Source: Verrucomicrobiota bacterium (GTDB lineage: Bacteria > Verrucomicrobiota > Verrucomicrobiia > Limisphaerales > AAA164-E04). From it: a DNA stretch of 39,908 nucleotides. A program made the position numbers and the translations under genes. The DNA lies in assembly GCA_027619545.1 (NCBI GenBank), contig JAQCFT010000006.1, positions 1-39,908 of the forward strand, written 5' to 3'. Below, in pieces: positions 1 through 39,908 of the stretch; within the stretch, counting starts at the first letter, position 1, and each line of letters begins with the position of its first letter. Below the pieces are notes generated by a model that saw only the letters and a list, made by a program, of their open reading frames with translations, was not told where the DNA came from and did not search any database.

Positions 1-1016
1 TATGCCTCCTCTGCTTGCTTTTCTTCATCTTTGCGCGCCCAGAAACGGGAAATCAACACGCTCAGTTCGTAAAGCAGATGGAGAGGAAGTGCCATCAATA
101 AGAGTGTAAAGGGGTCACCGGTGGGCGTCAAAAAGGCGCAAATGGTTAGATTCGCGATCACCCAATAGGGCCGGAATGTGTTGAGCTTTTTGTAATCCAG
201 AAAACCGATTTTGACCATGGTCAGAATCACAACCGGCAGCTGAAAACTCAAACCCATGGCCAACATGAATTTGATCACGAATGTGGTGTAATCTTTGGCA
301 TTCCATTCATCCGCGCCAAATCCCAACCAATTAGAAAACTGGACGAGAGCCAGGATCGCGATTTTCATCATCACGAAATAGCAAAACAGGATGCCCAATA
401 TAAACAAACCCGCACCGAAACCAGTGGTCTGGTAGAGGAATTTCTTTTCGTGAATTCTAAGCGCGGGGAGAATAAACTGCCCCAGGAAAAACATGACCAG
501 CGGCGCCGCTATGACAAACCCACCATATAGTGTCAACTGAAAGGCAACCAGAAACCCATCCACCGGCCGGTAGTTTTTCAAGCGACTCATCATCATGTTG
601 ATGGGATTGTCCTTGCTCGGTTCGATGCTGAGGAGTGTTTGATCCCCCACTTTTACCGGTATGAGTTTGAGGCTGTGAATTTCCTCAATATTTTCGATTT
701 CCAGGGAATTGGTCAGCGACAAAATGGAGATACTGGCAATCCGGGTGTCTCCGAGCGTGAGTCCAACCTGATTGTTGGTGTTAAGCTTTTGAACTTCCGC
801 CTGTTCAAGGGGCGCCGTCAAAATGGCGATGATGTTGTCCAGCATCGAAAAGCACACCATCATGCTGACAACAATGGCAACGATGCACTTGATAAGAGTC
901 CATCGCAGATCTTCGAGATGTTCCAGAAAGGTTTTGACAGGGCCGCCACCTTCCTCCTCATCCCATTCCTGATCCACGACGAGCTCATCATTGGGACGAG
1001 GCTCTTCTTCGCTCAT
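1..1016 (-). CDS. tatC: Sec-independent protein translocase TatC (3' end at window edge)
   Basis: Multi-spanning receptor of the twin-arginine translocase, which moves folded proteins across the inner membrane. Reading from the ATG at 1016 gives 338 residues, ending in an acidic tail with the codon start TA at bases 2-1, so the stop is probably just outside the window. The N-terminus has the TatC signature FLEHLEDLRWTLIK (residues 30-43), followed by about six hydrophobic segments (roughly 41-66, 155-182, 200-225, 243-268, 283-297, 303-322) and PALRIHEKKF (184-193), which matches the conserved cytoplasmic-loop Glu region. The protein is longer than the usual ~250 residues because of an acidic N-terminal extension (~25 residues) and an enlarged periplasmic region between TM1 and TM2 (about 75-150). 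It lies 31 bases after tatA and is probably co-transcribed with it. Confidence 0.95.
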   Translation of the reverse strand, partial: MSEEEPRPNDELVVDQEWDEEEGGGPVKTFLEHLEDLRWTLIKCIVAIVVSMMVCFSMLDNIIAILTAPLEQAEVQKLNTNNQVGLTLGDTRIASISILSLTNSLEIENIEEIHSLKLIPVKVGDQTLLSIEPSKDNPINMMMSRLKNYRPVDGFLVAFQLTLYGGFVIAAPLVMFFLGQFILPALRIHEKKFLYQTTGFGAGLFILGILFCYFVMMKIAILALVQFSNWLGFGADEWNAKDYTTFVIKFMLAMGLSFQLPVVILTMVKIGFLDYKKLNTFRPYWVIANLTICAFLTPTGDPFTLLLMALPLHLLYELSVLISRFWARKDEEKQAEEA

Positions 1017-1047
1017 GTGGGGTTAATCGGGTGCGAAAAACGCAGCT

Positions 1048-1371
1048 TCAGGCTTTGGACGTATCAGCCGCTTCTTCTTTACCGGGGACTTCGCTTCCTT
1101 CACCGGTTTCAGATTGTTGCGGAATGGGTGCCGGTTCTGCAGCCTTACGAGGAGGTGCCGAGGCGACGGAATCCTCTTCCATAGCCTGGTGGAGATCCTG
1201 CTGGACGTCCTTGGTAGCCTTTTTGAACTCCTTGATGCCCTGACCGAGGCCTTTGGCCAATTCCGGCAGTTTTTTCGCGCCAAAGAAAATGAGAATGACG
1301 ATGAGCAGAAAAATCAGCTCCGGCCCTTGAAGGCCGCCAATCAATGCAAATTGAGACTGAAGATACAACAT
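1048..1371 (-). CDS. tatA: Twin-arginine translocase subunit TatA
   Basis: Small single-span pore-forming subunit of the Tat translocase. The 107-residue product has a short N-terminal lead, then GPELIFLLIVILIFF (about 16-30) as the membrane span, the FGAKKLPEL hinge and an amphipathic helix (about 35-55), then a charged, Ala/Pro-rich tail. This is the TatA/TatE plan. TatB-like proteins look similar, but with only one such gene here a TatA function (or combined TatA/B) is most likely. ATG at 1371. It sits between pal and tatC in the same direction. Confidence 0.95.
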   Translation of the reverse strand: MLYLQSQFALIGGLQGPELIFLLIVILIFFGAKKLPELAKGLGQGIKEFKKATKDVQQDLHQAMEEDSVASAPPRKAAEPAPIPQQSETGEGSEVPGKEEAADTSKA

Positions 1372-1476
1372 ATTGAGTAATTCCTTAAATCATCCCGATT
1401 GAAAATGAGCAAAGCAAGGTCAAATTAACACGATCCAACCCGCAATCAACCGGCTTTGGGTTACAACTTTTGTAAG

Positions 1477-2124
1477 TTACTGCAGCAGGATGAATTCGCC
1501 GCGTCTGTTTTTAGAGTAAGCCGACTCGGTACTGCCTTCGGCGGCAGGTTTGTCTTCGCCCCAGCTTTCGGTGGTGATTCGGGAAGAAGCAATCCCTTCC
1601 TTGACCAACACATCACGCACCGACAACGCTCTACGCTCACCCAGGGTGCGGTTATATTCTTCCGTGCCTCGTTCATCACAGTGCCCTTCGATGCGAAGTT
1701 TAGCTGCCGGCTTGTCTTTAAGGATGTTTGCCACAGTGACAATTTTAGGCAACTCGTCGGCGTTGACGTTGTAGCGGTCGAAATCGAAATAGACAGTGGA
1801 CGAATCGAGCTTTGTTTCTACTTTGTTCGTAAAATCATCCACATTGTTCGGGAGCGAGTAATTATCCCCATTTCCGAACTCAGAGCCCTGAGAAAAATCG
1901 TTGCCCTGGCCAAAGTTGTTGTTGTCGAAACCACGACCGCTACCCATGCCACTGTTACTCGGATTCGACATCATGGATCCGGCTGGACCGTTATTGTAAC
2001 CATTTCCAACTGTGCCTTGTCCGGGAATTGGCGTCAGCCCGGGTTTACTTTTTTTGCAGCCAACAGCAGCCACGGCCAATGTGACCGCCAGGGTGATTCG
2101 GATGAATACGGTCGGTAAATTCAT
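1477..2124 (-). CDS. pal: Peptidoglycan-associated lipoprotein Pal
   Basis: Outer-membrane lipoprotein that anchors the envelope to peptidoglycan and is the end point of the Tol-Pal system. The 215 residues start with a lipoprotein signal peptide ending in AVGC, with lipidated Cys at residue 23. A Gly/Asn-rich linker (about 30-95) leads to an OmpA-like domain: VYFDFDRYNVNADE, then LRIEGHCDERGTEEYN, LGERRALSV and a C-terminal SKNRRGEFIL. The Asp and Arg of the peptidoglycan-binding motif are present. It lies 38 bases after tolB in the same direction. A short inverted repeat (TTACAA/TTGTAA, 1461-1475) follows the stop but has no T-run. Confidence 0.95.
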   Translation of the reverse strand: MNLPTVFIRITLAVTLAVAAVGCKKSKPGLTPIPGQGTVGNGYNNGPAGSMMSNPSNSGMGSGRGFDNNNFGQGNDFSQGSEFGNGDNYSLPNNVDDFTNKVETKLDSSTVYFDFDRYNVNADELPKIVTVANILKDKPAAKLRIEGHCDERGTEEYNRTLGERRALSVRDVLVKEGIASSRITTESWGEDKPAAEGSTESAYSKNRRGEFILLQ

Positions 2125-2162
2125 GCTCTTTTCGGGTATTGATTTTAGTTAAAATTGACGCC

Positions 2163-3362
2163 TCAGCGCGCCCAACTGGGCTGTGACTGCTCACCGGCGG
2201 TTTGACGGACATCCTTGACATGTTTGGTGGGAACGTCAAGCAAAGACAATGTTTTCCGGCCGTTTTTCTCACGCATAAAGACCAAATTACGAGAATTGGG
2301 AGCCCAGCAGGGATCCTCTCCTGCAAACAACGGTGTTGCCTCGCCTCCAGATGATTCCACCACACAAATGGTCCCTCTCCCTCCGATCACGGATGTAAAG
2401 GCAATCCATTTGCCATCCGGCGACCAATCCGCTTCGGTAATACTCCCACCAATCGTTCCGGTGCTGATACGGCGAGCTGTTCCACCTGTGGCGGGCAGGG
2501 TGTACAGCCGAACACCGCCGCGAGCGGATGAGGTAAAGCATATCGACCGACCATCTGCCGACCATGTCGGGCAGGCTTCTTCTTCTAATGATGTCGTCAA
2601 TCGAACCACTTCCGACCCGTCTTTACGAGCCACATAAAGGTCAGGACTGCCGGCTTTGCTGAGAATCATGGCCAGCTTCTGGCCATCGGGCGAAAGAGCG
2701 GCGCTGGTGTTGAGACCAGTGTTGCGGGTGATGCGTGCTCGGTCTCCTGACCGCAAATCGTGCGAAACGATGTTGGGACTTCCCAATTTGTAGGAGGTAT
2801 AATACAGACCCAGTTCTCCTGGAATCCAGGTTGGAGCAGCTACATTGGATCGGTCATTGGTCACCATACGGGCATTGTGGCCATCAAAATCAGACACAAA
2901 AATCTCCCAATGCCCATCCACCTTCCCACGGAATGCAATGCGCGTGTGTCCGATGCCATCGGTTCCGAGCACTGCTTTGACCACATCATTCGATAAAGTA
3001 TGTGCTCGATTGCGCTCATCACCTGTATCATAGCCTCGGAAAAACAAGTTTCGACCACTTCCCGAATCTTTTAGCCGCCCCTCGAGCTTGGCCCGACCGC
3101 TGGATCCCAATAACTGGAAGGAGGCCTCAGCGACCGGGACAACCTTAAATCCCTGGACCTCGAGGTCATACCGCAGGATGCTGGTAGTCGTGCTGGTAAA
3201 TCCGCTGAGACTGATGGGGATCTCCTCGCCCTTGCGGGAACGGTCAATGTGTAAGTCCTGCTGAGCCAAGAGGTCCATCACAAAACAAGCCAGGAGAGTC
3301 CAGACGACACCTGCCTGAATGCGGGTTAATAGGGTTGTGCGATTATTGGGTCGAAAAAACAT
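2163..3362 (-). CDS. tolB: Tol-Pal system protein TolB (beta-propeller)
   Basis: Periplasmic beta-propeller that binds Pal and takes part in outer-membrane constriction at division. The reading frame could begin at 3428, but the ATG at 3362 avoids overlap with the upstream gene and places a hydrophobic signal segment (AGVVWTLLACFVMDLLA) near the N-terminus; this gives 399 residues. A small N-terminal domain (to about residue 140) is followed by at least five propeller blades with WSPDGKWIAF-like and DLYVARKDG-like repeats. The position between the TolA/TonB-like gene and pal matches the usual tol order. No good Shine-Dalgarno precedes the start, so the exact start is uncertain. Confidence 0.92.
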   Translation of the reverse strand: MFFRPNNRTTLLTRIQAGVVWTLLACFVMDLLAQQDLHIDRSRKGEEIPISLSGFTSTTTSILRYDLEVQGFKVVPVAEASFQLLGSSGRAKLEGRLKDSGSGRNLFFRGYDTGDERNRAHTLSNDVVKAVLGTDGIGHTRIAFRGKVDGHWEIFVSDFDGHNARMVTNDRSNVAAPTWIPGELGLYYTSYKLGSPNIVSHDLRSGDRARITRNTGLNTSAALSPDGQKLAMILSKAGSPDLYVARKDGSEVVRLTTSLEEEACPTWSADGRSICFTSSARGGVRLYTLPATGGTARRISTGTIGGSITEADWSPDGKWIAFTSVIGGRGTICVVESSGGEATPLFAGEDPCWAPNSRNLVFMREKNGRKTLSLLDVPTKHVKDVRQTAGEQSQPSWAR

Positions 3363-3378
3363 GGGCGGAGGTAGGGTA

Positions 3379-4284
3379 TCAGTTAATGTTAAAGTTAATG
3401 GTGAAAGTTCGGTCGGATAGCGATGCACCTGCCGGTGGAGCTTCCGGAATATGGGTCACAAGATCCAGCAATCGTTCGATGGATTGGTCCAAGGAAGCCA
3501 CTCCGGATTCTTTGACAACTTTGGCGGAGACAATCGAACCGTCGGTTCCCACCACCACACGGACCTGAACCGTCGCTTTGCGATTGGAAAGGTTCTCCGA
3601 CTGGGTCCAACGCCGATCATAAGCTGACTGCACCTTCAGCCCATAATTACCCAAAGCACTGCCAAACACGGTGGTGACCCCCTTGATCTTACTGCCCTTC
3701 CCCACACGCTCGAGCCTGCTTGGGTCAAAATCCGACGCTGGGTTACGTCGGACGGGTGCAGGCGTCTCATTTTTTTCAGGTGAAGTTTTAACCGGAGCCT
3801 TGGTGGTGTTCTTTTTGATGACGGTGCTGATTTTGATGACCGGCTTCTCCTTTTTCTTGGGCTCCTCCTTTTTCGAAATCGTGTTTTCTTTGGGTAGCTC
3901 CTTCTTGGGCACTTTGACAGGCTCCGGTTTGGGTTCCGGCTTGGGCTCGGGTTTGACCGGCTCCGGTTTCACTGGTTCGGGAATGACGACCGGGGCAGGA
4001 TCGGGCTCGGCTTGCTTGATGGGTTCGGGTTCTGGCTGAGGCTGTTCAACCTCGGGAGGAGTTTGAACGGGTTCCACAACGGGTTCGGGTTGTGGTTCTC
4101 CTTGAACATCAGCCGGGTCATCGAACAGAGATTCGATAACAGATGCAGGCATCATGTGGAATGGTTCCATGTCCTGCTTGACGGGCTTTTTCGGAAGGAA
4201 TCCCGCGCCAAATATAACCGCCGCCAGCAGGATCAGGTGGAGCCCCGCTGAAGCAAAAAAACACTGTTTGCTGAGTCGACTCAT
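3379..4284 (-). CDS. TolA/TonB-like envelope energy-transducing protein
   Basis: Protein that links the inner-membrane TolQ/TolR motor to the outer membrane. The 301 residues have a short cytoplasmic start, one membrane span (about 9-29), a long Pro/Glu/Lys-rich spacer (about 60-155, with many PEPVKPEP-like repeats) and a C-terminal TonB/TolA-type domain (about 200-301), which includes KATVQVRVVVGTDGSIVSAK. By domain this would be called TonB family. By context, between tolR and tolB, it most likely acts as TolA. Its ATG follows the tolR stop by three bases, which implies translational coupling. Confidence 0.88.
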   Translation of the reverse strand: MSRLSKQCFFASAGLHLILLAAVIFGAGFLPKKPVKQDMEPFHMMPASVIESLFDDPADVQGEPQPEPVVEPVQTPPEVEQPQPEPEPIKQAEPDPAPVVIPEPVKPEPVKPEPKPEPKPEPVKVPKKELPKENTISKKEEPKKKEKPVIKISTVIKKNTTKAPVKTSPEKNETPAPVRRNPASDFDPSRLERVGKGSKIKGVTTVFGSALGNYGLKVQSAYDRRWTQSENLSNRKATVQVRVVVGTDGSIVSAKVVKESGVASLDQSIERLLDLVTHIPEAPPAGASLSDRTFTINFNIN

Positions 4285-4287
4285 GAG

Positions 4288-4701
4288 TTACTGGCTCAAT
4301 TCGTTTCTGAAATAAATGTTATGCAATCCCAGTCCTTTGGCTTTGTCGAGCACCTTGTAAATATGCTCCCAAGCCGCTTTCATATCGCCACGAATGACAA
4401 GCACCAAGTTGGGGTTTTCACCAAAGGACCGAGCCAAATCCGCCTGGAGGGCATCCATGGAAACAGGCTGGGTTTCTATGTAGTAATTGCCTGACGGATC
4501 CACCTCCACCGTCTTGAGATCACGCTTTTCGGGCGCATGATCGGCGACCTGCCCTTTGGGGAGCTGCAACTGGAGTCCCTGCTCCATCAGCGGAGTCGTG
4601 ATCATGAAAATGATCAACAAAACGAACGCAAGGTCAAGCAGCGGCGTGATATTGATGTCGCTAAGCGTGACGAGTGCTGTTTTCTGTGTGTAGCGTCGCA
4701 T
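4288..4701 (-). CDS. tolR: TolR/ExbD-family proton-channel subunit
   Basis: Inner-membrane protein that with TolQ forms the proton-driven motor. It has 137 residues: a short N-terminus, a single span (about 20-39) with the essential acidic residue in PLLDLAFVLLIIFM (Asp23), and a periplasmic domain (about 45-137) typical of ExbD/TolR, including VEVDPSGNYYI. ExbD and TolR are hard to tell apart by sequence. The tolB-pal context supports TolR. Confidence 0.9.
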   Translation of the reverse strand: MRRYTQKTALVTLSDINITPLLDLAFVLLIIFMITTPLMEQGLQLQLPKGQVADHAPEKRDLKTVEVDPSGNYYIETQPVSMDALQADLARSFGENPNLVLVIRGDMKAAWEHIYKVLDKAKGLGLHNIYFRNELSQ

Positions 4702-4727
4702 AGGTTTCGATGATTAAAGGCCCTCCG

Positions 4728-5027
4728 TTAAAACAAGGTGAACACAAAATACAAAAAGGCCAGCAAGATGAGGTAAAAGATCAACTGAGGCGCTTTACGC
4801 CATAATTTCTGAAGCCGTGTTTCTTTGGAGACATCCCGGTGATGATGGTTATTTTCGCCACACGACGGACACAGGTCCAGGAAACGGGCAAATTTCTGCC
4901 GGCACTTCCGGCAAATAAGATACAAATGACCACCGCAGGATCGGCATTTATTGCGACTCGCTTCGTTATGGGCCCTGCATTTGCCGCATTGAACCCGTCC
5001 TGTGTTGCTGTTTCCTGCCATTGTCAT
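4728..5027 (-). CDS. Tandem double zinc-ribbon, tail-anchored membrane protein of unknown function
   Basis: I do not recognise this as a named family. The 99 residues contain eight Cys in four CxxC pairs (14/17, 28/31, 39/42, 53/56). They form two zinc ribbons with the same C-x2-C-x10-C-x2-C spacing, seven residues apart. A His/charged stretch (HHHRD) and a basic segment lead to one hydrophobic helix at the very C-terminus (about 80-99), so the ribbons should be cytoplasmic and the protein tail-anchored. It starts 12 bases after the tolQ stop and ends 26 bases before tolR, so it is almost certainly part of the tol transcript. A second ATG at 5021 is an alternative start. Zinc binding and a role in Tol function are inferences. 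Confidence 0.8.
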   Translation of the reverse strand: MTMAGNSNTGRVQCGKCRAHNEASRNKCRSCGGHLYLICRKCRQKFARFLDLCPSCGENNHHHRDVSKETRLQKLWRKAPQLIFYLILLAFLYFVFTLF

Positions 5028-5039
5028 TGATACCTGTTC

Positions 5040-5756
5040 TCATTCGTCAGGGATGTATTCTGTCTCCATTTTTGATGCGAGTTCCTGGGCGAAATTATCC
5101 ATTTCCACGCTGAGCACCCTGATATTATGGACCAACCAGTTGTAACCGAACATCGACGGAATCGCCACCAGCAGGCCGGCAACCGTTGTGACCAAAGCAC
5201 CCGCCACACCGGGCGCAATGGTGGTCAACTGCGCATTTTGTTGACTTGCCACACTAGCGAACACGCTCATCACTCCCCAAACCGTCCCCAGCAAGCCAAG
5301 AAAAGGAGCGCCGCTCACCGCAATCGCCAACAAAATCAAACCCGACTCCAATCGAAGCGATTCCTGAGCCACTCCCCGTTCCAGGGCGCGCTTGACGTGT
5401 TCCATGGATTTGAGAGAGATCATATCTTCGTCTTTCCCTCCCTTTTCTTTGTGATGTCGCTGACAATCCGACAATTCTCGGTTCCCCATGGCATAGATCG
5501 TATACAGCGGGCATCCATCAACCTGGATGTTTCGCTTGAAAATATCCATCAGGCTCTTTTGCTGCCGGAACTCCTGATCAAACAGACGATTCAGCTTTCT
5601 GGCACGACGGATCTGCATCGATTTGGCCGTCATGACAGACCAGGCGAAAATAGAAAACAGAACGAGCACGATGATGATCGCCTTGCCTTCCGGGCGCGCC
5701 TCGCTCCATACATACAGGAATTCTACCTGCCCTTCTGCCAATAGGATTGGAATCAT
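5040..5756 (-). CDS. tolQ: TolQ/ExbB-family proton-channel protein
   Basis: Inner-membrane motor subunit (MotA/TolQ/ExbB family). The 238 residues have spans at about 25-44, 136-160 and 178-203. The conserved core GAPFLGLLGTVWGVMSVF and the third-span region GVAGALVTTVAGLLVAIPS are clear. A cytoplasmic loop (about 60-130) separates the first two spans. It is the first gene of the tol-pal-tat run, and a plausible promoter (TTGAAA, 17 bases, TAGGTT) lies upstream. The family is certain; TolQ rather than ExbB is from context. Confidence 0.92.
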   Translation of the reverse strand: MIPILLAEGQVEFLYVWSEARPEGKAIIIVLVLFSIFAWSVMTAKSMQIRRARKLNRLFDQEFRQQKSLMDIFKRNIQVDGCPLYTIYAMGNRELSDCQRHHKEKGGKDEDMISLKSMEHVKRALERGVAQESLRLESGLILLAIAVSGAPFLGLLGTVWGVMSVFASVASQQNAQLTTIAPGVAGALVTTVAGLLVAIPSMFGYNWLVHNIRVLSVEMDNFAQELASKMETEYIPDE

Positions 5757-5795
5757 TTGTAAACCGTTGAAAAACCGGATCTGTTCAAATCATGT

Positions 5796-5824
5796 AACCT
5801 AACACATGTTGAGTCTCGTTTCAA
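5796..5824 (-). promoter_or_regulatory. Candidate sigma-70-type promoter of the tol-pal-tat run
   Basis: On the minus strand TTGAAA (5824-5819) is followed after 17 bases by TAGGTT (5801-5796), about 40 bases before the tolQ ATG. An inverted repeat CATGT-N8-ACATG (5791-5808) overlaps the -10 and could be an operator. This is motif reading only. Confidence 0.3.
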
Positions 5825-5947
5825 AAAATTTGGTGAGAATCATTGAAACCGACGAACTAGGGTTCACTGACATTCAGGTTTATTTGATTGATCTTCGTAC
5901 AAAGGACGGCAATAAATCAGATATTTCGAACGCTACCACCCCAAAAA

Positions 5948-6811
5948 ATGAAACCGATCCAAGCCTCGCCGTCCCCTCGAATCCCGGTATCACAACGATG
6001 GATATTGATAGTTTTCATCACCGTTCTAAACACGATCATGCCAGACAAATTGAACGCCGGAACGCCTTCAATCGTTGCCCATAGAGGCGCGTCGCACGCC
6101 GCCCCGGAAAATACACTGCCTTCCGTATTACTCGCCTGGGAAGAAAACGCCGACGCGACGGAAGTGGACATCCACCTCACTAAAGACAATCAAGTCATTG
6201 TCTTGCATGACAAAACCACCGGTCGAACGGCAGGAACGGATCTGAAAGTTTCCGAAGTTTCCTATGAAGATCTGAAATCACTGGATGCAGGAACCTGGAA
6301 ATCCAAGGAATATCAGGGCACGCCGATCCCCCTGCTCAAGGACATCCTGGCACATATCCCCCAGGGCAAACGCATCTTCATCGAAATCAAATGCCCCAGC
6401 GATGTGCTGCCACATCTGGAAAAGGCAGTACGTGACTCCGGCCTCTCATCCGAACAGACGGTGTTTATTGCATTTGACTGGGACACGATTCGTCTGACCA
6501 AGGAACGTTTTCCGAATTGCTCATGTTTCTGGCTGTCGGGATTCAAAAAGGACAAACAGACAGGCGATTGGGATCCGAGTCCAGACCACGTGCTTCAACG
6601 AGCGTTGGACGCCAAAGTGGATGGAGTGGATGTTCACCACGGCGGACCGGTGGATCGTCACTTTGTTGAATCGGCCAAATCCAAAGGGCTCGAGGTGCAT
6701 GTCTATACCGTCAATGATCCGGTGGATGGCAAGCGGATGCTGGAAGCGGGAGTGGACGGCATCACGACCGACAAGCCCGCCTTCATGAAAAAGACTTTGG
6801 GATTGGAATAG
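5948..6811 (+). CDS. Secreted glycerophosphodiester phosphodiesterase-family protein
   Basis: Likely hydrolyses glycerophosphodiesters to glycerol-3-phosphate and an alcohol, in the periplasm. The ATG at 5948 is preferred over the upstream in-frame start at 5888 because it puts a signal-like hydrophobic segment (WILIVFITVLNTIM) close to the N-terminus; this gives 287 residues. The GDPD TIM-barrel landmarks are present: AHRGASHAAPENT near the start (catalytic His, Arg and Glu-Asn), EVDIHLTKDNQVIVLHD (metal-binding Glu/Asp and second catalytic His), FIEIK and the C-terminal DGITTDKP. It diverges from tolQ and ends 25 bases from the convergent hisF stop. Confidence 0.9.
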   Translation: MKPIQASPSPRIPVSQRWILIVFITVLNTIMPDKLNAGTPSIVAHRGASHAAPENTLPSVLLAWEENADATEVDIHLTKDNQVIVLHDKTTGRTAGTDLKVSEVSYEDLKSLDAGTWKSKEYQGTPIPLLKDILAHIPQGKRIFIEIKCPSDVLPHLEKAVRDSGLSSEQTVFIAFDWDTIRLTKERFPNCSCFWLSGFKKDKQTGDWDPSPDHVLQRALDAKVDGVDVHHGGPVDRHFVESAKSKGLEVHVYTVNDPVDGKRMLEAGVDGITTDKPAFMKKTLGLE

Positions 6812-6836
6812 CCCAATTGAACTGAGCTGGGTGTTG

Positions 6837-7625
6837 TTAATCAAGGGCGGGTGCGATTCGCACAGGAATGCCTTTGGCGTCGAGGAAAGTCTTTACTTCA
6901 CCCACAGTATATTCACCAAAGTGGAAGATACTGGCGGCAAGCACCGCGTCGGCTTTGCCTTGCTCAAGCACTTCGGCCATATGCTCCAGATTTCCCGCCC
7001 CACCACTGGCGACGATAGGAACTGAAGTCGATTCACTGATCTTGCGAGTGATCGCCAAATCGTAGCCTGCTTTGGTGCCATCGGCGTCGATGCTGTTCAA
7101 GACGATTTCCCCAGCCCCGAGTTCCACGGCTCGACAGGCCCATTCGACAGCATCCAAGCCGGTGTTTTTACGACCGCCATGGGAGAAGACATCCCACCGG
7201 TCCTCACCCACTTTCTTGGCGTCGATGGAAACCACAATGCATTGACTTCCAAATTTCTGAGCGCCTTGACCGATCAGTTCGGGGTTTGAGATGGCGGCGG
7301 AATTGATACTGACTTTGTCAGCCCCCGCTTTCAACATCACCGACATGTCTTCCAGAGTGCGAATCCCTCCCCCAACAGTCAGAGGCATGAAGCAGCAATC
7401 GGCGGCACGTTCAATCACATCCACCATGGATGCACGGGCATGGGCGCTGGCGGTAATGTCGAAGAACACCATTTCATCAGCGCCCTGGTCATTATAGCGG
7501 AGCGCCAACTCGACCGGGTCCCCCACGTTACGCAGTTCACCCGCTTCCGCGCGGCCAAACTGCACCCCACGGGTCACTTTACCATCATGCACATCCAGGC
7601 ATGGAATCACGCGTCTTGCCAACAT
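6837..7625 (-). CDS. hisF: Imidazole glycerol phosphate synthase cyclase subunit HisF
   Basis: Cyclase half of the HisH-HisF enzyme. It closes the imidazole ring of IGP and releases AICAR in histidine biosynthesis, in the cytoplasm. The 262 residues have the usual length and the (beta/alpha)8 landmarks: [19 protein letters not shown] with catalytic Asp11, [18 protein letters not shown] (second catalytic Asp, about 130), [17 protein letters not shown] and [12 protein letters not shown] (phosphate-binding loops). No other his gene lies nearby, so this is an isolated his locus. Confidence 0.97.
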
Positions 7626-10600
7626 GCACTCGAGATAACCGAACCGCCCGTGCTTTCACAGCCTAAAAACAAATAACGATGCAAAAGATGAACGAACCCG
7701 GTCTTATCAAAGTCCGATGATTTCAATTGGAAAGCTTGCGCACAGCAACGCGTGAAGCCGCGATCATTGCCGGCATCCAGAGGACCTTGGCGGAATCGAA
7801 TGGCGGACCGGCTGCTTCGAGCATCAAATAAATAGCTGCCGCCACGCAGAATACGTTCCATCCCACTGACCGGACCCTCTGGATCCGTCACATTGCCACC
7901 TGGATACTGATCGGCATACCAATCAGCACACCATTCCCAGACATTGCCGCTCATATCGTGAAGGCCCGAGGCATTAGGAAGTTTCTGGGCGACCCGTTGG
8001 GTGGTGCCTGCGCTGTTAAGGCTGTACCAGGCATAGTTGGGCAATGTCTCATATGAGAGATCCTCACCGTAATAGAAGGGAGTGCCCGGTTCCCGGGATG
8101 GCAAGGCGCGACAGGCGTATTCCCACTGCGCCTCGGTCGGCAACGCGCACTCATATCCATCAAGAAGCAACCCCTGCTCCCGGGCCTTGGCCGTCAGCCA
8201 TTCGCAGTATGAGACAGCTGCCTGCCAATTGATCCGCACCATCGGCTGACGCCCGTCTGATCCCAAGGCATTCCCCCTGAGACTAAACTGCGCATCGTTA
8301 TTGATCGGGCAATCCGCCGCCGAAAAGTTCACACCCAGCTTGTCGCCACCCGCCATCAGGTACTGGCGAAACTGGTCGATGGTGACTTCAGTTTGCCCTA
8401 ACCAGAAAGCATCGCTGATCGTTACCGTGGTCAAAGGCGCCTCATTGGTGGACCGATCCAATTCAATGCTAGGGCTGCCCATGACAAAGGTTCCTTCGGG
8501 AATGGGCAATAAGGTCATGCTCAAGTCGGATAGAAAAATGGGGTTGCCAGGCTGAACAGGTTCCGGATCGGTGTTTGGATCAACGGTAAACTTGACTACA
8601 TTAAATCGCCAAACGGCTCCCTCGCGGGAAGCATCGTTATTGTGTGCGACAATTTTCCAATACCAGGCGCCCTCGGACAATTGAACATTCACATTCCATT
8701 GCGATTTGGTCACCCCGGACGCCACCAAGGTGGTCGGATCGGGGTTGTCCTTGTCCAGGAAGACATCATAGCCCGTGCTTGGAGCGGAATCCGTCCATTC
8801 AAATTGTTCAGGCACATCGGTGGTAAAGAAAGCGTTGTTATTTCCCGGTGATACATTCGCGAATGCGCCGGGGTTTTTTGTCCGGATGTTCAGGCCGTTT
8901 TCGGTCCAGTCCGTACTACCGGTGGCATACCAATCATCCAGAAGTGTTTCGACCATCATCGCATCACTATATGCCCCCACCGATGCGAAGGTTTGATTCC
9001 ATTCTAGGGTCAAAGTTTCTCCCGCAGGAATGGTGGCTGTGGCCGCTTGAAACGCGGGGACTTCCGGGCCATTCAGCGGATTCCTTGCATAGACATAGGA
9101 GATCCTCACCTCCCTGGCTTGGTCGGAAGGGTTCTTGACCTGGGAGCGAACGATGAAAGGATCCTGCTGTTCAAGTTCCACTGCAGGCAACCCATCTGCA
9201 GGATCAATCAATGAATAACCCAAAACATAAGGCTGATTCCTGCGAACCGACCAATCGTTGTTGCCCGAATTCAATGATACCGTGATCTCCGCCCAAAGTT
9301 CGGAAACCTCCCAACGATTTCCGGGACGATGGAACACCCTCACATCATGGTCTCCAGGGAACAAATTAGGCACTTCCACCGAAGAACTTTGTGCCTGATA
9401 CGTCTGCCCCGAAACCAGCCAAGTTGAATTGTTCACGTTGCTGAGGGAGCCGTCATCCAGCCGCAACCGACCGATAAAATGAGCATCCGGCAATTCGAAT
9501 ATCGGTTGCCTGCTGACGAGTGCACGGTAAAACTGCAAAGGAAATGCCTGTCTGTCGCCTGCCAGCACATTGGTCAATCTGAAAGAGGAATTCTGTACGG
9601 TGAACGGTCCCTTGATTGCAGGATCTGCAAAGGTCAACTCATTATCCTGTTGCACATATAAGGTCGTCCCGGCCACCAGGTTTTGAACCAGAAGATCGTC
9701 CCCAAACACCACCTGGCGAGGCTCGGGCAAAGCGGCTTCTGCCGGCTCGCCAATCCGCCACAGGATCACCCTGCCCGATGTATCCGCGCTAAGCAGCCGA
9801 CTTCCATCCAGACTAATGATGGGAGACTGATGCCCTTCAGCCACACGCACATCCGTTGCGTTTTCCCGGGTGCGGATGGTGACATTCCGGTCAGCGCCGG
9901 CGGTGGCATACCAATCAGTTCCAGGAATCCATTCCAGATCCCATGCCCCTTTCAAGCGGGAGTCAATCTGGTACACAGGCGAGGGACTGCTAATGTTGTG
10001 CAGAAAGACCTCTCCGAAATCATTGATGACAGCAAAATGGGTGTCATCCGGCGCAAAATCCAATCCCTCGACGCTTCTGGTTTGGGCAAATCCCCCCAAT
10101 AGTGCCCCATTGGTGGCATTCCATAAAAAAGTGATGTTGCCGTTTCCGGTCAATAATTTGTCCCGCCCATGAGAAAACCGGACATCAGATGGCGGTGTGA
10201 CCCCGCCTGTGAAACTGATTTCCTCAAGGCTGTTCTCCATATTCCAGATAACCACCTTATGATCTGCGCTCACACTGGCCAACCTGAGACCGTCATCGGA
10301 GAAATCCAGACTATTGATGACATCCTTTTGCTCGGTGAACTTGCCGAGCGAAAAGTCCGCAACCCCGGACCATAACCAAACATCATGATCATCGCCGGCA
10401 ACGGCCATCCATGCGCCGTCCGGGGTAAAAACACCAAACGTATAGGTGACGCCGGCTTCGCCGAAGGTTCGGATGCGTTCGCCGGTTGCCGCATCCCAAT
10501 GAATGACAAATCCATCACCAAACGTGATAAACGACCTGCCATCAGGCGCCAGCGCAGCCCCTTGAATATTTCCAGTATCCCACTGTTGAAGGATTACGGG

Positions 10601-10726
10601 AGTAGGGATTTCGTCGGCGGTTTCTTGCGAAAGGCATTTCAAGGAAGCCATGTTGAAGGTGAGCAGAAATAGCGCGGAGTACCAAAGAGCAATCTTCGGA
10701 ACCAATGAATTCCAGTTCTTGTGCAT
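7607..10726 (-). CDS. Large secreted WD40-propeller / SUMF1 (FGE-sulfatase fold) protein, 3' end probably frameshifted
   Basis: Using the ATG at 10726, which opens a signal peptide ([15 protein letters not shown]), the open frame encodes 1039 residues. Order: WD40-like propeller (about 35-335), a linker, two Ig/fibronectin-like segments (about 500-740, including [12 protein letters not shown]), then a SUMF1/FGE-sulfatase fold (about 760-990) with [37 protein letters not shown] and RILRGGSY. The two active-site Cys of true formylglycine-generating enzyme, which follow RGGSY, are absent, so a binding role is likelier than catalysis. After GNDRGF the open frame continues with 48 unlike residues, while the +1 frame reads RVAVRKLSN and stops at 7725-7723. 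An extra base near 7753 is the simplest explanation. An upstream start (10837) is possible but less likely. Confidence 0.8.
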
Positions 10727-10930
10727 GTCAGTTGGATAGGTTGATGCAGACTTGCTTGTTCCGGATACCTCCTGTTTTTTCCGGTAGAATCCTGCGATCC
10801 TTGCTACTGAATTAGTGCCAAATCCTGCTTCGGTCAAGCAACTGTTGGGTCTTTAGTTGGAGGTAAAGTCATCCCTGAACCTGAAATCCAAAGCCCGTTT
10901 CGCTCCCATACATACCTGACCCTGAGTGCA

Positions 10931-10966
10931 TAAAACAAAAAAGCCCATGCACGCGGCATGGGCTTT
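10931..10966 (-). terminator. Rho-independent terminator of the cytochrome c gene
   Basis: A perfect 11-bp stem (10940-10950 with 10956-10966, GC-rich core GCCCATGC) closes a 5-base loop. On the minus strand it runs into TTTTTTGTTTT. It begins 18 bases beyond the stop of the minus-strand cytochrome gene. Confidence 0.9.
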
Positions 10967-10983
10967 AAGGAGAAAGGAAAAAA

Positions 10984-11412
10984 TCAGTGCTTGGGTTTGT
11001 GCTCGGAATGGCATGCTTTGCAGGAAGCGCCAAGCTTCTTGAAACCGGCCAATGCTCCTTCAATATCCTTCTTTTCGATGGCAGCCGCAGCCGCGGCGCT
11101 GCCTTCGCGCAGATCTTTGGTGCAAGCGTCAGCCCAAATGCTGTCAGGGCAACGACCATCTTCCATCATGGTGTAGCTGGATTCGTTCAAAAGAGCGGCA
11201 CTCAATGCGAGCTTCTTCCAATCTTCATCGGAAGAAGGCTTGGAATCCACCAAACCCTTTTTGAGTTCACCCATATGAGGTTTGACGATGGCCTCCATCA
11301 ACTGTTCGGTAGTTAACGGACGGGTTTTCCCCTTCTTCACCTGAGCCAACCCCGTGTTCAATGCGCCAATTGCGAGTCCGGCCACAAGAATGGCAGGCAG
11401 AATACGTTTCAT
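10984..11412 (-). CDS. Small exported c-type cytochrome (one haem)
   Basis: Periplasmic electron carrier, probably in the cytochrome c'/c556-like group with haem near the C-terminus. The ATG at 11412 gives 142 residues and a good signal peptide (MKRILPAILVAGLAIG, cleavage after GLAQ or just before). A mature all-helical domain ends with the haem motif CKACH (residues 131-135) in the context GASCKACHSEHK. Two further Cys (CPDSIWADAC) could form a disulfide. In-frame starts exist up to 11487 but would bury the signal peptide. It stands alone between a strong terminator and the divergent nrdR. Confidence 0.82.
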   Translation of the reverse strand: MKRILPAILVAGLAIGALNTGLAQVKKGKTRPLTTEQLMEAIVKPHMGELKKGLVDSKPSSDEDWKKLALSAALLNESSYTMMEDGRCPDSIWADACTKDLREGSAAAAAAIEKKDIEGALAGFKKLGASCKACHSEHKPKH

Positions 11413-11617
11413 GGAAATCATCATGTTATGTAAGATATTTCGAATTATTAGCCGAAAGGATCTTATTTTCCAGTCACCAGAAATCAAACTTTCTTTTTTC
11501 TAAAAAAACTGCTGCACCCATTCTTCAAAACAACCCTTTCTCATTCGTTCATTCCCGGCAATGGAACTCCAAAGCGGATGTTTACTTCAGGGCTGGAACA
11601 CTTGACTCCACAACATT

Positions 11618-11626
11618 TGGTATGAT
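11618..11626 (+). promoter_or_regulatory. Candidate extended -10 promoter of nrdR
   Basis: TGG directly followed by TATGAT, 34 bases before the nrdR ATG, is an extended -10 pattern. TTGACT at 11602 is too close (13 bases) to be a normal -35. No classical NrdR-box pair was seen in the divergent region. Confidence 0.3.
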
Positions 11627-11660
11627 AGTTTTTTTGGTATACATTTACATGTGGTGACGA

Positions 11661-12116
11661 ATGAAATGCCCTAAATGCAGTTGCATCGATGACAAGGTGG
11701 TCGATTCCCGTTCTTCCAAAGAGGGAGCGGTCATCCGTCGCCGCCGTGAATGCCTGGAATGTGGGCATCGATTTACCACTTATGAAGAGATCGAACGGGA
11801 AATGTTGATGGTTATCAAACGCGATGGCCGCCGGGAACTCTTTTGTAAGGAAAAACTTGGAGCAGGATTACACCGTGCCTGCGAAAAGCGTCCTGTCAGC
11901 CAGCAAGTCGTGCATGAATTGATTGACCGCATCTACAACAGCGTGTTGGACGAATATGAACGAGAAGTCCCCAGCATGATCATCGGAGAACGGGTCATGA
12001 ACGGACTTCGGGTGGTTGACGAAGTTGCGTATGTGCGGTTCGCGAGCGTTTACCGTCGTTTCACGGATGCGACCGAATTTGTTCAGGAAGTCAGAAAACT
12101 GGAAACAACCATATGA
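11661..12116 (+). CDS. nrdR: Transcriptional repressor NrdR
   Basis: Nucleotide-sensing repressor of ribonucleotide reductase genes. The 151 residues have the usual length and plan: an N-terminal zinc ribbon with Cys3, Cys6, Cys31 and Cys34 (MKCPKC, ECLECGHRFTTYE), then an ATP-cone domain (about 49-139) with VIKRDGRRELF and SVYRRFTD. No nrdA/nrdB/nrdJ is in the window, so the regulon is elsewhere. Its TGA overlaps the ATG of the next gene (ATGA, 12113-12116). Confidence 0.97.
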   Translation: MKCPKCSCIDDKVVDSRSSKEGAVIRRRRECLECGHRFTTYEEIEREMLMVIKRDGRRELFCKEKLGAGLHRACEKRPVSQQVVHELIDRIYNSVLDEYEREVPSMIIGERVMNGLRVVDEVAYVRFASVYRRFTDATEFVQEVRKLETTI

Positions 12117-12673
12117 TTCAGCTTAACCCAGATTGTGTGATGGTGGAACTAGAGAACGGCAAGGCGTTGCCCTGTTCCGTCGAGCTTCTGACCGTTGAAA
12201 TGCTTGGTGAGAAAGCTTCCTGGATGGACCCCGAAATCCTGCAGAACATCTGCGAAGCGGTCATGCTTTACCTGAGAGACGAATTAGGGAAGGGAAGTGT
12301 CCCGTTCCATGAATTTGCCCAGGTCTTGGAAGATGTGTTGCGAGGGTTTGGATTTGAGGTCTGTGTTCCTAAAAAATCCCATCCCTCCCTGCCTGTCAGA
12401 AAAACAGATCTTGCCGACTGGTTGGGAAGGCAGGAACTGGGATTTGATCTCATGCTTTTCCAACGATTGCGTGAAGAACTCACCGAACGGTTATTGGAAG
12501 AACCAGCTGGAGTTCTTTGGATTCATGGCACGCACAACTGCGTGAAGGCACACCTGGGTGCCCGACGTTGGAGCCGCAAATGCCAACAATTGAACGACCA
12601 ATTGGTGGCCTTTATTCGGGAATGCTTCGACCGTGAAGCCAATGCAGGATCCTCGCTCATCGTCCACGCTTGA
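12113..12673 (+). CDS. Unknown protein translationally coupled to NrdR
   Basis: I do not recognise a named family. The 186-residue soluble protein has no signal peptide or membrane span. The first ~85 residues show a helical pattern (DPEILQNICEAVMLYLRDEL, then HEFAQVLEDVLRGFGFEV) that resembles the helical part of an ATP-cone, but the glycine-rich strand is degenerate. The rest (about 90-186) is charged and ends with a basic helix (GARRWSRKCQQLNDQLVAF) and an Ile-Val-His-Ala tail. The ATGA overlap with nrdR implies coupled translation. The next gene starts 10 bases later, its GAGGA ribosome site overlapping this stop codon. Confidence 0.8.
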   Translation: MIQLNPDCVMVELENGKALPCSVELLTVEMLGEKASWMDPEILQNICEAVMLYLRDELGKGSVPFHEFAQVLEDVLRGFGFEVCVPKKSHPSLPVRKTDLADWLGRQELGFDLMLFQRLREELTERLLEEPAGVLWIHGTHNCVKAHLGARRWSRKCQQLNDQLVAFIRECFDREANAGSSLIVHA

Positions 12674-12683
12674 GGAACACATC

Positions 12684-13025
12684 ATGAGCACCACGCTGTT
12701 TGAAAAAATCATTGCCCGTGAAATACCCGCAGACATTGTCTTCGAAGATGATTCGGTGCTGGCCTTTCGCGACATCAACCCACAGGCCCCCACTCATGTC
12801 CTGATCATTCCGAAAAAAGTCATCCCGAGAGTTGGCGAAGCTCAGGAGGAAGATCAGTTGCTTCTGGGTTACCTCCTCCTGAAGGCGGGAGAGGTCGCCC
12901 GAAAACTCAACCTTGAAAACGGATTTCGACTGGTAATCAACAATGGCAGAGATGGTGGAGAAACCGTGCCCCACCTCCATTGCCATCTTCTGGGGGGACG
13001 CTCTCTGGAATGGCCCCCGGGTTGA
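12684..13025 (+). CDS. HIT-family (Hint-type) nucleotide hydrolase
   Basis: Small purine-nucleoside phosphoramidase or nucleotide hydrolase of the histidine-triad family. The ATG at 12684 has a good GAGGA site seven bases upstream and gives 113 residues, the usual Hint length. FEKIIAREIPADIVFEDD and LAFRDINPQAPTHVLIIPKK are typical of the N-terminal part, and the triad motif HLHCHLLGG lies near the C-terminus. The stop is one base from the pgsA ATG. Confidence 0.95.
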   Translation: MSTTLFEKIIAREIPADIVFEDDSVLAFRDINPQAPTHVLIIPKKVIPRVGEAQEEDQLLLGYLLLKAGEVARKLNLENGFRLVINNGRDGGETVPHLHCHLLGGRSLEWPPG

Positions 13026-13026
13026 A

Positions 13027-13617
13027 ATGACCGTTGCGAACCAAATTACCATCCTTCGCATCCTGATCGTCCCTGTCTTTATTGTGGCCGTGCTGTACTA
13101 TGTCCATGGCGGCAATGAATGGATGCGTTATGCGGCTCTCGGACTATTCGGCCTGGCATCTCTGAGCGACGCCATCGATGGCTTCATTGCCAGAAAATAC
13201 AATCAGATCAGTGAACTGGGAACCGTTCTGGATCCCCTGGCAGACAAATTGCTGCTTATTTCGGGCTACATTGTGTTGAGCCTGGATAACGATCCTTACC
13301 TCCCGAGCATTCCAATTTGGTTGACCGCCCTGATTTTCAGCCGGGACGTGTTGTTGGTGCTGGGACTGATCCTCCTTCACTACACATTCGGAAAAATCCA
13401 GGTTCAACCCCGACTGATTGGCAAACTGGCAACCGCGCTCCAAATGCTCATCATTCTGCTCGTCCTGGCAAAATTGCCGCCACACATGATCATTTATCTG
13501 TTCTATGGAGCAGGATTTTGCACGGGTGTGTCGGGAATCCTCTATGTCTGGGATGGCATCCGCCAACTCGGCACCCATCCTTCCAGCTCTCCCATCCAAC
13601 CAAAGGATAAGGAGTAG
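13027..13617 (+). CDS. pgsA: CDP-diacylglycerol--glycerol-3-phosphate 3-phosphatidyltransferase (PgsA)
   Basis: Inner-membrane enzyme that makes phosphatidylglycerophosphate, the first committed step to PG and cardiolipin. The start at 13027 directly follows the HIT stop; 196 residues. The CDP-alcohol phosphotransferase motif is complete: DGFIARKYNQISELGTVLDP continues to LAD, giving DG-x2-AR-x8-G-x3-D-x3-D. Several hydrophobic spans surround it, and NQITILRILIVPVFI opens the protein as in other PgsA. The stop codon touches the stop of the convergent mutM with no base between. Confidence 0.93.
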   Translation: MTVANQITILRILIVPVFIVAVLYYVHGGNEWMRYAALGLFGLASLSDAIDGFIARKYNQISELGTVLDPLADKLLLISGYIVLSLDNDPYLPSIPIWLTALIFSRDVLLVLGLILLHYTFGKIQVQPRLIGKLATALQMLIILLVLAKLPPHMIIYLFYGAGFCTGVSGILYVWDGIRQLGTHPSSSPIQPKDKE

Positions 13618-14475
13618 TCAAAGAGTTTGACAGGTGGGGCAGTAGTAAGTTCCCCGTTGGGAGATCATCATGCGCAGAATCGGTGTGTCGCATGCCGGGC
13701 ATGGTTGGCCTTCGCGACCATAAACCCTGAAACGTTCCTTCACCTCACGATCGGCCTGCCCTGAACGGCCGAAATAAAAAAAACCATCTCCACGCCCGGT
13801 GCCCTCAAAATCAAGATCTGAAGAGGTTCCAAGCCGAACCGCTTCCGTCAACGTCTTGCGAATGGCCTGACACAGAACGACCAAACCGGGTTTGGGTATG
13901 GTCCCGGCCGGCCGCATTGGATGCAAACGAGAAAGAAAAAGGACTTCGTTGACATAGATATTGCCCAAACCAGCCACCCGTTCCTGATGCATCAACAGGT
14001 CCTTTATTTTAACCGATCGATCACGGCAAATCTGCTGCAGATACTCGGGGTGAAAGGTGTCTGGGTCCAATGGTTCCGGCCCCATGCGTTCAAGGGACGA
14101 AACATCAAAAGTCCAGCGACCAAACCCTCGCACATCCACATAGCACAACACCCTGTCATCGCCTTCGAGCGCCACCGCCAGATGAGGGATGTCCTGAAAG
14201 GCATCCGACCTATCCCTGAAAAACAGACGTCCACTCATGCCCAGATGGATGATCAATGGTTTGAATGGTGAACCACCGTTCAGGTGCACCATGAGAAATT
14301 TCCCACGCCGATCGATATGGTGAATGGTTTGGCCCCCAAGCAGGCGTTTGAAAGCCGTGACGGATTCGGGTCGAACGATACGCGGCTTGTTGACGAGGAT
14401 TTTTTGAACACGGAATCCCCTGGCGACACCGTCCAGGTGCTGACGCAAGGTTTCAACTTCAGGTAATTCCGGCAT
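13618..14475 (-). CDS. mutM: Formamidopyrimidine-DNA glycosylase (Fpg/MutM)
   Basis: Base-excision repair enzyme that removes 8-oxoguanine and formamidopyrimidines and cuts the abasic site. The ATG at 14475 is chosen because it places the catalytic Pro directly after Met (MPELPEVETL); 285 residues. Also visible: RRGKFLMVHL (catalytic Lys), LGMSGRL, the helix-two-turn-helix region VAGLGNIYVNEVLF, and the C-terminal zinc finger CPACDTPI...YYCPTCQ. It is the last gene of the dehydrogenase-rnhB-yraN-mutM operon and starts 5 bases after the yraN stop. Confidence 0.96.
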   Translation of the reverse strand: MPELPEVETLRQHLDGVARGFRVQKILVNKPRIVRPESVTAFKRLLGGQTIHHIDRRGKFLMVHLNGGSPFKPLIIHLGMSGRLFFRDRSDAFQDIPHLAVALEGDDRVLCYVDVRGFGRWTFDVSSLERMGPEPLDPDTFHPEYLQQICRDRSVKIKDLLMHQERVAGLGNIYVNEVLFLSRLHPMRPAGTIPKPGLVVLCQAIRKTLTEAVRLGTSSDLDFEGTGRGDGFFYFGRSGQADREVKERFRVYGREGQPCPACDTPILRMMISQRGTYYCPTCQTL

Positions 14476-14480
14476 GACTC

Positions 14481-14918
14481 TCAACCTTGATAACGCAACG
14501 GTTCCGTCATCGGAAACGCATTGGGAAGATGCCGTACTTCGTCCACATGCTCCTCATCATCCAACAACACTTCCACGATGTCGAACTGTATCTTGCATCG
14601 GGGAAAGTGCAGTTTTTTCAAATAATCCAGAGCCGTTTTGCAGATGTTCTTTCGTTTGTCAGCATCCACCGCGGCAGCCGGTCTTGACCAGGATTCACCC
14701 GTTCGCGTTTTAACTTCCACAAACACCATGCAGTCCCGATCACGAAAGATCAGATCGATCTCACCGCGTTTGGAAGCGAAATTCCGCGCAAGCAATTTGT
14801 AGCCCCGACGGCGTAGAAATCGTTCGGCGGCTTGTTCTCCCAACGAACCTTTCCGAAGATGATCCGGAGTGTCATCCGGTCGAAAAAGTCCCTGCAGAAA
14901 CTGAATCAGTCGTCCCAT
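14481..14918 (-). CDS. yraN: UPF0102 / YraN-family endonuclease-like protein
   Basis: Restriction-endonuclease-fold protein of the UPF0102 family. The 145 residues have GSLGEQAAERFLRRRGY, the metal-binding GEIDLIFRD and VFVEVKTR (the D...ExK pattern), and the family's later Asp/Lys region. Its start overlaps rnhB by 13 bases. Next to rnhB, as here, the family is commonly found and thought to act on nucleic acids. The substrate is not known from sequence. Confidence 0.92.
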   Translation of the reverse strand: MGRLIQFLQGLFRPDDTPDHLRKGSLGEQAAERFLRRRGYKLLARNFASKRGEIDLIFRDRDCMVFVEVKTRTGESWSRPAAAVDADKRKNICKTALDYLKKLHFPRCKIQFDIVEVLLDDEEHVDEVRHLPNAFPMTEPLRYQG

Positions 14919-15589
14919 TGAAACAAGGTTTGTTGCTGTATTTTGCCAAGGAAACTGCGACGATGCAACACGCAGGGACCGTGTTCCACGATGGCAGCAC
15001 GATGCTGCGGAGTGCCATAACCTTTATGCTGTGAAAAACCGTATTCAGGGAATTGGGCATCCCATTCCAACATCAATCGATCCCGATGTACTTTCGCCAG
15101 AATGCTGGCCGCCGCGATGGAAAAACTCTTGGCATCACCCTTCACAATAGGAGTATGTGGAATGGGCAAACCCCGAACCGCCAGTCCGTCCACCAAGGCA
15201 TGGTCGGCCCGAAATCCTTTCATCCCCTCAATCGCCAGAGCCATGGCTCGGTGCGTGGCTTTCAAGATGTTGATGGCATCGATTTCCTCCGCCTCGACTT
15301 GTGCCAAACCAAAATGAATGTCCGGATGCTGACAAATCACATCAAACAGCAAGGCACGCTTTGCGGGTGAAAGCTTTTTGGAATCATTGATACCGCTCAG
15401 GGTCTCGGGTAATCTGGATCCATACCATGAAGGAGGCAAAGCAACCGCAGCAGCCACCACCGGTCCGGCCAAAGGCCCCCTTCCCGCTTCATCAATGCCA
15501 ACCAGAGCTCTCGCACCTTCGTCATGCAGTTTGTTTTCCCAATCAAACCGCCCGACCATCGCTTCAGTGATAGGTGAACCACTTGTCAT
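14906..15589 (-). CDS. rnhB: Ribonuclease HII
   Basis: Cuts RNA in RNA-DNA hybrids, including single misincorporated ribonucleotides. The 227 residues contain the active-site motif GIDEAGRGPLAGPVVAAAV (Asp33, Glu34), HALVDGL with the third Asp, and ASILAKVHRDRLM with the fourth. GYGTPQHRAAI near the C-terminus is typical. The ATG at 15589 overlaps the stop of the upstream dehydrogenase gene as ATGA, supporting this start and coupled translation. Confidence 0.96.
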   Translation of the reverse strand: MTSGSPITEAMVGRFDWENKLHDEGARALVGIDEAGRGPLAGPVVAAAVALPPSWYGSRLPETLSGINDSKKLSPAKRALLFDVICQHPDIHFGLAQVEAEEIDAINILKATHRAMALAIEGMKGFRADHALVDGLAVRGLPIPHTPIVKGDAKSFSIAAASILAKVHRDRLMLEWDAQFPEYGFSQHKGYGTPQHRAAIVEHGPCVLHRRSFLGKIQQQTLFQWDD

Positions 15590-18500
15590 GGTTGGGCAAG
15601 GTATTCGATCAAATCCCGCAACTCACGCTTGGTCAGCATTTCGATCAATCCTTCCGGCATGGGCGACAACGTCGATCGACGGCTTTCGATTTCGGATTTG
15701 GAAAGAGTATGAACCGTGCCATCCGCAGACTGCAACACGAGTTCGGATTCACTCTCTGATTTCAAGACACCGCTGACACTTTCACCATCCTTGAGATCGA
15801 CCATCACGGAATCGTATCCCTCGGCGATGCGCCGATTTGGATCGACCATGGATTCCAGCAAATGTTCCCGGGTCAATTTTTTCGAAGCATCCTTCAGCTT
15901 GGGCCCAACATTGCCGCCGTTGTCACCGACGGCATGGCAGCGCATGCAACCCAACTCCTGACGTTCTTCAAAAATGGTCTTTCCCAGTCTCGCGTTTCCG
16001 CCATGCAGGGTGGACCGATAAGCGGCCAGCAAATCGTCGTTGGGAAGTGAGCCTTCATACTCTTTCAGTCGGGTTGACAGGGATGACTGCCTGGCCGCCA
16101 CTGCAGCTTCCATGACATCAAGTTTCAGGTGCTCGTGCAAGGAGCCATCAACCAGGCGGTCCATCAATGTGTTCAATATATTGAGAGCCTGGGGAGTCTT
16201 CAATTTGGAGAGACCTTCAATCGCCGCCTGTCGAACGGGAGTGGATGGATGTTCCAGATCGATTTCCAGAAGTTGCACCGCTTCTTCGGGTTTCAAGAGG
16301 GATTGATGCCTGACGGCAGCGGCATGAACAGCATCCGATTGACTGCCGCGTGCAACTCTCAATGCCTCGCCCAGGAGGGGACTTTCCAACTTCACCAACG
16401 CTTCAACAGCATCCACCTTGACCGGATCCGACACGGCTTGCTCGCTCAGCAGTTGAATCAAATAAGTGTCCTCACCCTGAATCTGCAGAGCCACCATGGC
16501 TTCGATGCATGCCTGCTTGACTGAATCGGGCGCCTCTTTGATGAGTTTGCTCAAGGCAAGTCGAAAGGGCACAGCGGCCGAACGCGGATCGCGTTGCGGC
16601 AAAGGTCGCCAAAGCCCGGTAACCAGATCGCGTTGGGGTGGATTGGCCCACTTGGCAAGATGCGACAATGCCGCGGTTCGAAGGGACTCCTTGGCGGCTT
16701 TATCCTGTGCCAGCGAAATCAGGAAAGCGGCGTTCTCGGTTTTTCCCAGCCGGTATTGCGCATTGATCGCCCGCTTGATGGCAGCGTCTGGCAAATTTGC
16801 GCGCTGGATCAATTGAGCCAGTTGTTGTTGGGCCGCGTTGATGGGCACGTCATTGATGGCTCGGGCCACCTCCGCCACTACGTCAATGTTCGCATCCTTG
16901 AGGAAAACGGAAATTTCCGGACGTTCAAGACGACGCAAAGCCAGCACTGCTCCCATGCGAACCGGGGCTTCTGGATGACCAGCCGCTTCTACAAGTCCGG
17001 CCAGATCGTTGATATGATAGAGGGCCATGACACAGGCATGGCGAATATAGAGATCCTGATCTTTGTTGTCTGACAAAACTTTGAAAATCGGTTCGCACTG
17101 ACGCAGGTTGACCAGAGTTTTGGTTTCTTCACTATGTTGCACCTCCTGAAAACCAGCCTGGAGCGTTTTCCATAACCACTTGATCCCAAAAAAACGAACA
17201 CGCGCATTTCCGTGCTGCATCAAACGAAGATAATCCACATAATATCCCACCACACCTCGATCCCCCAGCACATTGGCCGCCTGAGCAACGATTTCGCTGT
17301 CGGAATCCTGGAGCAAGTTCACCAGCAACTTGGCGGTTTCCCTATCTTTGGCAACCAACTGGCCCAATCCCCAGATAGCATGAAGACGACCCAGCGGATT
17401 TTTTCCTTCGGAAGCCACACGGGTCAACTCGTCCATGGCGCTGACGTTAAACGCGCCGCTCAAGACTTTGACGACCGAAGAGGCAGGTGGTTCGTAACGC
17501 CGCACCAACTCAAACTGAGCTTCCTGCCGTACGCGCATGTCCTGGTGCGATAGCAACGGCCCCAGCTCCTTGATGGACTTTTCCTTGAGCCCGCCTCCGA
17601 TCAGCGCATTGACTTCATTGAGGATCGCAGTGTTGGTTCCCTTGGCCTGCACTCGGAAAATACGACCCTTGCCGGTCTTCTCCCAACCCTGGATCCAATC
17701 TGCCACATAGACACCCGGCCTGGGCCCAAAGGTGATGTCCACCGGTGAAAGGCCCCAGAGAAGTTTGCCGTCCATGAAATCCCTGGAATTACTCTCCAAA
17801 TACTCCTCACCATGGAGTGTTTGGAATCCTGCGCCATCGGGGGCCACCGTGAAATATCGAATCCCACCGGGAAAATCAGATAGAAAAAAATGGTTCCTGA
17901 ACCGATCCGGCAAGCCGGTCCCCGGATAGTAGGCAAACCCCGCCGGACCATGCCCCACGTAGGCGATGGGCGGTATCAGGTGATTCCCCTCGTTGGTCTC
18001 GCGCGTTTCCCACAAGCGTTCGGATTTCCAAGGCCCCATGCCGGGCAACCACTGCCATCCGATTCGCCAACCACTGTCCGCTCCCTCGACCAGATATACC
18101 AGCCTGGCTTTGTCTCCCCCGTCACCATTGTTGTCGACCGTCCACAAATTTCCATGAACATCGAACGCTAGTTCCTGAGGATTACGCAACCCCATGGCGA
18201 ATAACTCCAGCTCCGACCCGTCGGGTCTGCATCGATATACAGCGCCCGTATGAGGCACGTCCACCAACGTGGCCCCGTCCTTCTCGACATGTGCTCCCCG
18301 GTCGGCTATGGAAAAATACAACCGCCCATCAGGCCCCATGATCAACCCATGCATGTCATGTCCACCAAAGGCAATATGCACCCCGAATCCATGATGCAAC
18401 TGACTGCGCTGATCGGCATGGCCATCACGATTGGTATCCCGAAGCAACCAAAGATCCGGAATACAAGTAAACCAAACACGGTCTCCCCGGGCCAACACAC

Positions 18501-19089
18501 CTGCCGCCACACCGGAGACCAGTGAGTTAAATCCATCGGCAAAGACCTTGGAAGACTCGGCTACACCGTCTCCATCTGCATCCTCCAGCAGAACAATCCG
18601 CTCGGATTCCTCTTCCAGATCTTTCCAGTCAAACACACCGTCCTTGTTGCGATCGATGATATACGACTTGGGAATGGAGGGATTTCCCGCCGATAAGTTC
18701 TTTTTCAAAAAGTCCGAACGATCCTTCACCGTCTGAAAGGAAAAATCAGCGTCCAACCAGTCCGGAAACCGCCGAATATCATAAACCGAAGTGCGACGCC
18801 GATGCGACTCCACCACGTAGCAACGTCCGAATTCATCGAAATCCAGGCTGACAGGATTGGCCAGCAAAGGTTCCGAAGCATAAATCTCCAATTCAAACCC
18901 CTCCGCCACACTAAGATTGGCGGCAGCTTCGACTGCTTCAGGACTAGGACCGCTGGCTATCACAGGAGCCGGCAATTCGGTTTGGCCCCAAACCGGAAGG
19001 ACCATGAGGAATGTTCCCAACAAGAAAAATCGGGATCCCCATCGCGGAATATTGGTAAACATGGATGGCATGAAATCTGAACGTTTCAT
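15586..19089 (-). CDS. PVC-type membrane-bound dehydrogenase with HEAT repeats and C-terminal cytochrome c domain
   Basis: Very large exported oxidoreductase-like protein of a family amplified in Planctomycetes and Verrucomicrobia. From the ATG at 19089 it has 1167 residues. A signal segment (FFLLGTFLMVLPVWG) leads to a propeller-like dehydrogenase domain (about 60-500, with EGFELEIYASEPL, ENEGNH-like loops and DGRLYFSIADRG), then a long HEAT-repeat solenoid (about 510-1000) and a C-terminal haem domain with CMRCH (bases 15948-15934, about residue 1048) in GKTIFEERQELGCMRCHAVG. A GTG at 19101 is a possible alternative start. The substrate is unknown; sugars or other organics are guesses. It heads an operon whose other members act on nucleic acids. 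Confidence 0.9.
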   Translation of the reverse strand: MKRSDFMPSMFTNIPRWGSRFFLLGTFLMVLPVWGQTELPAPVIASGPSPEAVEAAANLSVAEGFELEIYASEPLLANPVSLDFDEFGRCYVVESHRRRTSVYDIRRFPDWLDADFSFQTVKDRSDFLKKNLSAGNPSIPKSYIIDRNKDGVFDWKDLEEESERIVLLEDADGDGVAESSKVFADGFNSLVSGVAAGVLARGDRVWFTCIPDLWLLRDTNRDGHADQRSQLHHGFGVHIAFGGHDMHGLIMGPDGRLYFSIADRGAHVEKDGATLVDVPHTGAVYRCRPDGSELELFAMGLRNPQELAFDVHGNLWTVDNNGDGGDKARLVYLVEGADSGWRIGWQWLPGMGPWKSERLWETRETNEGNHLIPPIAYVGHGPAGFAYYPGTGLPDRFRNHFFLSDFPGGIRYFTVAPDGAGFQTLHGEEYLESNSRDFMDGKLLWGLSPVDITFGPRPGVYVADWIQGWEKTGKGRIFRVQAKGTNTAILNEVNALIGGGLKEKSIKELGPLLSHQDMRVRQEAQFELVRRYEPPASSVVKVLSGAFNVSAMDELTRVASEGKNPLGRLHAIWGLGQLVAKDRETAKLLVNLLQDSDSEIVAQAANVLGDRGVVGYYVDYLRLMQHGNARVRFFGIKWLWKTLQAGFQEVQHSEETKTLVNLRQCEPIFKVLSDNKDQDLYIRHACVMALYHINDLAGLVEAAGHPEAPVRMGAVLALRRLERPEISVFLKDANIDVVAEVARAINDVPINAAQQQLAQLIQRANLPDAAIKRAINAQYRLGKTENAAFLISLAQDKAAKESLRTAALSHLAKWANPPQRDLVTGLWRPLPQRDPRSAAVPFRLALSKLIKEAPDSVKQACIEAMVALQIQGEDTYLIQLLSEQAVSDPVKVDAVEALVKLESPLLGEALRVARGSQSDAVHAAAVRHQSLLKPEEAVQLLEIDLEHPSTPVRQAAIEGLSKLKTPQALNILNTLMDRLVDGSLHEHLKLDVMEAAVAARQSSLSTRLKEYEGSLPNDDLLAAYRSTLHGGNARLGKTIFEERQELGCMRCHAVGDNGGNVGPKLKDASKKLTREHLLESMVDPNRRIAEGYDSVMVDLKDGESVSGVLKSESESELVLQSADGTVHTLSKSEIESRRSTLSPMPEGLIEMLTKRELRDLIEYLAQP

Positions 19090-19445
19090 GACTACTACCA
19101 CCCCCTCGGTACCATTTCAAGAAAGGGGACCTTTTCTATCTGCCAAAAATACCATCTTACCCCCAGTCCCCCCGAAGATGAAAAGGCAAAAGCCGACCAT
19201 CAAGGCATGGTTGAGGACGGACGCGCCCCTTAATCTCCAGCAAGCGTCTCCGCCACCTGCTGACCAAACTCGAGCTGGAAGTTCCTTTCACGATTCGCCA
19301 GGGCTTCAAGTTTCTCTCTCGAAGGCAAGGGTTCCGTTGCGTTGAGTTCATCCGAAGCAAAGGTTGACCTGGTAAACATTTCATATGGCTGATGTGAGAT
19401 TGATTCCTTGCTTCAATGTGGGGCGTTTCTTACTATCATGGCGTT
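19090..19445. other. Divergent intergenic region between the dehydrogenase and CE15 genes
   Basis: This 356-base spacer must hold both promoters. It contains the possible 49-residue reading frame at 19230-19379 and a short inverted repeat AAAGG-GGA-CCTTT near 19117. No clear -35/-10 pair, terminator, tRNA or repeat was seen. Confidence 0.4.
19230..19379 (-). CDS. Possible 49-residue small protein
   Basis: A short frame opens with ATG at 19379 and ends with TAA at 19232-19230. Its hydrophilic product has a Glu/Leu/Arg-rich helix-like part (REKLEALANRERNFQLEFG) and looks more protein-like than the other frames here. There is no strong ribosome site, and it lies 140 bases upstream of the dehydrogenase in the same direction. 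It is unrecognised and might be a remnant or not expressed. Confidence 0.3.
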   Translation of the reverse strand: MFTRSTFASDELNATEPLPSREKLEALANRERNFQLEFGQQVAETLAGD

Positions 19446-20747
19446 ATGCAACCCATTCAGCTACTCCAGAGAGGAGTCTTGGCAGGATGCCTGCTGTGTT
19501 CAACAGTGGCGGTTTTGAAGGCACAGCCTTTGGTGATCAACTACGATGAAGCCAAAGTCCCGCGCTTCACTTTACCAGATCCTTTGACTACGCAGGACGG
19601 AATCCAGGTCACCACCCCTTCCGCATGGAAGGGCATCCGACGCCCGGAAATCCTGTCCTTGCTGACAAGGGAGATGTTTGGAGAGGCGCCTGGTAGCCCG
19701 GAGAGCATGCAGTTCAAGGTGGAATCCGAGTCGGTCGACGCATTGGACGGATTAGCCCGCCGCAAGGAGGTCACGGTCCATCTGGAAGGAACAGCGGATA
19801 CCGCAGGAGTGGATATAGACGTCCTGATCTACCTGCCGGCCAAAGCAGAAAAGCCCTCGCCGGTATTTCTCGGACTTAATTTTGCCGGGAACCACTCCAT
19901 CCAAAACGATCCGGACATCACTCTTTCCAAATCATGGATGCGCAGTAATCCTCAAAATGGCATCGTGGATCACCAAGCCACCGAGGCATCCAGGGGAAGC
20001 GGTTCCAGTCGTTGGCCGGTGGAAACAATCCTCAAACGCGGCTACGGGGTGGTAACCGCCTACTATGGAGACATTGATCCGGATTTTGACGACGGCTGGC
20101 AAAACGGGGTGCACCCCTTGTTTTATCGCGACTCCCAAAAGACACCAGAATCACATCAATGGGGATCCATTGCAGCCTGGGCATGGGGATTGAGCCGCAT
20201 CATGGACTACCTCCAGACGGATCATGATATCGCCGGCAATAAGGTATCGGTGCTGGGACACTCTAGGTTGGGAAAGACTTCCTTGTGGGCAGGAGCTACA
20301 GACGAACGATTTGCACTGGTCATCTCCAACAACTCGGGATGTGGAGGAGCAGCACTTAGCAAACGTGCTTATGGAGAAACAATTCGGCGCATCAATTCCT
20401 CATTTCCACACTGGTTCTGCGACAATTTTACCTATTACAACGACCGTGAACACCTCCTGCCATTCGATCAACACTATTTGATCGCCCTGCTGGCCCCCCG
20501 CCCAGTGTATATCGCAAGTGCCCAGGAAGATCGGTGGGCGGACCCGAAAGGCGAATTCTTGTCTGGTGTTTATGCCGACCCGGTTTATCGCCTACTTGGC
20601 AAAAAGGGTATTTCTGCGCGGGAGATGCCGGAGATCAATGAATCCGTGGGAGACACCATCCGCTACCATATTAGAACAGGCAAGCACGATGTCACGGACT
20701 TTGACTGGGAGCAATATATGAACTTTGCCGACCAGCATCTGAAGTGA
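19446..20747 (+). CDS. Carbohydrate esterase family 15 (glucuronoyl esterase-like) secreted protein
   Basis: Probably cleaves ester links between glucuronic acid on xylan and lignin or other alcohols, outside the cytoplasm. The ATG at 19446 begins a signal peptide (LAGCLLCSTVAVLKAQ) and gives 433 residues. The alpha/beta-hydrolase core shows the nucleophile elbow GHSRLGKT (Ser at residue 273), the segment SNNSGCGGAALSKR, LLAPRPVYIASAQEDRWADP, and the catalytic His in GKHDVTDFDW near the C-terminus. The Glu that serves as the acid in fungal enzymes seems replaced by Asn/Ser, so an acidic residue in QEDRWAD may serve, as in some bacterial CE15 enzymes. It stands alone on its strand. Confidence 0.9.
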   Translation: MQPIQLLQRGVLAGCLLCSTVAVLKAQPLVINYDEAKVPRFTLPDPLTTQDGIQVTTPSAWKGIRRPEILSLLTREMFGEAPGSPESMQFKVESESVDALDGLARRKEVTVHLEGTADTAGVDIDVLIYLPAKAEKPSPVFLGLNFAGNHSIQNDPDITLSKSWMRSNPQNGIVDHQATEASRGSGSSRWPVETILKRGYGVVTAYYGDIDPDFDDGWQNGVHPLFYRDSQKTPESHQWGSIAAWAWGLSRIMDYLQTDHDIAGNKVSVLGHSRLGKTSLWAGATDERFALVISNNSGCGGAALSKRAYGETIRRINSSFPHWFCDNFTYYNDREHLLPFDQHYLIALLAPRPVYIASAQEDRWADPKGEFLSGVYADPVYRLLGKKGISAREMPEINESVGDTIRYHIRTGKHDVTDFDWEQYMNFADQHLK

Positions 20748-20976
20748 ACCATCAAAACCCGTACCCGTTGACTCCACTTGCAGGCTTTAAATTGGCAATC
20801 AAAGCTTGAACTAACCCGGAGGATGCACTAACGTCTGAGGCGCAGTAAAGAACTCCACTTTCAACATTCCGGGAAAATAGCCGGATAAGTGGAATATGAT
20901 TGACATTAACCAAAAGATTTGCAAGCTGGTGTGAAATCGATAAGTTAGAGTTCACATCGATATTGTAGGAGCATTT
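20748..20976. other. Intergenic region upstream of the FecR-domain gene
   Basis: This 229-base spacer contains two copies of ACTCCACTT (about 20774 and 20850), a TGTGAA-N15-TTCACA inverted repeat (20930-20956) just before the AGGAG site, and TTGACA at 20900 without a convincing -10. The inverted repeat could be an operator; nothing firmer is visible. Confidence 0.35.
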
Positions 20977-21690
20977 ATGATGAATAAGACTGGTATCCAA
21001 TCGAAACTCCTTCTGACAGCGGTTGCGCTGCTCACACTGGGTTTTTACACGTCCGCCTACGGGGAAACAGGTAGTGCCACCATCACCGGTGTTAAAGGTG
21101 GGGGATCATTTGATAATGGCAGCGGCAGTCAGGCCATTGAGAAAGGCGCAAAGATTGCACCTGGCGCAACCATTTCCACAACACCTGATTCCGCCATTAC
21201 CATGGATCTTGGAGCCGCAGGTTCCATCGAAGTCCAGGGCGGCACGACCTTGGTGATCGAACGCTTGAACTCAGAACGCAGCGGGGGCGGAACTATTATT
21301 GATGTCCAGTTGGACTTGAGAACCGGTTCGTTGACTGGTGCGGTGAGCAAATTCTCCTCACCTTTGTCCAAATACGAAATCAAGGTTCCTACCGGTGTAG
21401 TGGGCATCGATGCAACCGAAGGCCCTGCAAGCTTTTTCATCAGTGCTCCGGATGACATCAACATCATCTCCGGTTCCAGTGTGTTTGTTTATACACGCGA
21501 TGGAGTTGTTCGCAGTGTGCGTGTCGGAGGCAACCAAATGTTTAACAGCAACACAGGTACTGCCGTGGTCATTCCACCAGCCAAGTTGGGTACTCTGCCA
21601 AAACCACCAACACCTCCAGTGCCACCCCAAGTGGTGCAGGCAGCGCCCACGCCGTTCAACTTCTTCATCTCACCTGCCAAAGGTGAATAA
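20977..21690 (+). CDS. Secreted FecR-domain protein
   Basis: Exported protein with a FecR-type beta-domain. The 237 residues begin with a signal peptide (LLLTAVALLTLGFYTSAYG). A FecR domain follows (about 40-190): EKGAKIAPGATISTTPDSAI, then an LDLRTGSLTGAVSKFS-like strand pair and YEIKVPTGVVGIDATEG. The C-terminus is Pro-rich (KPPTPPVPPQ). Unlike a classical FecR anti-sigma regulator it has no cytoplasmic N-terminal region, and there is no sigma factor next to it. AGGAG at 20967-20971 fits either ATG 20977 or 20980. A strong terminator follows, so it is monocistronic. Confidence 0.85.
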   Translation: MMNKTGIQSKLLLTAVALLTLGFYTSAYGETGSATITGVKGGGSFDNGSGSQAIEKGAKIAPGATISTTPDSAITMDLGAAGSIEVQGGTTLVIERLNSERSGGGTIIDVQLDLRTGSLTGAVSKFSSPLSKYEIKVPTGVVGIDATEGPASFFISAPDDINIISGSSVFVYTRDGVVRSVRVGGNQMFNSNTGTAVVIPPAKLGTLPKPPTPPVPPQVVQAAPTPFNFFISPAKGE

Positions 21691-21717
21691 TAAGATTTTT
21701 TGAATATCAATTTCGCG

Positions 21718-21749
21718 AGCCCTTTGGTCCAACCAAAGGGCTTTTTTTT
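21718..21749 (+). terminator. Rho-independent terminator of the FecR-domain gene
   Basis: A perfect 11-bp stem (21718-21728 with 21732-21742, AGCCCTTTGGT) has a 3-base loop and is followed by eight T. It begins 27 bases after the stop codon. Confidence 0.93.
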
Positions 21750-21785
21750 GCCTCGAAACCCTCGTTAAGATCCATTACTTGAGAA

Positions 21786-22391
21786 ATGATCATCGATTTC
21801 ACCCAACTAAGCTCGAGTGAGATTTATCACACCATGACCCAAACGATAATCCCAAGACCCATTGCCTGGGTGATCAGTGATCATGGAAACGGTCAATTAA
21901 ACCTGGCGCCGTTCTCATATTTCAGCGCCGTCTCCAGCAATCCGCCTATTCTATCCCTTTCCGTTGGGTTAAAGCGGGATGGAAGCAAGAAGGACACCTG
22001 GCGAAATATCGAGGAACGATCACATTTTGTTGTGCAGATTCCCAAAGTTGAAGATGTGGACTCCGTATTGCGATCTGCAGAACCCCTCGAACATGGTGAG
22101 TCGGAAATCGAACTATGCCACCTGGAACTGGCTGATTTTGAAGGGTCTCCCCTGCCACGACTCAAAAGAGCTCCCATTGCCTTTTGTTGCGAAAAACACT
22201 CAATCATTCCAATAGGCAACGGACCTCAGGGATTGGTCCTGGGTGAAATACGCAGTATTTATCTGGACGATCAAGTGGCCATACTTACTCCGGATTCCCC
22301 CATTCCCCAAGTTTCAGCCGAGGCCATCAACCCTTTGGCCCGACTCGGCAGCACAGGAGGTTTTGCCAAAATCGAAACCATCAAAAGGTAG
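21786..22391 (+). CDS. Flavin reductase-like (FMN-binding split-barrel) protein
   Basis: Flavin-binding protein of the DIM6/NTAB flavin-reductase group, probably an FMN-dependent reductase or partner of an oxygenase. The 201 residues match the family across their length: QTIIPRPIAWVISDHGNG, NLAPFSYFSAVSSNPPILSL, KDTWRNIEERSHFVVQIP, and the C-terminal LARLGSTGGFAKI. The true substrate is unknown. It starts 37 bases past the terminator, so it has its own promoter, and faces aroG convergently. Confidence 0.88.
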   Translation: MIIDFTQLSSSEIYHTMTQTIIPRPIAWVISDHGNGQLNLAPFSYFSAVSSNPPILSLSVGLKRDGSKKDTWRNIEERSHFVVQIPKVEDVDSVLRSAEPLEHGESEIELCHLELADFEGSPLPRLKRAPIAFCCEKHSIIPIGNGPQGLVLGEIRSIYLDDQVAILTPDSPIPQVSAEAINPLARLGSTGGFAKIETIKR

Positions 22392-22533
22392 AACGTGGCG
22401 TCCCGCGCACCCCTTGTGGTACCCTTGAGCATCCATTGGTGCCCAATTGGGGAAGCCTGCGATATCCGATCACCCCACACCCGCATCGCTTTCGCTCGCG
22501 GGCGGACCGAGAGGGTCCAATCTATCAGATCAT

Positions 22534-23589
22534 TCAACCCCGCCGCTTTTGGACAGCTTTCGCCAAGGTTTCCAAAACAGGTTCGGTCTGCTCCCATGAC
22601 ATGCACGCATCGGTGATACTCTTTCCATAGACTGCCGAACCATCTGGTTTATAAGACTGACTTCCTTCCACAAGATGGCTTTCCAGCATCACGCCGGACA
22701 CAGCTTCTGAGCCCCCGGCAATCTGGTCCGCCACACTTTGAGCGGCCAAGGGTTGTTTTTTATGGTCCTTGGAAGAGTTTCCATGACTGCAATCAACCAT
22801 CACGCTGGGGTGCAATTGACTCTTTGTGAGTGCTTCACACACAGCCCCAACGCTATTCGCATCGAAATTGGGCCCAAGTTTGGATCCACGCAAAATCAGA
22901 TGACAAGAATCGTTACCTTTGGTCTGAACAATGGCGGCAACACCTTCCTTGGTGACGGAAAGGAAATGGTGCGGTTGGCGAGAGGCGCTGACGGCATCAA
23001 TAGCAATTTGCACATTGCCATCAGTGCCATTCTTAAAACCTACCGGCATGGACAATCCGGATGCCAACTCACGATGCACCTGACTTTCAGTCGTGCGAGC
23101 CCCAATCGCACCCCAGGAGATCAGGTCCGCAATGAATTGTGGCACAATGGTATCAAGAAACTCAGTGGCAGAGGGAAGCCCCATCTCCGCCAATTCCTGA
23201 AGCAGTTTCCTGGCCTGGCGAAGTCCCTTGTTGATTCGAAAACTGTTGTCAATGTCCGGATCATTGATCAACCCCTTCCACCCAACCGTGGTACGGGGTT
23301 TTTCGAAATACACACGCATGAAGATGCTCAGGTCCTGCTTGTATCGCTCTCTGGCTTCAGCGAGTTTGTGCGCATATTCAATGGCGGCACCGGTATCGTG
23401 GATGGAACAGGGTCCGGCAATCACCAGTAAGCGATCGCTCTTGCCTCGAATAATCTGTTCGGCCTCCCAACGTGCCTCGGAAACGGTCGTGGCAGCCTTT
23501 TCCGTCATAGGGATTTCTTCCAGTAAAATCGCAGGCGACAGCAACGGGTGCAGCGATTGAATCCTTAAATCATCAGTATCCTTTATCAT
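22534..23589 (-). CDS. aroG: 3-deoxy-7-phosphoheptulonate (DAHP) synthase, class I
   Basis: First enzyme of the shikimate pathway: condenses phosphoenolpyruvate and erythrose-4-phosphate to DAHP, in the cytoplasm. The 351 residues match E. coli AroF/G/H from end to end, from TDDLRIQSLHPLLSPAILLE through VIAGPCSIHDTGAAIEYA, MRVYFEKPRTTVGWKGLIND, GARTTESQVHRELASGLS, PVGFKNGTDG and the metal-binding MVDCSHGNS to TDACMSWEQT. The symbol stands for the family; which aromatic amino acid inhibits it cannot be said. The start agrees with a near-perfect promoter 20 bases upstream. Confidence 0.95.
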   Translation of the reverse strand: MIKDTDDLRIQSLHPLLSPAILLEEIPMTEKAATTVSEARWEAEQIIRGKSDRLLVIAGPCSIHDTGAAIEYAHKLAEARERYKQDLSIFMRVYFEKPRTTVGWKGLINDPDIDNSFRINKGLRQARKLLQELAEMGLPSATEFLDTIVPQFIADLISWGAIGARTTESQVHRELASGLSMPVGFKNGTDGNVQIAIDAVSASRQPHHFLSVTKEGVAAIVQTKGNDSCHLILRGSKLGPNFDANSVGAVCEALTKSQLHPSVMVDCSHGNSSKDHKKQPLAAQSVADQIAGGSEAVSGVMLESHLVEGSQSYKPDGSAVYGKSITDACMSWEQTEPVLETLAKAVQKRRG

Positions 23590-23607
23590 ACGTCCTCAGA
23601 GGGGCGT

Positions 23608-23635
23608 ATTATAAGGTTCTGATCACCCGTGCAAA
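23608..23635 (-). promoter_or_regulatory. Promoter of the DAHP synthase gene
   Basis: On the minus strand TTTGCA (23635-23630), 16 bases, then consensus TATAAT (23613-23608). Transcription would start near 23601, giving a leader of about 12 bases before the ATG at 23589. Confidence 0.55.
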
Positions 23636-23804
23636 GTCTGACTTGGAAAAATTTTCCATTTTGGCAGCCCCGACTAAAGGGAAGCCAAAGGAATAACAAA
23701 AAAGTTTAGTGGACTTTTCACTCGTCAAAGTCGTTTCACATGGGATAGGTTGATTCAACGATTGGCGAGGGAGTCGTCGTATTTTCTTCCTGCCTTGTAA
23801 AGGC

Positions 23805-26219
23805 ATGCATTTGGATCAAGACATCATCGATATTCTCAAGATCAAGGCTTCCTCCAAAAACGGAGGATCACCTAAGGATCGAACCCCCCCCTCACTTCCT
23901 GAACAACTGCCCATTCTAGGCTTGTCAGACATTGTCATCTTCCCGGGCATGGTCGCGCCATTGTTGATTGAATCGACTTCGAGTTCGGATTTGATTGATG
24001 CAGTGGTTTCTGGCGACCGCCTGATTGGCCTGGTACTGCAAACCTCACCGGTGGATGACCCGGAACCTAAGGATCTTTACAGCTATGGCTGTCTGGCTCG
24101 AGTCCAGAAGATGGTGAAGCAACCCAACCAGCATGTTCGAATCCTGATTGAGGGGCTTAAACGCACTCGGATATTAGGATACGAAAAGACCAGTCCATAT
24201 CTGCTGGCCAGAGTGGAATACCTTCACGAGCCCAAGGAAATTTCGGAAGAAACCACATCCCTGGCACGCACCGCCAAGAAGTTGTTTCAGGAGGTTTTGA
24301 AACATTCCTCCACCATGGGAGATCAGATTAAATCCACTATCTTGAACATGGAAGATCCCGAGAAGCTTTCGGACTTGATCGGGGCCAATCTCAATCTGGA
24401 CCTTTCTGAACACCAGCAACTGCTTGAAACCCACATCGTTGCGGAACGACTCAAAACCTTGCTTCCCCTGCTCCAGCGCGAACTCGAACTCCAGTCCATC
24501 GGAGCACGCATTCAGAAGGAAACTTCATCTTCCATTTCAAAAAGTCAGCGGAATTTTTACCTGAAGGAGCAGCTTAGAATCATCCAGCGCGAATTGGGCG
24601 AAGAGGATCCGGCATCCAGGGAGATCAACACTCTGCGAGAAGCCATCGAAGCCAGCGGCATGCCTCCCGAAACACAGGAAATGGCACTGAAGGAACTCGA
24701 ACGCTTGAAATCCATCCCGGCCTCGCTTCCCGAATACACGGTCTCCAGACATTATGTGGAATGGCTGGCCTCCCTACCCTGGAATAAAAGTGTCGAACAT
24801 CACTTGGATCTGGCGGAAGCATCACGCATTCTGGACAAGGAACATTTCGGACTCAAAAAGGTCAAAGACCGGTTGCTGGAACACCTCGCCGTCATGAAGC
24901 TGCGGAGCAGCATACGAGGACCGATTCTTTGTCTCGTGGGACCACCTGGTGTGGGAAAAACATCTCTGGGACGCAGCATGGCCGAATCATTGGGACGTCC
25001 CTTCGCGCGCATCGCACTGGGAGGCGTCCGTGATGAAGCGGAAATTCGTGGTCACCGCCGGACCTATGTGGGATCCATGCCGGGCAGGATTCTGCAAACC
25101 TTAAAACGTCTGAAAGCCAGAAACCCGCTGATTTTGCTGGATGAGATCGACAAGCTTGGTTCCGATTTCCGTGGTGATCCCGCTTCAGCCTTGTTGGAAG
25201 TACTGGATCCTCAGCAAAACAAGCATTTCAGCGATCACTACCTTGAAGTCCCTTTTGACTTGAGCGATATCCTGTTCATCACCACTGCGAACTGGTTGGA
25301 CCCGGTGCATCCGGCGCTTCGAGATCGCCTGGAAGTGATCGAACTGCCCAGCTACACGACTACGGAGAAAATTGAAATCACCCGACATCACCTGTTGCCC
25401 AGGCAACTGGAAGATCACGGGATGAAAGCCAATCAATTCAAGCTCCCCACAAAAAGCATTCGGCATTTGATTGAACTTTACACCAGAGAAGCAGGCGTTC
25501 GGCAATTGGAACGAACCGTTGCATCCGTCCTGCGCAAGGCAGCCCGCGAACAGCTGGAGTCCACGGAATCCAAGGGGGCAACCACTGTTGACGAAGCGTG
25601 GATCGAGAAACAACTCGGCATGCCCAAGTATCCGGCGCCCGACCATGAAACCATTGACGAGTGCGGGATTGCGGTGGGATTGGCCTGGACGCCCAGTGGT
25701 GGTGAAATCCTGTTTCTGGAAGCCACTTCACTTCCGGGTAAAGGCAAATTGATACTGACGGGTTCACTGGGGGATGTGATGAAGGAAAGCGCTCAGGCAG
25801 CGTTGACACATCTTCGGTCCCAAGCGGGCCAAATGAAGTTGAAGCTGCCGCCGATGGACAGCCTCGACATTCATATTCACGTTCCGGCCGGAGCCACCCC
25901 CAAAGATGGTCCGAGCGCAGGTATCGCCATCTTTGCCGCGCTCGCATCGATGTTCATTGGCAAACCCCTGTCCTCCCGCCTGGCCATGACCGGAGAAATC
26001 AGCCTCCGAGGCAGAGTCCTGCCAGTTGGTGGAATCAAGGAAAAACTACTCGCAGCGGCACGCAGTGGCATGCGTGAGATCATTCTTCCCGAAGCAAACA
26101 AAAAGGATTGGGTGGAAGCGCCGCCTGAGATTCGAAAGAAATTGAACATCCATTGGGTCCGCCACGTCGAAGAAATGATGCCGGTGCTTTTCAAATCAAA
26201 ACCGGCTGGAAAGAAATAA
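23805..26219 (+). CDS. lon: ATP-dependent protease Lon
   Basis: Cytoplasmic AAA+ serine protease for damaged and regulatory proteins. The 804 residues are a full-length LonA: N-terminal substrate-binding domain (about 33-225), coiled-coil middle, AAA+ module with Walker A GPPGVGKT (379-386) and Walker B LILLDEID (442-449), and C-terminal protease domain with catalytic Ser704 in PKDGPSAG and Lys747 in GGIKEKLLA. The 43-residue Ser-Lys spacing equals that of E. coli Lon. A small hairpin (TGCCTT-GTA-AAGGCA, 23791-23805) ends on the first base of the ATG. No heat-shock operator such as CIRCE was seen. Confidence 0.97.
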   Translation: MHLDQDIIDILKIKASSKNGGSPKDRTPPSLPEQLPILGLSDIVIFPGMVAPLLIESTSSSDLIDAVVSGDRLIGLVLQTSPVDDPEPKDLYSYGCLARVQKMVKQPNQHVRILIEGLKRTRILGYEKTSPYLLARVEYLHEPKEISEETTSLARTAKKLFQEVLKHSSTMGDQIKSTILNMEDPEKLSDLIGANLNLDLSEHQQLLETHIVAERLKTLLPLLQRELELQSIGARIQKETSSSISKSQRNFYLKEQLRIIQRELGEEDPASREINTLREAIEASGMPPETQEMALKELERLKSIPASLPEYTVSRHYVEWLASLPWNKSVEHHLDLAEASRILDKEHFGLKKVKDRLLEHLAVMKLRSSIRGPILCLVGPPGVGKTSLGRSMAESLGRPFARIALGGVRDEAEIRGHRRTYVGSMPGRILQTLKRLKARNPLILLDEIDKLGSDFRGDPASALLEVLDPQQNKHFSDHYLEVPFDLSDILFITTANWLDPVHPALRDRLEVIELPSYTTTEKIEITRHHLLPRQLEDHGMKANQFKLPTKSIRHLIELYTREAGVRQLERTVASVLRKAAREQLESTESKGATTVDEAWIEKQLGMPKYPAPDHETIDECGIAVGLAWTPSGGEILFLEATSLPGKGKLILTGSLGDVMKESAQAALTHLRSQAGQMKLKLPPMDSLDIHIHVPAGATPKDGPSAGIAIFAALASMFIGKPLSSRLAMTGEISLRGRVLPVGGIKEKLLAAARSGMREIILPEANKKDWVEAPPEIRKKLNIHWVRHVEEMMPVLFKSKPAGKK

Positions 26220-26237
26220 TCCAACCGCTTGCGTATC

Positions 26238-27008
26238 ATGAAAATCATTTTGCCGAACTTGGCATTGCTATGTGCCGCCATGTTGCTCCTTCCCTCAAAA
26301 GGCATGCTCGCCGACCCCATTCAGGATGGCCAATCCCTGGCCGCTGAACTGCGAGCACTCCAAATTGGGATTCCCGGTGATATTTCCGCAACACTCAAAA
26401 TCAGAAAGAGCGGAGGAGAGCGTGTCCAACGGCAGGTCCAGAAACAATCCATCCAAACAGAGCAGGGCTGGAATGATCTATTCAGTGTGGCGACCGATGA
26501 TCAAAGCAACACGGAGTGGCTCCTGATTCGGCACCGCAATGGGGAATCACCAAGCTATCAAATGGCAAATTCCGAATCGATCCCTATGTCCAACGAGGAT
26601 TATCAACCTTTGGTCAAGGATGCAGCGATGACACCCGTCGGTGGCAGTGATTTCTGGGTGGCAGATCTTGGATTGGATTTTTTACACTGGCCTGACCAGC
26701 GTATCGTTCCTTCCCGAATCACCATGCGAAAAGGAGTCGCCTGCAAGGTGCTCGAAAGTGCCCGTCCCACCCAATCTGAAAATGGATACTATAAGGTCCG
26801 TTCATGGATTTCTTCTGAATACGGTGGTGTCGTCTATGCCGAAGCATTTGATACCGCCGGCCAAAAAATCAAAATTTTCGAAGTGAACGACGTGGAGAAA
26901 ATAGACGGACAATGGTACCTGAAAGAGTTGAGAATCCGCAACCTGCGTGACCGCTCGACTTCCACGCTGGAATTCAACAATTCCGGACAATCTCTGAGCA
27001 ATCAGTGA
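26238..27008 (+). CDS. LolA-like outer-membrane lipoprotein-sorting-family protein
   Basis: Periplasmic protein of the LolA-like (outer membrane lipoprotein-sorting) superfamily. The ATG at 26238 opens a signal peptide (LPNLALLCAAMLLLPSKGML, cleaved near ADP) and gives 256 residues. Family features are in the second half: DFWVADLGLDFLHWPDQRI, ACKVLESARP, YYKVRSWISSEYGGVVYAEA and QWYLKELRIRNLRDRSTSTL. It starts 18 bases after lon in the same direction and may share its transcript. Whether it carries lipoproteins or another hydrophobic ligand is not known; no lolCDE is present. Confidence 0.8.
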   Translation: MKIILPNLALLCAAMLLLPSKGMLADPIQDGQSLAAELRALQIGIPGDISATLKIRKSGGERVQRQVQKQSIQTEQGWNDLFSVATDDQSNTEWLLIRHRNGESPSYQMANSESIPMSNEDYQPLVKDAAMTPVGGSDFWVADLGLDFLHWPDQRIVPSRITMRKGVACKVLESARPTQSENGYYKVRSWISSEYGGVVYAEAFDTAGQKIKIFEVNDVEKIDGQWYLKELRIRNLRDRSTSTLEFNNSGQSLSNQ

Positions 27009-27029
27009 TAAACTCTTCATTGTAACAAC

Positions 27030-27067
27030 GGTTCCAAAGGGCTATCATGACTCCAGCCCTTGGAACC
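27030..27067. repeat. Long imperfect hairpin between the LolA-like gene and the acidic small protein
   Basis: Bases 27030-27043 pair with 27055-27067 over 13 pairs with one bulged A (27038) and an 11-base loop; the arms read GGTTCCAAAGGGCT and AGCCCTTGGAACC. No T-run follows on either strand, so it is not a typical Rho-independent terminator. It may end or process the lon transcript or control the downstream small gene. Confidence 0.6.
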
Positions 27068-27148
27068 AGGGGATGGTTTCCTGTGGCGATGCGGCTTGTA
27101 TCACGCAGAAGGGCGGAAGGGTGTTTACAACAAACCATCAAGGTTACC

Positions 27149-27367
27149 ATGAAAAAACTTTATTACGTGACTCCATCCATGTGCGGTGGAGACCTACCCG
27201 AGGATTTTGATTTGGATGATTTTTGTGAGGTGCTCCAAGGAAAACTGGATGAAGATGTGGAGGTGGTTGCCATCAACGAAGAAGATCTACCATCGGATAA
27301 TCTGGATCCGGATCTCGTTTCGGAGGCGATTTTTAACGAGGCAATGGGCGAGTACTATCATCGCTGA
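27149..27367 (+). CDS. Small acidic protein of unknown function
   Basis: The ATG at 27149 gives a 72-residue, strongly acidic protein. It starts MKKLYYVTPSMCGG, continues through a Asp/Glu-rich central region (DFDLDDFCEVLQ, NEEDLPSDNLDPD) and ends with EAMGEYYHR. There are two Cys and no signal peptide or membrane span. I do not recognise a family. An upstream in-frame start (27047) would add a non-conserved-looking basic stretch and sits inside the hairpin, so it is not preferred. It follows the LolA-like gene after 140 bases. Confidence 0.6.
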   Translation: MKKLYYVTPSMCGGDLPEDFDLDDFCEVLQGKLDEDVEVVAINEEDLPSDNLDPDLVSEAIFNEAMGEYYHR

Positions 27368-27450
27368 CCGCCTCCAGGGAAACCGGTTTCGGAATTGTCC
27401 GAGTATCCTCCGAACATCGGGGTGCCTGCTTGGATCTTAGCCCACACAGG

Positions 27451-29607
27451 TCATGGGATTTCGTGTTGCCACGAAATCTCATCCAACAATCTCACCCCGA
27501 TGATCTCCCTTGCGAACTGTGTGGCATCAGCCTCCTGAGGAGTCTCCAGTTTTTGAAATGTTTCCCAAGCCTTCTTTTTGACACCAAAGGGATGTTCCTT
27601 CGTAGGCAGGGATCTTAATCCGAGCAACAATCCACCTTCCTGTGGATGATCCACCCAGCGATGGTTGTGAAACGCTTCGATACTCTGGAGCGGCCGGATT
27701 TTATGCCATGTGTAAACGAAGGCTGCGGCCTGAATATCCTGAGCCATGGCTGATTCAATGGGCGTGTGGTATCCCTGTTCCGACAAGATCACGCCACGCA
27801 CTTTTTCGCCATTAAACATCATGCACGGCTGGTGCATGTAGGCGTCCAACACTTCCAGATTCTTGGGGGTGATCAATGGGGTTTCGTAATCGAATGTTGG
27901 CAGCGTATCGTTCCATGCCTGCGGGTTCCACAAACTTTGCGGGTAGGGATGATAGGCCAAACCCCATTCATAATCCCCCTCAAGCCTGGATGTTTCCGCC
28001 AACCAATCCAGCAACCGTCGCGGCGCATACGTTTTCCACGAAGGATCAGGCTCGGCATTCCAGTGATGCGTCAATGAAATGAATACGCGGGCATGCGGAT
28101 TGTAGCGTCGAGCCAATAGATGGGTCAATCGCATGGATCGCATATACACATCCATGTAAACTTCCATCGGCTGTTTACCCATGTTGGTCCACACCCATCC
28201 GTAATCAATTTCATTGTGCATGATCCAATTCGATACCCGACCATGTGGATCTCCGGGTTGGGCATAACGGCGAGTCAAATAATCCATCGCGGCCCCATAG
28301 GCCAGGACTCCCTCACGGCTGCTGAAATCAGGCATGGCGTAATGGCCTGCCCGCTCCGCTTCCGGATGCGTTATTTGCCCACCAAATCCCGAATCTCCAA
28401 AGCCAACCAGAATGATGGCCGAAACCACCATGCCGTGGTCGGTTGCAAATCGAATCAATCGATCATGTTGAGAAATAAAACCTGGATTCACCCACCAGGA
28501 CTTTCCTTGATAACGCGTCTCCTCCCAGCCGGTTCGTTTGGAGGAGCTCAGCATGTGGGAGATCAACATATTGTCCGTGATGTGACGAACCCCCAAATCG
28601 ACGAGTTCCTCGAGAATATCATTGGCCCAGACACCCCCCATGCCTTTAAGCGATCGAGCCCATTTCCGATCGAGCGCATGTTCGGCTGCTTCGTCAAGTT
28701 GCGTGATGTACCGGGGCAGTGACAATAGACGCCACCGGGCACCTTCATCAGACAAAGCGATGGCCCATCGAGATGTGATTCGGTCCCGATCCCCCATCCT
28801 TCTGGGGATGGTTTTCACGATGTTTCCAGATGCATCCGCCACGTCGCATTCAAATATCTCAACCGGCTCAATCGCTTTGGAAGGATCCCACTCAAGAGGA
28901 ATCTCAATCAACCGCGCCCCCTCCAAAAACAGTGGATGATACGGCATGCGAAGCGTGATTGTTGTCCGATCTATAGAAATGGTTTCGATGGAAGCAGGAT
29001 AGGATTGGCGGTAGTATGATCGGATGGATTCGGCTTTGTGGGCTTTGTGCGCACGTTCCATCGAAGCCGCTTCAACCGCTTTTGCTTCATCTGCATTGGG
29101 TGGCCGCAATTTCAGATTGCGCACCCCTATCCGCACCCCGGACTTCCGTCCGAAATCCAGTCTTAAAAGATTGTTGGAAGGCATCCATCGATGACCCGAC
29201 TGTTCAACGAGGTGCACCGAGAAGGGTATCCAGGACTCCGATTTCATCATGCTCCCTGCCGTCAGGGAATTAACCGCCCGAATCGGCGGACCAAAAAAAA
29301 TCTCCAACTCGGATACTCCGTCCGGACAAAAGTAATCAAAAGAAAGCACGACGTTTGCCGAACCATGAGAAACATTGGAATAGGGTTTGAGGAACAGATA
29401 AGGATCCTCTCCGCTCGTTTCAAAGGTCCAGGCACCTTCACCGGTCTCCAGCATGCGAATCTGGTTCAACCGGGAAACATCGACTTGCAACTCCACAGAA
29501 TCCGCACCCTGAACGGGCAAGGCCGAGCAAGACAGGATAAAAGCAAACGAGGAAAGGTAAACCAACTGCATGTGCCATCGCATGATCGTCAGTTTAGAAG
29601 GCATCAT
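27451..29607 (-). CDS. DUF5722-type secreted TIM-barrel (glycoside hydrolase-like) protein
   Basis: Probable glycosidase-like protein acting outside the cytoplasm. The 718 residues begin with a signal peptide (LVYLSSFAFILSCSALPVQG). The first ~180 residues look like a beta-sandwich (carbohydrate-binding-like), and the rest resembles DUF5722, a TIM-barrel family of Bacteroidetes and PVC bacteria. Two Glu at the right spots for a retaining clan-A glycosidase are visible: WIMHNEIDYGWVW (acid/base candidate) and GVILSEQGYHT (nucleophile candidate). It is last in the ptsI-nucleotidyltransferase-DUF5722 operon, 22 bases after the gene before it. Substrate unknown; the ATG at 29583 is an alternative start. 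Confidence 0.8.
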   Translation of the reverse strand: MMPSKLTIMRWHMQLVYLSSFAFILSCSALPVQGADSVELQVDVSRLNQIRMLETGEGAWTFETSGEDPYLFLKPYSNVSHGSANVVLSFDYFCPDGVSELEIFFGPPIRAVNSLTAGSMMKSESWIPFSVHLVEQSGHRWMPSNNLLRLDFGRKSGVRIGVRNLKLRPPNADEAKAVEAASMERAHKAHKAESIRSYYRQSYPASIETISIDRTTITLRMPYHPLFLEGARLIEIPLEWDPSKAIEPVEIFECDVADASGNIVKTIPRRMGDRDRITSRWAIALSDEGARWRLLSLPRYITQLDEAAEHALDRKWARSLKGMGGVWANDILEELVDLGVRHITDNMLISHMLSSSKRTGWEETRYQGKSWWVNPGFISQHDRLIRFATDHGMVVSAIILVGFGDSGFGGQITHPEAERAGHYAMPDFSSREGVLAYGAAMDYLTRRYAQPGDPHGRVSNWIMHNEIDYGWVWTNMGKQPMEVYMDVYMRSMRLTHLLARRYNPHARVFISLTHHWNAEPDPSWKTYAPRRLLDWLAETSRLEGDYEWGLAYHPYPQSLWNPQAWNDTLPTFDYETPLITPKNLEVLDAYMHQPCMMFNGEKVRGVILSEQGYHTPIESAMAQDIQAAAFVYTWHKIRPLQSIEAFHNHRWVDHPQEGGLLLGLRSLPTKEHPFGVKKKAWETFQKLETPQEADATQFAREIIGVRLLDEISWQHEIP

Positions 29608-29629
29608 TCAGACTGTCGATGCCGATGGA

Positions 29630-30376
29630 TCAGAACTCGGCAAAAATCCGATTGGCTTCCTCCAGCGTTTCCTTTGAACCAATGTCATACCACAACCCCG
29701 GCAAGGTCCAGGTATAAACGGGCATTCGAGGATAGAGCCACTGGATCATACGACCGGGCTGATCCGCATTGTGACCATCTTCAACATATTGGCGTATGAC
29801 GGGAAGGACAGCTTTTGGATAGTAATAAAGCGCAATACCGATCAAGGTGGAATGAGGCTCTTCGGGTTTTTCTTCAAATGAAGAAATCTGCCCTCCTGCA
29901 TTCATATGCACTTCACTATACTTCTTGGTATCCTCCAGTCGCCCGACATCATAAACGCCCAGAACAGGCGCCTGTTTTTCCAGGCAGAATTCCCCAAACG
30001 ATTTGATACTTTGGCTGAACAAATTATCTCCGGCCACAACGATGATGTCTTCATCAATAGCGGAAGCTTTCAAGGTGTATACCAGATCACCGATCGCTCC
30101 TAGACGATTGTTTTCGTCCGTGGAACCATCGTTGATCACCGTAACCGGGATGGACGGACAGCTTGTTTGATAGGCTTTGGCCCAAGTTTCAAAATGCCCG
30201 TGAAACTTGTCATTGGAAACGATGAGGATTTCGTTCAATTCTGGCACATCCATCAAGTGGCCTAACACATGTTCCACCATGGGACGTCCGGCCACTTCAA
30301 GAAGCGGCTTGGGACGAGTCAGAGTCAATGGATAAAGACGAGTTGCGTATCCGGCTGCTAAGACAATCAATTTCAT
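29630..30376 (-). CDS. Sugar-1-phosphate nucleotidyltransferase
   Basis: Nucleotidyltransferase of the glucose-1-phosphate thymidylyl/uridylyltransferase type, which activates a sugar phosphate with an NTP. The 248 residues have the signature AAGYATRLYPLTLTRPKPLL (residues 7-26), GRPMVEHVL, VINDGSTDENNRLGAIGDL, VAGDNLF (metal-binding Asp), SSFEEKPEEP and PGLWYDIGSKE. Which sugar and which NTP cannot be said from sequence. It starts 15 bases after the ptsI stop. Confidence 0.9.
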   Translation of the reverse strand: MKLIVLAAGYATRLYPLTLTRPKPLLEVAGRPMVEHVLGHLMDVPELNEILIVSNDKFHGHFETWAKAYQTSCPSIPVTVINDGSTDENNRLGAIGDLVYTLKASAIDEDIIVVAGDNLFSQSIKSFGEFCLEKQAPVLGVYDVGRLEDTKKYSEVHMNAGGQISSFEEKPEEPHSTLIGIALYYYPKAVLPVIRQYVEDGHNADQPGRMIQWLYPRMPVYTWTLPGLWYDIGSKETLEEANRIFAEF

Positions 30377-30391
30377 GTTTTCGAGAGTTAC

Positions 30392-32161
30392 TTATCCCTG
30401 GTTGACGACCATTTCAGGAGCCACACGCTGCACCAATGCGCGGGATGCATCAAGGATTTCGTGACTATACCGCATTGTCACAGCCTGTTCTGCCAGCTCC
30501 CTGGCTTCACTCAATTTCAGTCGTCGGATGAGGTACTTGACGGAAGGCACCAACGGGGCGGACGCGCTCAATTCATCAACACCCAGCCCCAGCAAAAGAG
30601 GCACCAAATCAGGTTCACCGGCCATTTCACCGCACACTCCCACGCGAATCCCGGCGGCATGAGCCGCTTTTGTGGTTTGCTTGATCGAGCGAACAATACT
30701 GGGCGCGGTCGGTTCGTAAAGATGCGCTATGCGGTCGTTGGTTCGGTCAACCGCCAGCCCATACTGGATCAGGTCATTGGTGCCGATGCTGAAAAACTTT
30801 ACCTTGCTCGCCAAATCATCGGCCACCATCACCGCAGAGGGGGTTTCAATCATGATGCCGGTTTCAATGTGCTCATCGAACGCAACGCCCTCCTCCGCCA
30901 ATTCACGTTTGCAGGTTTCCAAAAGTTCCAGAGCACGATCCAGCTCGCTCATGCTGGTGATCATGGGAAACATGATGCGCAGGTTTCCCTGGGTGCTGGC
31001 CCGCAGAATGGCCCGCAATTGCATCTTGAATATGCCTTCATTGTCCAGACAAAACCGGATGGCACGCCAGCCCAGCGCCGGGTTGGATTCCACACCTGAT
31101 TTCGTCAGGGAAGACAACTTGTCAGCTCCCAGGTCAAGAGTCCGGATGACAACCGGTTTGGGAGCAAGCTTGGAAGCAACCTCGGCATAAACCTCCGCCT
31201 GGATTTTCTCTTCAGGCCAATGAGACCGGTTCAAAAACAAATACTCCGATCGAAACAAACCCACTCCATCCGCCCCAAACTTCATGACATCCTCCGATTC
31301 CGATGGTTGATCCAGATTGGCCTCCAGGGCCACTTGAAATCCATCCAAAGTCACGGCTGGCATCTCCCTGAGCTTGGCCAGTCGTGCTTCCTTGTCCTCA
31401 TGCCGCCTGATGACATGGCCGTATTCAAACAAGGTCTGATCACTGGGATTAAGAATGACCAAGCCGCTGTGGCCGTCAAGAAGTACAGTCTGATCATTCT
31501 CCAATCGCTTGCTGATATCATGAAAGCCGACAACAGCGGGGATTTTCAAAGCTCTGGCAAGAATGGCCGTGTGCGATGTTTTACTCCCGACATCAGTGGC
31601 AAACCCGAGAACCATGCTGCGATCCAGCATCGCGGTCGTACTCGGCGTCAAGTCGTGACCGACCACAATACTGGGTTCGCTCAAGGCATAGAGATGATCA
31701 TGATCATCCTGCCCCATCAGATTGTTCAAGAGCCGGTGTGAAACATCCCGTAAGTCAACAGCACGCTCACGCAAATACTCGTCTTCCATGCTGTCGAAGG
31801 CCTGGGCATATTTTTCAGACACTTCATGATAGGCATGCTCGACATTACACATTGTGGACTTAACCAACTTGGTCGCCTCACCAATCAACGCCGGATCATC
31901 CAACACCAGAAGATGAGCTTCGAAAATGTCGGCATCATGCGATCCCACACGTTCACGCAAACTTTGATGCATCTCCTTGAGTTGTTTCCGGGTAATGATC
32001 AAGGCCTGCTCCAACCGCTTCAATTCCGCGGCCACATCCTCTTCGGGAATGTCACGATACGGGACATGAAGCTGCCGCGTGCCAAAGACAAAGACTCGTC
32101 CCCGACAGACACCTCCTGAGGCTGGAATGCCCCGAAATGTGATTTCACCTTTCTCGCTCAT
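30392..32161 (-). CDS. ptsI: Phosphoenolpyruvate-protein phosphotransferase (PTS enzyme I)
   Basis: Takes phosphate from PEP and passes it to HPr, the entry of the phosphotransferase system. The ATG at 32161 gives 589 residues, close to the E. coli length. The N-terminal domain starts FRGIPASGGVCRGRVF. The active-site His197 lies in GSKTSHTAILARALKIPAVVG. The C-terminal PEP-binding domain shows GVGLFRSEYLF, RTLDLGADK, FFSIGTNDLIQYGLAVDR and GVCGEMAGEP. No HPr or EII gene lies here. The frame is open to 32308 but the extra 49 residues are not family-like. It is first in an operon with the sugar nucleotidyltransferase. Confidence 0.95.
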   Translation of the reverse strand: MSEKGEITFRGIPASGGVCRGRVFVFGTRQLHVPYRDIPEEDVAAELKRLEQALIITRKQLKEMHQSLRERVGSHDADIFEAHLLVLDDPALIGEATKLVKSTMCNVEHAYHEVSEKYAQAFDSMEDEYLRERAVDLRDVSHRLLNNLMGQDDHDHLYALSEPSIVVGHDLTPSTTAMLDRSMVLGFATDVGSKTSHTAILARALKIPAVVGFHDISKRLENDQTVLLDGHSGLVILNPSDQTLFEYGHVIRRHEDKEARLAKLREMPAVTLDGFQVALEANLDQPSESEDVMKFGADGVGLFRSEYLFLNRSHWPEEKIQAEVYAEVASKLAPKPVVIRTLDLGADKLSSLTKSGVESNPALGWRAIRFCLDNEGIFKMQLRAILRASTQGNLRIMFPMITSMSELDRALELLETCKRELAEEGVAFDEHIETGIMIETPSAVMVADDLASKVKFFSIGTNDLIQYGLAVDRTNDRIAHLYEPTAPSIVRSIKQTTKAAHAAGIRVGVCGEMAGEPDLVPLLLGLGVDELSASAPLVPSVKYLIRRLKLSEARELAEQAVTMRYSHEILDASRALVQRVAPEMVVNQG

Positions 32162-32337
32162 ATCGATACGCACTTGATAATATCCCTTTTCCAAGGTGTT
32201 GGAAATGAAATTGTCGTTAACGAAAATCCAACATTCATTGAACAAACCACCCCTCCCCGCTCCTCTTCCAAAGACTTTTCCGAATTCCTGCCAAGCCCCA
32301 TTGACCACGAAGGATTCCTCTGGCCATAATCCTCGGC

Positions 32338-33129
32338 ATGAACAACAAAGCGGCGATCATTACAGGAGCTTCAAGGGGCATCGGCCGGGGCATCGGACTG
32401 GAATTGGCCCGGATCGGTTATGACCTGATCATCAACTACGCAGGCAATCAGAAAGCCGCCCTGGAAACAGTCCGGGAATGCGAGGCTGCCGCCACTGAAG
32501 CCGGACATGCGATCAAAGCCATACCCGTCAAGGCAAACGTAGGGCACCCGGATGACCGGGAACACCTTTTGAATGAAACCAAAAAAGCATTTGGGCGCCT
32601 GGATCTGCTCGTCAACAATGCCGGTATCACTTCGATCGGCAGAGCTGACATTCTTGAAGCCAAAGAAGAAAACTTTGACCAACTCATGGCGGTCAATTTG
32701 AAAGGGCCCTTCTTCCTCAGCCAGCAAGCGGCCAACTGGATGATCGAACTTTTAAAGGCAGGTAATGTGAATGCTCCAAAAATTGTCAATGTATCATCCA
32801 TCAGCGCCTACACCGTTTCAGTCAACCGGGCGGATTATTGCATGGCCAAGGCGGCTCTGGGCATGATGACCAAACTCTATGCCGTCCGGCTCGCGGAACA
32901 TGGCATCCGGGTCTATGAAATATGCCCGGGTATCATTGCTTCCGACATGACAGCTCCTGTGCAGGCCAAATACGACAAACTCATCGCAGAAGGCCTGACG
33001 CCCATGCCCAGATGGGGACAGCCTTCGGACATCGGCAAAACCATCACCGCCGTCGCCCAGGATTACCTTCCATTCAGCACCGGCGAAGTCATCAATGTCG
33101 ACGGCGGCTTCCACCTTCGCAAACTCTAA
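32338..33129 (+). CDS. Short-chain dehydrogenase/reductase (3-ketoacyl-ACP reductase-like)
   Basis: NAD(P)-dependent oxidoreductase of the classical SDR family. The 263 residues have the Rossmann glycine motif TGASRGIG (9-16), NNAG (93-96), the catalytic Ser at 153/154 and Tyr167/Lys171 (YCMAK), and the C-terminal STGEVINVDGG. FabG is the nearest type in general appearance, but without a fatty-acid context the substrate is open. It diverges from ptsI across 176 bases. Confidence 0.92.
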   Translation: MNNKAAIITGASRGIGRGIGLELARIGYDLIINYAGNQKAALETVRECEAAATEAGHAIKAIPVKANVGHPDDREHLLNETKKAFGRLDLLVNNAGITSIGRADILEAKEENFDQLMAVNLKGPFFLSQQAANWMIELLKAGNVNAPKIVNVSSISAYTVSVNRADYCMAKAALGMMTKLYAVRLAEHGIRVYEICPGIIASDMTAPVQAKYDKLIAEGLTPMPRWGQPSDIGKTITAVAQDYLPFSTGEVINVDGGFHLRKL

Positions 33130-33272
33130 ATTCACCCGTCTGCGCTTGACGGTTCAGCTCCGATCCGCCAGCTTCGCCAGCAGGTGGCGAATTGTATGGA
33201 ATCTTGATTGGACCCCGAATTGTGAATTCAAACCAAAGACATCCCCCCCTGAATGGGGGTCAGTCCCAACTA

Positions 33273-33301
33273 TTGACACTGTTTACGGATAAAGGTTTAA
33301 A
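33273..33301 (+). promoter_or_regulatory. Candidate rpsA promoter
   Basis: Consensus TTGACA (33273-33278), 17 bases, TTTAAA (33296-33301). A start near 33308 would give a leader of about 350 bases before the rpsA ATG. Confidence 0.5.
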
Positions 33302-33401
33302 ACATATTGATAATGTATAAGTTACATTTCAAAAACCCCGCCAAGCCGTATGCACAACAAGGTGCATTTTTTTAGATTTTATCTTGATCTTCCCTTTTTC
33401 T

Positions 33402-33634
33402 GACGAGAGAATGCTCGTTCGCCTGAGTCCCGCGAGTGCGGATGGCTCATTAGAGGCTGAAATGAGTGTTAACCATCAACCTAACCCTCATTATACTTCT
33501 CCGTGCTCCGGTGAACGTGTGTTAGGCCGATGGGTTTTGCTCGAGGATGTCGCCGTTTTTGCGGTGAATCCTGAGTCGAACACACAGGTCGGAGCCTCCT
33601 TAAGATAAGTAATATCAAAGGCGCAGCATTGCGT
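33402..33634 (+). promoter_or_regulatory. Candidate structured 5' leader RNA of rpsA
   Basis: Successive stems can be drawn by hand. (1) 33402-33407 with 33414-33419. (2) CTCATT/AATGAG, 33446-33451 with 33461-33466. (3) A long hairpin in which CCATC-aa-CCTAAC (33473-33485) pairs with GTTAGG-cc-GATGG (33521-33533) and an inner stem (33495-33503 with 33509-33518) caps it. (4) 33540-33555 with 33562-33575, about 13 pairs. (5) CGCA/TGCG at 33622-33633. This is much more pairing than in other spacers here. It does not match any riboswitch or ribosomal leader I can recall. Autoregulation by S1 is an inference. Confidence 0.5.
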
Positions 33635-33657
33635 CTCGGTTGTATCATTAATTCATT

Positions 33658-35340
33658 ATGCTAACCATGGAAGAAGCCATGCAGCAAAGTCCCGTGAACT
33701 TTGCTGAAGGCGACATAGTCAAAGGAACCATTATCGAAGTCCGCCACAAAGAAGTGCTTTGTGATATCGGCTACAAAAGCGAAGGTTCCATCCCCGGAAA
33801 CGAATTCGACGACATTAAAATGGTCAATGTCGGCGACATCATCGACGTATTGATTGAACGGTTGGAAGACCGTGAAGGCATGGTCGTCCTCTCCAAAGAA
33901 AAAGCGGAATTCAAGCAGAACTGGGAAAAAATCCTCAGCATCTGTAACGAGGGCGGCACCATCACCGGACGCGTCAAAGGCGTGGTCAAAGGTGGTCTTC
34001 TGGTCAACATCGGTGTGGAAGCCTTCCTGCCGGCTTCCCAAATTGACATCATTCCTCCAAAGAACCTGACCTCCTACGTGGGCAACACCTACGAATACAA
34101 AGTGGTCAAGATCAACCAGGAACGTCAAAACATCGTTCTTTCACGCCGCGAACTGATCGAACAGGAACGCGCCGAACGCCGCGCCAAGCTGCTTTCGGAC
34201 ATGACCCCTGGCGACATCCGCAAGGGTACCGTCAAGAACATCACCGATTTCGGTGCCTTCATCGACCTCAACGGTCTCGACGGTCTTCTCCACATCACAG
34301 ACATGAGCTGGGGCCGCATCAACCATCCTTCCGAACTCCTGACCATCGGACAGGAAATCGATGTGGTTGTTCTGGACATCAACTACGAGAAAGAGCGCGT
34401 GAGCCTCGGTCTGAAACAGAAACTCGCCAACCCTTGGGACGACATCGAAACCAAGTACCCTGTCAGCGCGAAAGTCAAAGGCCGCGTGGTCAATTTGGTA
34501 CCTTACGGTGCGTTCGTGGAACTCGAACCCGGCGTCGAAGGTCTGGTTCACGTTACCGAATTGTCCTGGACCAAGCGTATCGCCAAGCCTTCCGACGTCC
34601 TGACACAGGACCAGGAAATCGAAGCGGTCGTTCTGGGCATCAACCGCGAAGAGCAAAAGATCTCCCTGGGTATCCGCCAATTGGAAACCAACCCTTGGGA
34701 CGAAGCCTTGGAGAAATATCCTCCAGGCACCAAAGTGCAGGGCAAGATCCGCAATCTCACCAGCTACGGTGCTTTCATCGAACTGGAAGAAGGTCTCGAC
34801 GGCATGATCCACGTGTCCGACATTTCCTGGACCCGCAAGATCAACCATCCTTCGGAAGTGCTCAAGAAGGGCGACGAGGTCGAAGCCATTGTATTGGAAA
34901 TCGACAAGGCCAACCAACGTATCTCTGTGGGTGTCAAGCAGCTTAGCCAGGATCCATGGGAAAACATCGACCACTACTACAAAGTGGGTGATCTGGTCAC
35001 AGGCAGCGTGACGAAGCTCGCAAGCTTCGGAGCGTTCATCGGTCTGGAACACGACATCGACGGGTTGGTTCATATCTCCCAGGTCAGCGAAGAACGGGTT
35101 GAAAAGATCAAAAACGTTCTGAAGGTGGGTCAGGAAGTGACCGCTCGTGTGATCAAGATCGATCGTGCAGATCGTCGCATTGGATTGTCCATCAAGGCAG
35201 CCAATTACTCCACCGAGGAATTGGAAGCCGAGCAGCACGCTCTCGACCAGCTCAAACCTGGCGAAGACCTAGTGGCTCTGCAACACGCCTTTGACGCTGT
35301 CACCACCACTGATAACAGTGACGATGACAACGAAGATTGA
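33658..35340 (+). CDS. rpsA: 30S ribosomal protein S1
   Basis: RNA-binding ribosomal protein that helps the 30S subunit load structured mRNAs. The 560 residues contain six S1 domains (about 18-85, 103-170, 190-259, 275-345, 360-430, 447-517), with repeated cores such as GRVVNLVPYGAFVELEPGVE and GKIRNLTSYGAFIELEEGLD. The C-terminus is acidic. Codon use is more uniform and C-ending than in its neighbours, as expected for a highly expressed gene. No Shine-Dalgarno precedes the ATG; an alternative ATG is at 33667. A long leader and a strong terminator frame it as a single-gene unit. Confidence 0.97.
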   Translation: MLTMEEAMQQSPVNFAEGDIVKGTIIEVRHKEVLCDIGYKSEGSIPGNEFDDIKMVNVGDIIDVLIERLEDREGMVVLSKEKAEFKQNWEKILSICNEGGTITGRVKGVVKGGLLVNIGVEAFLPASQIDIIPPKNLTSYVGNTYEYKVVKINQERQNIVLSRRELIEQERAERRAKLLSDMTPGDIRKGTVKNITDFGAFIDLNGLDGLLHITDMSWGRINHPSELLTIGQEIDVVVLDINYEKERVSLGLKQKLANPWDDIETKYPVSAKVKGRVVNLVPYGAFVELEPGVEGLVHVTELSWTKRIAKPSDVLTQDQEIEAVVLGINREEQKISLGIRQLETNPWDEALEKYPPGTKVQGKIRNLTSYGAFIELEEGLDGMIHVSDISWTRKINHPSEVLKKGDEVEAIVLEIDKANQRISVGVKQLSQDPWENIDHYYKVGDLVTGSVTKLASFGAFIGLEHDIDGLVHISQVSEERVEKIKNVLKVGQEVTARVIKIDRADRRIGLSIKAANYSTEELEAEQHALDQLKPGEDLVALQHAFDAVTTTDNSDDDNED

Positions 35341-35375
35341 GCAATTGATCTGACGAATCTAAGTCAAATTCTCAC

Positions 35376-35402
35376 AGCCCGCCGCAAGGCGGGCTTTTTT
35401 AT
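35376..35402 (+). terminator. Rho-independent terminator of rpsA
   Basis: An 8-bp GC-rich stem (35376-35383 with 35388-35395) with a GCAA tetraloop, followed by a T-run, 35 bases after the rpsA stop. Confidence 0.93.
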
Positions 35403-35511
35403 TACAACTTCACACTGGAGCGCTAAAGCTGAGGAAATACTTTGGCTTTTGCAACCCTGTCGCTAAATTCTTGTCAGAAGCCGCAGGATTTCGAAATACT
35501 GCCTTGTATTT

Positions 35512-36792
35512 ATGGATATACTGGAAGCATTGAAATGGCGCGGGTTGTTTTCCGACTGCACCGATCTTGAGCAATTGAGCCAGCGTTTGGCCAAGGGTCC
35601 GCTCACGTTATATTGCGGCTTTGATCCCACTGCGGACAGCCTTCATGTGGGGCACCTGGTTCCATTGATTGCGTTGAGGCGCTTCCAGGATGTTGGCCAT
35701 CATCCGATCGCCGTTGCCGGCGGAGCTACAGGTTCCATCGGGGATCCAAGTGGTAAAAGCGCCGAGCGAAACCTGCTGACGCGCGAAGAGCTGAACCACA
35801 ATATTGAACGCGTTCAGGAACAACTCAAATGCCTCCTCGATTTCGAATCATCGACCAATCCTGCCCGTGTTCTGGATAATGCTGGATGGGTGGGCGGCAT
35901 TTCTTATCTCGATTTTCTGAGAGATATCGGGAAACATTTTACCGTCAATGTCATGGTGGCAAAGGAATCGGTGCGTGCCCGTATGGAAGACCGTGATGTG
36001 GGCATCAGCTACACCGAATTCAGCTACATGCTGTTGCAGGCTTTCGATTTTTATCACCTGAATCAATCGACCGATTGCGAGCTTCAGATTGGCGGAAGCG
36101 ATCAGTGGGGCAATATCACCATGGGCATCGACCTCACGCGCAAGAAGTCGGGGCGCCAGGTTTTTGGACTAACCCTGCCCTTGATCACCAAGTCGGACGG
36201 CACCAAGTTCGGCAAGACAGAATCAGGTGCCATCTGGCTCGATCCTGCCCGAACAAGCGTTTATCGGTTCTACCAGTTCTGGATTCGGACCGACGACCGG
36301 GACGTCATCAAATACCTGAAATACTTCACCTTTTTGCCGAAGGAAGAAATTGAATCACTGGAAGCCCAACACCAGGAATGCCCCGAGCGCAGGGAAGCGC
36401 AAAAAGCGCTTGGCAAAGCCATGACCGACCTGATTCACGGTTCGGAGGCCACCCAGGAAGCCATCCGAGCCAGTGAAATCCTGTTCGGTGGCGGATTGGA
36501 AGGCATTACCGAGCAGACTTTCAATGATGTTTTGGGCGAAGTTCCCACGTTCAGCATGAGTGCAGCCTCATTGGAGGGAGACGGTTTGCCATTGGCCGAT
36601 GCCCTGGCGGAAGCGGGTTTGGCACCATCTAAAGGTCAGGCGCGCAAGGACATCAAGGGTGGCGGAGCAAACATCAACAACATCCGAGAACAAGATCCTC
36701 AGAGATTGCTGACAAGAAACGATTTACTGTTTGGAAAACACGTCTTGCTGCGCAAAGGGAAAAAGCATTACGCAGTGGTTACGTTCGAATGA
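35512..36792 (+). CDS. tyrS: Tyrosyl-tRNA synthetase
   Basis: Charges tRNA-Tyr. The 426 residues form a full class Ic enzyme: the HIGH-type motif HVGH (45-48) after LTLYCGFDPTADSL, the tyrosine-binding region, GGSDQWGNITMGIDL, the KMSKS-type loop KFGKT, and a C-terminal S4-like RNA-binding domain (about 355-426). The KFGKTESG form marks the E. coli-like TyrRS type. It lies 109 bases after the rpsA terminator, so it has its own promoter, which I could not place with confidence. Confidence 0.97.
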   Translation: MDILEALKWRGLFSDCTDLEQLSQRLAKGPLTLYCGFDPTADSLHVGHLVPLIALRRFQDVGHHPIAVAGGATGSIGDPSGKSAERNLLTREELNHNIERVQEQLKCLLDFESSTNPARVLDNAGWVGGISYLDFLRDIGKHFTVNVMVAKESVRARMEDRDVGISYTEFSYMLLQAFDFYHLNQSTDCELQIGGSDQWGNITMGIDLTRKKSGRQVFGLTLPLITKSDGTKFGKTESGAIWLDPARTSVYRFYQFWIRTDDRDVIKYLKYFTFLPKEEIESLEAQHQECPERREAQKALGKAMTDLIHGSEATQEAIRASEILFGGGLEGITEQTFNDVLGEVPTFSMSAASLEGDGLPLADALAEAGLAPSKGQARKDIKGGGANINNIREQDPQRLLTRNDLLFGKHVLLRKGKKHYAVVTFE

Positions 36793-36945
36793 TATTCCCG
36801 GGGTGAGACGGAATCCGGCATTGATCGTGAAGAATCCTCGGCTCATATCGCTCCTAGCCATCAACCTTTTGCAATCTGGCAGAGAAAAGTCAATGGATGC
36901 AAAAAGGTCCGATTTGTGCTACAAGTTGAGTCCAGTTCGTTCCAT

Positions 36946-37860
36946 ATGCAGAAAAAACCTGACAATCAGAGTCAAAACCATGTAACTCCGGGAAAGCATG
37001 CTCCAGTTGGCGTGCAGCACTTGCGGAACGCTGGCTTCACCCTGATCGAACTGCTCGTGGTCATCGCCATCATTGCCATATTGGCCGGAATGTTGTTGCC
37101 AGCCATGAGCAAAGCCAAACAGAAGGCCCATGCGATCAGCTGCATGAACAACCACCGTCAACTGACCTACGGATGGATCCTTTACGCAGGCGACAACGAA
37201 GGAAAAATTACGGCGGCCAGTGACCCAAGAGATGCAGGTGGGCCGGAACCATTGAAACCGGCCTGGGTGCGAGGCTTGTTGAATTTCGACCCGGCCAACC
37301 GGTCCAACTGGGATATTGAAAAGGACATCAAAACCAGCGTCCTCTGGCCCTATGTTCAATCGCCCGACATCTTCAAATGTCCCGCAGACAAAAGTACGGT
37401 CAGGGTGGACGGCAAGGTACTGCCAAGGGTTCGGTCAATGGCCATGAACGTCCACTGCGGTGCATGGGGTGAAAATGAGCGAGTCTATTGGTATGGCTAC
37501 AAAGTTTACCAACAAGAATCCGACTTCATCGATCCCGGCCCATCGTCGACTTTTGTTTTTCTGGATGTTCGAGAAGATTCGACCAATTTTGGCAATTTCC
37601 TGGTGGCCATGAAAGGGTATCCCAATCAACCCGAACAAACCACCATTTTTGATTATCCCGCTTCCTATCACAACCAGTCGGCCACCCTGTCCTTTGCTGA
37701 CGGACATTCAGAGATCAAGAAATGGCAACATCCAGACACCATGCCCCCCCTGGTCAAGGGAGAATTATTACCACAAATCGCAGCAGCTCCCGAACCTGTA
37801 AACTCTCCCAACAATCCTGACATCAGATGGTTGCAGGACCACAACACACGATTACCCTGA
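36946..37860 (+). CDS. Prepilin-type protein with H-x9-DG tail
   Basis: Type II pseudopilin-like exported protein of the kind found in large families in Planctomycetes, Lentisphaerae and Verrucomicrobia. The ATG at 36946 gives 304 residues. The prepilin peptidase site is G30|F31 in [20 protein letters not shown] with Glu at +5 (residue 35), followed by the hydrophobic helix. The C-terminal half has [20 protein letters not shown], an exact H-x9-DG motif. A GTG at 36916 would lengthen the leader by 10 residues. There are no pilus assembly genes beside it, so its partner machinery is elsewhere. Confidence 0.88.
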
Positions 37861-37960
37861 CATCAAACCCTGTCTCACGTATCGTTACTTTCATGCGCTA
37901 GCAAAATCCCATCCATGCTATTGCACTTCAAACCTGATCGGTGAATAATGGCTTTGAACG

Positions 37961-38773
37961 ATGGTTACCTGGACACCTGATTTGATTAAGGCGAGCAAGG
38001 GGAAGGAATTTCTACCTGCCCTCACCGTCTATGACTACCCCATGACCCGCATGTTGGACGAGCTGGGCATCCCCATGTTGTTGGTTGGAGATTCTCTTGG
38101 AATGGTGGTGCTGGGTTATCCGGACACCACACATGTCACCATGGAGGACATGATCCATCACGTGCGAGCAGCAGCCCGGGCCAAACCCAGGAGTTTTCTG
38201 GTAGGCGACATGCCCTACCAGAGTTACGAAACTTCGGAGCAAGCCGTTCGTAACGCGCGCCACCTGATGGACGCCGGAGCCCACGCGGTCAAACTGGAAG
38301 GAGGAAAAGAAATCGGCACCCAGATCAAGGCCATTCGCAACGCAGGAATTCCTTGTGTCGGTCACCTTGGCATGCTTCCGCAACACATCCTGGAAGAGGG
38401 AAAATACCGCATCAAAGGCAGGACCGAGGACGAGAAACAAAGTCTGCTGGACAATGCCGCCTTTCTGGATTCCATGGGCATCTCTGCATTGGTATTGGAA
38501 CTGGTTGAGAGCGAACTCACCGCTGAAATCACCCGGTCCATATCCGTTCCCACGATCGGTATCGGATCCGGGAACGGATGCGACGGCCAAATCCTTGTCA
38601 CCCATGATCTGGTCGGAACCTTCCCCTGGTTTCGCCCCAAGTTCGTCCAACCCAAAATGGAAGCCACACGCCTCATGCAACAAGCCGTTCAGGAATGGTG
38701 CAATGACTGGGAGTCCCTTTACCAGAAACAACGCAACCGCCGGGAATCCACCGACTCAAAGCCCGATGCCTGA
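37961..38773 (+). CDS. panB: 3-methyl-2-oxobutanoate hydroxymethyltransferase
   Basis: Transfers a hydroxymethyl group from methylene-THF to 2-oxoisovalerate, giving ketopantoate for pantothenate and coenzyme A. The 270 residues show the PanB core: ALTVYDYPMTRMLDELGIPM, LLVGDSLGMVVLGYPDTTHV (metal-binding Asp), DAGAHAVKLEGG, PCVGHLGMLPQ, VPTIGIGSGNGCDGQILV and FPWFRPKFVQ. panC and panD are not present. moaC follows in the same direction. Confidence 0.97.
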   Translation: MVTWTPDLIKASKGKEFLPALTVYDYPMTRMLDELGIPMLLVGDSLGMVVLGYPDTTHVTMEDMIHHVRAAARAKPRSFLVGDMPYQSYETSEQAVRNARHLMDAGAHAVKLEGGKEIGTQIKAIRNAGIPCVGHLGMLPQHILEEGKYRIKGRTEDEKQSLLDNAAFLDSMGISALVLELVESELTAEITRSISVPTIGIGSGNGCDGQILVTHDLVGTFPWFRPKFVQPKMEATRLMQQAVQEWCNDWESLYQKQRNRRESTDSKPDA

Positions 38774-38843
38774 ACCACTGTGCCAGACCGAAGGGAACAC
38801 TCCTTCCTGTTGCACTTCCCCACACAAATGTCACATTGAACCC

Positions 38844-39305
38844 ATGACGAATCTCACCCATATCAACGAACAAGGAGAGGCATCCATGGTTGATGTCACC
38901 AACAAGCCCGTCGTCCTTCGTGAGGCCATTGCCGAGGGATGCATCTATGTGCAGTCCGAAACCCTGGATAAAATTGAATCCAACGCCATTGCCAAAGGCA
39001 ACGTCCTGGCCTCTGCAAGGCTCGCGGGCATCATGGCGGCGAAAAAAACGGGAGAATTAATTCCCCTGTGCCATCCTTTACCCATCACGCATTGTGAGGT
39101 TCAGATGTCCATACCATCGACCCGCGATCGAATCGGCATTACCGCCTCCGCCAAAATTGCCGCATCCACCGGCATTGAAATGGAAGCGCTCACTGCGGTC
39201 AGCGTGGCGGCCCTGACGATTTACGACATGTGCAAAGCAGTGGATAAAACCATGCGCATCGGAGACATCCGACTCCTCAAGAAAACCAAGACCGCGTTGG
39301 CATAA
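38844..39305 (+). CDS. moaC: Cyclic pyranopterin monophosphate synthase MoaC
   Basis: Second step of molybdenum cofactor synthesis (with MoaA, from GTP to cPMP). The ATG at 38844 gives 153 residues, the usual length. It opens [19 protein letters not shown], has GKGNV-like [35 protein letters not shown], and [20 protein letters not shown], all typical of MoaC. The frame is open upstream over panB but that part is not family-like. No other moa gene is in the window. Confidence 0.97.
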
Positions 39306-39403
39306 AGCCGCACCGTCACATATTTTTCACACTTTGTCTGCTTGACGTTTGGCGGAAAGCTTGCACACTACGCTGCCCCGCTGTTGTGGGACGTCACTTT
39401 CAT

Positions 39404-39908
39404 ATGAAGCAACACATTCGCAATATTGCCATCATCGCTCACGTGGACCATGGAAAAACCACGCTGGTCGACTGTCTTCTCCGTCAATCTGGTTTATTCC
39501 GGGAAAACCAGCATGTGGAAGAACGCATGATGGACAGCATGGACTTGGAACGCGAAAAAGGCATTACCATCAAGGCCAAGAACGCCGCCTTCAAATATGG
39601 CGATCACGATGTCAACATTGTGGACACTCCCGGCCATGCGGATTTTGGCGGTGAAGTGGAGCGTATCATGAGTATGATCGACGGGGTGGTGTTGGTGGTT
39701 GATTCCGTGGAAGGACCCCAGGCGCAAACACGATTCGTTCTCCGCAAAGCGCTTGAATCCGGGGCCAAAGCCATCGTGGTCATCAATAAAATCGACCGAG
39801 AAGGAGCAACTCCCAACGAGGTGCTCGACAAAGTATTTGATCTGTTTCTCTCCCTGAATGCAACGGATGAGCAACTGGATTTCCCGGTGATCTACGCAAG
39901 CGCCAAGC
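39404..39908 (+). CDS. typA: Ribosome-associated GTPase TypA/BipA (5' part)
   Basis: Translational GTPase of the EF-G-like group with a role in ribosome assembly and stress growth. The 168 residues in the window give the G domain up to the right edge. P-loop AHVDHGKTT (residues 12-20), switch region [28 protein letters not shown] (G3) and NKIDREGA (G4) are all clear. The fit to BipA/TypA, rather than EF-G or LepA, comes from [19 protein letters not shown] and the GGEVER context. The rest lies outside the window. Confidence 0.95.

Follow-up and report, generated by a model that had tools for sequence, protein, structure and literature searches.

Ribosomal protein S1 shows little preference for particular mRNA sequences, yet it must recognise its own message if it is to regulate itself. 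The rpsA locus of a verrucomicrobial contig, of which the first 39,908 nt (the window) were analysed, raises the question of how such recognition might be achieved. In the window, a short-chain dehydrogenase gene ends at 33129 and rpsA starts at 33658, at an ATG that is followed by a second possible start at 33667. An earlier note on this DNA described the roughly 350 nt before rpsA as gene-free and as a highly structured leader RNA that S1 could bind. No convincing gene has been found there, and the gene downstream is indeed rpsA, encoding a protein with six S1 domains. On its 3' side, a hairpin and a T-run precede tyrS, which makes S1 the natural ligand for such a leader. The features of the region are collected in Table 1.

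Table 1. Features of the rpsA leader region, in coordinates of the window
Feature	Position	Strand	Basis or remark
Predicted leader promoter: TTGATC (33384-33389), 17 nt, GAGAAT (33407-33412)	33384..33412	+	CTTGC(A/C)-N17-TAtnnT at the same place in relatives
P1, 5'-terminal stem-loop: helices GCC/GGC, GAGU/GGCUC and CCGC/GCGG, loop GAGU	33421..33457	+	Compensatory changes
Possible closing helix GAGGCU (33453-33458)/AGCCUC (33593-33598)	33453..33598	+	Minimum-energy folds of the window, L002 and L005
AACC-repeat tract GUUAACCAUCAACCUAACC (33468-33486), which may be exposed in the loop of AAUGAG (33461-33466)/CUCAUU (33488-33493); candidate S1-binding tract	33461..33493	+	Conserved through the order
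Helix CCUAAC (33480-33485)/GUUAGG (33521-33526) around the local hairpin UUCuCCG (33497-33503)/CGGuGAA (33509-33515)	33480..33526	+	Main group
Possible long-range helix CUCCG (33499-33503)/CGGAG (33590-33594), counterpart of main-group CUCCGUUGCC/GGCAAUGGAG	33499..33594	+	Pairing counts (see text)
Genus-specific inserted hairpin (second stem)	33539..33576	+	-20.7 kcal/mol here; -19.6 in L002, with different base pairs
Stretch before the start codon, without Shine-Dalgarno sequence; small hairpin at 33617-33637	33600..33657	+	SD-like 4-mers precede 5% of 166 rpsA starts in the order
rpsA, 30S ribosomal protein S1, 560 aa	33658..35340	+	NCBIfam NF004952, E = 8e-219; Pfam S1 x 6

The leader is shorter than had been supposed. 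Its 5' boundary had been placed at 33302, but the conserved RNA starts only near 33421. Since conservation in the alignment begins at GCCTGA (33421), and since relatives have a cTTGCa-N17-TAtnnT promoter 5-8 nt ahead of P1, the predicted start of the leader transcript is most likely at about 33419-33421. The corresponding elements of the window form a weak consensus. The TTGACA (33273)/TTTAAA (33296) promoter to which the leader had been assigned was missed by the consensus scan and was not seen in the close relatives inspected. In the window, a terminator-like hairpin (33350-33367) with seven T (to 33373) lies about 50 nt beyond this good pair; the segment 33273-33373 is possibly a short separate transcript or carries the terminator of the upstream gene.

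Folding of the region points to a structured RNA. The segment 33302-33657 folds better than chance (z = -3.8), as does 33419-33657 (z = -3.4; 2 of 200 shuffles as good). The best-supported element is P1, a stem-loop that is absent from the earlier note's description. The covariation among relatives on which that note had made the leader depend was found in P1: among 90 sequences, analysed with slid and shuffled controls, all eight inner pairs show double compensatory changes and 99% of the cells are paired. Throughout the whole structure, 57 cells carry double changes, compared with 11.9 in shuffles. When 152 sequences were aligned, the five column pairs with the strongest covariation all fell in P1. 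A tree-based covariation test placed two pairs at E < 0.05 and three at E < 1, again all in P1; because its null ignores the per-column rate, the test probably errs on the conservative side in the invariant core. This stem-loop would probably hold the AACC tract open and protect the 5' end.

The leader is restricted to one order, judged to be Limisphaerales/Pedosphaerales of the Verrucomicrobiota. A DNA search of 58 relatives recovered 33418-33607 within the genus; the first 70 bases of this part were found throughout the order, and clear matches always adjoined rpsA. R1, a covariance model of 119 positions derived from 20 relatives, matches the window at 33421-33540 with 51.2 bits and recognises 229 of 293 genomes of the order, with one match per genome and two exceptions. 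In a sample of the class, 41 of 286 genomes were matched, all of the same order, and in a phylum sample of 195 genomes the sole match was the window's own genome; outside the order, R1 found no match among about 230 genomes of the class and 194 of the phylum sample. Of 162 aligned hits, one lies at a contig end. The other 161 have rpsA in reach, and each is located directly upstream of it on the same strand, none beside another gene, the distance from the end of R1 to the start codon having a median of 55 nt. Among 25 non-matching genomes examined, 14 lack rpsA at the threshold used, probably through assembly gaps; the other 11 carry it, and in every one of them a P1-type 5' stem-loop missed by the model is visible by eye. 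Covariation of P1 and exclusive linkage to rpsA thus strongly support a structured rpsA leader. Two leader matches on different contigs are present in G034 (L010/L109 and L019) and in G212; in G034, both precede an rpsA reading frame and may represent a second copy or a mixed assembly.

P1 is followed by GCUGAGAAA, a single-stranded stretch with GUUAAC, AACC, UAACC and YUYAACC, and then by a domain with 90-99% conserved positions. The AAUGAG/CUCAUU stem around the AACC tract is found in the folds of L002, L004 and L005 and has a weaker counterpart in the main group. On the sense strand, AACC clusters are more frequent than in shuffles at 163 of 169 loci from the order and at 45 of 53 from other orders; the reverse strand and coding windows seldom contain them. 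At least three copies within 45 nt occur in 25% of the 53 rpsA loci of other orders, compared with 0% on the reverse strand and 0% in coding windows. Of 49 other upstream regions in one genome of the order, not one has three copies in 45 nt; in G309, two of 55 reach the threshold, so that the tract is not exclusive to rpsA in some genomes. Three AACC copies were rejected as a genome-wide marker, being unspecific (46 places in G106) and informative only by their position upstream of genes. The tract is a good candidate for the contact with S1.

Two hairpins had been taken as the main structures of the leader, and each stands in part. The hairpin at 33473-33533 appears in the minimum-energy fold and in the centroid, but the outer stem is shared by none but the nearest genomes: L002 has weaker outer pairs, and neither L004, a further species of the genus, nor L005, from the family, retains them. 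The CCUAAC/GUUAGG core of the hairpin recurs in the main group; the choice of this hairpin as the main one was right only locally. The second stem is also present in the minimum-energy fold and the centroid and is kept in L002, but not with the same base pairs.

The very conserved domain contains strands with more than one possible partner. In the main group, the CCUAAC/GUUAGG helix is paired in 98.5% of cells, with one pair showing a double change; it is absent in L004 and L005. The long-range helix CUCCGUUGCC/GGCAAUGGAG is 99.3% paired in the main group and nearly invariant, and double changes in it occur in family f2 and, judged by eye, in L005. As a nested helix it competes with CCUAAC/GUUAGG; alternatively, the two form a pseudoknot. 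In the window, a nested fold with CUCCG/CGGAG is less stable by about 10 kcal/mol. CUCCGUUGCC has two options, full pairing with GGCAAUGGAG or pairing of its GUUGC with a nearby GCAAC; the possible partner of GUUAGG is CCUAAC, and that of GGAG-N-CUU is the more distal AAG-Y-CUCC. In L228, GGAG/CUCC is kept as GAAG/CUUC. Over 97 sequences, the energies of the alternative folds are close, with a mean difference of 1.05 kcal/mol (sd 3.8). The two helices have their strands set apart by an insertion in L032 and L229 and by three additional bases in L009, which would allow both to coexist as a pseudoknot. Main-group sequences differ too little in this domain for covariation to decide between the folds, and the two-state idea draws on predicted folding energies and wobble-compatible changes. 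The domain is a possible two-state switch or pseudoknot. The GAGGCU/AGCCUC helix shows a compensatory change in L005 (GGGCU/AGCCC); it was rejected as a general helix, being 87% paired in the larger alignment with mostly non-compensatory variation, and is kept as a possible one.

The way in which translation of rpsA begins bears on the function of the leader. No Shine-Dalgarno sequence precedes the ATG, as the earlier note had stated. SD-like 4-mers are as scarce at rpsA starts in the order as given in Table 1, compared with 18% in a noisy sample of other starts, and the 3' end of 16S rRNA, CCUCCUUU, is intact despite this scarcity. In gammaproteobacteria, S1 represses its own SD-less mRNA via a structured leader with single-stranded stretches (PMC10931766). 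This precedent, together with the SD-less rpsA and the order-wide AACC tract, favours autogenous translational control by S1. From sequence comparison and analogy, it seems rather probable that the RNA acts in cis, as a 5' leader allowing S1 to hold down its own translation. The 30S subunit would need its own S1 to initiate at the SD-less site. Free S1, when it accumulates, would bind the AACC tract and the neighbouring structure, and binding would shift the balance of the alternative folds and keep the 30S subunit off, so that S1 represses its own translation. Transcription attenuation was rejected, as no T-run is seen after the last conserved hairpin in the aligned leaders. The longest stretch shared with or complementary to 16S rRNA is within the range of shuffles, giving no sign of mimicry or pairing.

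The depletion of SD sequences and the AACC/AAC-rich tracts would also suit a constitutive translation enhancer, in which the structures would offer the 30S subunit unpaired RNA as an S1 landing site on SD-less rpsA, without feedback. The E. coli rpsA region has also been described as highly efficient without an SD sequence (cited in PMC4679880). This explanation is nevertheless unlikely, since it leaves unexplained why the second domain is so strongly conserved in sequence and why strands have two partners. These features would agree with a riboswitch or leader for another ligand, such as a metabolite, an ion, another protein or a small RNA, which would toggle the domain between the fold with CCUAAC/GUUAGG and GUUGC/GCAAC and the fold with CUCCGUUGCC/GGCAAUGGAG, the two being near-isoenergetic. 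Another ligand is conceivable because the sequence of the domain is under tighter constraint than S1 binding might require, and this counts against control by S1. A ligand of this kind is quite unlikely, however: the leader is found only upstream of rpsA and never of another gene, the metabolic genes sharing a ligand by which a metabolite riboswitch is recognised do not follow it, and it has no Rfam riboswitch match.

A separate small RNA merely located upstream of rpsA, which had been mentioned as an alternative, would fit the promoter immediately 5' and the compact structure. It is very improbable, since the rpsA promoter is where the RNA starts, and the 50-60 nt between its end and the start codon contain no terminator, the gap to rpsA being short in all relatives. 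The probability of a chance structure or a short coding region is negligible, as P1 shows compensatory changes, the 74-codon TTG ORF at 33384-33608, open in the window, is interrupted in relatives by non-triplet indels and stop codons and has no Pfam match, and the upstream ORF or leader peptide at AUGGAG has no conserved frame and loses its AUG in L043, L044 and L032.

The leader of S1 synthesis favoured here does not correspond to any family described in the sources searched, in agreement with the earlier note. None of 4227 Rfam families reached its gathering score in the window or in 10 related loci, and at E values up to 10 nothing but chance matches was obtained for the leader; RF02202 in L034 (24.8 bits against 80) was discarded as one of these. 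The main text of a 2020 survey of ribosomal-protein leaders contains no S1 leader and no mention of rpsA, bS1 or Verrucomicrobia (PMC7247131). A literature search, with most subscription journals and supplements outside its scope, returned no S1 leader in Verrucomicrobiota. The RNA is provisionally regarded as an undescribed member of the ribosomal-protein leaders, unusual for its repeated AACC tract. As in this class, it combines a covarying conserved secondary structure with an exclusive position upstream of a ribosomal protein gene. rRNA mimicry, which is optional, was not found, and most such motifs are without it according to the main text of the survey, which presents 20 leaders (PMC7247131). 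The leaders in that text are likewise lineage-restricted conserved structured RNAs upstream of only one ribosomal protein gene (PMC7247131).

The closest functional parallel is the rpsA leader of gammaproteobacteria such as E. coli, which likewise has several hairpins, exposed single strands and no canonical Shine-Dalgarno sequence (PMC10931766, PMC4679880). Compared by description, the hairpins and sequences of the two differ as far as can be judged: the gammaproteobacterial leader has AU-rich linkers and is conserved in gammaproteobacterial families, whereas the verrucomicrobial one has the AACC tract and belongs to one order. Feedback by S1 has been shown for the former, whereas we infer it for the latter. 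In Beggiatoaceae, TAACTGA repeats before S1 genes were proposed as an S1 target (PMC4679880). These are likewise short repeats before rpsA, but they abut the start codon and occur at many genes, whereas the AACC repeats are embedded in a structured rpsA leader. Natural S1 control RNAs in the cited literature come from gammaproteobacteria only. More speculatively, and only as a tentative idea, Verrucomicrobiota may have evolved several unrelated leader architectures around a common AACC tract recognised sequence-specifically by the tandem OB-folds of S1; in this order, the tract would be linked to an RNA switch, bistable or pseudoknotted, by which S1 shuts down its own translation. If true, this would provide an S1 autoregulatory RNA family outside Proteobacteria and a sequence-defined S1 target. 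The order-wide covarying leader and the architectures of sister orders offer many natural variants for testing mRNA choice by S1, and the leader can be annotated as a new RNA family in a phylum from which few regulatory RNAs are known.

A different, likewise conserved rpsA leader was observed in Opitutae (L063:1040-1194, L094, L085 and 16 other loci; alignment A6). Its hairpin loop pairs with an upstream strand (UCGCGGC/GCCGCGA) and with a distant downstream GGAGC (GCUCC/GGAGC), and 12 of 17 pairs show compensatory changes. It looks like a second, pseudoknotted S1 leader. Like the leader of the window, it lies upstream of rpsA and has an AACC tract and a long-range CUCC/GGAG helix; unlike it, the Opitutae leader has crossing helices and is unmatched by R1. 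Akkermansia-type rpsA upstream regions (L053, L056, L074, L077, L086, L087, L089, L091 and L095) contain G/C-rich stems with GGCGCCC-like loops, followed near the gene by A/C-rich tracts such as AACGAACCAACAACACAACC.
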